Origin: a virus
Strand: one strand, 5' to 3'
Virus record (IMG/VR): IMGVR_UViG_3300028258_000007
Location: 1-35,919 of that record
Length of the DNA stretch: 35,919 nucleotides
How positions within the stretch are numbered: the stretch's first letter is position 1; the number at the start of each line of letters is the position of its first letter. Under the pieces are notes generated by a model. That model was given only the letters and a program-made list of their open reading frames with translations. It was not told where the DNA came from and did no database searches. The translations under genes and the position numbers were made by a program. Below, in pieces: positions 1 through 35,919 of this stretch.

Positions 1-171
1 TGCGGCGGTGCAAGCCCCTATGGCGGCGGCGGGGCGGGCGGCTGTGTCGGCTTCTCATCGCCGGGTGCTGGCAGCGCAGGCGGCGGCGGTGGCGGGCGTG
101 GGGCAAACGCAGCAGCAGGCGCAGGCGGCAATGGCGGCACAGGCGTTGTGATTGTTTACGAATATGCCTAA
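1..171 (+). CDS. Tail fibre protein, C-terminal end (partial)
   Basis: This is the last 56 codons of a glycine-rich protein, open from the first base of the window to a TAA at 169-171. Nearly every second residue is Gly, Ala or Ser, and it ends in GVVIVYEYA, a typical finish for glycine-rich phage receptor-binding tips. The gene at 34410-35919 runs off the other end of the window in the same kind of glycine-rich sequence and has no stop. The two pieces are therefore most likely one tail-fibre gene cut by linearising a circular or permuted genome. The join is not in frame if the ends are simply abutted (two bases short, modulo three), so a few bases are missing or one is extra. The next gene overlaps this stop codon. 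Confidence 0.8.
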   Translation, partial: CGGASPYGGGGAGGCVGFSSPGAGSAGGGGGGRGANAAAGAGGNGGTGVVIVYEYA

Positions 172-619
172 CCCCGAAGGCTTCCTGATTATCCCGTTGC
201 TTGGCGCGGCCTACAGACTGCGCGGCAGCGGGATATTGGGAACATTGGGCGGCAGGTTGGCATGGACTGCAGCAGTGCTGATTGCGGCAAAATTGCTGGC
301 CTTTAGCTGGACAGATGCTTGCATTATGGCGGCAGGTGCATTTGCCGGCATGATGATAAGCCACAGCAAAGTTTACCAGATCGCAGAACCGGCAAAAGAT
401 GCCGGCCCATGGTTTTCAATCTGCTTTGCACGCGGCGCGCTGATTATGACCACGCACTGCAACTTTTTCGCATTGCTCATATTCTCGGCTGGATGCCTTT
501 GTGCTAACTTTCTTTCAAGGAAGGCGCAGCAGGCCGGATACATTAACGATATGCTGCGCATTGCAGAACCATTGCAGGGCTTGTTGTTTGGCGCGTTGCT
601 GATAACAATAAAGGGGTAA
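164..619 (+). CDS. Polytopic membrane protein in the lysis region
   Basis: This 151-residue protein starts at ATG 164, inside the last codons of the tail-fibre gene, which suggests translational coupling. An upstream in-frame TTG at 152 is a poorer start. Several hydrophobic stretches are visible (about residues 6-20, 31-48, 54-68, 90-118 and 135-149), separated by short polar loops, so it is probably an inner-membrane protein with three or four spans. It lies directly before a holin-like gene and an endolysin, so a role in lysis, for example as a holin or holin partner, is reasonable. I recognise no family. It could instead be a superinfection-exclusion membrane protein. Confidence 0.7.
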   Translation: MPNPEGFLIIPLLGAAYRLRGSGILGTLGGRLAWTAAVLIAAKLLAFSWTDACIMAAGAFAGMMISHSKVYQIAEPAKDAGPWFSICFARGALIMTTHCNFFALLIFSAGCLCANFLSRKAQQAGYINDMLRIAEPLQGLLFGALLITIKG

Positions 620-622
620 TAA

Positions 623-910
623 ATGGGTGATCCTAAAATGTCAGACTTAACAACCATTGCCCAAAGCGTCGCCCGAATTGACGAGCGCACACAGAATATG
701 GCCGCAGCCATGGGCAGAGTTGAAAGCGGGCTGAACGATCACAAGGCCGCGACAGAGCGGCGGTTTGATGAAATGATGGAAAAGCACATTGAGCCGATGA
801 AAGAACAAATTTCCAAAGGCCGCATGTGGCTTGGCATTCTGTCACTTGGCGGCGGCGCAGGTGGCGCCCTGACAGCCGAAAAGGTGCTGCACCTGATGGG
901 GCTTAAATGA
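623..910 (+). CDS. Holin-like / XhlA-type small membrane protein
   Basis: This 95-residue protein has a long amphipathic helical N-terminal part (residues 5-65, heptad-like, with many charged residues) followed by one hydrophobic segment (about 68-82) and a short tail. That layout matches XhlA/hemolysin-type phage proteins, which sit in the inner membrane and help release endolysin. The start at 623 has an AAGGGG ribosome site six bases upstream; a second ATG at 638 (MSDLTT) is also possible. It ends in an ATGA overlap with the endolysin gene, the usual holin-endolysin order. The assignment rests on layout and context, not on a recognised signature. Confidence 0.65.
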   Translation: MGDPKMSDLTTIAQSVARIDERTQNMAAAMGRVESGLNDHKAATERRFDEMMEKHIEPMKEQISKGRMWLGILSLGGGAGGALTAEKVLHLMGLK

Positions 911-1446
911 TCCTGCCGGCGCAATATAGCTGGCTTGCAAACGAGACAGGCCCGCGAATACTGCGCGAGGCACTTAAACTTTACGGAACAGCAGAGACAC
1001 CCGGCCCAGCCAGCACCCCAGCAATCCTGCAATGGGCTGTTGAGGTTGGAGCAAAGCGCCTTGGCATTCAATACAAGGACGACGCTGTTGCATGGTGCGG
1101 CCTGTTTATGGCGGTATGCGCCCAGCGTGCTGGCCTTGATCTTCCGGCAATCCCTGTTCGCGCCCTGTCATGGGTGAATTACGGAACGCCGGTTGCCAAG
1201 CCTATGCTTGGGGATATTCTGGTCTTCACGCGCAAGGGCGGCGGGCATGTCGGCCTGTACGTTGGCGAGGATGACGAGGCTTTCCATGTGCTTGGCGGCA
1301 ACCAATCAGACCGCGTGTGCATCACTCGACTTGTCAAGGATCGCTTGACAGCTACGCGCCGGACGCTTTGGAAGGTGGCCCAACCAAATAACGTGCGCCC
1401 AATCAGGCTGGCGCGCGGTGGCGATTTATCGCATAATGAAGCCTGA
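907..1446 (+). CDS. Endolysin, TIGR02594/NlpC-P60-like cysteine peptidase
   Basis: This 179-residue protein should cut peptidoglycan cross-links or stems at the end of infection. A helical N-terminal part (about residues 10-55) precedes a papain-like hydrolase core. The likely catalytic Cys64 lies in AWCGLF, His114 in GGGHVGLYVG and Asn132 in LGGNQSD. This order and spacing is typical of the TIGR02594 family of phage and bacterial cell-wall hydrolases. No signal peptide is visible, so export probably depends on the holin. It starts in an ATGA overlap with the holin-like gene. The exact bond cut (amidase or endopeptidase) cannot be read from the sequence. Confidence 0.85.
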   Translation: MILPAQYSWLANETGPRILREALKLYGTAETPGPASTPAILQWAVEVGAKRLGIQYKDDAVAWCGLFMAVCAQRAGLDLPAIPVRALSWVNYGTPVAKPMLGDILVFTRKGGGHVGLYVGEDDEAFHVLGGNQSDRVCITRLVKDRLTATRRTLWKVAQPNNVRPIRLARGGDLSHNEA

Positions 1447-1470
1447 CCAGTTGAACAGGGAGTGTGAACC

Positions 1471-1671
1471 ATGGAAAAAATCAAGGCTTTGGCTGTTAAG
1501 TTTGGCAAGCTGGCTGTTGTGGCTGTTCTTGGCGTGCTGGCTTATTTGGGCGGTGCTTCGACCTCGGACACGGTTAAGATCGTGAGCGATAAAGACGCGG
1601 CCGTTACCTACTGCCAGCAGGTGCTGAATGGTCATGTTGCGCCTGAAACTGCGCCTACCGCTGCGAAGTAA
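1471..1671 (+). CDS. Small single-span membrane protein
   Basis: This 66-residue protein has a lysine-rich N-terminus, one hydrophobic helix at about residues 13-29, and a polar C-terminal tail of about 36 residues with a single Cys. A GGGAG ribosome site lies just upstream. Its stop TAA overlaps the start of the inner-spanin gene by one base, so it belongs to the lysis operon. It could be a second holin, an antiholin or a spanin-associated protein; I recognise no family. The lysine-rich start and single span fit an N-in membrane topology, but could also be an uncleaved signal anchor. Confidence 0.65.
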   Translation: MEKIKALAVKFGKLAVVAVLGVLAYLGGASTSDTVKIVSDKDAAVTYCQQVLNGHVAPETAPTAAK

Positions 1672-1898
1672 TGGACTTTGCGGCAAAGGTAAAGCTGGCG
1701 CTGTTTGTGGCAACCATCATTGGCTTTGCTGGTTGCTTTGCCGCTGGCTATTACAAAGGCCGCGTTGATACAGCCGCACAGGTGAAGGTGGAAACAGTCA
1801 CCAAGGTTGTTGAGATCGTGAGGCAGAAAAATGAAATCCGCAATCATCGGCCTGAGCCTAGCCAGCTTGTTGACAGCCTGCGCGCCGGCACGTTTTGA
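1671..1898 (+). CDS. Inner-membrane spanin (Rz-like)
   Basis: This 75-residue protein has a short cytoplasmic start, one membrane helix (about residues 8-27, ending AAGYYKGR) and a charged helical periplasmic part. This is the layout of i-spanins, which bridge to an outer-membrane lipoprotein and fuse the two membranes in the last step of lysis. It is short for the class. The call is supported by the next gene, a lipoprotein that begins inside this one in the +1 frame, the classical Rz/Rz1 arrangement. It starts in a TAATG overlap with the upstream small membrane protein gene. Confidence 0.75.
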   Translation: MDFAAKVKLALFVATIIGFAGCFAAGYYKGRVDTAAQVKVETVTKVVEIVRQKNEIRNHRPEPSQLVDSLRAGTF

Positions 1899-2085
1899 GG
1901 CCGTCACTTGCCCTGATGTTGTGGCGTATTCTTGCGAAGTGCAAGCCGAAGCAGCCACGGAGCTTGAAGCCGGCCAAACGCCAACGCTTATGCGGCTGAT
2001 GCAGGATTACAAAGTCATGCGCGATCAGGCCCGGGCATGTGCAGGCGTGCCAATGCCCAAGCCCAATTGCCAGCCGCACAAATAA
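1831..2085 (+). CDS. Outer-membrane spanin lipoprotein (Rz1-like)
   Basis: This 84-residue protein has a signal peptide (MKSA start, hydrophobic core IIGLSLASLL) ending in a lipobox LTAC, with the lipidated Cys at residue 17. Its first 68 bases lie inside the inner-spanin gene in the +1 frame, and the rest extends beyond it. The mature part has four more Cys residues and a proline-rich C-terminus (VPMPKPNCQPHK), as in many o-spanins. It should sit in the inner leaflet of the outer membrane and pair with the inner spanin. A spanin pair also tells us that the host is Gram-negative. Confidence 0.8.
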   Translation: MKSAIIGLSLASLLTACAPARFEAVTCPDVVAYSCEVQAEAATELEAGQTPTLMRLMQDYKVMRDQARACAGVPMPKPNCQPHK

Positions 2086-2120
2086 CAGGCATCATTAAAC
2101 ACGAAACCCCGCTGACCCGA

Positions 2121-2140
2121 CACCAGCCGCCCGGCTGGTG
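2121..2140. terminator. Hairpin between convergent lysis and minus-strand genes
   Basis: A perfect 8-bp inverted repeat (CACCAGCC/GGCTGGTG, 4-base loop) lies in the 129-base gap between the outer-spanin stop and the end of the minus-strand gene. Its position suits termination from both sides, but no T-run follows on either strand. It may be a Rho-assisted stop, an RNA 3' end stabiliser or another site. Confidence 0.35.
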
Positions 2141-2214
2141 CAAGCCGTCCTGAATGCGACACCCGCGGGGGGCCGAAGCGAAGCGGCTGCGAAGGGTTAA
2201 GGCGGCACCGGGCG

Positions 2215-2823
2215 TTAATCCTGATCTTTTTCAGGCGCCGCAGCATCCGTTGCAATTCCCCGTTCCTCACCAAACATTTTTGCCACATCGACAATGGGCA
2301 ATGGCGCCAGTGCGCCCGGTTGCTCAATCGTGCCGTCATCATCGGGCAGATCGTCGGGCTGATCGACCACGGCCGGCGCTGGCTTTGCATCTGGCGACAT
2401 GATAGGAGCGGCTGGCGCCACAAGCGGCTGCAGGGAAATTGGTGCATCGTCTGCCGCGCGCGATAGCGCAGCGTCTGTTGCTTCTTCCGGCGTTGACCAG
2501 CGCACAGTTTGCGCGCCCCGGGCGTCAATGACCTTGTGGTTAACCGCATCATGCTTATCAGCAGACACAGGCTTGCCCATCCCATATTCAAGGATCATGC
2601 GCGCTGCCATAATTCTGGCCATTGGATCGCGTGATTGCAAAAGCTCGATGCAGGAAGCCAGCGCCAGCGGCGCCTGTTCAGCGGCCAGCGCAGTGAATGT
2701 TTTGCGCCATGCGGCCGGGTTTTCAAATGGCGACAGCTTGCGCAACGCTTGCTGCATTTCCTGCGCATTTAGTGCGGCCATAATATCGGCCTGCTTTTCG
2801 TCATCACCCGGCTGATCAGTCAT
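2215..2823 (-). CDS. Hypothetical helical/acidic protein, lone minus-strand gene
   Basis: This 202-residue protein has an N-terminal helical part (residues 10-85). That part contains the pattern SRDPMARIMAARMILEYGMGKP, similar in style to a segment found in some phage small-terminase-like proteins (helix, Ala-Ala, Leu/Ile, then GKP). The rest is a long Pro/Ala/Asp-rich, probably disordered tail. GAGGGG lies seven bases before the start. It has its own promoter (-10 TATAAT at 2848-2853) and is the only gene on this strand between the lysis genes and the early genes. No small terminase was found beside the large subunit, so this is one candidate for that role. That is a weak inference, and I would call it hypothetical. 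Confidence 0.7.
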   Translation of the reverse strand: MTDQPGDDEKQADIMAALNAQEMQQALRKLSPFENPAAWRKTFTALAAEQAPLALASCIELLQSRDPMARIMAARMILEYGMGKPVSADKHDAVNHKVIDARGAQTVRWSTPEEATDAALSRAADDAPISLQPLVAPAAPIMSPDAKPAPAVVDQPDDLPDDDGTIEQPGALAPLPIVDVAKMFGEERGIATDAAAPEKDQD

Positions 2824-2847
2824 TTAAACCCCTCGCAATTGGTTTTC

Positions 2848-2875
2848 ATTATACACGCAAAAAAAAACTTGACAA
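2848..2875 (-). promoter_or_regulatory. Sigma70-type promoter for the 2215-2823 gene
   Basis: Read on the minus strand there is TTGTCA (2875-2870; five of six consensus bases), a 16-base spacer and a perfect TATAAT (2853-2848), 24 bases before the start codon. Its -35 box shares the odd palindrome TTGACAA (2869-2875) with a possible rightward -35 box. Confidence 0.7.
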
Positions 2876-2910
2876 AGGCGCTTGACACCAACCTTAAAAG
2901 GTAGCAAGAT
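2869..2910 (+). promoter_or_regulatory. Rightward early promoter region with AGGTAGCAA box
   Basis: Two TTGACA boxes (2869-2874 and 2882-2887) lie upstream of the LPD29 gene. The second has a 17-base spacer to a weak -10, CAAGAT (2905-2910). The motif AGGTAGCAA (2899-2907) recurs in two other early promoter regions (6342-6334 on the minus strand, 9578-9586), which suggests a shared operator or promoter element. Confidence 0.6.
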
Positions 2911-2936
2911 GAAGATGCAAGAAAGAGAGGATCGAC

Positions 2937-3467
2937 ATGACAACTCAATATATCCCAGCAAAAGAAGCAGCCCAGCTAATCCGCAAGCAGCTAAAAGCGA
3001 AGTTTCCGGGCGTAAAATTCTCAGTCAAAACTGACACCACAAGATCAATCAATATCAGATATGAAAACGGCCCGACCAAATCAGATGTTGAAAGCGTGGT
3101 TGATGGTTTTGAGGGTGAGGGTTTTGATGGCATGATTGACATGGGCTATTACAAAGATAGCTGGCTTATGCCAGATGGATCAGCAGAGTTTGCTGCATCT
3201 AGCGGAACCGAAGGCAGCATGGGCAGCGTGCCAGCCCGCAAGTGTGAGGCACCAACACCTGATGCAACGCTTGTTCATTTTGGAACTAGGTTTATTTTTG
3301 TGGAGCGCCATATCTCTCAAGAGATACGCGAAGCAGAAAAAGCCGCAGTTGCCAAGCTGTATGGTGTTGATAAGGACGAAGCCAAAATGCAGGACTATCA
3401 ACGCAAGTTTGGATATTACTGGATTGAAACACAGGTTAATCAAAACCTTGCAGCAAGGGGGTTATAA
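2937..3467 (+). CDS. LPD29-domain early protein
   Basis: This 176-residue protein matches in memory the LPD29 domain (large polyvalent-protein-associated domain 29). Visible features are AKEAAQLIRKQLKAKFPGVKFSV at the N-terminus, a SINIRYENGPT segment, then VVDGFEGEGFDGMIDMGYYKD and WLMPDG (about residues 6-82). The second half is less familiar, with an aromatic C-terminus. LPD domains occur in proteins that phages and plasmids deliver or make early, often linked to defence or counter-defence, but the biochemical role of LPD29 is unknown to me. It is the first gene after an early promoter and has a GAGAGGA ribosome site. Five coupled genes follow from here to 4364. Confidence 0.75.
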   Translation: MTTQYIPAKEAAQLIRKQLKAKFPGVKFSVKTDTTRSINIRYENGPTKSDVESVVDGFEGEGFDGMIDMGYYKDSWLMPDGSAEFAASSGTEGSMGSVPARKCEAPTPDATLVHFGTRFIFVERHISQEIREAEKAAVAKLYGVDKDEAKMQDYQRKFGYYWIETQVNQNLAARGL

Positions 3468-3468
3468 C

Positions 3469-3714
3469 ATGACCAACGCCGAGCAATTAGCAGACAACAT
3501 TTTGAAAGCAGCAGGCAGCGGGTTGAAGAATTACACTATGCAAAAAACCCGCCAAGAAATAATCGACGCAGCGAAAAAAGGAATTGAAGCCAATGACGCG
3601 CTGGTTGAGGCGCTTAAAGCAGTGCATGAGGCTGGCCGCATGAGCGAAAATAGCCGCGCACAATACATGGCAGAAATTGCCCTTAACGCCCTAAAGCTGT
3701 CTGGTGCAGAATGA
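3469..3714 (+). CDS. Small helical hypothetical protein
   Basis: This 81-residue protein appears almost fully helical, rich in Ala, Glu and Lys, with no Cys and no membrane segment. The ATG at 3469 is one base beyond the TAA of the LPD29 gene and has AAGGGGG just upstream. A longer reading frame opens upstream in the same frame but overlaps the LPD29 gene and is not credible. It ends in an ATGA overlap with the next gene, so the two are co-translated. I recognise no family; its early position and size suggest a host-takeover accessory protein. Confidence 0.7.
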   Translation: MTNAEQLADNILKAAGSGLKNYTMQKTRQEIIDAAKKGIEANDALVEALKAVHEAGRMSENSRAQYMAEIALNALKLSGAE

Positions 3715-3881
3715 ACGACGACACAATGACCTACGAGCAGCGCGTTGACGCCGGCCGCGATCTGGTCAAGCACCTGATCCACCTGATTGAGGGAATGGAG
3801 CGCAAGCACCCATTCACGGCGCCGGCATTGAAGCTGGCGCAGAATATCCAAACCATTCTTGATGAAGGATCTATGCCATGA
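3711..3881 (+). CDS. Small hypothetical protein (56 aa)
   Basis: This 56-residue gene is tied to both neighbours by ATGA overlaps (start over the previous stop at 3711-3714, stop over the next start at 3878-3881), which is strong evidence that it is translated. The protein reads MNDDTMTYEQ at the start and is mostly helical, with two amphipathic helices (about residues 8-30 and 36-51). The family is unknown, and no ribosome site stands out, as expected for translation coupled to the upstream stop. Confidence 0.75.
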   Translation: MNDDTMTYEQRVDAGRDLVKHLIHLIEGMERKHPFTAPALKLAQNIQTILDEGSMP

Positions 3882-4177
3882 TCTATTATATCCCCGACTA
3901 TGAGCATGAAGCCGACACGCTGGAAACAGCGCAGGATTTTCTGATTGAGCTATGCGAAAAGCATGGCGAGGTTGAGAAGCCCACTAACATCTGGCTAACC
4001 AGCAAAGACAAATATGGCGACATTCAGAACCCGCAGAAAGTGTGGCGCGCGGCCTGCTATGTTTCTGTTGAAGGTGGCCCATATTACGCCGCCAACCATC
4101 CTGACAATGGCGACGATCCAGAATATGACGTTGAGCTTACCGAGCTTTGCCCGCAGTGCGACGGCAAGGGAAGGTGA
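3878..4177 (+). CDS. Hypothetical protein with C-terminal CxxCxGxG motif
   Basis: This 99-residue acidic protein is coupled by ATGA to the gene before it. The body is a mix of helix and strand with many Tyr and Asp residues. The C-terminus ends LCPQCDGKGR, a single copy of the CxxCxGxG zinc-binding unit known from DnaJ-type zinc ribbons. One copy gives only two Cys, so metal binding would need a second Cys pair, perhaps by dimerising or using Cys26 and Cys60. Function unknown. Confidence 0.75.
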   Translation: MIYYIPDYEHEADTLETAQDFLIELCEKHGEVEKPTNIWLTSKDKYGDIQNPQKVWRAACYVSVEGGPYYAANHPDNGDDPEYDVELTELCPQCDGKGR

Positions 4178-4178
4178 A

Positions 4179-4364
4179 ATGATGGATCTGAAACAGAAGA
4201 AGCTGGAAGCCATTAAGGCCATGAATGAGGATCAGCTTATTGACGCCGTAACCGACTTGATCGCCAGCGACATATGCGACCTTGTGGAAAGGGTAATCAG
4301 GCACCGCGTGAAGCTATGGGCTAGGGAAACTTTTAAGCAAACAAGCGGCCTTGCCAAAAGTTAA
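4179..4364 (+). CDS. Small hypothetical protein, last gene of the left early operon
   Basis: This 61-residue helical protein begins MMDLKQKKLE. The start may be 4179 or the adjacent ATG at 4182; an AAGGGAAGG ribosome site lies just upstream, inside the end of the preceding gene. It has an acidic middle (DAVTDLIASDICDLVE) and a basic C-terminal third. Nothing links it to a known family. A terminator follows 32 bases after its stop, so it closes the operon. Confidence 0.65.
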   Translation: MMDLKQKKLEAIKAMNEDQLIDAVTDLIASDICDLVERVIRHRVKLWARETFKQTSGLAKS

Positions 4365-4564
4365 CAGTTGCAAAAATGTTTCATGTGGAACAATGACGCT
4401 GGGTAATCCCCGGCGTTTTTGTTTTTTGGGATAAGTAAGCCATTAAGGATGCCCGCCAAGTCATCAAGGAAGCCCGCCTGATAGGTGGAATGGTGGTTGG
4501 TGGTGGGTGTGTAGCCTGACGCATCAAAAACGCTTCCTTGGCCTTCTTTCTTTGGTTTTTGCAT
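4361..4564 (-). CDS. Doubtful small protein at the end of the minus operon
   Basis: A 67-codon frame begins seven bases after the stop of the replication-associated gene at 4572, which is suitable operon spacing. However, it has no visible ribosome site, reads through the plus-strand terminator, and overlaps the last bases of the plus-strand gene ending at 4364. The predicted protein is polar with a Cys-rich end (FCNC) and resembles nothing known to me. Part of this 200-base gap may instead be a 3' untranslated region. Confidence 0.3.
   Translation of the reverse strand: MQKPKKEGQGSVFDASGYTPTTNHHSTYQAGFLDDLAGILNGLLIPKNKNAGDYPASLFHMKHFCNC
4396..4427 (+). terminator. Rho-independent terminator of the left early operon
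   Basis: An 8-bp stem (ACGCTGGG/CCCGGCGT, one G-T wobble) with a 5-base loop is followed by TTTTTGTTTTTT. It lies just past the stop at 4364. Read on the minus strand it has no T-run, so it acts in one direction. Confidence 0.85.
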
Positions 4565-4571
4565 TTTGTAA

Positions 4572-5042
4572 TTAAATTACCTCAAAACGCTCGTAATCAG
4601 CGATATAGCGACTTTCCGCGTCGGTCAGGCCGTCGCCCTTCTGCCATGGCTGATTGCCCTCACTCCAAGCGGTGTGTTTCCGCTTTTCGCACAGGGCAAT
4701 GTAAATCGAGCGATCAAACGGCGGGCGACCTTCCCGGCGAATGTAGCCGATTATGTCAGAAGGCGTGGGCATGTCGCGGTGGTTGCGCAGGTAGGCAACA
4801 AAGGCTTTGCGCACGTCGCCAATGCAGTTTTCAGCAAGCACGATGCTGAACAGCTTAACAGCGGTTTCGATCTGCTCAGGCTTTTTGCCGTAAACATTCA
4901 GCGTTTCGTAACACATGGCCAGCATATCAGCGAGTGATGCCATGCCGGCCGGATCATTCGCCAGCGTCAAACCCGAATTTGCGGTTGACGGCTTCAAGGC
5001 CACGGCGGGCGGCAGCACGGGCTGGGCTAAGTTTTGGCTCAT
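4572..5042 (-). CDS. Replication-associated phage protein (helicase-loader-like position)
   Basis: This 156-residue protein has a low-complexity N-terminus (about 1-35), then a helical core. The core contains ADMLAMCYETLNVYGKKPEQ, AVKLFSIVLAENCIGDVRKAFVAYL and MPTPSDIIGYIRR, a pattern I know from uncharacterised phage proteins encoded next to replication initiators. The start has AAGGAG upstream and lies 89 bases inside the preceding DUF1376 gene. Order and size resemble the initiator plus helicase-loader pairs of other phages, so helping to load the host DnaB helicase is a fair guess. That role is inference. Confidence 0.65.
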   Translation of the reverse strand: MSQNLAQPVLPPAVALKPSTANSGLTLANDPAGMASLADMLAMCYETLNVYGKKPEQIETAVKLFSIVLAENCIGDVRKAFVAYLRNHRDMPTPSDIIGYIRREGRPPFDRSIYIALCEKRKHTAWSEGNQPWQKGDGLTDAESRYIADYERFEVI

Positions 5043-5508
5043 GGTTTTTTACTCCTTTTTGAGTGGTGGGGGGAATTAAAGGGGGGATATTATCTATGGG
5101 TGTGGGTGTGGGTTCGTTGGTTTTTGGTTGACGTTTCGTTGCAACGGTCGTTGAACGTCTATTTAATCTTTTCAACGCACTAGCTTTGCCTGCCTCTGCA
5201 TTTTTGCGGCTTCGGAGATCAACAAATTTGCGCTCGTCAAGCAGGCGACGCTGCACCCATTTTTGCACGCCATCCACATCAACTTTATCCCAAAAAGACA
5301 TGACCACCCCTTTTTGAGATGCCCAAGCGCGGCCATCCATTCTGGCCATTCTTGCTAAAATCCTGTCATCATCCGGCAATGCACAATCACGCGACCGCCA
5401 CGCATGAAACAAAAGCATGATATATGCCCCTGTTTGTGCTGCAGTCAGGTGTGTTGTGTCGCTTATAAAAGCGTCAGTAAAAAGCGGTAACGCAGGATAT
5501 TCTGCCAT
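4954..5508 (-). CDS. DUF1376 (YdaU-like) replication initiator-like protein
   Basis: This 184-residue protein has a DUF1376 domain in its first 95 residues: PLFTDAFISDT, HLTAAQTGAYIMLLFHAWR, LPDDDRILARMARM and then W..Q and WVQRRLLDE segments. These form the winged-helix-like fold typical of phage replisome organisers. The C-terminal half is basic and proline-rich, perhaps a flexible arm that contacts a loader. The start at 5508 is chosen because GCAAGCGAGG lies just upstream; an in-frame ATG at 5526 lacks a ribosome site. It lies between a nuclease and a replication-associated gene, so it probably starts phage DNA replication. Confidence 0.8.
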   Translation of the reverse strand: MAEYPALPLFTDAFISDTTHLTAAQTGAYIMLLFHAWRSRDCALPDDDRILARMARMDGRAWASQKGVVMSFWDKVDVDGVQKWVQRRLLDERKFVDLRSRKNAEAGKASALKRLNRRSTTVATKRQPKTNEPTPTPIDNIPPLIPPTTQKGVKNHEPKLSPARAAARRGLEAVNRKFGFDAGE

Positions 5509-5514
5509 TTTATG

Positions 5515-5569
5515 CCTCGCTTGCAAGAGGTTGGAATTGTGAGATAATGGGCCGGCGCTGCAAGCGAGG
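5515..5569. repeat. Inverted repeat of the ribosome-site leader motif
   Basis: CCTCGCTTGCA (5515-5525) and TGCAAGCGAGG (5559-5569) form a perfect 11-bp inverted repeat spaced by 33 bases. The left arm, read on the minus strand, is the ribosome-binding leader of the DUF1376 gene. The right arm is the same leader motif facing right, with no gene after it. A possible rightward promoter (TTGCAA 5521-5526, 16 bases, GATAAT 5543-5548) lies between the arms. Confidence 0.6.
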
Positions 5570-5630
5570 ATCGCGGGGGGCTTTTAGGATTGCGCCTTGG
5601 ACATAACCACCACCGCGCCGGCTTGCAACC

Positions 5631-5659
5631 AAAATGCTTGAAGTGTGCCACATTGTCAA
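5631..5659 (-). promoter_or_regulatory. Possible minus-strand promoter before the DUF1376 gene
   Basis: On the minus strand a perfect TTGACA (5659-5654), overlapping the stop of the VRR-NUC gene, is followed after 17 bases by CATTTT (5636-5631), a weak -10. The 147-base gap before the DUF1376 gene makes a separate promoter plausible. Confidence 0.35.
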
Positions 5660-6024
5660 ATCACCTTTGGAACATCAAAGCCCAATTCGGCCAGATCAAC
5701 GGCCGCGTCATCAACAGAAAACCACATGAGCCACAGGCTTTGCTGTTGCGCTACAACGTCGCGCCTAAACTCTTTTTGTGATTTTGACAAATCGTTATCA
5801 GTGCTTTTAACCTCTGCAAAAAGCACAGTGCCGGCCAGCTTGCGTGACATGATGATAAAATCCCACACGCCGGCGCGCACGCCCATGGCCGCAAGTTTCT
5901 TGGCCGTTTCCTTGTCGCGCTTTTCGCCGTTTGGAGTGTGCCAGAAAACCAGTTGCCCCTGATTTTGCATGATCTCCAAAAGCTGTTTGATTGTCTTGTG
6001 GTGCGGTAGCTCACGATTTCGCAT
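5656..6024 (-). CDS. VRR-NUC domain nuclease
   Basis: This 122-residue protein is a compact PD-(D/E)XK nuclease of the VRR-NUC type, often a junction or structure-selective endonuclease in phages. Key parts are GVRAGVWDF (Asp55), the FAEVKS segment (Glu71 and Lys73) and LSKSQKEF (Gln83), in the expected order. Its size is right for a stand-alone phage VRR-NUC. The start at 6024 gives MRNRELPHHK and overlaps the preceding helix-turn-helix gene by 14 bases; a second start at 6039 is possible. Resolving replication or recombination junctions before packaging is the likely role. Confidence 0.8.
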   Translation of the reverse strand: MRNRELPHHKTIKQLLEIMQNQGQLVFWHTPNGEKRDKETAKKLAAMGVRAGVWDFIIMSRKLAGTVLFAEVKSTDNDLSKSQKEFRRDVVAQQQSLWLMWFSVDDAAVDLAELGFDVPKVI

Positions 6025-6295
6025 CTGGCCATTTCCCATTCTTTTGGTGGTATTCGATTGCCTCTTGCATGCGCGCAAGCAAAATGTCTGCATTGCGCAG
6101 CGATAAAGTGCCTTTGATAATGCTTTGATACAGGCGCGAATTGCCCAGCAGATACATGCCTATTGTGGAGCGCGCCCAGCCAGTTACCTGCGCAAACTTG
6201 TCTATCTGATCCAGAATGAAAATGCGGAGCCTGCCCTTGTGCTTATCCGTCAACTGGCGGGAAAGTTTATTGGTCACATTTGTATATGATGGCAT
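6011..6295 (-). CDS. Helix-turn-helix-like DNA-binding protein, candidate early regulator
   Basis: This 94-residue basic protein has a central segment FAQVTGWARSTIGMYLLGNS followed by SRLYQSIIKGTLSLRNADIL, resembling the small helix-turn-helix proteins of alphaproteobacterial phages and prophages. The start at 6295 is chosen for its GAGGG ribosome site; an in-frame ATG at 6325 lies inside the promoter. It is the first gene of the minus operon and is transcribed away from a divergent promoter region, the usual place for a Cro/repressor-like regulator. The AGGTAGCAA box in its own promoter may be its binding site (inference). No lysogeny genes accompany it. Confidence 0.65.
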   Translation of the reverse strand: MPSYTNVTNKLSRQLTDKHKGRLRIFILDQIDKFAQVTGWARSTIGMYLLGNSRLYQSIIKGTLSLRNADILLARMQEAIEYHQKNGKWPDAKS

Positions 6296-6320
6296 TTTTA
6301 TCCCTCGTTTGCTTTTTTGG

Positions 6321-6348
6321 AGCATACGCCAATTTGCTACCTTTACAA
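6321..6348 (-). promoter_or_regulatory. Minus-operon promoter with AGGTAGCAA box
   Basis: On the minus strand, TTGTAA (6348-6343), a 16-base spacer and TATGCT (6326-6321). The spacer begins with AGGTAGCAA (6342-6334), placed exactly as in the promoter at 9572-9600. Confidence 0.6.
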
Positions 6349-6370
6349 GCTATATTATTTATGATTTATT
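6342..6370 (+). promoter_or_regulatory. Main early rightward promoter (probable)
   Basis: TTTACA (6342-6347), 17 bases, TTTATT (6365-6370), in the AT-rich gap 6296-6403 between divergent operons. It overlaps the minus-operon promoter, so the two could compete. The AT-rich stretch is also a possible replication origin, though no iterons are visible. Confidence 0.45.
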
Positions 6371-6403
6371 CACTCACGCAAGCAAATGGAGGATCAAAAA
6401 ATC

Positions 6404-6796
6404 ATGACCAAAGAAAACCATGTCATTGTGTTAAACGCAGCCCGCGAAGTTACCAGAGCCATGAGCGCCGCTCTTGAAGTAGTGAGCAACATGCAGCCGG
6501 TAGAAACATGGGCAGAGCGTGAGCAGCGCCTTGCCGAAGGGCGCAGCAGCCCGACAGGCTGGCCCATGAAGCGCCTGCCGCGCAGTGATGATGGCCTGAC
6601 CATTCCAGAGCGCCGCGCGCTGATCGTGCAGCCGTCGCCAGTGGTGCGCAGCCGCATTGTCATATGGCTTGCGGCGATGGATCAAAGCGTTCCGCTTGAC
6701 GGGCCTAGCTTTTTCGACGGCATGCCATGGTGGCAGCAGGTTGTTTATGGCATCACGCCAGCAGCAATTATAATTCTGGCCTTGATCTTGGCATAA
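6404..6796 (+). CDS. Tail-anchored membrane protein upstream of the ATPase
   Basis: This 130-residue protein is soluble-looking and fairly basic until its end, where a hydrophobic helix (about residues 113-130, ITPAAIIILALILA) reaches the stop codon, the form of a C-tail-anchored membrane protein. The start at 6404 has GGAGGA ten bases upstream; an ATG at 6386 lacks a ribosome site. It is the first gene of the long early operon and lies 26 bases before the Mpa/ARC-like ATPase gene. It could place a partner, perhaps the ATPase, at the membrane. Family unknown. Confidence 0.7.
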   Translation: MTKENHVIVLNAAREVTRAMSAALEVVSNMQPVETWAEREQRLAEGRSSPTGWPMKRLPRSDDGLTIPERRALIVQPSPVVRSRIVIWLAAMDQSVPLDGPSFFDGMPWWQQVVYGITPAAIIILALILA

Positions 6797-6822
6797 CCAA
6801 TCCAGAAGGTAGGAAACTGCAA

Positions 6823-8547
6823 ATGAACAGAGCGCCAAACTTGCGCATGTTGCGCGATATAAAGGATCAGGTTGAGCGCGGCCGCATGTCTTTGGGCGAA
6901 GCCATCAACCTGCTTGATCGCAATGGATTTGGCCGGCCAGACTGGGTGCGCGAGTATAGCAAAATGCCGCCCGGTGATTATGTTCGCCCTGATCGAACAG
7001 GGCTTACAGAGCGCCAGCTTAACCTTGTTTATCAGCTTAAAAATACCAGTCCTTATGTCTTTACAGAGTTTAAGCGCGAATATGAATATTTGCGCGGTGT
7101 AAAATCAGATGATGACACAATCTTGAGAAACTTACGGGAGAAATTCAAAATGCCTGCAGATATTAAAATGCCTGACCTTGAAGCCGCAATGCGCCAGATG
7201 GTCAATATTGCCATTGGTGCTGGCGGTGGCGGCGGTGGTGGGTATATGCAGATTGCTGACAGCATTAAAAATTCTGATCGTGAGTATCAGGTAATGACGC
7301 TGCGCGCCCAGCTTGAAGATGCACGCGACACCATCAAAGAACAGCAAGAGGTGTTGGAGCAGATCGCCAAAGAGCCGCTTATTGCCCACACGATCAACCG
7401 GATAAGCAAGTGCGGAAAATATACATTTGTGAAAAAAGGCGAACAAGAATTGCGCATACAGGCCAGCAATGATTTGAAGGTTGGCCATGTGGTTATGCTG
7501 CACCCAAAGACACTGCAGATTGTTGAGAATACAGGCTACCCGCCGCTTGAGGCTGGACAGTTTGCGCCGGCCGAAATTCCCAATGTCAAATGGTCAGACA
7601 TTGGCGGGCTGGAAGAAGCCAAGCAGGACATGATCGAAGCCATTGAAATGCCGCACCGTGAAAAGGAGCTTTTTGCATTTTATAAAAAGCGCCCGGTTAA
7701 AGGCATACTGTTATCAGGCCCGCCCGGTTGCGGTAAAACCATGCTTGGCAAAGCAGCGGCAACAGCATTGGCAGAGATTTACGGCGCAGCAAGTGCGCGC
7801 ACAGGGTTTTTGTATGTCAAAGCCCCTGAAATCCTCAACAGCTATGTTGGCGCCAGCGAAGAAACCGTGCGTGAAATTTTCATGGACGCGCGCCGGCACG
7901 CAAAGGAGCATGGTTATCCTGCCATTATCTTCATTGACGAGGCCGAGGCCATTCTTGCAAAGCGTGGCGGCATGGGCTTTTCAATGAGCAACACCATTGT
8001 GCCATCATTCCTGACCGAAATGGACGGGTTGGAAAGCAGCAGCGCCATTGTGATCCTTGCCACAAACCGGCCGGACATTCTCGACCCGGCAATTGTGCGT
8101 GAGGGCCGCATTGATCGCAAGGTAAGCGTCAAGCGCCCGAGCTTGAAGAACGCAACCGACATTATTGCCATGAACATGGCGCGCTATCCGATTGCCGAAG
8201 GTTGGGAACTGCAGAACCTAGCCGCAGGCATGGCCCACGAAATCTATGCAGATGCACGCACCCTGCAGGGCGACAAATACCTGCGCGACATTGTGAATGG
8301 CGCCATGCTGGCAGCATGCGTTGACCTTGCAGTTGCCAATGCCATGCGCCGGGATATTGAGGCGCGCAAAGACAAGGCTGGCCAAGCAGAGCCAGACGTT
8401 ACAGCCGATGGCAAGAAGGTGCTAAAGGCAGTTTCTGATCATTGGAAACCCACAGGCATCACGCCAGATGACGTGCTGCTTGCCGTGGCCCGTATCCACC
8501 ACCAGAACAACGGATTGCAACATGATTTTGATGGAGTTGAAAAATGA
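6823..8547 (+). CDS. AAA+ ATPase resembling proteasomal unfoldases (Mpa/ARC/PAN)
   Basis: This 574-residue protein has the parts of a proteasome-type unfoldase. Residues 1-130 are an unfamiliar helical region with a short UBA-like start, followed by a Gly run (134-140). A coiled coil follows (about 150-183), then one small beta domain (about 185-238, OB-like) and a AAA+ domain from about 252. In the AAA+ domain I see the entry NVKWSDIGGLEEAK, Walker A GPPGCGKT (299-306), pore-loop YVG (341-343), Walker B IIFIDEAE (368-375), sensor ATNRPD and arginine-finger REGRIDR (426-432). The C-terminal helical part (YADART to LRDIVNGAMLAACVD) is like Mpa/ARC. Mpa has two OB domains; one is visible here, as in PAN. 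The C-terminus ends FDGVEK, without the HbYX proteasome-docking motif. It should unfold or remodel proteins; the target is unknown. Confidence 0.85.
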   Translation: MNRAPNLRMLRDIKDQVERGRMSLGEAINLLDRNGFGRPDWVREYSKMPPGDYVRPDRTGLTERQLNLVYQLKNTSPYVFTEFKREYEYLRGVKSDDDTILRNLREKFKMPADIKMPDLEAAMRQMVNIAIGAGGGGGGGYMQIADSIKNSDREYQVMTLRAQLEDARDTIKEQQEVLEQIAKEPLIAHTINRISKCGKYTFVKKGEQELRIQASNDLKVGHVVMLHPKTLQIVENTGYPPLEAGQFAPAEIPNVKWSDIGGLEEAKQDMIEAIEMPHREKELFAFYKKRPVKGILLSGPPGCGKTMLGKAAATALAEIYGAASARTGFLYVKAPEILNSYVGASEETVREIFMDARRHAKEHGYPAIIFIDEAEAILAKRGGMGFSMSNTIVPSFLTEMDGLESSSAIVILATNRPDILDPAIVREGRIDRKVSVKRPSLKNATDIIAMNMARYPIAEGWELQNLAAGMAHEIYADARTLQGDKYLRDIVNGAMLAACVDLAVANAMRRDIEARKDKAGQAEPDVTADGKKVLKAVSDHWKPTGITPDDVLLAVARIHHQNNGLQHDFDGVEK

Positions 8548-8816
8548 CCACACGCTTTAAAGACCTCAAGACCGATGAAGAATGCGGCGAATTTTCGCTT
8601 GGCTTAAAGTTGCCCAGCGTTGGCAGCGTGCTGGACAAGCTTGACAATGCCCTTGGCGACATTGATTTGCTTGCGAAGCAGCACCAAGATGAAAACGAAA
8701 AGGAAGCCAAAGCCGGCCGCAAGCCAAAGCAGCGGCGTGGTGGCATGATCTGCATTTGCGGCAACCCCGGTTGCGGCATTGGCCCAATGGAAGAAACCAA
8801 CGGACAGGAGGCTTAA
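8544..8816 (+). CDS. Small Cys-containing protein coupled to the ATPase
   Basis: This 90-residue gene starts in an ATGA overlap with the ATPase gene, so the two are made together. It has a charged amphipathic helix (about residues 28-58, with VLDKLDNALGDIDLL), a basic linker (KPKQRR) and a tight cysteine cluster MICICGNPGCGIG (Cys70, Cys72, Cys77), which may bind metal. It could be an adaptor for the ATPase. It lacks the GGQ or GGE end of Pup, so it is not a plain Pup. Function unknown. Confidence 0.75.
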   Translation: MTTRFKDLKTDEECGEFSLGLKLPSVGSVLDKLDNALGDIDLLAKQHQDENEKEAKAGRKPKQRRGGMICICGNPGCGIGPMEETNGQEA

Positions 8817-8817
8817 A

Positions 8818-9189
8818 ATGATGATGGATATGGATGGATTTATGCGCATGATTGCCCAGCAGGCCATGAAAGAAATGGCTGGAGAGCAATACGAAAATAA
8901 AGACGAAGCTGTTGCTGCGCTGCAGCAGTTTATTGAAGCCAAGCCTGATTTTAAGGTTGGCGACCGTGTTGTGCGAAACGAAGCCGGCAAGAGCAATTAC
9001 AAATTCCCACAAGGAAATCAGGTTGCCATCTGCACGGCCATTGATGACAAGCGCGACAACAACGGCAACAACATGGAAATTGGCGTTGTGATCGGCCGCG
9101 ACAATTTCAGCTTTTACCGAGTGGACAGCCGCTTTTATAAGAAGGAAGCAGCCGGCGCCAATGTTTTCCAGTTTCAAAAGAAACTGTGA
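8818..9189 (+). CDS. Hypothetical early protein
   Basis: This 123-residue protein has a helical, Met-rich N-terminus (MMMDMDGFMRMIAQQAM). A beta-rich second half follows, with FKVGDRVVRNEAG, VAICTAIDD and IGVVIGRDNFSFYRVDSRFY, like a small barrel. An AGGAGG ribosome site lies seven bases before ATG 8818 (8821 is a possible alternative). It lies one base after the stop of the Cys-containing gene and belongs with the ATPase genes by spacing. No family recognised. Confidence 0.7.
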   Translation: MMMDMDGFMRMIAQQAMKEMAGEQYENKDEAVAALQQFIEAKPDFKVGDRVVRNEAGKSNYKFPQGNQVAICTAIDDKRDNNGNNMEIGVVIGRDNFSFYRVDSRFYKKEAAGANVFQFQKKL

Positions 9190-9193
9190 TAAT
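9165..9193 (+). promoter_or_regulatory. Weak promoter candidate before 9217 gene
   Basis: TTTCCA (9165-9170), 17 bases, GATAAT (9188-9193), followed by the repeated leader GCAAGCGAGGAT (9199-9210), which carries the ribosome site. A GATAAT also precedes the same leader at 5543-5570. Confidence 0.35.
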
Positions 9194-9216
9194 CTCATGC
9201 AAGCGAGGATCACACT

Positions 9217-9567
9217 ATGAGACACGAAAACATTTGGATCATTGAGCCAGATTATAACCGCGCGCCGGCCGCAGGTTACTATGCCATGAAGCCAGCAAAA
9301 AACATGCCTGAGAGTGCTGTTAAAATCCACCATGACCAGCATAGGAGCTTTAGCGATAAAGATCGCTGGCGCATGTATATCAATGGCCGGATTACACAGC
9401 GTTGTGGCACATGGAGAGAACTGGCCATGAAATACCCGCACGGCATGGCTGGCCGCGTATTAACGGCAGATGAATATGACCGCCTAGTGCAGCAGCGCAT
9501 TAACGATGAACGCAATGGCGGCATTGTTTCTGTTGATCCCATGACACACCCAGCACCATCTTTTTAA
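9217..9567 (+). CDS. Hypothetical early protein
   Basis: This 116-residue protein is rich in His, Arg and aromatic residues (IWIIEPDYNR, IHHDQHRSFSDKDRWRMYINGR) with a mixed fold and no membrane segment. Its start follows the leader GCAAGCGAGGAT by six bases, a good ribosome site. It lies between the ATPase group and the recombination group, with a promoter-like sequence on either side, so it may be its own short unit. I recognise no family and assign no function. Confidence 0.7.
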   Translation: MRHENIWIIEPDYNRAPAAGYYAMKPAKNMPESAVKIHHDQHRSFSDKDRWRMYINGRITQRCGTWRELAMKYPHGMAGRVLTADEYDRLVQQRINDERNGGIVSVDPMTHPAPSF

Positions 9568-9571
9568 CCTG

Positions 9572-9600
9572 TTGACGAGGTAGCAAATAAGGTTTAAAAA
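9572..9600 (+). promoter_or_regulatory. Promoter with AGGTAGCAA box for the recombination genes
   Basis: TTGACG (9572-9577), a 17-base spacer opening with AGGTAGCAA (9578-9586), then TAAAAA (9595-9600). The leader GCAAGCAAGCGAGGA and the start at 9635 follow. It is placed like the minus promoter at 6348-6321. Confidence 0.6.
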
Positions 9601-9634
9601 TGTAGCATGTAAACGCAAGCAAGCGAGGAAAAAC

Positions 9635-10360
9635 ATGAATATGATTGGACACAATAACCCGCCACCAGTGGCAGGTGATTACACAAACCTTCAGAACAGA
9701 CTGCAGGAATTGCTGGCATCTTCACAGCGCGCGCCGGCAACGATTGCCGACGACGAGCAGGCAGAAAAATGCACCAGCCTGACCAAGATGTTGAAGGAAC
9801 TGGCCAAGTCTGCAGAGAACAGCCGCACCAAAGAAAAAGAGCCGCACCTTAACGCCGGCCGCGCTGTTGATGCTTTCTTTGCCAAGATCACTGAACCGGC
9901 AACGCTGGCAGTCAAGGACATTGAAAAGCGCCTGACTGCCTATGTGCAGGCCAAGCGTGAAGCCGAGCGCAAGGCCGCGCTTGAGGCCGCTAAAAAGGCA
10001 CAGGAAGAAGCCGAGCGCAAAGCGCAGGAAGCAGCACAGCTTGAGCGCGCCGGCCTGACAGACATGGCCAATGAGACAATGGCAGAAGCCCAAAAGGTTG
10101 AAGCTACAGCCACGCGCCTTGAAGCCAAAGCCGCAAACGACAAGCAGCTTGGCAAGGTGCGCAGTGACCTTGGCAGCACCAGCGCGCGCAAACAGTGGGT
10201 TGTTGAGATTGACGACCGCAGCAAACTGGATTGGCAAACGCTTGGCCGCTTTGTCACTGATGATGCTATCATGCAAGCCTTGCGCGCTTATGTGCAGGCT
10301 GGCGGGCGCGAACTTGCCGGCGCAAAAATCTGGCAAGACGAAAAAGTTGTTGTTCGCTAA
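9635..10360 (+). CDS. Coiled-coil phage protein of the recombination cluster
   Basis: This 241-residue protein begins MNMIGHNNPPP, a start common to early proteins of alphaproteobacterial phages. Residues about 60-185 form a long charged coiled coil (EAERKAALEAAKKAQEEAERK and similar). The C-terminal 65 residues (SDLGSTSARKQWVVEIDD, then GRFVTDDAIMQALRAYVQAGGRELAGAKIWQ) form a compact domain seen in phage proteins encoded beside annealing recombinases. The next gene is such a candidate, 12 bases away. A role in DNA end handling or nuclease inhibition is likely, but this is inference. Confidence 0.75.
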   Translation: MNMIGHNNPPPVAGDYTNLQNRLQELLASSQRAPATIADDEQAEKCTSLTKMLKELAKSAENSRTKEKEPHLNAGRAVDAFFAKITEPATLAVKDIEKRLTAYVQAKREAERKAALEAAKKAQEEAERKAQEAAQLERAGLTDMANETMAEAQKVEATATRLEAKAANDKQLGKVRSDLGSTSARKQWVVEIDDRSKLDWQTLGRFVTDDAIMQALRAYVQAGGRELAGAKIWQDEKVVVR

Positions 10361-10372
10361 GGAGTATTCGCA

Positions 10373-11392
10373 ATGAGCAATGAAATGACAGTGGCCAGCC
10401 CATTTTCCAGCCAGCAGGTTGACAAGGCAGAGGCCGAAAACACAAACGCAGTGCAGCGGCAGGAGCAGGAACGCGCTGTTGCCGAAACAAAAGCCGCGAT
10501 CATGCTGGCTAAACAATTCCCGCGTGATCAGGCAGAGGCAACAAACAATATCCTGATGGCATGTTGCCGCCCAACGCTGGCTGAAAAATCAGTTTACAGC
10601 TACAAAAAGGGCAATCAGGAAGTCACTGGCGCAAGCATACGCTTGGCAGAGGCAATTGCCCAAGCATGGGGAAACCTGCAATTTGGTATCCGTGAGCTTG
10701 ACCAGCGCCAAGGCGTCAGCACGGTTGAAGCCTTTGCATGGGATGTTCAAAGCAACACCCGGCAGACAAAGGTTTTTCAGGTAAACCATTCAATCAAGCT
10801 GAAAGATGGCCGGATTAAAAACATAACCGACCCGCGCGAGATTTACGAAATGGTTGCCAACCAAGGTGCGCGCCGCATGCGAAACTGCATCTTGGGCTTG
10901 ATCCCCGGCGACGTGATAGAGGCCGCGGTTGAGCAATGCGAAAAAACGCTTGCCACCAAGGTTGATATTACACCAGAGCGCATTCAGAAAATGCTTGATA
11001 CATTTGAGGCCATGGGCGTCAGCAAGGACGCGATCAAGCAAAAGATCGGCCGCAATGTAGATGCAACCATGCCGCCAGCAGTCTTTGCCAATTTGGGCAA
11101 GATTGCCAACAGCATCAAGGATGGATATGCAACGCCTGCAGATCACTTTGAGATCAAGGCCGACGAAGGAGGCATGAGCGACAAGCAGCAGGAAAACGAA
11201 AACCCTGATAAAGCAGCAATGCTTTTTGACGAGTTGGAAGTTGGCCTGACAGCCTGCGCCGATGCCGCTGCAATTGATGCCTACCTTGGCGAAAACAGCG
11301 CCGGCATTATCAGCCTTGGAAAGAGCGGCAAGGATTGGGCGCGCAAGTGGGCTGATGCCGTTGCCAAGCAGCGCGGAAAGGTTGGTGCATGA
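10373..11392 (+). CDS. Conserved phage protein, possible annealing recombinase
   Basis: This 339-residue protein belongs to a widespread phage family I recognise by sequence. Key stretches are VTGASIRLAEAIAQAWGNLQFG, VEAFAWDVQSNTRQTKVFQV, the ITDPREIYEMVANQGARRMRNCILGLIPGD segment, and AVEQCEKTL (about residues 80-205). These genes usually sit among single-strand annealing and nuclease genes, which is the context here. The last 100 residues are a linker and a small helical domain. The start at 10373 has AAGGAG upstream. A recombination role is inferred from family context; I see no motif that proves activity. Confidence 0.75.
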   Translation: MSNEMTVASPFSSQQVDKAEAENTNAVQRQEQERAVAETKAAIMLAKQFPRDQAEATNNILMACCRPTLAEKSVYSYKKGNQEVTGASIRLAEAIAQAWGNLQFGIRELDQRQGVSTVEAFAWDVQSNTRQTKVFQVNHSIKLKDGRIKNITDPREIYEMVANQGARRMRNCILGLIPGDVIEAAVEQCEKTLATKVDITPERIQKMLDTFEAMGVSKDAIKQKIGRNVDATMPPAVFANLGKIANSIKDGYATPADHFEIKADEGGMSDKQQENENPDKAAMLFDELEVGLTACADAAAIDAYLGENSAGIISLGKSGKDWARKWADAVAKQRGKVGA

Positions 11393-11844
11393 TGGCCGAC
11401 CTTATCCTTTTTGAACTGATCAACCCAAGCGATTGCGTGACGTTTTACGCGCCCGACGCAGTAACAGCAGAGTGCGTTGCCGGCATTCTTGGCAGTGGCG
11501 CCTATGGCTACCACAACCAAGATAAAAGCATCACTGGTGGTTTAACCATGTTTAAAACCAAAAAGCTGGAAACAGTGCTTTCAGAAGCCGGGTTTGCTGA
11601 ACCTGATGATGCACTAATTAGGCAGGTTACTGCAGACGCTTTTGCAAGCTGCGCATATGTTGGCTTTGAAGGCCGCAAGGCATATGACGATGCTCTTGAA
11701 CAGGCTCCAGACAAGGTTGCCTTTAAAATCCAGCATGACGAGGAACGCCGCAGCAGCCTTAACCAGATATGCCCTAACGCATGGGTGACGGCAGAGCGAA
11801 TTGTTGCGCTGATCAAAGAATATGGAAAGGAAGGTGCGCAATGA
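11389..11844 (+). CDS. Conserved hypothetical phage protein
   Basis: This 151-residue protein starts in an ATGA overlap with the previous gene. Its N-terminus (MADLILFELINPSDCVTFYAPD) resembles an uncharacterised family found in siphovirus and podovirus early regions. The middle is helical and the C-terminal part (RRSSLNQICPNAWVTAERIVALIKEYG) ends in a basic helix. It is again coupled by ATGA to the gene after it. No catalytic motif is visible. Confidence 0.75.
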   Translation: MMADLILFELINPSDCVTFYAPDAVTAECVAGILGSGAYGYHNQDKSITGGLTMFKTKKLETVLSEAGFAEPDDALIRQVTADAFASCAYVGFEGRKAYDDALEQAPDKVAFKIQHDEERRSSLNQICPNAWVTAERIVALIKEYGKEGAQ

Positions 11845-11999
11845 TGCAGGCAGTGCGCATTGGCATTGATTTGCCACAAACAAAAACACCGTGGCGCTTG
11901 GTAGAGAACCGCGGAAAGGTGGTTGCTATTAACCCGCAGCACCCGCCCTTAATTGTTCAAAGCGGGAACATCATCAAGGAGTTTAAGAATGCAGGTTAA
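11841..11999 (+). CDS. Small hypothetical protein (52 aa)
   Basis: This 52-residue protein starts in an ATGATG overlapping the preceding stop (11841, with 11844 as alternative). The sequence is beta-rich (RLVENRGKVVAINPQHPPLIVQSG) with a short lysine-rich end. Its stop lies inside the start of the next gene, which has its own AAGGAG, so the chain of overlaps supports expression. Function unknown. Confidence 0.65.
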   Translation: MMQAVRIGIDLPQTKTPWRLVENRGKVVAINPQHPPLIVQSGNIIKEFKNAG

Positions 12000-12168
12000 T
12001 CTTTCAGAACGTGCCAAGAAATCACTGCGCAGCGAGTGGTTTGCAAAACAGGCAAAGGCCGTAAAGCTGCGCGCTGAATTGGAAGTGCTGGACGCCACAA
12101 TGAAAGGAATTTCCGACATGATTGGCGGCGACCCTGTAAAGCCTGACGAGCAGCCGGCAGGTGAATAA
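11989..12168 (+). CDS. Small helical hypothetical protein (59 aa)
   Basis: This 59-residue basic helical protein begins MQVNLSERAKKSLRSEW and ends with a short acidic, proline-rich tail. AAGGAG lies eight bases before its ATG, and its stop shares one base with the start of the GapR gene (TAATG). Its closeness to GapR may mean that both act on DNA, but nothing in the sequence proves it. Confidence 0.65.
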   Translation: MQVNLSERAKKSLRSEWFAKQAKAVKLRAELEVLDATMKGISDMIGGDPVKPDEQPAGE

Positions 12169-12458
12169 TGAACACCGTTGGCAGAAATACCGTTGGCGGG
12201 AACTCGCTTAAATCCATTATTGACCGAGTGGAAAACCTTGAGCAGCAGCGCAAGGAGCTTGGGCAGGACATAAGCGAGATTTTCAAGGATGCCAAAAATC
12301 AGGGCTTTAACACCAAGGTGATCCGCAAAATCATTGCTCTGCGCAAGAAAAGCGCCGCTGATCGAGCGAAAGAAGAAGTGCTGATGGACACATACATGAA
12401 CGCCATTGGCATGACGCCAATTGAAAAGGCCATTGCAGATGCAGACCGCAGCGCCTGA
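12168..12458 (+). CDS. gapR: GapR family (DUF2312) DNA-binding protein
   Basis: This 96-residue protein matches GapR along nearly its full length: SIIDRVENLEQQRKELGQDISEIFKDAKNQGF, then NTKVIRKIIALRKK and EEVLMDTYMNAIG. In Caulobacter, GapR is a nucleoid protein that binds overtwisted DNA ahead of polymerases and stimulates topoisomerases. Two helices form the dimer coiled coil and the basic KVIRKIIALRKK region contacts DNA. A phage copy may help replication or transcription of phage DNA, or disturb the host nucleoid. The family is largely alphaproteobacterial, which supports the host inference. The extra N-terminal residues (NTVGRNTVGGN) repeat a short motif. Confidence 0.92.
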   Translation: MNTVGRNTVGGNSLKSIIDRVENLEQQRKELGQDISEIFKDAKNQGFNTKVIRKIIALRKKSAADRAKEEVLMDTYMNAIGMTPIEKAIADADRSA

Positions 12459-12771
12459 CCTTTTCACATACCGGCCAGCACCTGCAGGCGGTTACTTTGG
12501 CACTGACATTGCCAAGGCAGCGGCGCTGTTCGATCAGGAAAACCCGCGCGTCTATGCGCTGTTTATAAGGTTTTCACTGCAGGCGTTGGCAAAAGGCTAC
12601 AGAAAGTTTGCGGCCGCAGCTATCTTTGAGCGTATCCGCTGGGAAATCGCCATTGAGACAACGGAAGTGGACTTTAAGCTGAACAACAACCACAAGGCTT
12701 ATTTTGCCCGCAAAGCCATGTTGGATTATCCACAATTGAAGGGCTTTTTTGAAACACGCGGAAGCGATTAA
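12439..12771 (+). CDS. Conserved phage protein of unknown function
   Basis: This 110-residue protein starts at ATG 12439, 20 bases inside the end of the GapR gene. I recognise the family from many phages and prophages by NPRVYALFIRFSLQALAKG, the FAAAAIFERIRWEIAIET segment and NNNHKAYFARKAMLDYPQLKGFFETR. It has no assigned function to my knowledge. It is often found among early replication and recombination genes, which fits here. Fully soluble, helical, no Cys. Confidence 0.8.
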   Translation: MQTAAPDLFTYRPAPAGGYFGTDIAKAAALFDQENPRVYALFIRFSLQALAKGYRKFAAAAIFERIRWEIAIETTEVDFKLNNNHKAYFARKAMLDYPQLKGFFETRGSD

Positions 12772-12782
12772 GGAGCAAGAAC

Positions 12783-13313
12783 ATGAGCGAAGAAAACACA
12801 GTAGCCGATCTGGAAAAGCGCGTTGCTGATCTGGAAAGCCTGCTTTCACACATTGATCAAAACCTGCCAGAATTGCCGCAGGTGCTGGTGAAGAAACTGC
12901 GCGAAGATGCACGCATGCCAGAATATGCCACAGACGGCAGCGCCTGCTTTGACTTCTTCGCCATCGCTGATATGGGCGTTGACGGCCATGGCGCGCATAT
13001 TCCAACCGGGCTTTCCTTTGCGATCCCCGAAGGCTGGACAATGCTTATTTTCAGCCGCAGTGGCCATGGCTTCAAGAAGGGCGTGCGCCTTGTCAATTGC
13101 GTTGGTGTGATTGATAGCGATTACCGCGGCGAGGTGCAGATTGGCCTTGTGTGTGATCGTGACGGCAGCAGCATGCAGGTGCATGCCGGCGACCGTATTG
13201 CGCAGGGCATGCTTGTGCCAGTCAGCTACGTTGATTTTGTCGAGACAGACGAACTTGGCGAAACAGAGCGCGGCACTGGCGGCTTTGGATCAACCGATCA
13301 GAAGAAGGAATAA
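12783..13313 (+). CDS. dut: dUTPase (trimeric type)
   Basis: This 176-residue enzyme splits dUTP to dUMP and pyrophosphate, keeping uracil out of phage DNA. All five motifs of trimeric dUTPases are visible: TDGSACFDFFA (51-60), SRSG (91-94), VGVIDSDYRGE with catalytic Asp111, GDRIAQG (136-142) and RGTGGFGS (163-170). The first 30 residues are an extra leucine-zipper-like coiled coil absent from short dUTPases. Motif 1 is slightly unusual (Cys and Phe in place of Gly/Tyr and Leu). The upstream AAGGAG and its place in the early operon support expression before replication. Confidence 0.92.
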   Translation: MSEENTVADLEKRVADLESLLSHIDQNLPELPQVLVKKLREDARMPEYATDGSACFDFFAIADMGVDGHGAHIPTGLSFAIPEGWTMLIFSRSGHGFKKGVRLVNCVGVIDSDYRGEVQIGLVCDRDGSSMQVHAGDRIAQGMLVPVSYVDFVETDELGETERGTGGFGSTDQKKE

Positions 13314-13316
13314 GCC

Positions 13317-13412
13317 ATGAAAAAGGCCATTCAATATGCAGCATATGCCGTTGGCATGGTAATTGGTTGGGCCGCATTCTATGTTTTGTTTGCTTTGATA
13401 AGGGGGGTATGA
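13317..13412 (+). CDS. Tiny membrane protein (31 aa)
   Basis: This 31-residue protein consists of a lysine start (MKKAIQ) and one long hydrophobic helix (YAVGMVIGWAAFYVLFALI) with RGV at the end. AAGGA lies eight bases upstream, and its stop shares one base with the next start (TGATG). Such tiny single-span proteins are common in phage early operons. The role is unknown. Confidence 0.6.
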   Translation: MKKAIQYAAYAVGMVIGWAAFYVLFALIRGV

Positions 13413-13510
13413 TGGAGGATGACCCGCTTGCGCCAGCAAAGGGAATTGTGAATGGGATTGCTCTATCAATTCCTTTTTGGTGCTTAATAGCTTGGATTAT
13501 TTGGGGGTAA
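13412..13510 (+). CDS. Tiny membrane protein (32 aa)
   Basis: This 32-residue protein has an acidic start (MEDDPLAPAKGIVNG) and one hydrophobic segment with three Trp (IPFWCLIAWIIWG). The pattern AP.KGIVNG before a short membrane helix is one I know from small phage proteins of unknown role. It is coupled to the gene before it by a one-base overlap, with a G-run ribosome site. Confidence 0.65.
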   Translation: MEDDPLAPAKGIVNGIALSIPFWCLIAWIIWG

Positions 13511-13512
13511 AA

Positions 13513-13767
13513 ATGACCACACACAATGCAGAGCGGCAGGTTGCAGTGCGAGAGTATGCAGACGCAAAGGCCGGTATTAAATACCGCGTCAAGTTTGAGC
13601 ATACACGCGACGAAGCCGGAAACCACATTGCCAACGTCAGCATAAAGGGTTTTCCTGATGAAGCAGCCGTGTGGGTTTTTCTCAACGCTTATGGCCAGTT
13701 GCTTTCTGAAATATGGAAAGACCTGTCACCAGACATGCCTATGATCTTACCGGGAGGGGCAGCATGA
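13513..13767 (+). CDS. Small hypothetical protein (84 aa)
   Basis: This 84-residue protein starts at ATG 13513 after GGGGG. It has a beta-rich first half (VREYADAKAGIKYRVKFEH), and a helical second half (AAVWVFLNAYGQLLSEIWKDL). It ends in an ATGA overlap with the next gene. No family recognised and no membrane segment. Confidence 0.7.
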   Translation: MTTHNAERQVAVREYADAKAGIKYRVKFEHTRDEAGNHIANVSIKGFPDEAAVWVFLNAYGQLLSEIWKDLSPDMPMILPGGAA

Positions 13768-14093
13768 GGCGATTACGTTGCCACATTGGCGGCAAGGACT
13801 GGACGCTGCAGGCGGTAACTGGCGTGCCTATCGTGCCACAAAGCAGGCATGTAAAACGACCGCCAGAGGCAGCCAGAGGTGGCAGGGCCAAGACAAGAAA
13901 CCGTTGGCCTTGGCGACTGATGCAGCCAGACGAAAGCCTGCAGATCGCTTGGGGTTATGTTACCGTCACCGACATAATCAACAGCATCAATGGCTATTGC
14001 AAGAACGCCAAAGGTGCATCATTCTGCTACCGCAGCACGCCTGTTGGTTTGCGCGTGTGGTGCATTACCCAAGCCGAGAGGAACGCAAAATGA
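13764..14093 (+). CDS. Small basic hypothetical protein
   Basis: This 109-residue protein starts in an ATGA overlap, with GGGAGGGG upstream. It is strongly basic in the middle (RHVKRPPEAARGGRAKTRNRWPWR) and has a compact C-terminal part with three Cys. The basic stretch suggests nucleic-acid contact, but this is only a guess. It is coupled by ATGA to the next gene. Confidence 0.7.
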   Translation: MRRLRCHIGGKDWTLQAVTGVPIVPQSRHVKRPPEAARGGRAKTRNRWPWRLMQPDESLQIAWGYVTVTDIINSINGYCKNAKGASFCYRSTPVGLRVWCITQAERNAK

Positions 14094-14440
14094 CCGATAC
14101 GACCAGCACTGAAACCGAAGCACCGACCCCCAGCGAAGTGAACACGCAGGCCACAGAGGCAACCGTTGCAGAAAACGCAACAGTTGATCCTGCCCCGGAC
14201 TTTGCACCTGAAACCCCGGTTGATCCGGCACCCGCCGCTGATCCAGCGCCAGAGCCTGCACCAGCCGCAGAGCAGCCTGTTGAGGTGAAAGACCCCGAAC
14301 CCAAAACCATGCCTTGGGAACCGACCGCCAAAATGATTGATGACGGCCGCGAGTTTATTGCCCGCTGCATCCGCGAAGGTTTGACACCGCACCCGCGCGG
14401 CGTTTACCAGACCATGTTTTCAGCCTACCAAGGCGAGTAA
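14090..14440 (+). CDS. Pro/Ala-rich acidic protein before the terminator
   Basis: This 116-residue protein has a long acidic, disordered region (Thr/Glu then repeated DPAPA/PEPAPA units, residues 1-72) and a small C-terminal domain of about 43 residues (MPWEPTAKMIDDGREFIARCIREGLTPHPRGVYQ). It is the last gene of the early operon. By position just before the large terminase it might be a small terminase, but a terminator lies between them and the fold does not suggest it. Confidence 0.7.
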   Translation: MTDTTSTETEAPTPSEVNTQATEATVAENATVDPAPDFAPETPVDPAPAADPAPEPAPAAEQPVEVKDPEPKTMPWEPTAKMIDDGREFIARCIREGLTPHPRGVYQTMFSAYQGE

Positions 14441-14462
14441 TACCCGGAGAGGAACAACACGA

Positions 14463-14497
14463 CTGGCGGCGTGCCTCGGCAGATAGCTAACCGCCAG
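14463..14497 (+). other. Hairpin upstream of the early terminator
   Basis: A 7-bp inverted repeat, CTGGCGG (14463-14469) and CCGCCAG (14491-14497), encloses 21 bases just before the terminator hairpin. It may be a regulatory RNA fold or help protect the transcript end. Confidence 0.4.
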
Positions 14498-14501
14498 AAC
14501 T

Positions 14502-14540
14502 GGCCAGAAGGTGTAACCCACTTTCTGGCCTTTAACTTTT
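14502..14540 (+). terminator. Rho-independent terminator of the main early operon
   Basis: A 12-bp stem with one G-T wobble (14502-14513 with 14519-14530), a 5-base loop TAACC, then TTTAACTTTT. It separates the early operon from the late genes, which begin with the large terminase 35 bases later. Confidence 0.88.
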
Positions 14541-14574
14541 GGGCTATGCTTTCACTGCAACACTCGGGGGAAGC

Positions 14575-15915
14575 ATGAAGTTAAACACGCCAGAATTTGG
14601 GGAAATCGTCATACCCTATGGCCCGCGCCAGCAATGGATTGATCTTCACACACGCACAGCCCGGTGGGCAATCATTGTGGCCCACCGCCGCAGCGGCAAG
14701 ACAGTGAGCGGTGTTAATGACATGCTGGCCCGGGCGATTTGCTGCACCCTTCCAGAGCCGCGCTTTGCCTACGTTAACGCCTATCTGAAACAGGCCAAAG
14801 AGGTTGCTTGGGATTATTTCAAGTTTTATGGCAAAGACCTGATCACCGACAAAAACGAAAGTGAGCTTTGGGTTAAGCTGAAAAATGACGCCAAGATTGG
14901 CCTTTTCGGAGCCGACAACGCCGACAGCATCCGTGGTAAATATCTTGATGGCGCCTTTGGCGACGAATACCAGCTTTGGGCACCCGGTGTTTGGTCGCGC
15001 GTTATCAGGCCAATGCTTGCTGATCGTCGAGGTTGGGGCTTATTGAGCGGCACGCCAGCCGGCAAAAACAGTTTCTGGAAAATGTGGGAAGGCACCCGCA
15101 ACAATCCGGCTTGGTTTAGGAAAATGCTGCGCGCCAGCGAAAGCGGTATTTTATCGCCGCAGGAAATTGCCGAGATCAAGGCAGACCCCGAGGTTACAGA
15201 GGAAGATTATGCCCAAGAGTTTGAATGTGATTTTAACGCTGCAGTAATTGGCGCCTATTATGGCAAAACGCTGGTTGATGCAGAGGTTACAGGCCGCATT
15301 AAGCCAATGCCATATGATCCAAATTATCTGGTTTATACGGGTTGGGATTTGGGCCGGAACGATCACACAACCATCTGGTGCGCCCAGCGCGTGCAAGGTC
15401 AAACGCGCATTATCAACTGCTATGCCAACCGCGGCCAAAGCATTCAGCATTACATCGGTTGGCTGAAATCGCAGGGTTATGCCTATGGCGAACACTACTT
15501 GCCGCACGATGGCGAAAACGAATATCTGCTTGCAGACGGAACAGTTGCCAGTGCCATTGAAGGCAACAGGATTGGCCGGGTTTGCGTAGTGCCGCGCACA
15601 AAAAACGTGATCAAGGACATCAACAAGGTGCGGCAGTATATGGCCCGGTGCTGGTTTGATAGCGTAAATCTTGGCAGTGCGTTGGAAATGCTCAGGCTTT
15701 ACCGCAGCGAGTGGAAGGAAAAGGAAAGGGTGCTGGCTCCCACACCAAAGCATGACGAAAGCAGCCATTATGCCGATGGCTTCCGCACGCTGATCATGGG
15801 CTTTATGAAATTTGAGCCGTCAGGCGAAGGACGCCAAGGCAGTGGCTTGACGGGTAGGTCGGTTATGTTGCAAACTAGAGCCGCAAGCGATTGGGATATT
15901 TTTGGCAGGAGATAG
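14575..15915 (+). CDS. terL: Terminase large subunit
   Basis: This 446-residue motor-nuclease drives DNA into the capsid. The ATPase half has Walker A AHRRSGKT (36-43) and a Walker B-like DGAFGDE (125-131), followed by LLSGTPAG, the coupling motif. The nuclease half (RNase H-like) has GWDLGRNDHT (Asp258) and a late HDESSHYADG (Asp394 and Asp401) for metal binding. The ATG at 14575 is chosen over an in-frame TTG at 14539, which lies in the terminator; GGGGGA precedes it. The closest style is the terminases of podoviruses with a T7-like head. No small subunit is recognised next to it. Confidence 0.95.
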   Translation: MKLNTPEFGEIVIPYGPRQQWIDLHTRTARWAIIVAHRRSGKTVSGVNDMLARAICCTLPEPRFAYVNAYLKQAKEVAWDYFKFYGKDLITDKNESELWVKLKNDAKIGLFGADNADSIRGKYLDGAFGDEYQLWAPGVWSRVIRPMLADRRGWGLLSGTPAGKNSFWKMWEGTRNNPAWFRKMLRASESGILSPQEIAEIKADPEVTEEDYAQEFECDFNAAVIGAYYGKTLVDAEVTGRIKPMPYDPNYLVYTGWDLGRNDHTTIWCAQRVQGQTRIINCYANRGQSIQHYIGWLKSQGYAYGEHYLPHDGENEYLLADGTVASAIEGNRIGRVCVVPRTKNVIKDINKVRQYMARCWFDSVNLGSALEMLRLYRSEWKEKERVLAPTPKHDESSHYADGFRTLIMGFMKFEPSGEGRQGSGLTGRSVMLQTRAASDWDIFGRR

Positions 15916-15920
15916 CCAGC

Positions 15921-16256
15921 ATGTCAGGCTCAATCGGCACGCGCGACAATCAGCGAATTATCCAAGGCGCAGCAGCAAACGAAGATGGCAACCTGTCACG
16001 CGAAAACCACAGTGAACTGATGGGAAGCGTGGTTGGCACCCTTGCTTTTACTGCCAGCAACACCATTACCGACAGCGGCAACAACTTCGTCAATCGCGGC
16101 GTTGCCGTTGGCGATGCAGTGCGCATTGGCGGCAGCCCGCTGAACAGCCGTGACTATGTTGTGCAGACCGTAGCAGCAGGCAGCTTGACCGTATTGCCAG
16201 CGGTTGTGCAGTCAGAGGTAAACAACGGCAAAGCATGGTTGCGGAGGGTTAGCTAA
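15921..16256 (+). CDS. Small head-region protein
   Basis: This 111-residue protein is Gly-, Ser- and Asn-rich, with a beta-rich second half (VVGTLAFTASNTITDSGNNF, GVAVGDAVRIGGSPLNSRDYVVQTVAAGSLTV) like short beta-barrel or fibre-linked head proteins. GGAGA lies nine bases before the start, and the stop shares one base with the next ATG. By position between the terminase and portal genes it is probably a virion or assembly protein. Family not recognised. Confidence 0.7.
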   Translation: MSGSIGTRDNQRIIQGAAANEDGNLSRENHSELMGSVVGTLAFTASNTITDSGNNFVNRGVAVGDAVRIGGSPLNSRDYVVQTVAAGSLTVLPAVVQSEVNNGKAWLRRVS

Positions 16257-16471
16257 TGGGAAGCCTTATTGGTGGCAAGGTCAAGACGCCTGCCGTTCAA
16301 CCCGTAACTCCAACCCCCATGAAAGAGGATGCAGCCATTCAGGAGGCAGCAAATTCTCAGGATAAGCTGCGCAAGCGGCAAGGCCGATCATCAACGCTTC
16401 TTTCTGGTGTTGGTGACGCCCAGCTTTCAACCGCTGCAGTGAGCCGCGGCAAAACCCTGCTTGGAGGTTAA
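16256..16471 (+). CDS. Small head-tail region protein
   Basis: This 71-residue protein contains DKLRKRQGRSSTLLSG, a short pattern common in small virion-module proteins of podoviruses, where it is usually left unnamed. The first third is disordered. It is coupled to the gene before it by a TAATG overlap. A role as a small connector or head protein is inferred from context. Confidence 0.65.
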   Translation: MGSLIGGKVKTPAVQPVTPTPMKEDAAIQEAANSQDKLRKRQGRSSTLLSGVGDAQLSTAAVSRGKTLLGG

Positions 16472-16473
16472 AC

Positions 16474-16737
16474 ATGGCCGACCCATACGCTAACATGAAC
16501 ATGGGGCCGACTGGCCCTCTTTCACGCCTTGTTGCATTAACGCTAAGTGATAGCACAGATTTTGCAGATGTTTACCGCTGCATTTATGTGGCCACTTCTG
16601 GTTATTACACTGTAATCACACCGGCCGGCGATGCAGTGCCTGTTTATTTGTCCGCTGGTGTACCGCACCCAATGCGATGCAAGCGCATCAATGCAACTGG
16701 AGCCGCTTCGACTTCTGGTGTGGTCGGGGGTTACTAA
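16474..16737 (+). CDS. Spike base protein, RCAP_Rcc01079-like
   Basis: This 87-residue beta-rich protein reads LTLSDSTDFADVYRCIYVATSGYYTVITPAGD, then YLSAGVPHPMRCKRINATGAAST. This matches the small proteins named after the Rhodobacter gene transfer agent head-spike base (Rcc01079). In that particle the protein anchors spikes at the head vertices. The gene here lies directly before a fibre-like gene, which suits a base-plus-spike pair. Its stop overlaps the next start by one base. This family is mostly alphaproteobacterial. Confidence 0.75.
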   Translation: MADPYANMNMGPTGPLSRLVALTLSDSTDFADVYRCIYVATSGYYTVITPAGDAVPVYLSAGVPHPMRCKRINATGAASTSGVVGGY

Positions 16738-17963
16738 TGTTTGTTGGTGCAGCGATCACCCCATGCAGGGCAATGCTAGCTGCCAACGATCCAACACTTG
16801 TGCTTGATTTGCTTTTTAAGCAATCAGCACTTCCGGCTGGATTAACATTTTCACGCGCATCTGTTGGAACTGATATAATCAATGGTGTTCTTACTTCATT
16901 TGCAAGCGGTGCGCCAAGGATAAGTGCAGAAAATGGGCTTTTAATTGAAGAAGCCCGCACCAATATCCTGCAAAACAGCTCAATCTCAACTATTGGCTCG
17001 ACGTTCCAAGGTGGCATTTACACCGGCCCGGACAATGTAGCAGGCTCGGCGGTGCAGATGACAAGCGACGCAGGCACGACCACGCACGGCCTGACGAACG
17101 CGGTATCGCAAACCCATTCAGCAGCGGCTTACACCGTATCGGCATTCGTAAAGGCTGGAACTTCTAACCGCGTGCAGATTTGTGTCGGCTCGGCTGTATC
17201 AACCGCGTATGTAAACTTCTTGCTTAGTGGTGATGGAAGCATAACCGGCTCAAGCGGTGCCACACTCTCTGGCATCATCCCGATGGCAAATGGCTGGTAT
17301 CGCATCTGGATGGTTTACACCGCCGCCGCCGCGTCTGGCGCACCGGTGGCGCTGTTTTTCCTGCAGACCGGCAGCGAAGGCCGCGCGCCCAGTTTGACCA
17401 TGGCAGGCACTGAAACCCTGCTGTTCTATGGCTTGCAGTCCGAGCTAGGTGGTTTTCTTACTAGCTACATTCCGACCACCAACGCTAACGTCACGCGCGC
17501 CACCGATCTGTGCTACACCACTTCGTTAAGCTGGTGGACACAGACGCAAGGCACGTTCTTCGCGCAGCTCAACAAAATTGCGACCAACAACACACTGTCA
17601 TACTGGTATTGCTCGCTTACCGATATGACTACTGCGAACTATCACGCGCTGATGATGCTCAGTACGCTGATAACGCGCGGTGAAATTCGTCAGGTCAGCT
17701 CGAATGAAATGCAAGCAGACGTTTACACCTACACATCGGGGCGCCTAAAGCACGCCATGGCTTACGCCAGCAACGATGGCCAGACCTGCGCAAACGGAAA
17801 CTTGAGCGCGCAGGATACAACTGTTGTATTGCCTACAGGATTAACACGCCTTGACATTGGCAACCGTTATGACGGTATCAGGGCGCTTAATGGCTATGTT
17901 GAGGCAATTAGATTTTATAATGAAAGAAAAACACCATCTCAACTCCAAAACATAACTGCATAA
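16737..17963 (+). CDS. Head spike / fibre protein with carbohydrate-binding-like domains
   Basis: This 408-residue protein starts in a TAATG overlap. It has the sequence LDLLFKQSALPAGLTFSRASVG followed by ENGLLIEEARTNIL (about residues 70-83), a pattern shared by many phage spike and tailspike proteins. It continues with jelly-roll-like stretches (YTVSAFVKAG, GWYRIWMVYT) and a second beta-rich half with a short conserved DIGNRYDG. The two halves look like lectin/LamG-type beta-sandwiches that may bind host polysaccharide. Paired with the spike-base gene, it is probably a head-decorating fibre. An enzyme role is not visible. Confidence 0.75.
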   Translation: MFVGAAITPCRAMLAANDPTLVLDLLFKQSALPAGLTFSRASVGTDIINGVLTSFASGAPRISAENGLLIEEARTNILQNSSISTIGSTFQGGIYTGPDNVAGSAVQMTSDAGTTTHGLTNAVSQTHSAAAYTVSAFVKAGTSNRVQICVGSAVSTAYVNFLLSGDGSITGSSGATLSGIIPMANGWYRIWMVYTAAAASGAPVALFFLQTGSEGRAPSLTMAGTETLLFYGLQSELGGFLTSYIPTTNANVTRATDLCYTTSLSWWTQTQGTFFAQLNKIATNNTLSYWYCSLTDMTTANYHALMMLSTLITRGEIRQVSSNEMQADVYTYTSGRLKHAMAYASNDGQTCANGNLSAQDTTVVLPTGLTRLDIGNRYDGIRALNGYVEAIRFYNERKTPSQLQNITA

Positions 17964-17973
17964 GGTGATCAGC

Positions 17974-19605
17974 ATGGATATTAAAACGATCATCAACCGA
18001 TATGAGCAGGCAAAGACAAAGCGGCAGCCATATGAAACGCTTTGGCAGGACATTTGCGATTATATCATGCCGACGCGATCCTTTACCAAGACGCACAGCC
18101 CGGGCGAAAACCGCAACGGACTTATCCTTGATAACAGTGGCGGGCAGGCGCATGAGGAACTTTCAGGCGGCTTGCATGGCATGTTGACCGGCGAGGCAAT
18201 CAAGTGGTTTACCCTTGGCCTTGAGGACGACGACACGCCAGATGATGAAGCAACGCGCTGGCTTGACATTGCCGGCCGCATGATGCTGGCCCGAGCTTAC
18301 AACAACCCGGCCAGCAACTTTGGCAGCGCCGCGCATGAGGTTTATCTTGAAACAACCTTGCTTGGCACAACTGCGCTTTTCCAGCGGCGCGCACGCGGCA
18401 GTGCCGTGCCATGCCGCTTTCAGGCAGTAAGCCTAAGCCAGATTTACATTGAAGAAGGCGCAGACGGGAAGGTAAACACCCTTTACCGTTGCCGCGATGA
18501 TGTTACAGTTTCGCAGCTTATCGAGACTTTCGGCATTGACCGCGTGAGCAAGAAAACACGCGATGATTACCAGAAAGACCCGCACAAGATTGTGAAGGTG
18601 TTGCACGCTGTTTTCCCCCGCAATGTCTATGATCCGCGCAAATCGCAGACCAGCAACAAAGACATGCCATTTGCCAGTTTTTATATTGAAATTGACAGTG
18701 AGCATGTGCTTGAGGAAAGCGGCTATCAGGAATTTCCCTATCATGTGCCGCGCTGGAAAAAGCAAAGCGGCGATCTTTACGGCATGGGGCAGGGTTATGT
18801 TGCCCTTCCAGATGTGAAGATGCTGCAGGCCATGATGCAAACAACGATTGAGGCTGGCCAGCTTTCAGTGCGCCCGCCGTTGCAGGTGCCTGACGAGGGA
18901 TTTTTAACCCCTATCTCATGGGCGCCCAATGCACTGAACTATTACCGCACCGGCCGGCTTGGGCCAGATGATCGCATTCAGCCAATTGAAACTGGCGCCC
19001 GCCCTGACTTTGGCGAAGAAATGATGCAAGGCGTGCGTGAGCGTATCAGATCAGCATTTTTTGTTGACTGGTTGCGCCTGCCGCAGCGCCCGGATATGAC
19101 GGCAACAGAAGTGCTGCAGCGCCGCAATGACATTATGCGCCTGCTTTCCCCGATGCTTGGCCGCATGCAGTCTGAACTGCTTGGGCCGATGATCGACCGC
19201 ACATTTAACATAATGATGGATGAAGGGCTTTTCCCGAAACCGCCTGAAAGCCTGCAGGGTAAGCAGATCAAGGTTGTTTATCAGTCACCGATCAGCCAAG
19301 CACAGCGCAGCGGCGAGCTTGAAGGCATCATGCAGACTTATGGCTTTATGGGCCAACTGGCGCAGATTGATCAAAGCGTGCTGGCCTATGCCAAGAGCGG
19401 CGAAGCATTGCGGCAAATCGGCATTCTTTCTGGTGCGCCTCTCAATGTCATTGCTACCGATGACGAGGCCCAGCAGAAGCTGGAACAGCAGCAGCAGGCC
19501 CAGCAGGCACAGGCAGAAACAGCCATGGCACAGCAGGCAGCAGCCGCAGCCAAAGATGGCGCGCAGGCGATCGACACAATCCAGAAAGCACAGGCTGGTG
19601 CATAA
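17974..19605 (+). CDS. Portal protein (T7 gp8-like head-tail connector)
   Basis: This 543-residue protein forms the ring through which DNA enters and leaves the head. The N-terminus (TIINRYEQAKTKRQPYETLWQDICDYIMP) and later stretches (SGGLHGMLTG, RPPLQVPDEG, then VFV-like helices around MTATEVLQRR and SPMLGRMQSELLGPMIDR) are typical of the T7-type connector family. The last 50 residues are a Gln/Ala-rich coil. The start at 17974 is preferred to a GTG at 17965 because AAGGTG lies at good distance. It ends in a TAATG overlap with the next gene. Confidence 0.93.
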   Translation: MDIKTIINRYEQAKTKRQPYETLWQDICDYIMPTRSFTKTHSPGENRNGLILDNSGGQAHEELSGGLHGMLTGEAIKWFTLGLEDDDTPDDEATRWLDIAGRMMLARAYNNPASNFGSAAHEVYLETTLLGTTALFQRRARGSAVPCRFQAVSLSQIYIEEGADGKVNTLYRCRDDVTVSQLIETFGIDRVSKKTRDDYQKDPHKIVKVLHAVFPRNVYDPRKSQTSNKDMPFASFYIEIDSEHVLEESGYQEFPYHVPRWKKQSGDLYGMGQGYVALPDVKMLQAMMQTTIEAGQLSVRPPLQVPDEGFLTPISWAPNALNYYRTGRLGPDDRIQPIETGARPDFGEEMMQGVRERIRSAFFVDWLRLPQRPDMTATEVLQRRNDIMRLLSPMLGRMQSELLGPMIDRTFNIMMDEGLFPKPPESLQGKQIKVVYQSPISQAQRSGELEGIMQTYGFMGQLAQIDQSVLAYAKSGEALRQIGILSGAPLNVIATDDEAQQKLEQQQQAQQAQAETAMAQQAAAAAKDGAQAIDTIQKAQAGA

Positions 19606-19925
19606 TGGCTAACATTTACCGAACAATGCGCGAATGGATGAAGCGCAAGCCGGCTGATCGTGCGCGTGATGAATACGTTTTGCGGCAGGCTTATTACACG
19701 GTTTTTTCTGGTGATCAGGGGCAACTTGTGCTGGCAGATATTTTGCGCCGTGGCCATATTGACCAAAGCACCTACACCGCAGGCGACCCGCACCTTACAA
19801 GTTTCAAGGAAGGCCAACGCCGGCTTTCCTTAGAAATCCTCAATCTGGCAAAAGTTGGGCCGGACGAGGAAGCCTTGATAAAGGCAATGATGGCCAACGA
19901 CACAAGCGAGGTATTTAGCAAATGA
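19605..19925 (+). CDS. Bbp19-like phage protein
   Basis: This 106-residue protein carries the Bbp19 pattern: AYYTVFSGDQGQLVLADILRRG, then DPHLTSFKEGQRRLSLEILNLAK (about residues 29-83). Bbp19 is a small protein of Bordetella phage BPP-1 encoded in its head gene module; its exact role is not known to me. The gene here lies between portal and scaffold genes, with one-base and four-base overlaps, so it is co-translated with them and is probably used in head assembly. Confidence 0.8.
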   Translation: MANIYRTMREWMKRKPADRARDEYVLRQAYYTVFSGDQGQLVLADILRRGHIDQSTYTAGDPHLTSFKEGQRRLSLEILNLAKVGPDEEALIKAMMANDTSEVFSK

Positions 19926-20815
19926 CGACTGAAACAGATCATGGCGCCGCTGGCGCTCAAGGTGGAGAGCAGCAGAACCCGGCCGCAGCAGGAGCAGCCG
20001 CGCCTGCAGGTGGCGCAGCATTGCCGCAAAATCTCATTGAAATGCTACCGGCTGAACTGCGCGCCGATCCTGCCTTTAAGGACTTCAAGAGCATTGACGC
20101 GCTGGCCCGCAGCTACAAACACGCCCTGCGCTTTACCGGCAATCAAGACCCTAACCGCATGGTGCTATGGCCTGCAGAGGGCGACGAAAAAGGCATGGCC
20201 GATGTTCTTAAACGCCTTGGCCGGCCAGATGACGCCAATGGATACAATTTTGACAATGTGAAAATTCCCGAAGGTATGCCATGGGATGCTGAATTTCAGA
20301 AATCCATGGTTGGCATTTTCCATGAAGCTGGCTTGAGCCAGAAGCAGGCCGAAACGATCCTTGGCAAATATGTCGAAATTGAGCAGGGGCTTTTCAGTCA
20401 AGCAGCCGGCAAGGCACAGGAAACGGCCAAAGCCAGCGAAGCAAACCTGCGCCGGGAATGGGGATTGAAGTTTGACGAAAACTTTGCCATTGCCGAAACC
20501 GTGCTTGAAAAAGCCTTTGGCGATAATGTGGAAATGATCAAGCAGCTTGGACTGCACAATCAGGACTGGTTTGTGAAGGGGCTGGCCAACATGGGGCAGG
20601 GCATGGCCGAAGCCGACCTGCACTTTGACAAGGGAGGCACAAGCATTACTGGCGCCCTCACGCCGGCACAGGCAAAAGCCGAGATCAGCAGCAAGATGGC
20701 CGATCCGAACTTTTACAAGGCATACACAGATCGGGATAACCCCGGCCATGCTGGTGCTGTTAAAACGATCACAGACCTTTACGCGGCAATGCACCCGCAG
20801 CCGAAGAAGGCTTGA
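19922..20815 (+). CDS. Scaffolding / capsid assembly protein
   Basis: This 297-residue protein has a disordered Gly/Ala/Gln-rich N-terminus (1-36), then the segment LIEMLPAELRADPAFKDFKSIDALARSYKHA, a common start of phage scaffolds. A helical body follows, with LGRPDDANGYNF and LRREWGLKFDENFAIAETVLEKAFG, and a C-terminal domain ending PQPKKA. Scaffolds guide the capsid protein into a round shell and then leave. Location just before the major capsid gene agrees. The start overlaps the previous stop as ATGA. Confidence 0.88.
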   Translation: MTTETDHGAAGAQGGEQQNPAAAGAAAPAGGAALPQNLIEMLPAELRADPAFKDFKSIDALARSYKHALRFTGNQDPNRMVLWPAEGDEKGMADVLKRLGRPDDANGYNFDNVKIPEGMPWDAEFQKSMVGIFHEAGLSQKQAETILGKYVEIEQGLFSQAAGKAQETAKASEANLRREWGLKFDENFAIAETVLEKAFGDNVEMIKQLGLHNQDWFVKGLANMGQGMAEADLHFDKGGTSITGALTPAQAKAEISSKMADPNFYKAYTDRDNPGHAGAVKTITDLYAAMHPQPKKA

Positions 20816-20817
20816 CG

Positions 20818-21000
20818 GCCACACAAACAGGTGGCAGATTAACCACAGTTGCGTGACGGGGAACTGCGAAAGCAGCCCGTCATACAACGCAACTGGCAGG
20901 GCAAGCCATATTGCCAAGGCATGAAGCCCGAAACGTAGCGCCCCGCAAGGATAAGCGCGAAAAATCGGGGAACCTCAAGGCCGTTGAACCCAACTCAACG
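20818..21000 (+). ncRNA. Structured leader of the major capsid gene (candidate RNA element)
   Basis: The 202-base gap before the capsid gene can fold into five successive hairpins. H1 is GCCAC/GTGGC (20818-20835). H2 (20846-20895) stacks three stems: an 8-bp outer stem (CAGTTGCG/CGCAACTG), a 7-bp middle stem (TGACGGG/CCCGTCA) and a 4-bp inner stem (CTGC/GCAG) closed by a GAAA tetraloop, with a GAA bulge on one side and TACAA on the other. H3 is GGCAA/TTGCC (20900-20915). H4 is CCCCG/CGGGG (20941-20970). H5 is CGTTGA/TCAACG (20982-21000), just before the ribosome site. H2 is convincing; the others are weaker. No long coding frame fits the gap. It may be a cis-regulator, a processing site or a small RNA. 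Confidence 0.55.
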
Positions 21001-21017
21001 AACCCTAGAGGATAACT

Positions 21018-21908
21018 ATGTCTTTTGAAATCACCACCGCATTTTCCCAGCAGTACGGCGATAACGTCTTGATGCTTTCCCAGCAGAAGGGAAGCCGCCT
21101 GCGCAGCGCAGTTTACGTTGAGCAGATCGAAGGCAAGAGCGCCTACATTGATCAGGTTGGCAGCGTGACCGCCCAGCGCATCACGAACCGCCACGGCGAC
21201 AGCCCGCTGAACAGCACGCCGCACCGCCGCCGCAAGCTCAACCTTGTGGACTACGACACCGGCGATCTGATCGACCGGCTCGACAAGGTTAAAACCCTGA
21301 TCGACCCCACCAACAGCTATGCCATGGCACACGCAGCCGCCATGGGCCGCGCAATGGATGACGAAATCATTGCCGCAGCCTTTGCCGACATGCAGACTGG
21401 TGAAGATGGCAGCACGACTGTTTCCTTCCCGGCCAGCAATCAGGTGGCGGTTAACTCTTGGAAATACGGCAGCGGCAGCGGCAACGCCGGCCTGACCGTT
21501 TCCAAGATCATTGAGGCCAAGCAAATCCTTGACGGCAACGATGTTGACCCGGACGAGGAACGCTATGCGATTGTTGGCAGCAAGCAGATTGCCAACCTTC
21601 TGGCCACCACCGAAGTGACCAGCGCCGATTACAACAATGTAAAGGCACTGGTTGAAGGCAAGGTGGACACCTTTGGCGGCTTCAAGTTTATCCGCTCAGA
21701 GCGCCTGCTTACTGACGGCAGCGGTTACCGCCGTTGCATCTTCTTTGCCAAGAACGGCCTTGCGCTGGGTATTGGCAGCGACGTTGTAAGCCGCATCACC
21801 GAGCGCGCAGACAAGCGTTTCAGCATGTATGCTTATTTCCAAATGAGCATTTGCGGCGCCCGTCTTGAAGAAGCCAAGGTGGTTGAGGTGAAGTGCCTCG
21901 AAAGCTAA
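21018..21908 (+). CDS. Major capsid protein
   Basis: This 296-residue protein forms the head shell. Visible marks of a HK97-fold podovirus capsid protein are a short N-terminal arm, then the segment HRRRKLNLVDYDTGDLIDRLDKVKTLIDPTNSYAMAHAAAMGRAMDDEII, a flexible Ser/Gly loop (around 150) and SKIIEAKQILDGNDVDPDEERYAIVGSKQIANLL. A C-terminal domain containing FGGFKFIRSERL follows. It follows the scaffold gene and is preceded by an AGAGGA ribosome site. Strong leader structure and a hairpin after its stop suggest that expression is set by RNA elements. Confidence 0.93.
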   Translation: MSFEITTAFSQQYGDNVLMLSQQKGSRLRSAVYVEQIEGKSAYIDQVGSVTAQRITNRHGDSPLNSTPHRRRKLNLVDYDTGDLIDRLDKVKTLIDPTNSYAMAHAAAMGRAMDDEIIAAAFADMQTGEDGSTTVSFPASNQVAVNSWKYGSGSGNAGLTVSKIIEAKQILDGNDVDPDEERYAIVGSKQIANLLATTEVTSADYNNVKALVEGKVDTFGGFKFIRSERLLTDGSGYRRCIFFAKNGLALGIGSDVVSRITERADKRFSMYAYFQMSICGARLEEAKVVEVKCLES

Positions 21909-21923
21909 GGCCAGCAGTGATTG

Positions 21924-21947
21924 CCCCGGCATAGAAATATGCCGGGG
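21924..21947 (+). terminator. GAAA-capped hairpin after the major capsid gene
   Basis: A perfect 10-bp stem CCCCGGCATA/TATGCCGGGG with a GAAA loop, 15 bases after the capsid stop. Only TT follows, so it is more likely a partial terminator or a stabiliser of the capsid mRNA than a full stop. Confidence 0.6.
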
Positions 21948-21989
21948 TTAACCAAACAGACCAACAGTTAAACCCAAGGAGAATGTAAA

Positions 21990-22415
21990 ATGGCAACTAC
22001 CAATGGCACCCGTATGGCGCAGATTTTGGCCAGCCCGCAGAACCTTCCCGATGTTCGCCACGTTGGCGCCCGCATCCGCATGTTCAATGAAAACGTAGTG
22101 ATGAACTCACAGGCAGCCGGTGATGATATTCGCATTGCCCGCCTGCCTGTTGGTGCAGTGCCTTATGTTGGCATCATCAATGCGTCAGCTACGCTTGGCG
22201 CATCTGCCACGCTGGCAATCGGTATTTCTGGCAGCACCGGCAAATACCGCACCGCTGCGACATTTACCAGCGCAAACACGCCCACGCTGTTTGGCAACGC
22301 CGCAGCAATGGGCGAAGTCAACACCACGGAAGAAACCGTGCTTGGCACCGTCGCAGTTGCGGCCCTGCCATCAAGCGGCAATTTCCGCGTGATGATGCTC
22401 TACGGGCTGGACTAA
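21990..22415 (+). CDS. Putative capsid decoration / cement protein
   Basis: This 141-residue protein is Ala-, Gly- and Thr-rich with a mostly beta profile (GDDIRIARLPVGAVPYVGIINASATLGASATLAIGISGSTG). It lies directly after the major capsid gene and has a strong AAGGAG ribosome site. Size, composition and location match the cement proteins of BPP-1-like phages (Bbp16 type), which stabilise the shell from outside. This is inferred from context; I recognise no decisive motif. Confidence 0.65.
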   Translation: MATTNGTRMAQILASPQNLPDVRHVGARIRMFNENVVMNSQAAGDDIRIARLPVGAVPYVGIINASATLGASATLAIGISGSTGKYRTAATFTSANTPTLFGNAAAMGEVNTTEETVLGTVAVAALPSSGNFRVMMLYGLD

Positions 22416-22438
22416 ACCGCCCAAAGCAGACAATAATG

Positions 22439-22465
22439 GGGCGGCGGGGAAACCTGCCGCCCTTT
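22439..22465 (+). terminator. GAAA-capped hairpin after the decoration gene
   Basis: A 10-bp stem with one G-T wobble (GGGCGGCGGG/CCTGCCGCCC), a GAAA loop and TTT after it. It is placed like the hairpin after the capsid gene and may be a weak terminator or RNA 3' end stabiliser. Confidence 0.6.
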
Positions 22466-22481
22466 GCCTATAGGGGGAAGC

Positions 22482-23048
22482 ATGGCCAGCAAAGTGCAGA
22501 TCATCAACCGCGCCCTGATTGCGCTGGGATTTACAACCACCATCACGGATATTGACGAGGACAGCGTTGCCGCCCAGCTTGCCAAAGCAATTTGGGACAC
22601 ATGCGTTGAACACACGCTTGCTTCACACCCATGGTCATGCGCGCAGCAGCGGTGGGAAATTGCTGCAGATGCAGACGCGCCAATATGGGGATTTGCCTAC
22701 CAATACACCAAGCCGGCCGACTGTGTTGCCGTTTTTGAAATGCAGGATCAGGAAAGCTATGACTGGAAGGTTGAGCGCAGCAAGATCGTTACAGATCACG
22801 GCAGCCCAATCTTTGTTTCAGGCAATGGCAAGGTGACAAACCCGGGTGAATTTGATGCAGCCATGGTTGAGGCATTGGCCTACAAGCTGGCCATGGAAAT
22901 GGCCGTTCCGCTTACCCAAAGCAAGACACTACGCGACCAGATGGAAGCCAATTTCAAGGATCGCACCGTTACCGCCAGAACATTGAGCAGCCGTCAGCGC
23001 ACAGCGCAGGTGGTTGAGGTTAGCGCATGGACAGGAGCGCGCCGCTAA
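22482..23048 (+). CDS. Tail tubular protein A (T7 gp11-like)
   Basis: This 188-residue protein forms the adaptor ring beneath the portal. The N-terminus (MASKVQIINRALIALGF) and the segment AKAIWDTCVEHTLASHPWSCAQQR, then WGFAYQYTKPADCVAVFEM, are typical of the gp11 family of T7-like phages. The last third is helical. The ATG at 22482 is used, with AGGGGGA upstream; an in-frame TTG at 22464 lies in the hairpin. The next gene begins immediately after its stop. Confidence 0.85.
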   Translation: MASKVQIINRALIALGFTTTITDIDEDSVAAQLAKAIWDTCVEHTLASHPWSCAQQRWEIAADADAPIWGFAYQYTKPADCVAVFEMQDQESYDWKVERSKIVTDHGSPIFVSGNGKVTNPGEFDAAMVEALAYKLAMEMAVPLTQSKTLRDQMEANFKDRTVTARTLSSRQRTAQVVEVSAWTGARR

Positions 23049-25493
23049 ATGCCCCAGCAAAACTACAATCAAACCAATTTCACGGCCGGCATTCTATCAC
23101 CGCGCCTGCTTGGCCGCGTTGATGTTGCAAAATATGCCAATGGCTTTGAAGCTGGTTATAATATCCTCACAATGGTGCATGGTGGCGCAACACGACGCCC
23201 CGGCACATATTGGGTGGCAGAGGGCAAAGACAGCAACAAGGCAATAAGGCTATGGCCTTTTGAGTATTCAACGCTGCAAGCCTACATTCTGGAAATCGGC
23301 AATCAGTATATCCGGTTTTACCGTAACCGAACTCAGCTTGTGAGCGGCACGCCTGTTGAGGTGGCAACGCCATATCTTGAGGCTGATCTTTCACAGCTTA
23401 CTTTCTGCCAGTCAGCAGACGTGCTTTATATTTTTCACCCAAGCTATGCGCCGCGCAAACTGACACGCACCAGCCTTACCGCTTTCAGTATCAGCACGGT
23501 TGATTTTATCAATGGCCCATGGCGGGAACTGAACAGCAGCGCCATTACCCTGACGGCCAGCGCGATCACAGGCGCAGGCATCACCCTTACAGCCAGCGCC
23601 GCGCTTTTCACCTCTCAGCATGTTGGTGCTTATTTCAGGCTCAAAGACCCACAGGGAACGCCGCCAGAGGCACCTTGGGTAAATGGGCAGGCCATTGGCA
23701 CCACCGGCAACTTGCGCCGCTGGAATGGCCGCGTTTACAGCAACACGACCACAGGCACAACCGGCAACGTGGCACCCACGCACACGCAGGGAACTGTCAG
23801 TGATGGCGGCATAAGCTGGCAATTTCTGCATGATGGCGCTGGATATGTGAAGGTTACAGGCTACACCAGCAGCACGCAGGTGACGGCAACAGTCATAAAC
23901 CGCCTGCCAAATGGATGCACAAGTGCTACGTCATACTGGCAGGAAAGTGCTTTTAGCGATTACCGCGGTTGGCCAATGTCGGGGGCATTTTACCAAGAAC
24001 GCCTTTGGCTTGGTGGAAACAGCAGTCAGCCGCAGACCCTTTGGGGCAGCACCGTTGGTGGGTATGAAGATCACACCCCGGGCGAAGGTAACGGCACCAT
24101 TGCTGATGATGACGCAATCACCCTGACAATTTCAGATGACCGCGTGAACACGATCAACTGGATGACAGCCGGCAATGCGTTGCTGATCGGCACAACATCT
24201 GGCGAATTTGCCCTTGGCCCATCAAACAGCAATGGCGCAATCACGCCAACCAATGTTTCGGTAAAACGCCAGACCACGCACGGCAGCGCGCGAAACGTGC
24301 CAGCAATCCGCGCAGGCCATGTTGTGCTATTTGTTCAGCGAAGCGGCAGAAAAATCCGTGAAATGGCCTATGATCTGAACATTGACGGTTATCAATCGCC
24401 CGATATGACCCTGCTTTCAGAGCATATTACAGGCGACGGCATCACCGAACAGGCTTTGCAGGAAGAACCTGACAGCATCAACTGGCTACGCCGCAAGGAC
24501 GGTTTGCTTGTGGGCATGACCTATGACCGCAGCCAAGACGTTGTTGCATTCCACCTGCACAAGATTGGCGGCAGCTATCAGGGCGGCAATGCCGTTGTTG
24601 AAAGCCTTGGCGTGATCCCCAGCCCGGACGGGAAACAAAACGACCTTTGGCTTTTGGTAAAGCGCACCATCAATGGCAGCACAAAGCGTTATATCGAATA
24701 TGTAACCGACACATTTAACCCTGCACTTATGACCAATGGCCAAGAAGATGCAGTTTTTATGGATGCAGCTTTGCAGTATCTGCCAGCGACGCCTGACGCG
24801 ATCCTGACGCCAGCCGCAGAAACCGGCACAGGAATTGTGTTTACCGCCAGCGCCAGCGTTTTTGTTCTTGGCGATGTTGGCAAGATTATCCGCATGAATG
24901 GTGGCAGGGCAAAGATTGTTGGCTACACCAGCGGCACACAAGTTACTGCAGACATTCAGCGTGATCTGTCATCAACCATTTCTGCCAGCAGTGGCGATTG
25001 GAGCCTTGGCACAGAAACGCTTACATTCAGCGGCCTTGGCCACCTTGAAGGGCAGAAGGTGCAAATTTGGGCCGATGGATCAGTGCGGCCAGAGCAAACA
25101 GTTACTGGCGGCAGCGTAACCATTCAGGCGCCGGCAGCCAGCATTGCGGCAATTGGTCTTGCCTGCCCATGGTATATGAAAACATTGCGGCCAGAGGCAG
25201 GCGCAGCCATGGGAACAGCCCAAGGCCAGCAAAAGCGCACATATGAAGTCAGCATGCTGCTTTACAACACACTTGGCGTTTCCATACGCGGCAGCGGTGG
25301 CAAATCTTACAACCCTGTTCCATTCCGCAAGCCAACCGACTTGATGACGGACATGGTGCCGCTTTTCAGTGGCTTTAAAAAGATCACCCCGCAAATGGGC
25401 TGGACTACTGACGGACAGCTTGAATTGCAAGGCACTGACCCTTCACCATTCACAATTCTTTCACTCGTTCAAGGACTGACGACAAGCGCATGA
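23049..25493 (+). CDS. Tail tubular protein B / nozzle (T7 gp12-like)
   Basis: This 814-residue beta-rich protein is the tail nozzle. The start NQTNFTAGILSPRLLGRVDVAKYANGFEAGYN, the segment HGGATRRPGTYWVAE and IRLWPFEYS with YILEIGNQYIRFYRN are typical of podovirus nozzle proteins. The middle holds two similar modules ending in GYTSSTQVTATV (about residue 275-285) and VGYTSGTQVTADI (about 625-637), which suggests an internal duplication. The last part is like the gp12 C-terminal half. It starts right after the stop of the gp11-like gene and ends in ATGA with the next gene. Confidence 0.88.
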   Translation: MPQQNYNQTNFTAGILSPRLLGRVDVAKYANGFEAGYNILTMVHGGATRRPGTYWVAEGKDSNKAIRLWPFEYSTLQAYILEIGNQYIRFYRNRTQLVSGTPVEVATPYLEADLSQLTFCQSADVLYIFHPSYAPRKLTRTSLTAFSISTVDFINGPWRELNSSAITLTASAITGAGITLTASAALFTSQHVGAYFRLKDPQGTPPEAPWVNGQAIGTTGNLRRWNGRVYSNTTTGTTGNVAPTHTQGTVSDGGISWQFLHDGAGYVKVTGYTSSTQVTATVINRLPNGCTSATSYWQESAFSDYRGWPMSGAFYQERLWLGGNSSQPQTLWGSTVGGYEDHTPGEGNGTIADDDAITLTISDDRVNTINWMTAGNALLIGTTSGEFALGPSNSNGAITPTNVSVKRQTTHGSARNVPAIRAGHVVLFVQRSGRKIREMAYDLNIDGYQSPDMTLLSEHITGDGITEQALQEEPDSINWLRRKDGLLVGMTYDRSQDVVAFHLHKIGGSYQGGNAVVESLGVIPSPDGKQNDLWLLVKRTINGSTKRYIEYVTDTFNPALMTNGQEDAVFMDAALQYLPATPDAILTPAAETGTGIVFTASASVFVLGDVGKIIRMNGGRAKIVGYTSGTQVTADIQRDLSSTISASSGDWSLGTETLTFSGLGHLEGQKVQIWADGSVRPEQTVTGGSVTIQAPAASIAAIGLACPWYMKTLRPEAGAAMGTAQGQQKRTYEVSMLLYNTLGVSIRGSGGKSYNPVPFRKPTDLMTDMVPLFSGFKKITPQMGWTTDGQLELQGTDPSPFTILSLVQGLTTSA

Positions 25494-25942
25494 TCGGACA
25501 ACCTGACATAATCGTGCGGCCTTTTCTGGCAAATGACCTGCAATTTTTTCAGTTGCAGCCGGATCAGGCAAAGCACCACCCGACGCTTTCACCGGCAGAG
25601 ATCAAGGCACTTGAGGACGAAATAACCTTTACAGTGCTTTGCGATGGGGTTATTTGCGGTATTTTCGGCATGGTTACACCATGGCCCGGGCGAGGGCAAG
25701 GCTGGGCCTATATCAGCAACTCTATGCCGCGCAGGGCTTGGCCAGATATTACGCGCAGACTGATTTGCAGCATTGCATCACTCATGAACGGGCTTGGTCT
25801 GCACAGGTTTGAAATCACCGTTGCCGCCGATCACCAGCAGGCAATCAGGTGGGCTGATCGCCTTGGCTTCACACAGGAAGCAAAATTGCGTAAATATGGG
25901 CCAGACGGCAGCGATTTTTTTCTGTATGTTATAACCGCGTGA
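25490..25942 (+). CDS. T7 gp13-like GNAT-fold protein
   Basis: This 150-residue protein looks like a GNAT acetyltransferase fold: an N-terminal IIVRPFLANDL, a beta-strand region (FTVLCDGVICGIFGMV), a helix (WPDITRRLICSIASLMNGLG) and the late FEITVAADHQQAIRWADRLGFTQEAKLRKYG pattern. This family (DUF2833) includes gp13 of T7, which is needed for virion assembly. An ATGA overlap with the nozzle gene and T7 order support the assignment. The canonical acetyl-CoA loop (Q/RxxGxG/A) is not obvious, so enzyme activity may be lost. Confidence 0.8.
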   Translation: MIGQPDIIVRPFLANDLQFFQLQPDQAKHHPTLSPAEIKALEDEITFTVLCDGVICGIFGMVTPWPGRGQGWAYISNSMPRRAWPDITRRLICSIASLMNGLGLHRFEITVAADHQQAIRWADRLGFTQEAKLRKYGPDGSDFFLYVITA

Positions 25943-25952
25943 GGAATGCACC

Positions 25953-26513
25953 ATGAGCGGCTTAGAAACACTGGCGGCAATCGCCTCAATCGGTGGCACA
26001 GCAATAAGCGCAATCGGCCAAATTCAGGCCGGCGTGAACGCACAGAAAGCCGCCAACTATAATGCAACAGTGCTTGAAAATCAGGCCAAGCAAACTGTGC
26101 TTAACTCAAACACGGAAGCCACACTGCGCAAGCGCCAGCTTATGAAAGAGCGGAGCAGCGCAATTGCGGCCTATGGCGCCAGCGGCGTGCAGATCAACAG
26201 CGGCAGCCCCATGGCCGTGCTTTCTGATCTGGCCAGCGAGGCCGAACTTGACGCGGCACTTACCCGCTATCAGGGCGAACAAGAGGCAAAGGGCTTGAAC
26301 AGCCAAGCCTTTATGGAGCGTCAGCAGGGCAAGATTGCCAAACGCAATGCCATTACAGGCGCATTTGGCACGCTTTTAAGCGGCGCAAGCAGCTTTGCCG
26401 GCAAATTTGGTGGCAGCGGCGGGCAGGCCGCAAGCGGCTTGGGGCCAAGCCCCATGAAAGCAACAACCAGATTAAGCGGTGGTGGCACAATCCGCTGGAA
26501 TGGAGGCTACTAA
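25953..26513 (+). CDS. Internal virion protein (T7 gp14-like)
   Basis: This 186-residue protein has a hydrophobic Ala/Gly-rich start (residues 1-30), then a helical body with NATVLENQAKQTVLNSNTEATLRKRQLMKERSSAIAAYGASGVQINSGSPMAVL, and a Gly/Ser-rich end. These are the features of podovirus gp14-type ejection proteins, which leave the head before DNA and form part of a channel in the outer membrane. Position after the gp13-like gene matches T7. It ends next to the start of the next gene. Confidence 0.82.
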   Translation: MSGLETLAAIASIGGTAISAIGQIQAGVNAQKAANYNATVLENQAKQTVLNSNTEATLRKRQLMKERSSAIAAYGASGVQINSGSPMAVLSDLASEAELDAALTRYQGEQEAKGLNSQAFMERQQGKIAKRNAITGAFGTLLSGASSFAGKFGGSGGQAASGLGPSPMKATTRLSGGGTIRWNGGY

Positions 26514-29003
26514 ATGCCGCAAATCCCCACATTTAACGCCCGCACCGATGTTGGAAATGCCCGGGCAAATGCCATGATGGACGTGAATGGTGCAGCCAGC
26601 GGCGCTCTTGCAGCGGCGCGTGCCGGCGAAACCATTGCCAATGCAGGCGCACAGATTGAAGATAAGCTGGCCCGGGCGCGAAAAGCCAGTGCATTGGCTG
26701 GTGCGCAAACGGAAGCCATGCGGCGCTTGGGCGACCTGCGCCTGCAGTTTGAGAAAGATCAGGATTTTGCCACACAGCGCGACCGTTACCGCGTAGAAGC
26801 GCAAAAGATTTATGGCCAGATTGGCGCCGGTCTTGACCAAGACGTGCGCGATCTTTTCCAGCCTGATTTTCAGAAAATGAGCTTTGGCAATGAACTAGAC
26901 ATTGCCCGGGCGGCGCGCCGTGGAGAACAGGACAAGGCTATTGCCAACCTAACCACACTCATGAGCGACAGCGCCAAGCAATACGGGATGGCCGGCAATG
27001 AGTTACAGCAGCAGGCGATCACTGAAAGCCTGCGCAAAACCGTCATGGACTATGCGTCAGCCGGCTGGATTGACCAGACAAAGGCGGTTGAACTCACACA
27101 AAACTGGATCAAGGACGCCAGCAGGGAGCAGCTAATAACCCTTGCCATGACGAACCCCGGCGAGGTTGAACGCCGCATGCAGGAGCATTACGGCATGCCC
27201 AGCGGCCCGGTTGGATTTGATGCCAATGTGCAGGCTGTTCTGCAGAAAGAGGGCGGTTATGTTGCCAATGATGCCGGCGCAGGTGAAACAAACTTTGGCA
27301 TTAACCGCACCGCCAACCCTGACGTTGATGTTAAAAACCTGACCCAGCAGCAGGCCGTTGATCTTTACAAAACTCGATATTGGGATGCTATTGGCGCAGA
27401 CCTATTGCCGCCAAGCGCGCAGGCAATTGCCTTTGATGCAGCGGTTAATCAGGGCGTTGGATATGCCAAAGACATGATTGCCCGCACTGGCGGCGACCCG
27501 CAGAAAATGCTGGCTGATCGAGCAGCGCGCTATCGTGAAACGGCGGCGGCAGACCCCAGCAAGGCGCAGTATCTTGACGCTTGGCTGAACCGTATAAACA
27601 GCTTTCAGGGCGGTGGCGGCAAAAACACCGACCCGATCCTTGCAAACCTTGACCCAAGCGAAGCCTTTGCAGTGTGGCGCACAGCATCACAGACGCAGCG
27701 CCAGCGCCAACAGGAAGCCGAGCAGGCGCGCAATGATCAGCTTGCCCGCTTTGCATCTGACTTTGAAATTGGCCTAAGCCGTGGCGAAAAAACATATACC
27801 GATATTGAACAGGCTTACAGAGGCGGCTTGATCAATCCGGTGCAGCGCACACGCTACACACTGGCCATTGATGAACAGTTGAAGCAGACAGACCAAAAGC
27901 AGGCCATGATTGCCCGCGTTGATAATGCCGGCCAGACAGCACCATTGCTTGACCCTGCCAACGCCGATGATCGAAAAGCGTTAAACTACCATTACAGCGA
28001 ACAGGCCAAAATGTGGGCCGATTTGCAGCCTGAAGAAGTGGTGCAGAAATCAATCAATTATGCCGTTGATAAAGGCATTGTGCCTGAACCAATGCAGGGC
28101 ATGGTGCGCGGCATGCTGCGCGGTGGAAATGTGCAGCAGCGCGTGCTGGCAGCAGACATGGTGCAGCGCCTGCGCCAATCCAATCCGCAATTGATCAATG
28201 ATTTTGCAGACAAGGACATTGCCCTTGCCAACAGCATTGCGCTTTACACCAGCCTTGGAATGCCACCAGAGCAGGCAAGCCAGAGCGCCATGGCTGTTGA
28301 CAAAATGGCGCCCAATGAAAAAGCCGGCCTTATGGATCAATACAATGTTGACATAAAGGCAGAAAACACTTTCACCACAGCCAGCAGCCTTGGCAACAAT
28401 CGCGCTTGGTTGCAATCGCAGATGCCGCGTTACTGGTGGGATAAAGACCCGATTGCCAGCAATCAGATGGCCGCTGACTTTGATCAGGCTACTCAGCAGG
28501 CTTACTTGATGACAGGCAACCTTGATGCAGCACGCAAAACTGCATATGACATGATGCAGCGCGTTTATGGCGAAAGCCAAGTGAACGGCACAGCGGAATA
28601 TGTGAAGTTTGCGCCCGAGAAATTCTTTGGCCAGCCCAGCATGAGCGTTGCCGCCAATGCCGGCTGGATCAGGGAACAGCTTGTGCAGAAACTTACCGAG
28701 AATGCGCTTTACAGCGATGGCTTTGCCAAAAGCCTGCGCATGACACCATACGGGTTTGCTGCAGCCAATGGACTGCCGCAATACACCATCACGCACACTG
28801 ATGAAAATGGCGTTGTGAGGATAATGACAGATAGCACTGGCAAGCCGCTGCTTTATCAGCCAGAATGGCGCACAAGCGCGGAAGCTAAACGGCAAGAAGA
28901 AGCACGCCAGAGAATGTTGAATGAGGCACGGCAGAGGGCGGCAGGCCAGAACACAATTAACACGACAGAAGAAACGGCGGCGTTGTTGAGGGCTATCAGA
29001 TGA
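26514..29003 (+). CDS. Internal virion protein with GH108-like muramidase domain (gp15 position)
   Basis: This 829-residue protein is in the gp15 position of the ejection module. Residues about 238-364 form a peptidoglycan-hydrolase domain of the glycoside hydrolase 108 type. It has VLQKEGGYVANDAGAGETNFGINR (likely catalytic Glu246), YKTRYWDAIGADLLPPSAQAIAFDAAVNQG and a following segment with DRAARYR. T7 carries its transglycosylase in gp16 instead. Other parts are long helices with many Gln and Ala. The enzyme probably makes a local hole in the cell wall as the proteins are ejected. Its stop overlaps the next start (ATGA). Confidence 0.82.
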   Translation: MPQIPTFNARTDVGNARANAMMDVNGAASGALAAARAGETIANAGAQIEDKLARARKASALAGAQTEAMRRLGDLRLQFEKDQDFATQRDRYRVEAQKIYGQIGAGLDQDVRDLFQPDFQKMSFGNELDIARAARRGEQDKAIANLTTLMSDSAKQYGMAGNELQQQAITESLRKTVMDYASAGWIDQTKAVELTQNWIKDASREQLITLAMTNPGEVERRMQEHYGMPSGPVGFDANVQAVLQKEGGYVANDAGAGETNFGINRTANPDVDVKNLTQQQAVDLYKTRYWDAIGADLLPPSAQAIAFDAAVNQGVGYAKDMIARTGGDPQKMLADRAARYRETAAADPSKAQYLDAWLNRINSFQGGGGKNTDPILANLDPSEAFAVWRTASQTQRQRQQEAEQARNDQLARFASDFEIGLSRGEKTYTDIEQAYRGGLINPVQRTRYTLAIDEQLKQTDQKQAMIARVDNAGQTAPLLDPANADDRKALNYHYSEQAKMWADLQPEEVVQKSINYAVDKGIVPEPMQGMVRGMLRGGNVQQRVLAADMVQRLRQSNPQLINDFADKDIALANSIALYTSLGMPPEQASQSAMAVDKMAPNEKAGLMDQYNVDIKAENTFTTASSLGNNRAWLQSQMPRYWWDKDPIASNQMAADFDQATQQAYLMTGNLDAARKTAYDMMQRVYGESQVNGTAEYVKFAPEKFFGQPSMSVAANAGWIREQLVQKLTENALYSDGFAKSLRMTPYGFAAANGLPQYTITHTDENGVVRIMTDSTGKPLLYQPEWRTSAEAKRQEEARQRMLNEARQRAAGQNTINTTEETAALLRAIR

Positions 29004-32000
29004 CCTTTTTAAACGATGACGAGCAGCGCGGCGGGCTTTTGCCCCAGCAGGCACCCGAAGCACAGGCGCCAAGCCCGACATGGACGGAGCTTTTTAAAGC
29101 CAGCGCAGAAAGCAGCAGCATTGGCAGCCTTGCTGAAAGCACGGCCTTGTCATGGCAGCGCAGCCTGCCTGACACAAACCGGCTTGATGATCCGAACTAT
29201 GACCCGTTTAATGATATTTCAGGCTACGAACAATTTGCCGACGCCTTTGCACGCAGTGGCAGCCGGTATGAAACCGACCTGATCAAGCGCAGCATTGACC
29301 GGCGCCTGCAAAATCAGGACACGGTGGCACGCGGTGGGCTGGCTGGCCTTGCCACAACCATTGCCACAGAACCGCTTATGTTTGTGCCTATGGGCGGCGC
29401 TGCATCAATCACCAGCCGAATTGCCAACCCGTTGCTGCGTATGGGAGCGGCCGGCGCGATCACTGGCTTTGGCGGCGCAGCATTGGTTGAAGGTGCTTTG
29501 CAGGCGACTGACCCAACCCGCACGCTTGAGCAATCGGCAGCAAACATTGCGCTTTCAACCGGATTTGGCGCCGGCATTGGCACTGTTGCGGCTGGACTGT
29601 CAAAGTTTCTTGGCGCCAGAACCGGCCGCGTTGGCACTGATCTGGACAGCTATGTGCGCGCGGCAGAGCATGCCTTTACCCGTAGCGATGCCATTGCAGA
29701 AGGCCCAAGCACCACAGGCGCCATGGCCACACGCGCAACCACAATGGAGCAAGAAAGCCTGAAATCAGGTTGGGGCGCCGACTATCTCAACAAGCTGAAT
29801 GAGAGCGAGGTTATTGTTGGCAACCCGCTGGCCCGCACGCGCGCATCTGATAGCCTGATTGTGCGCCAATTGAGCGGAGAACTTGCAGAAACGCCCTTTA
29901 TCACCAAGGGAAACACGGTTGGCATTGCCAGCCCGCAGGCCGTTGAAACGCAGATTAAGCGTTGGCAGGCACCGCTGGCTCAGGCATTGCAGGACTTGGA
30001 CAACCAATTTACCCTTGCCCGCTTGGGCCGTGAGCGCCGCTTTGGCGACGTGGCACGCATTGGCGCGCAGGATACCTACAAGCAGTTAACCCGACAGAAC
30101 ATCAATGATTTTACATACAGCCAATATAAACAAGAAGTATATATGGCTATGCTCAATAACGACACCCACGCAAACCCCTATGTAGCTGCGGCGGCGAAGT
30201 CACTTCGAGAAAACATTTTTGATCCATTGAAAGAAAGAGCGATCCAGAACGGCCAGTTGCCGGAGGACGTGACAACAGAGGTTGCACTATCATATATGAT
30301 GCGCGTTTATGATAAGCCGCGCATCATCAAGCAGCGCAATGTTTTTGAGCAGCGCATAAGCGACTGGCTTTTGAACATTCAGCAAGAAATCAAGCAGCAG
30401 ATCGAAGCCGGCAAGCCAATATCGGATCAAAACAACATCATTGGCAACATTGCCAAGGACGCCGCCCAGCAGGCGCCAGAGCAGCCGCTTGCGCGTGTTG
30501 AGGGATCGGCCCCGGCAGGTGCCAATATGCTTGGCGCTGATAGCGCGATCACACCAACAGGCCGCAAAGTGCCGGTTGATTATGCAGTTGTGGATGCCCG
30601 CAAGCTGATAACGTCAAACACCGACGATCTACGGCCAAACCCAGCATATCCGCAGGAACTGCAGCCGCGTGACCGAAGCCGCGGCGCGACAGAACTGCAG
30701 ATTAAAAGCATCATCAACCCCGAGCGTTTCCGGCCTGAACTACTTGGCAAGAGCAGCGACGCATCTGGCGGCGCGCCTATTGTTGGCCCTGACCTTGTAG
30801 TGCAAAGCGGTAATGCCCGCAGCATTGCATTGCGCCGCGCCTATGGAGAAAACGGCGCCACAGCGCAGGCATATCGTGACTATCTAACACAGCAGGGCTT
30901 TGACCTCACTGGCATTGAACAGCCTGTGCTGGTGCGCATCAACCGCAGCAACATGACGCCCGAGCAGTTGCAGGCTTTCACACGCGAAGCCAACACCAGC
31001 AGCGTGCTTGGCATGAGCGCCACAGAAAAGGCCATTGCCGACGCCAAAGCACTGCCAGATCATATCCTTGATCTTGCCGTTGATGGTGATTTGACCAAGG
31101 CAGTAAACCGTGACTTTGTGCGCAAGGCACTGCAGAGCATTGCCACGCAAAATGAGCTTGGCCAGTTGGTCGCACCTGATGGCACGCTATCGCAAGAAGG
31201 CTTGCGCCGCGTGCAGGGCGCCATGATCGCCAAGGCATATGACAGCCCCGAGGTGGTGCAGAATATCCTTGAAAGCACAGAAACCAACATCAAGGCCATT
31301 GGCAATGCCTTGCTGGATGCAGCGCCGGCATGGAATAAGCTGCGCGCGGCCGTGCGGGATGGATCAGTGCCGCCACAGTTTGACGTGACGGAGCCATTGA
31401 AAGAAGCCATTGCGCTGATCGACCGCGCCCGGGCAGAAGGCAGGCCAGTCACCGACTTTGTTAACCAAACCGACATTTTCAAAGGTAGCGGCGTTACGCC
31501 AGAGGCCGAAACATTGTTGCGCTGGATGCTTGCCGGCGACAATCTAAAGCAGCGCGTCGGGCAGGAAAAACTGGCCCGCACCTTGAATTACTACGCCCAA
31601 GAAGCTAGAAAGGTTGAAGCCGGCCCCGGCCTGTTTGGCGAGGCAGACAAGACCCGACCGGCGCAGATCGTGGAGGCAGCGCGTGCCAAAGGCCAAGAAA
31701 CAGCAATTGACCCAGCAGCCGCTGGACGTAGCGATATTTTTTCCGCGCGCGTGGAAAAACCCGCAGGCGCAAGCACTGTTCCAACAGGCAATGCAGCAGG
31801 CAATGGAGATGGAGCCGCCAGAGCAATCCCAGCCCCCCTTGAAGGAAAAGCCCTAGCTGCTTCCATAGCCGAGCGCCCGCAGTTAGCAAATCTTGCGCCA
31901 GATCAGCAAGGCGTATTGGCTGCGCTTTACAAGCAGGCAGAGGAAGCCAAGCCAGTATTTGACGAAATCGCCACCGGAATTGTTAAAGACCTTGATGCCA

Positions 32001-34378
32001 TGGGAATTAAGGCAGAGGTAAAACTTGCACCGCTCAAAGGCGCAGCGCGTGCCGTTGAAAAAATCATTGGCGAGAAAAATGGAAAAGCCGATGACATTAA
32101 AGATTTGCTGCGCGGCACCATCATTGTTGACAGGTTGGAAGATGCAGCACCTGCATTTGAAACGGTTAAGCAGCGTTATGCTCTATCAGGAAAGCAGAGG
32201 TTTTTGCTGGAAGAAGGCCAGCCAAGTTTGGGTGGATACAGAGATGTATTTACAAACGTAAACGTAAATGGCCACATTGCAGAAATGCAAGTGAACGTAA
32301 GAAAAATGTATGAGGCCAAAGAGGGGGCTGGGCATAAATTCTATGAAGAATTGCGATCATACAATGGCAAGGCCGATCTAAGCCCTGAAGATTTGAAAAA
32401 CATTGCACGCATTGAGACAGAACAGCGGGCTTTTTATGATGCTGTTTGGTCTGAAGTCTTAGCAGACGCAGCCAGCAGATCAGAAAAATCGGCCTCAGAG
32501 ATGGGCACGCCAGCAGTTAATGCTTTAGCCAATGGAAACGGAAAAGACCTTGCGCCATTAAATGCGACACAAGGCGGCTTACCGTCAGGATCAAACATAA
32601 CTGCGTTGCCCTCAACGTCAAAAAACCTTTTGACTGACATTTCATCACCTCCCAATAAAAAGGTAGCACAAAACGGCCAGAATGTCAAGCCAACCGCCCA
32701 AGCAGTAAAGCCTGAATATGTTGAGTTTTCAAGGCTTGGCGAAGAAGATTTGCTGTCCATTGCGCAGGAGATCACCGACAAGATCATTGGCGGCGCACCC
32801 GGCCGCAGCAATTATGAGCCAATCCCACTGACCCGCGGCCCATTAAGGGAATTAACTCTTAAAATTCCAACAATCCATATACTTGATTTTCTTGAAAAAG
32901 ACATTGAGCGCGTGACCCGTATCTATACCCGCACAATGTCAACCGATGTTGAGCTTGCCACCAAGTTTGGCAGCGCCGACATGGCAGACCAGCTTGTGAA
33001 GGTACAGGACAGCTACGCCGTTTTGCGTGCAGCGGCAGAGAAAGAACTTGGCCAAGGCCCGAAACTTGAAAGCCGGCTGGCCCAGCTTGATAAGGCCATG
33101 AAGCGCGACATTCAGGATTTAGAAGGAATGCGCGACCGTATCCGCGGCACCTATGCAATCCCCGACGATCCAGAAAGCATCATTGTGCGCACAGGCCGCG
33201 CAGCCCGCACGCTCAATTATGTGCGCCTGCTTGGTGGCATGACGCTTTCAGCAATCCCTGATGTTGCCAACCCAATCATGCATCATGGCTTTGGCCGCGT
33301 ATTTGGCACGCTTGGAGCCATAAAAAACCTTGAGCTTTACAAGCTGGCAGCCAATGAAGTGAAGCTGGCCGGCACTGCGCTTGATATGGTGCTTGATAGC
33401 CGCGCCATGCAGATGGCCGATATATGGGATGATTACGGCAAGCACACCACCTTTGAACGCGGCTTGCAGGCAGTGCAGGATCGCTTTGGCGTTGTCAGCC
33501 TTATGGCCCCATGGAATGCCACCATGAAACAGTTTGCAGGCGTCATGGGGCAAACCCGCGTGCTGCAGGAGGTAAAGAACTGGACGGCAGGCAGCATTGG
33601 CGCGCGCGAAATGGAAAGGCTTGCCCAGCTTGGCATTGATAAGCCGATGGCCGAGCGCATTGCCCAGCAGGCCGAACACTGGAAGGCAGACGAAGGCGTG
33701 ATTTGGGCGAACACTGGCGCATGGACTGACCGGGAAGCGGTTGACGCATTCCGCAATGCTATCGTCAAAGAGGTGGACGCTATTATTGTCACGCCCGGGC
33801 AGGATCGCCCGCTTTGGATGTCAACCGAAATGGGCAAGATGGTTGGGCAATTCCGCAGCTTTGCCTTTACCGCTTTGAGCAAGGTAAGCGTCAGCGCGCT
33901 GCAGCGTGCAGACAAGAACGTGATGCAGGGCATTGTCAGTGCTGTTGCGCTTGGCATGATGGTGCATGCACTCAAGCAGGCCCAATATGGCCGACCGATG
34001 CCAGAAAAGCCGCAGGACTGGATTGTTGCCGGCCTTGACCGCAGCGGCGTCATGGGCTGGCTATTTGATGCCAACAACATGATTGAAAAGGCGACGGCCG
34101 GATCATATGGCATTAACCCCATGCTTGGCACCAGCAAGACCAACAACCGTTTTGCCGCCCGCAACGTGACAGGATCATTGGCCGGCCCCAGCTTTGGCTT
34201 GCTGCAGGACATGATCGACGTGACGGCCGCAGCATCAAGTGGCCAGTTTGATCGAACACAGCTTGAAAAAGTGCGGCGCATGATCCCTTACCAGAATGTG
34301 CCATATCTGGCTTGGATGTTTGACCAGATGGAAGAAGGCGCAGGCAACGCAATGGGATTGCCGGCGAAGAAGAATTAA
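29000..34378 (+). CDS. Giant polyvalent ejection protein (gp16 position) with ParB- and RelA/SpoT-like domains
   Basis: This 1792-residue protein is the largest of the virion. N-terminal helices are followed by a hydrophobic Gly/Ala-rich region (110-205), perhaps for membrane passage. Residues about 524-760 match the DdrB-like ParB domain: VPVDYAVVDARKL, ELQPRDRSR (553-561) and VVQSGNARSIALRRAYG (600-616). After a disordered linker, residues about 980-1150 resemble a RelA/SpoT nucleotidyltransferase: KGAARAVEKI, DDIKDLLRGTIIVD (Asp1032 or Asp1035), GGYRDV (1078-1083), EMQV (Glu1095) and GHKFYEELRS (His1112). A second linker leads to a long helical C-terminal part shared by podovirus gp16-type proteins. 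Large proteins joining such domains are called polyvalent proteins; they are thought to act in the host as they enter. ATGA overlap with the previous gene. Confidence 0.85.
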   Translation: MTFLNDDEQRGGLLPQQAPEAQAPSPTWTELFKASAESSSIGSLAESTALSWQRSLPDTNRLDDPNYDPFNDISGYEQFADAFARSGSRYETDLIKRSIDRRLQNQDTVARGGLAGLATTIATEPLMFVPMGGAASITSRIANPLLRMGAAGAITGFGGAALVEGALQATDPTRTLEQSAANIALSTGFGAGIGTVAAGLSKFLGARTGRVGTDLDSYVRAAEHAFTRSDAIAEGPSTTGAMATRATTMEQESLKSGWGADYLNKLNESEVIVGNPLARTRASDSLIVRQLSGELAETPFITKGNTVGIASPQAVETQIKRWQAPLAQALQDLDNQFTLARLGRERRFGDVARIGAQDTYKQLTRQNINDFTYSQYKQEVYMAMLNNDTHANPYVAAAAKSLRENIFDPLKERAIQNGQLPEDVTTEVALSYMMRVYDKPRIIKQRNVFEQRISDWLLNIQQEIKQQIEAGKPISDQNNIIGNIAKDAAQQAPEQPLARVEGSAPAGANMLGADSAITPTGRKVPVDYAVVDARKLITSNTDDLRPNPAYPQELQPRDRSRGATELQIKSIINPERFRPELLGKSSDASGGAPIVGPDLVVQSGNARSIALRRAYGENGATAQAYRDYLTQQGFDLTGIEQPVLVRINRSNMTPEQLQAFTREANTSSVLGMSATEKAIADAKALPDHILDLAVDGDLTKAVNRDFVRKALQSIATQNELGQLVAPDGTLSQEGLRRVQGAMIAKAYDSPEVVQNILESTETNIKAIGNALLDAAPAWNKLRAAVRDGSVPPQFDVTEPLKEAIALIDRARAEGRPVTDFVNQTDIFKGSGVTPEAETLLRWMLAGDNLKQRVGQEKLARTLNYYAQEARKVEAGPGLFGEADKTRPAQIVEAARAKGQETAIDPAAAGRSDIFSARVEKPAGASTVPTGNAAGNGDGAARAIPAPLEGKALAASIAERPQLANLAPDQQGVLAALYKQAEEAKPVFDEIATGIVKDLDAMGIKAEVKLAPLKGAARAVEKIIGEKNGKADDIKDLLRGTIIVDRLEDAAPAFETVKQRYALSGKQRFLLEEGQPSLGGYRDVFTNVNVNGHIAEMQVNVRKMYEAKEGAGHKFYEELRSYNGKADLSPEDLKNIARIETEQRAFYDAVWSEVLADAASRSEKSASEMGTPAVNALANGNGKDLAPLNATQGGLPSGSNITALPSTSKNLLTDISSPPNKKVAQNGQNVKPTAQAVKPEYVEFSRLGEEDLLSIAQEITDKIIGGAPGRSNYEPIPLTRGPLRELTLKIPTIHILDFLEKDIERVTRIYTRTMSTDVELATKFGSADMADQLVKVQDSYAVLRAAAEKELGQGPKLESRLAQLDKAMKRDIQDLEGMRDRIRGTYAIPDDPESIIVRTGRAARTLNYVRLLGGMTLSAIPDVANPIMHHGFGRVFGTLGAIKNLELYKLAANEVKLAGTALDMVLDSRAMQMADIWDDYGKHTTFERGLQAVQDRFGVVSLMAPWNATMKQFAGVMGQTRVLQEVKNWTAGSIGAREMERLAQLGIDKPMAERIAQQAEHWKADEGVIWANTGAWTDREAVDAFRNAIVKEVDAIIVTPGQDRPLWMSTEMGKMVGQFRSFAFTALSKVSVSALQRADKNVMQGIVSAVALGMMVHALKQAQYGRPMPEKPQDWIVAGLDRSGVMGWLFDANNMIEKATAGSYGINPMLGTSKTNNRFAARNVTGSLAGPSFGLLQDMIDVTAAASSGQFDRTQLEKVRRMIPYQNVPYLAWMFDQMEEGAGNAMGLPAKKN

Positions 34379-34409
34379 CCTAATCTCGACCCTATAAGGA
34401 GGGGCGCAA

Positions 34410-35919
34410 ATGACCGTAAGCACCACCACCAACAGCCAATCATATGCCGGCAGCGGCACCAGCCCCTTTAATTTCCCTTACAAGTTTTTTGCCGACACTG
34501 ATCTGATCGTGACGCGGCGCACCAGTGCAGGCGTGCTTACAACGCTTGTGCTGAATACGGATTACACCGTGACCGGCGCAGGCAGCGAAGGCGGCGGCAC
34601 AGTCACGCCAACGGCCAGCGAGACAGGCAACACCATTACCGTGACCCGCCAGTTGCCGCGCACGCAGGAAACTGATTATTCCGACCTTGGCCCATTCCCG
34701 GCCGAGGCAACCGAAACTGCGCTTGATCGCCTGATCATGCTGATGCAGGAAACCTATGAGCGCACAGGCAACGCGCTGCGCATTCCGACTGGTGGCGTGA
34801 ATTACGACGCCGGCAGCCTCAAGATTGAGAACTTGGCAAACGCTGTAAACCTGACAGACGCAGCAAATCTTGCTAGTGTTCAGGCTTTAATTGCTGCATC
34901 TGGCAATGTTCCTTCACCAAATTCTGCACAGGTTGGCGCTTTATATCGTGCATTATCTGCTGGATCATCTGGTTGGTGGATCGGCTCTCAAACAATACCA
35001 AGCGCAGCAACCGTTGATCTGTCAGCATCAACAGCACCTGTTGTTTTAATCAGCGGCAGCACGACCATTACAAGTTTTGGCACACCGGCAACCAGTGGCG
35101 ATGTTCGCTATGTTGTATTTACCGGAAGCCTAACCCTTACACATAACGCAACTACCCTTATTTTGCCGGGTGCTGCAAACATTACCACAAACGCAAATGA
35201 TGCAGCTTTGATGGTAAGCCGTGGTGCAAATGGGTGGCGTTGCGTTGCATATCAAAAAGCAGACGGAAAGGCAGTTATACCGACCGCCCTGACTGAATTA
35301 ACGGGCAATGCCAACAGCGTGCCGGCGCGCGTTGGCACATCAACTGGCCTAATCAGCAATGTGGCATTGAGCGCAAGTCAAATTCTTGGCCGTGGTGCAA
35401 CTGGCGACGTTTCGGCCATTGCCCTTGGCACTGGCTTGAGCATGAGCGGCACAACGCTTAATGCAGCCATGTCAGGCCGCTTGATTGCTGTTACCTACTA
35501 CAACACAGCCGGCACGTTCAGCTTTACCAAAGCCACAAATAACCCGTCATTTATCGTGGTTGAAGGTGTTGGCGGTGGTGGCGCAGGTGGCGGCACCACA
35601 GCAGCAGGCTATCAGGCTGGCGGTGGCGGTGGATCAGGTGGCCATGCACGCAAACTGATTTCTGCAGCATCGCTGGCCGCAAGCGAAACAATCACAGTTG
35701 GTGCAGGCGGCACTGGTGTTTCGGGCGCAAATGGTAACAACGGCGGTGCAACATCATTTGGCACGTTCCTTATTGTAGGTGGCGGGCAAGGTGGTGGCGT
35801 CGGTGCATCTGGCGGCATTGGTAATGTTGGCGCCGGTGGTAACACGACAGCGGGCGATTTTACCGCTACCGGCTCAACCGGAGGGGCAGGCATAGCCTAC
35901 TCTACCGTTGCCGCAGGCG
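34410..35919 (+). CDS. Tail fibre protein (T7 gp17-like N-terminus), cut by the window end
   Basis: The gene opens at 34410 after a strong AAGGAGGGG and runs 503 codons without a stop to the window end. Residues 1-125 resemble the N-terminal, virion-binding domain of T7 gp17 fibres (SPFNFPYKFFADTDLIVTRR, LVLNTDYTVTGAG, ITVTRQLPRTQETDYSDLGPFPAE, ALDRLIMLMQE). The middle is repetitive beta-structure with Asn/Thr/Ala, and the last 130 codons are glycine-rich (GGGGAGGG, VGAGGTG) as in receptor-binding tips. The rest of the gene is very probably at 1-171. It should bind the host surface. Confidence 0.88.
   Translation, partial: MTVSTTTNSQSYAGSGTSPFNFPYKFFADTDLIVTRRTSAGVLTTLVLNTDYTVTGAGSEGGGTVTPTASETGNTITVTRQLPRTQETDYSDLGPFPAEATETALDRLIMLMQETYERTGNALRIPTGGVNYDAGSLKIENLANAVNLTDAANLASVQALIAASGNVPSPNSAQVGALYRALSAGSSGWWIGSQTIPSAATVDLSASTAPVVLISGSTTITSFGTPATSGDVRYVVFTGSLTLTHNATTLILPGAANITTNANDAALMVSRGANGWRCVAYQKADGKAVIPTALTELTGNANSVPARVGTSTGLISNVALSASQILGRGATGDVSAIALGTGLSMSGTTLNAAMSGRLIAVTYYNTAGTFSFTKATNNPSFIVVEGVGGGGAGGGTTAAGYQAGGGGGSGGHARKLISAASLAASETITVGAGGTGVSGANGNNGGATSFGTFLIVGGGQGGGVGASGGIGNVGAGGNTTAGDFTATGSTGGAGIAYSTVAAG

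Follow-up and report, generated by a model that had tools for sequence, protein, structure and literature searches.

The ATPase encoded in the viral DNA analysed here (the window, i.e. the whole 35,919-base virus record IMGVR_UViG_3300028258_000007) is best supported as a phage-encoded proteasome-type AAA+ unfoldase with affinity to ARC/Mpa, but not as an ARC itself. It almost certainly belongs to an ARC-type family of viral proteins that is sister to the cellular one. Its gene is followed by that of a small conserved peptide, absent from the preliminary description of this DNA and newly recognised here, which is very probably a functional partner of the ATPase. Dozens of unrelated phages combine such an unfoldase with a cysteine-tailed peptide, and this recurrence points to a viral system for protein remodelling of which we found no description; likewise, no description of phage proteasomal ATPases was found in the open-access literature.

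Genomic context of the ATPase gene

The window contains a podovirus-type structural module, including a head-tail adaptor (phrog_332, E = 2e-141), a tail protein (phrog_376), a major head protein (phrog_3437) and a terminase (phrog_2). Its portal protein is nearest to those of Pelagibacter podoviruses, with ~40% identity. The ATPase gene is therefore carried by a phage. A DNA-level search for the nearest phages matched only short unrelated stretches. Downstream of the ATPase lie exonuclease-/recombination-type genes (phrog_10477 and phrog_3657) and a dUTPase gene. Directly upstream is a small ORF (6386-6796) with one C-terminal membrane helix. At five of the loci compared (L001, L021, L030, L031 and L039), related genes, of the SNF2-helicase type where Pfam matched, occur within ~6 kb of the ATPase.

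Features of the ATPase and peptide genes in the window. Residue numbers are those of the ATPase; L numbers denote other loci encoding relatives.
Feature	Position	Strand	Basis and remarks
ARC-like AAA+ ATPase, 574 aa	6823..8547	+	ATG 6823 to stop 8547; profile, tree, AlphaFold2, structure match
Helical N-domain, residues 1-132 (modelled helical 4-132), lineage-specific	6823..7218	+	AlphaFold2; unmatched in 93 other viral ATPases
Coiled-coil helix, residues 142-182 (Pup-docking element in Mpa)	7246..7368	+	AlphaFold2; role in Mpa from PMC8755798
Single OB fold, residues 187-238, corresponding to Mpa from residue 157 on	7381..7536	+	AlphaFold2 and structure alignment
Walker A GPPGCGKT, residues 299-306	7717..7740	+	Read from sequence; alignment
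Pore loop 1 YVG, residues 341-343	7843..7851	+	Read from sequence; alignment
Walker B, ending D372-E373	7927..7941	+	Read from sequence; alignment
Arginine fingers R426 and R429 (REGR)	8098..8109	+	Alignment
Helical C-terminal part, residues 463-563; protein terminates short of the strands and GQYL tail found at the Mpa C-terminus	8209..8511	+	AlphaFold2, structure alignment
Partner peptide, 90 aa	8544..8816	+	ATG overlaps ATPase stop (ATGA); relatives in the same place in L001, L021, L306, L039 and L298; HMM
Predicted docking helix of the peptide, PSVGSVLDKLDNALGDIDLLAK	8613..8678	+	By analogy with Pup; helix-region HMM
Cysteine motif of the peptide, CICGNPGCGIGP; may bind a metal	8751..8786	+	Family comparison
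Next gene downstream of the peptide, at most 136 aa (start not certain)	8779..9189	+	Common only to L001, same position, E = 4e-6

Domain organisation of the ATPase

An alternative in-frame ATG at 6727 would yield a protein of 606 residues. As this codon falls within the upstream ORF, ATG 6823 is the likelier start, and the reading frame given in the preliminary description was retained. The AlphaFold2 model, obtained with 54 viral sequences as input, reached a mean pLDDT of 86.2, with a weak linker after the N-domain. It agrees with the order previously read from the sequence, namely coiled coil, OB fold, AAA+ domain and helical C-terminal part, and the OB fold, then placed at residues 185-238, was modelled with its strands at 187-238. 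This is the only OB fold in the window ATPase, whereas ARC/Mpa have two consecutive OB domains; judging from sequence, several viral relatives appear to have a tandem OB. The sole firm Pfam match was one AAA domain; an M41 protease domain was not matched.

The catalytic set is intact (with N415 as the sensor residue), and most landmark residues are invariant or almost so among the 54 aligned viral sequences. The YVG pore loop had been described as being of the PAN/Mpa style; it is indeed present, but corresponds to a generic aromatic-hydrophobic-Gly pore loop. Residues 1-130 had been described as an N-terminal addition that could select substrates. The N-domain found no match in the 93 other viral ATPases, including the three closest ones, and is therefore lineage-specific, which makes it an unlikely choice for a conserved substrate selector.

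Relationship to cellular ARC ATPases

Among NCBIfam profiles, the window ATPase scored highest with the ARC/Mpa family TIGR03689 (235.9 bits, far under the family cut-off of 504.75 bits), followed by CDC48 (195.8), PAN (178.3) and FtsH (144.3). Structural comparison with VIA-align gave Mpa as the top match (7px9, Z = 28.7, 355 residues, rmsd 4.0), residues 184-574 of the model being aligned onto Mpa 157-570. The 26S Rpt subunits came next, at most one Z unit behind, and Foldseek concurred.

Scans of IMG/VR yielded a set of 94 unique viral ATPases, a few of them fragments, each scoring best against the viral profile and encoded on contigs of up to 607 kb. Two isolated Brevundimonas phages and one 462-kb phage also encode an ATPase of the viral clade. 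A careful maximum-likelihood analysis of 78 rows united the viral proteins in one clade with a support of 96/83. Cellular ARC was its sister group, and the combined group was separated from PAN and CDC48 with a support of 100/100. The window ATPase clustered with those of L306, L021 and L001 (100/99). As the cellular ARC side, which includes an odd nanoarchaeal row, was supported at just 83/61, the position of the viral clade as sister to ARC, rather than nested within it, is likely rather than certain. The same picture emerged from a quick tree in which FtsH served as outgroup, and which left CDC48, FtsH and PAN outside the clade of ARC and viral proteins (support 100).

The Mpa affinity proposed in the preliminary description is thus upheld by the profile, the tree, the AlphaFold2 model and the top solved structure, but the protein is a member of a large all-viral sister clade and does not fall within Mpa/ARC proper. 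The single OB domain was correctly recognised, but the protein is ARC-like rather than PAN-like, PAN lying outside with full support.

Among the matches listed from 84,980 species genomes, the closest cellular relatives belong nearly all to Actinobacteria, Nitrospirota, Poribacteria, Verrucomicrobia and similar phyla. The loci of these listed relatives contained at least 44 distinct Pup genes, indicating that the relatives are of the ARC type.

Proteasome-docking tail and proteasome components

In Mpa, contact with the proteasome is made by the beta-grasp domain and GQYL (PMC9599533). An HbYX/GQYL tail was found in none of the 91 viral ATPases longer than 340 residues. This includes the window ATPase, which ends in DGVEK and which had already been reported to lack HbYX. 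The sampled cellular ARC proteins (n = 31) ended exactly in GQYL in 10 cases, the others having GHYL, GTYL or unrelated letters.

With positive controls, neither the 20S/HslV family (PF00227) nor the Pup ligase (PF03136) was detected in 32 viral records. Pup (PF05639) gave no match in the window record, and a single sub-threshold match among the 32 records, located within a long frame distant from the cassette. A ClpP-family protein scored above cut-off in 7 of the 32 records, all larger than 200 kb, without linkage to the cassette; no ClpP-family gene was found in the window.

A small peptide encoded next to the ATPase

Across the family, the gene following the viral ATPase encodes a short, charged peptide that has a helix at its centre and carries a cysteine-rich segment at its end. 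These segments are of two types: either CxC at the C-terminal extremity (CGC, CWC, CKC, CCCC, etc.) or a motif of the CxCGxPxCxIGP type. The window peptide, which terminates in NGQEA, is of the latter type and matches its relative in L001 with an E-value of 1.5e-13.

The association with the ATPase was assayed with an HMM trained on CxC-type peptides from other phages, from which the cysteine part had been cut away; the window peptide was not in the training set. The model was searched against 11,495 small ORFs obtained by six-frame reading of both strands of all loci. Its top 37 matches were without exception plus-strand ORFs located from -178 to +538 bp relative to the ATPase stop; elsewhere, the best match had an E-value of 1.5. 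The window peptide was recovered by this cysteine-free model at E = 5e-4. A CxC within the last 8 residues was also frequent in the curated peptides (18/35, versus 8/854 control ORFs of similar size), but the HMM test is sounder than this count because the curated peptides were picked partly for their cysteines.

Presence of the peptide follows the architecture of the ATPase, which was assigned from the chosen member that each ATPase matched best in BLAST. By hand count, the peptide accompanies 46 of the 61 ATPases with coiled coil and OB (15 are without it) and none of the 30 coil-less ones (Fisher P = 3e-13, a value that is too small since the loci are related). Conversely, a CGDPxCxxC motif lies in the N-terminus of the ATPase itself in 15 of the 30 coil-less proteins, versus none of the 61 others. 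In the maximum-likelihood tree, the coil-less (Brevundimonas-type) ATPases are nested within the viral clade; therefore the fused state of the cysteine motif looks derived. These sequence patterns are a sign that the cysteine module may act on the ATPase complex.

At eight loci (L031, L035, L037, L038, L298, L303, L314 and L322), two adjoining peptide genes share the helix region and differ in their cysteine ends, as if there were two adaptors per ATPase.

Homology of the peptide to Pup was tested and found no support, the similarity being no better than to reversed Pup. Comparison by hhalign at first gave P = 1e-3, with LLDEIDGLLEN aligned to VLDKLDNALGD, but reversing the peptide profile changed the score little (20.4 vs 19.0). 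When a Pup HMM was used to rank the peptides, the reversed model performed better than the forward one (AUC 0.965 and 0.943, respectively).

The DUF1360 membrane protein

In 34 viral loci, the second gene downstream encodes a DUF1360-like protein (PF07098). The gene lies 127-898 bp downstream of the ATPase, always on the same strand, and no second copy was found among 7,205 ORFs. The peptide is also present in 33 of these 34 loci. In a Pfam check, one of three proteins tested was above the cut-off and two were slightly under it. Only the two cysteines of a CxxC motif are invariant in the 33 aligned proteins. The structural model (pLDDT 93.8) comprises three long helices and short ones, the CxxC being located just ahead of the second hydrophobic helix; comparison with solved structures gave no match exceeding Z 4.5 or with an E-value under 0.29. 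In the open-access literature, DUF1360 was found in an unrelated context only.

DUF1360 is absent from the window and from its three nearest relatives; thus, a membrane step is not directly transferable to the window. Each of these four loci has a small one-helix membrane ORF nearby, such as 6386-6796 in the window, which may be meaningless.

Proposed mechanism and alternative explanations

Our working model, to which we give about an even chance, is an ARC-type ring ATPase that works without a proteasome, unfolding or disassembling proteins in concert with a dedicated small adaptor peptide. The ATPase would form a hexamer, with the polypeptide threaded through the YVG pore. In Mpa, the coiled coil is bound by the central helix of Pup, and the disordered N-terminus of Pup is threaded by the pore loops (PMC8755798). 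By analogy, the amphipathic helix of the viral peptide might dock on the coiled coil of the ATPase. The peptide parts follow the order of Pup, from threader through helix to tail, the ATPase has a coiled coil and the two co-occur, which makes such docking the best guess, albeit a tentative one that we place slightly below an even chance. The cysteine motif of the peptide could bind a metal, thereby holding cargo or a membrane partner, but a metal or membrane tether of this kind appears rather doubtful. CD4 and Lck are joined by a zinc clasp; given the CxC and CxxC motifs, the peptide tail and the membrane protein of DUF1360 phages could, by analogy, share one zinc ion.

Finally, the cargo would be let go unfolded or disassembled, and not degraded, as proposed for ARC in Corynebacterium glutamicum, where pupylated ferritin would be unfolded without a proteasome (PMC8223512). 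That system differs by its covalent pupylation via PafA. A full tag-and-unfoldase parallel to Pup-Mpa, free of ligase and protease, would have the peptide docked on the coil, its disordered N-terminus starting the threading, and the cargo or CxxC membrane protein held via a shared zinc. This combination of steps is unlikely.

The ATPase might instead remodel phage or host nucleoprotein complexes in replication, recombination or transcription, the peptide being a metal-binding regulator and not a cargo adaptor. The window gene does lie upstream of phrog_10477, phrog_3657 and the dUTPase, but comparison of 107 neighbours revealed no conserved wider neighbourhood: neighbours vary by phage (37 Pfam families, none in more than three), there is no fixed DNA-metabolism partner, and DUF1360 links many members to the membrane. 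We therefore regard this explanation, too, as unlikely. The membrane component at 34 loci would suit a superinfection-exclusion or counter-defence module, in which the ATPase would single out a host protein or an incoming one and work via a membrane partner. The cassette is self-contained and occurs in very different phages, amid diverse neighbours, which is consistent with this, as are weak matches of the AAA domain to the defence ATPases IetA and TRIP13. These matches, however, do not exceed 80 bits, far under ARC, and reflect just shared AAA ancestry, and the peptide and DUF1360 had no match in the defence database; such a module is less probable still.

Since proteasomes are fed by ARC homologues and ClpP is encoded in the seven large records, a degradation machine with ClpP, HslV or a 20S core of host or phage origin as its protease was also considered. 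It is improbable, as the window has no ClpP-family gene, the ClpP genes of the other records are unlinked to the cassette, the HbYX/GQYL tail is missing, and no 20S/HslV was found in the 32 records. The least credible explanation, and a highly improbable one, is an ordinary CDC48- or FtsH-type ATPase acquired from a host. Cdc48 did rank first in single-sequence phmmer, but this is because two AAA stretches were summed. Some more distant phage matches are annotated 'ftsH'; some of these, such as H4, lie amid host-like genes and were left out of the set. CDC48 falls outside the clade of ARC and viral proteins in both trees and FtsH in the quick one, and the window ATPase has a single AAA domain, against two in tandem in CDC48, and no M41 protease domain. 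A best match to FtsH, VCP or Bcs1, or absence of an OB fold at 185-238, had been named as the findings that would overturn the original assignment; in our profile, tree and structure comparisons, Mpa/ARC leads instead, and the OB fold is present in the model.

Comparison with known systems

The proposed adaptor system resembles ARC/Mpa in the order of coiled coil, OB and AAA+, in the sister-clade relationship and top structural match, and in having a small peptide gene near the ATPase, as Pup is near ARC. It differs in its single OB, its missing GQYL tail, its low TIGR03689 score and its occurrence in a virus without 20S, Pup or PafA. From PAN, the window ATPase is distinguished by its position outside the PAN clade and by the lack of an HbYX tail. 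Like Pup, the viral peptide is small, charged and probably disordered around a single central amphipathic helix, and is encoded near an ARC-type ATPase; unlike Pup, it ends in a cysteine motif instead of GGE/GGQ and has no ligase. The 'proteasome-associated ATPase' of the Brevundimonas phages Strzyga and Polewnik, already annotated so in GenBank, belongs to the same viral clade. In contrast to the window ATPase, it has no coiled coil or OB, carries its cysteine motif within the ATPase and is without a separate peptide.

The proteasomal ATPase lineage thus has a large viral sister clade, with members ranging from a podovirus-like phage of 36 kb up to ~600-kb contigs, which kept the motor and often the substrate-recruiting coiled coil while the proteasome was dropped. 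The unfoldase and its conserved small peptide provide a testable pair, bring the function of DUF1360 within reach and bear on how ARC and tagging peptides joined.

Some sequences from the same searches stand apart. A contig labelled Nanoarchaeota (L061, 4971-6596) encodes a deep-branching ARC-like ATPase without a GQYL tail, and no Pup gene was seen on it. Three IMG/VR contigs classed as viral (L224, L225 and L229) encode true ARC with GQYL/GMYL tails, and represent either actinophage-borne copies or host DNA. The 128-kb 'plasmid' NZ_AP024147.1 of Methylobacterium indicum (L502) encodes a relative with 43.9% identity, beside dnaQ and a YqaJ recombinase, and looks like a phage-plasmid.
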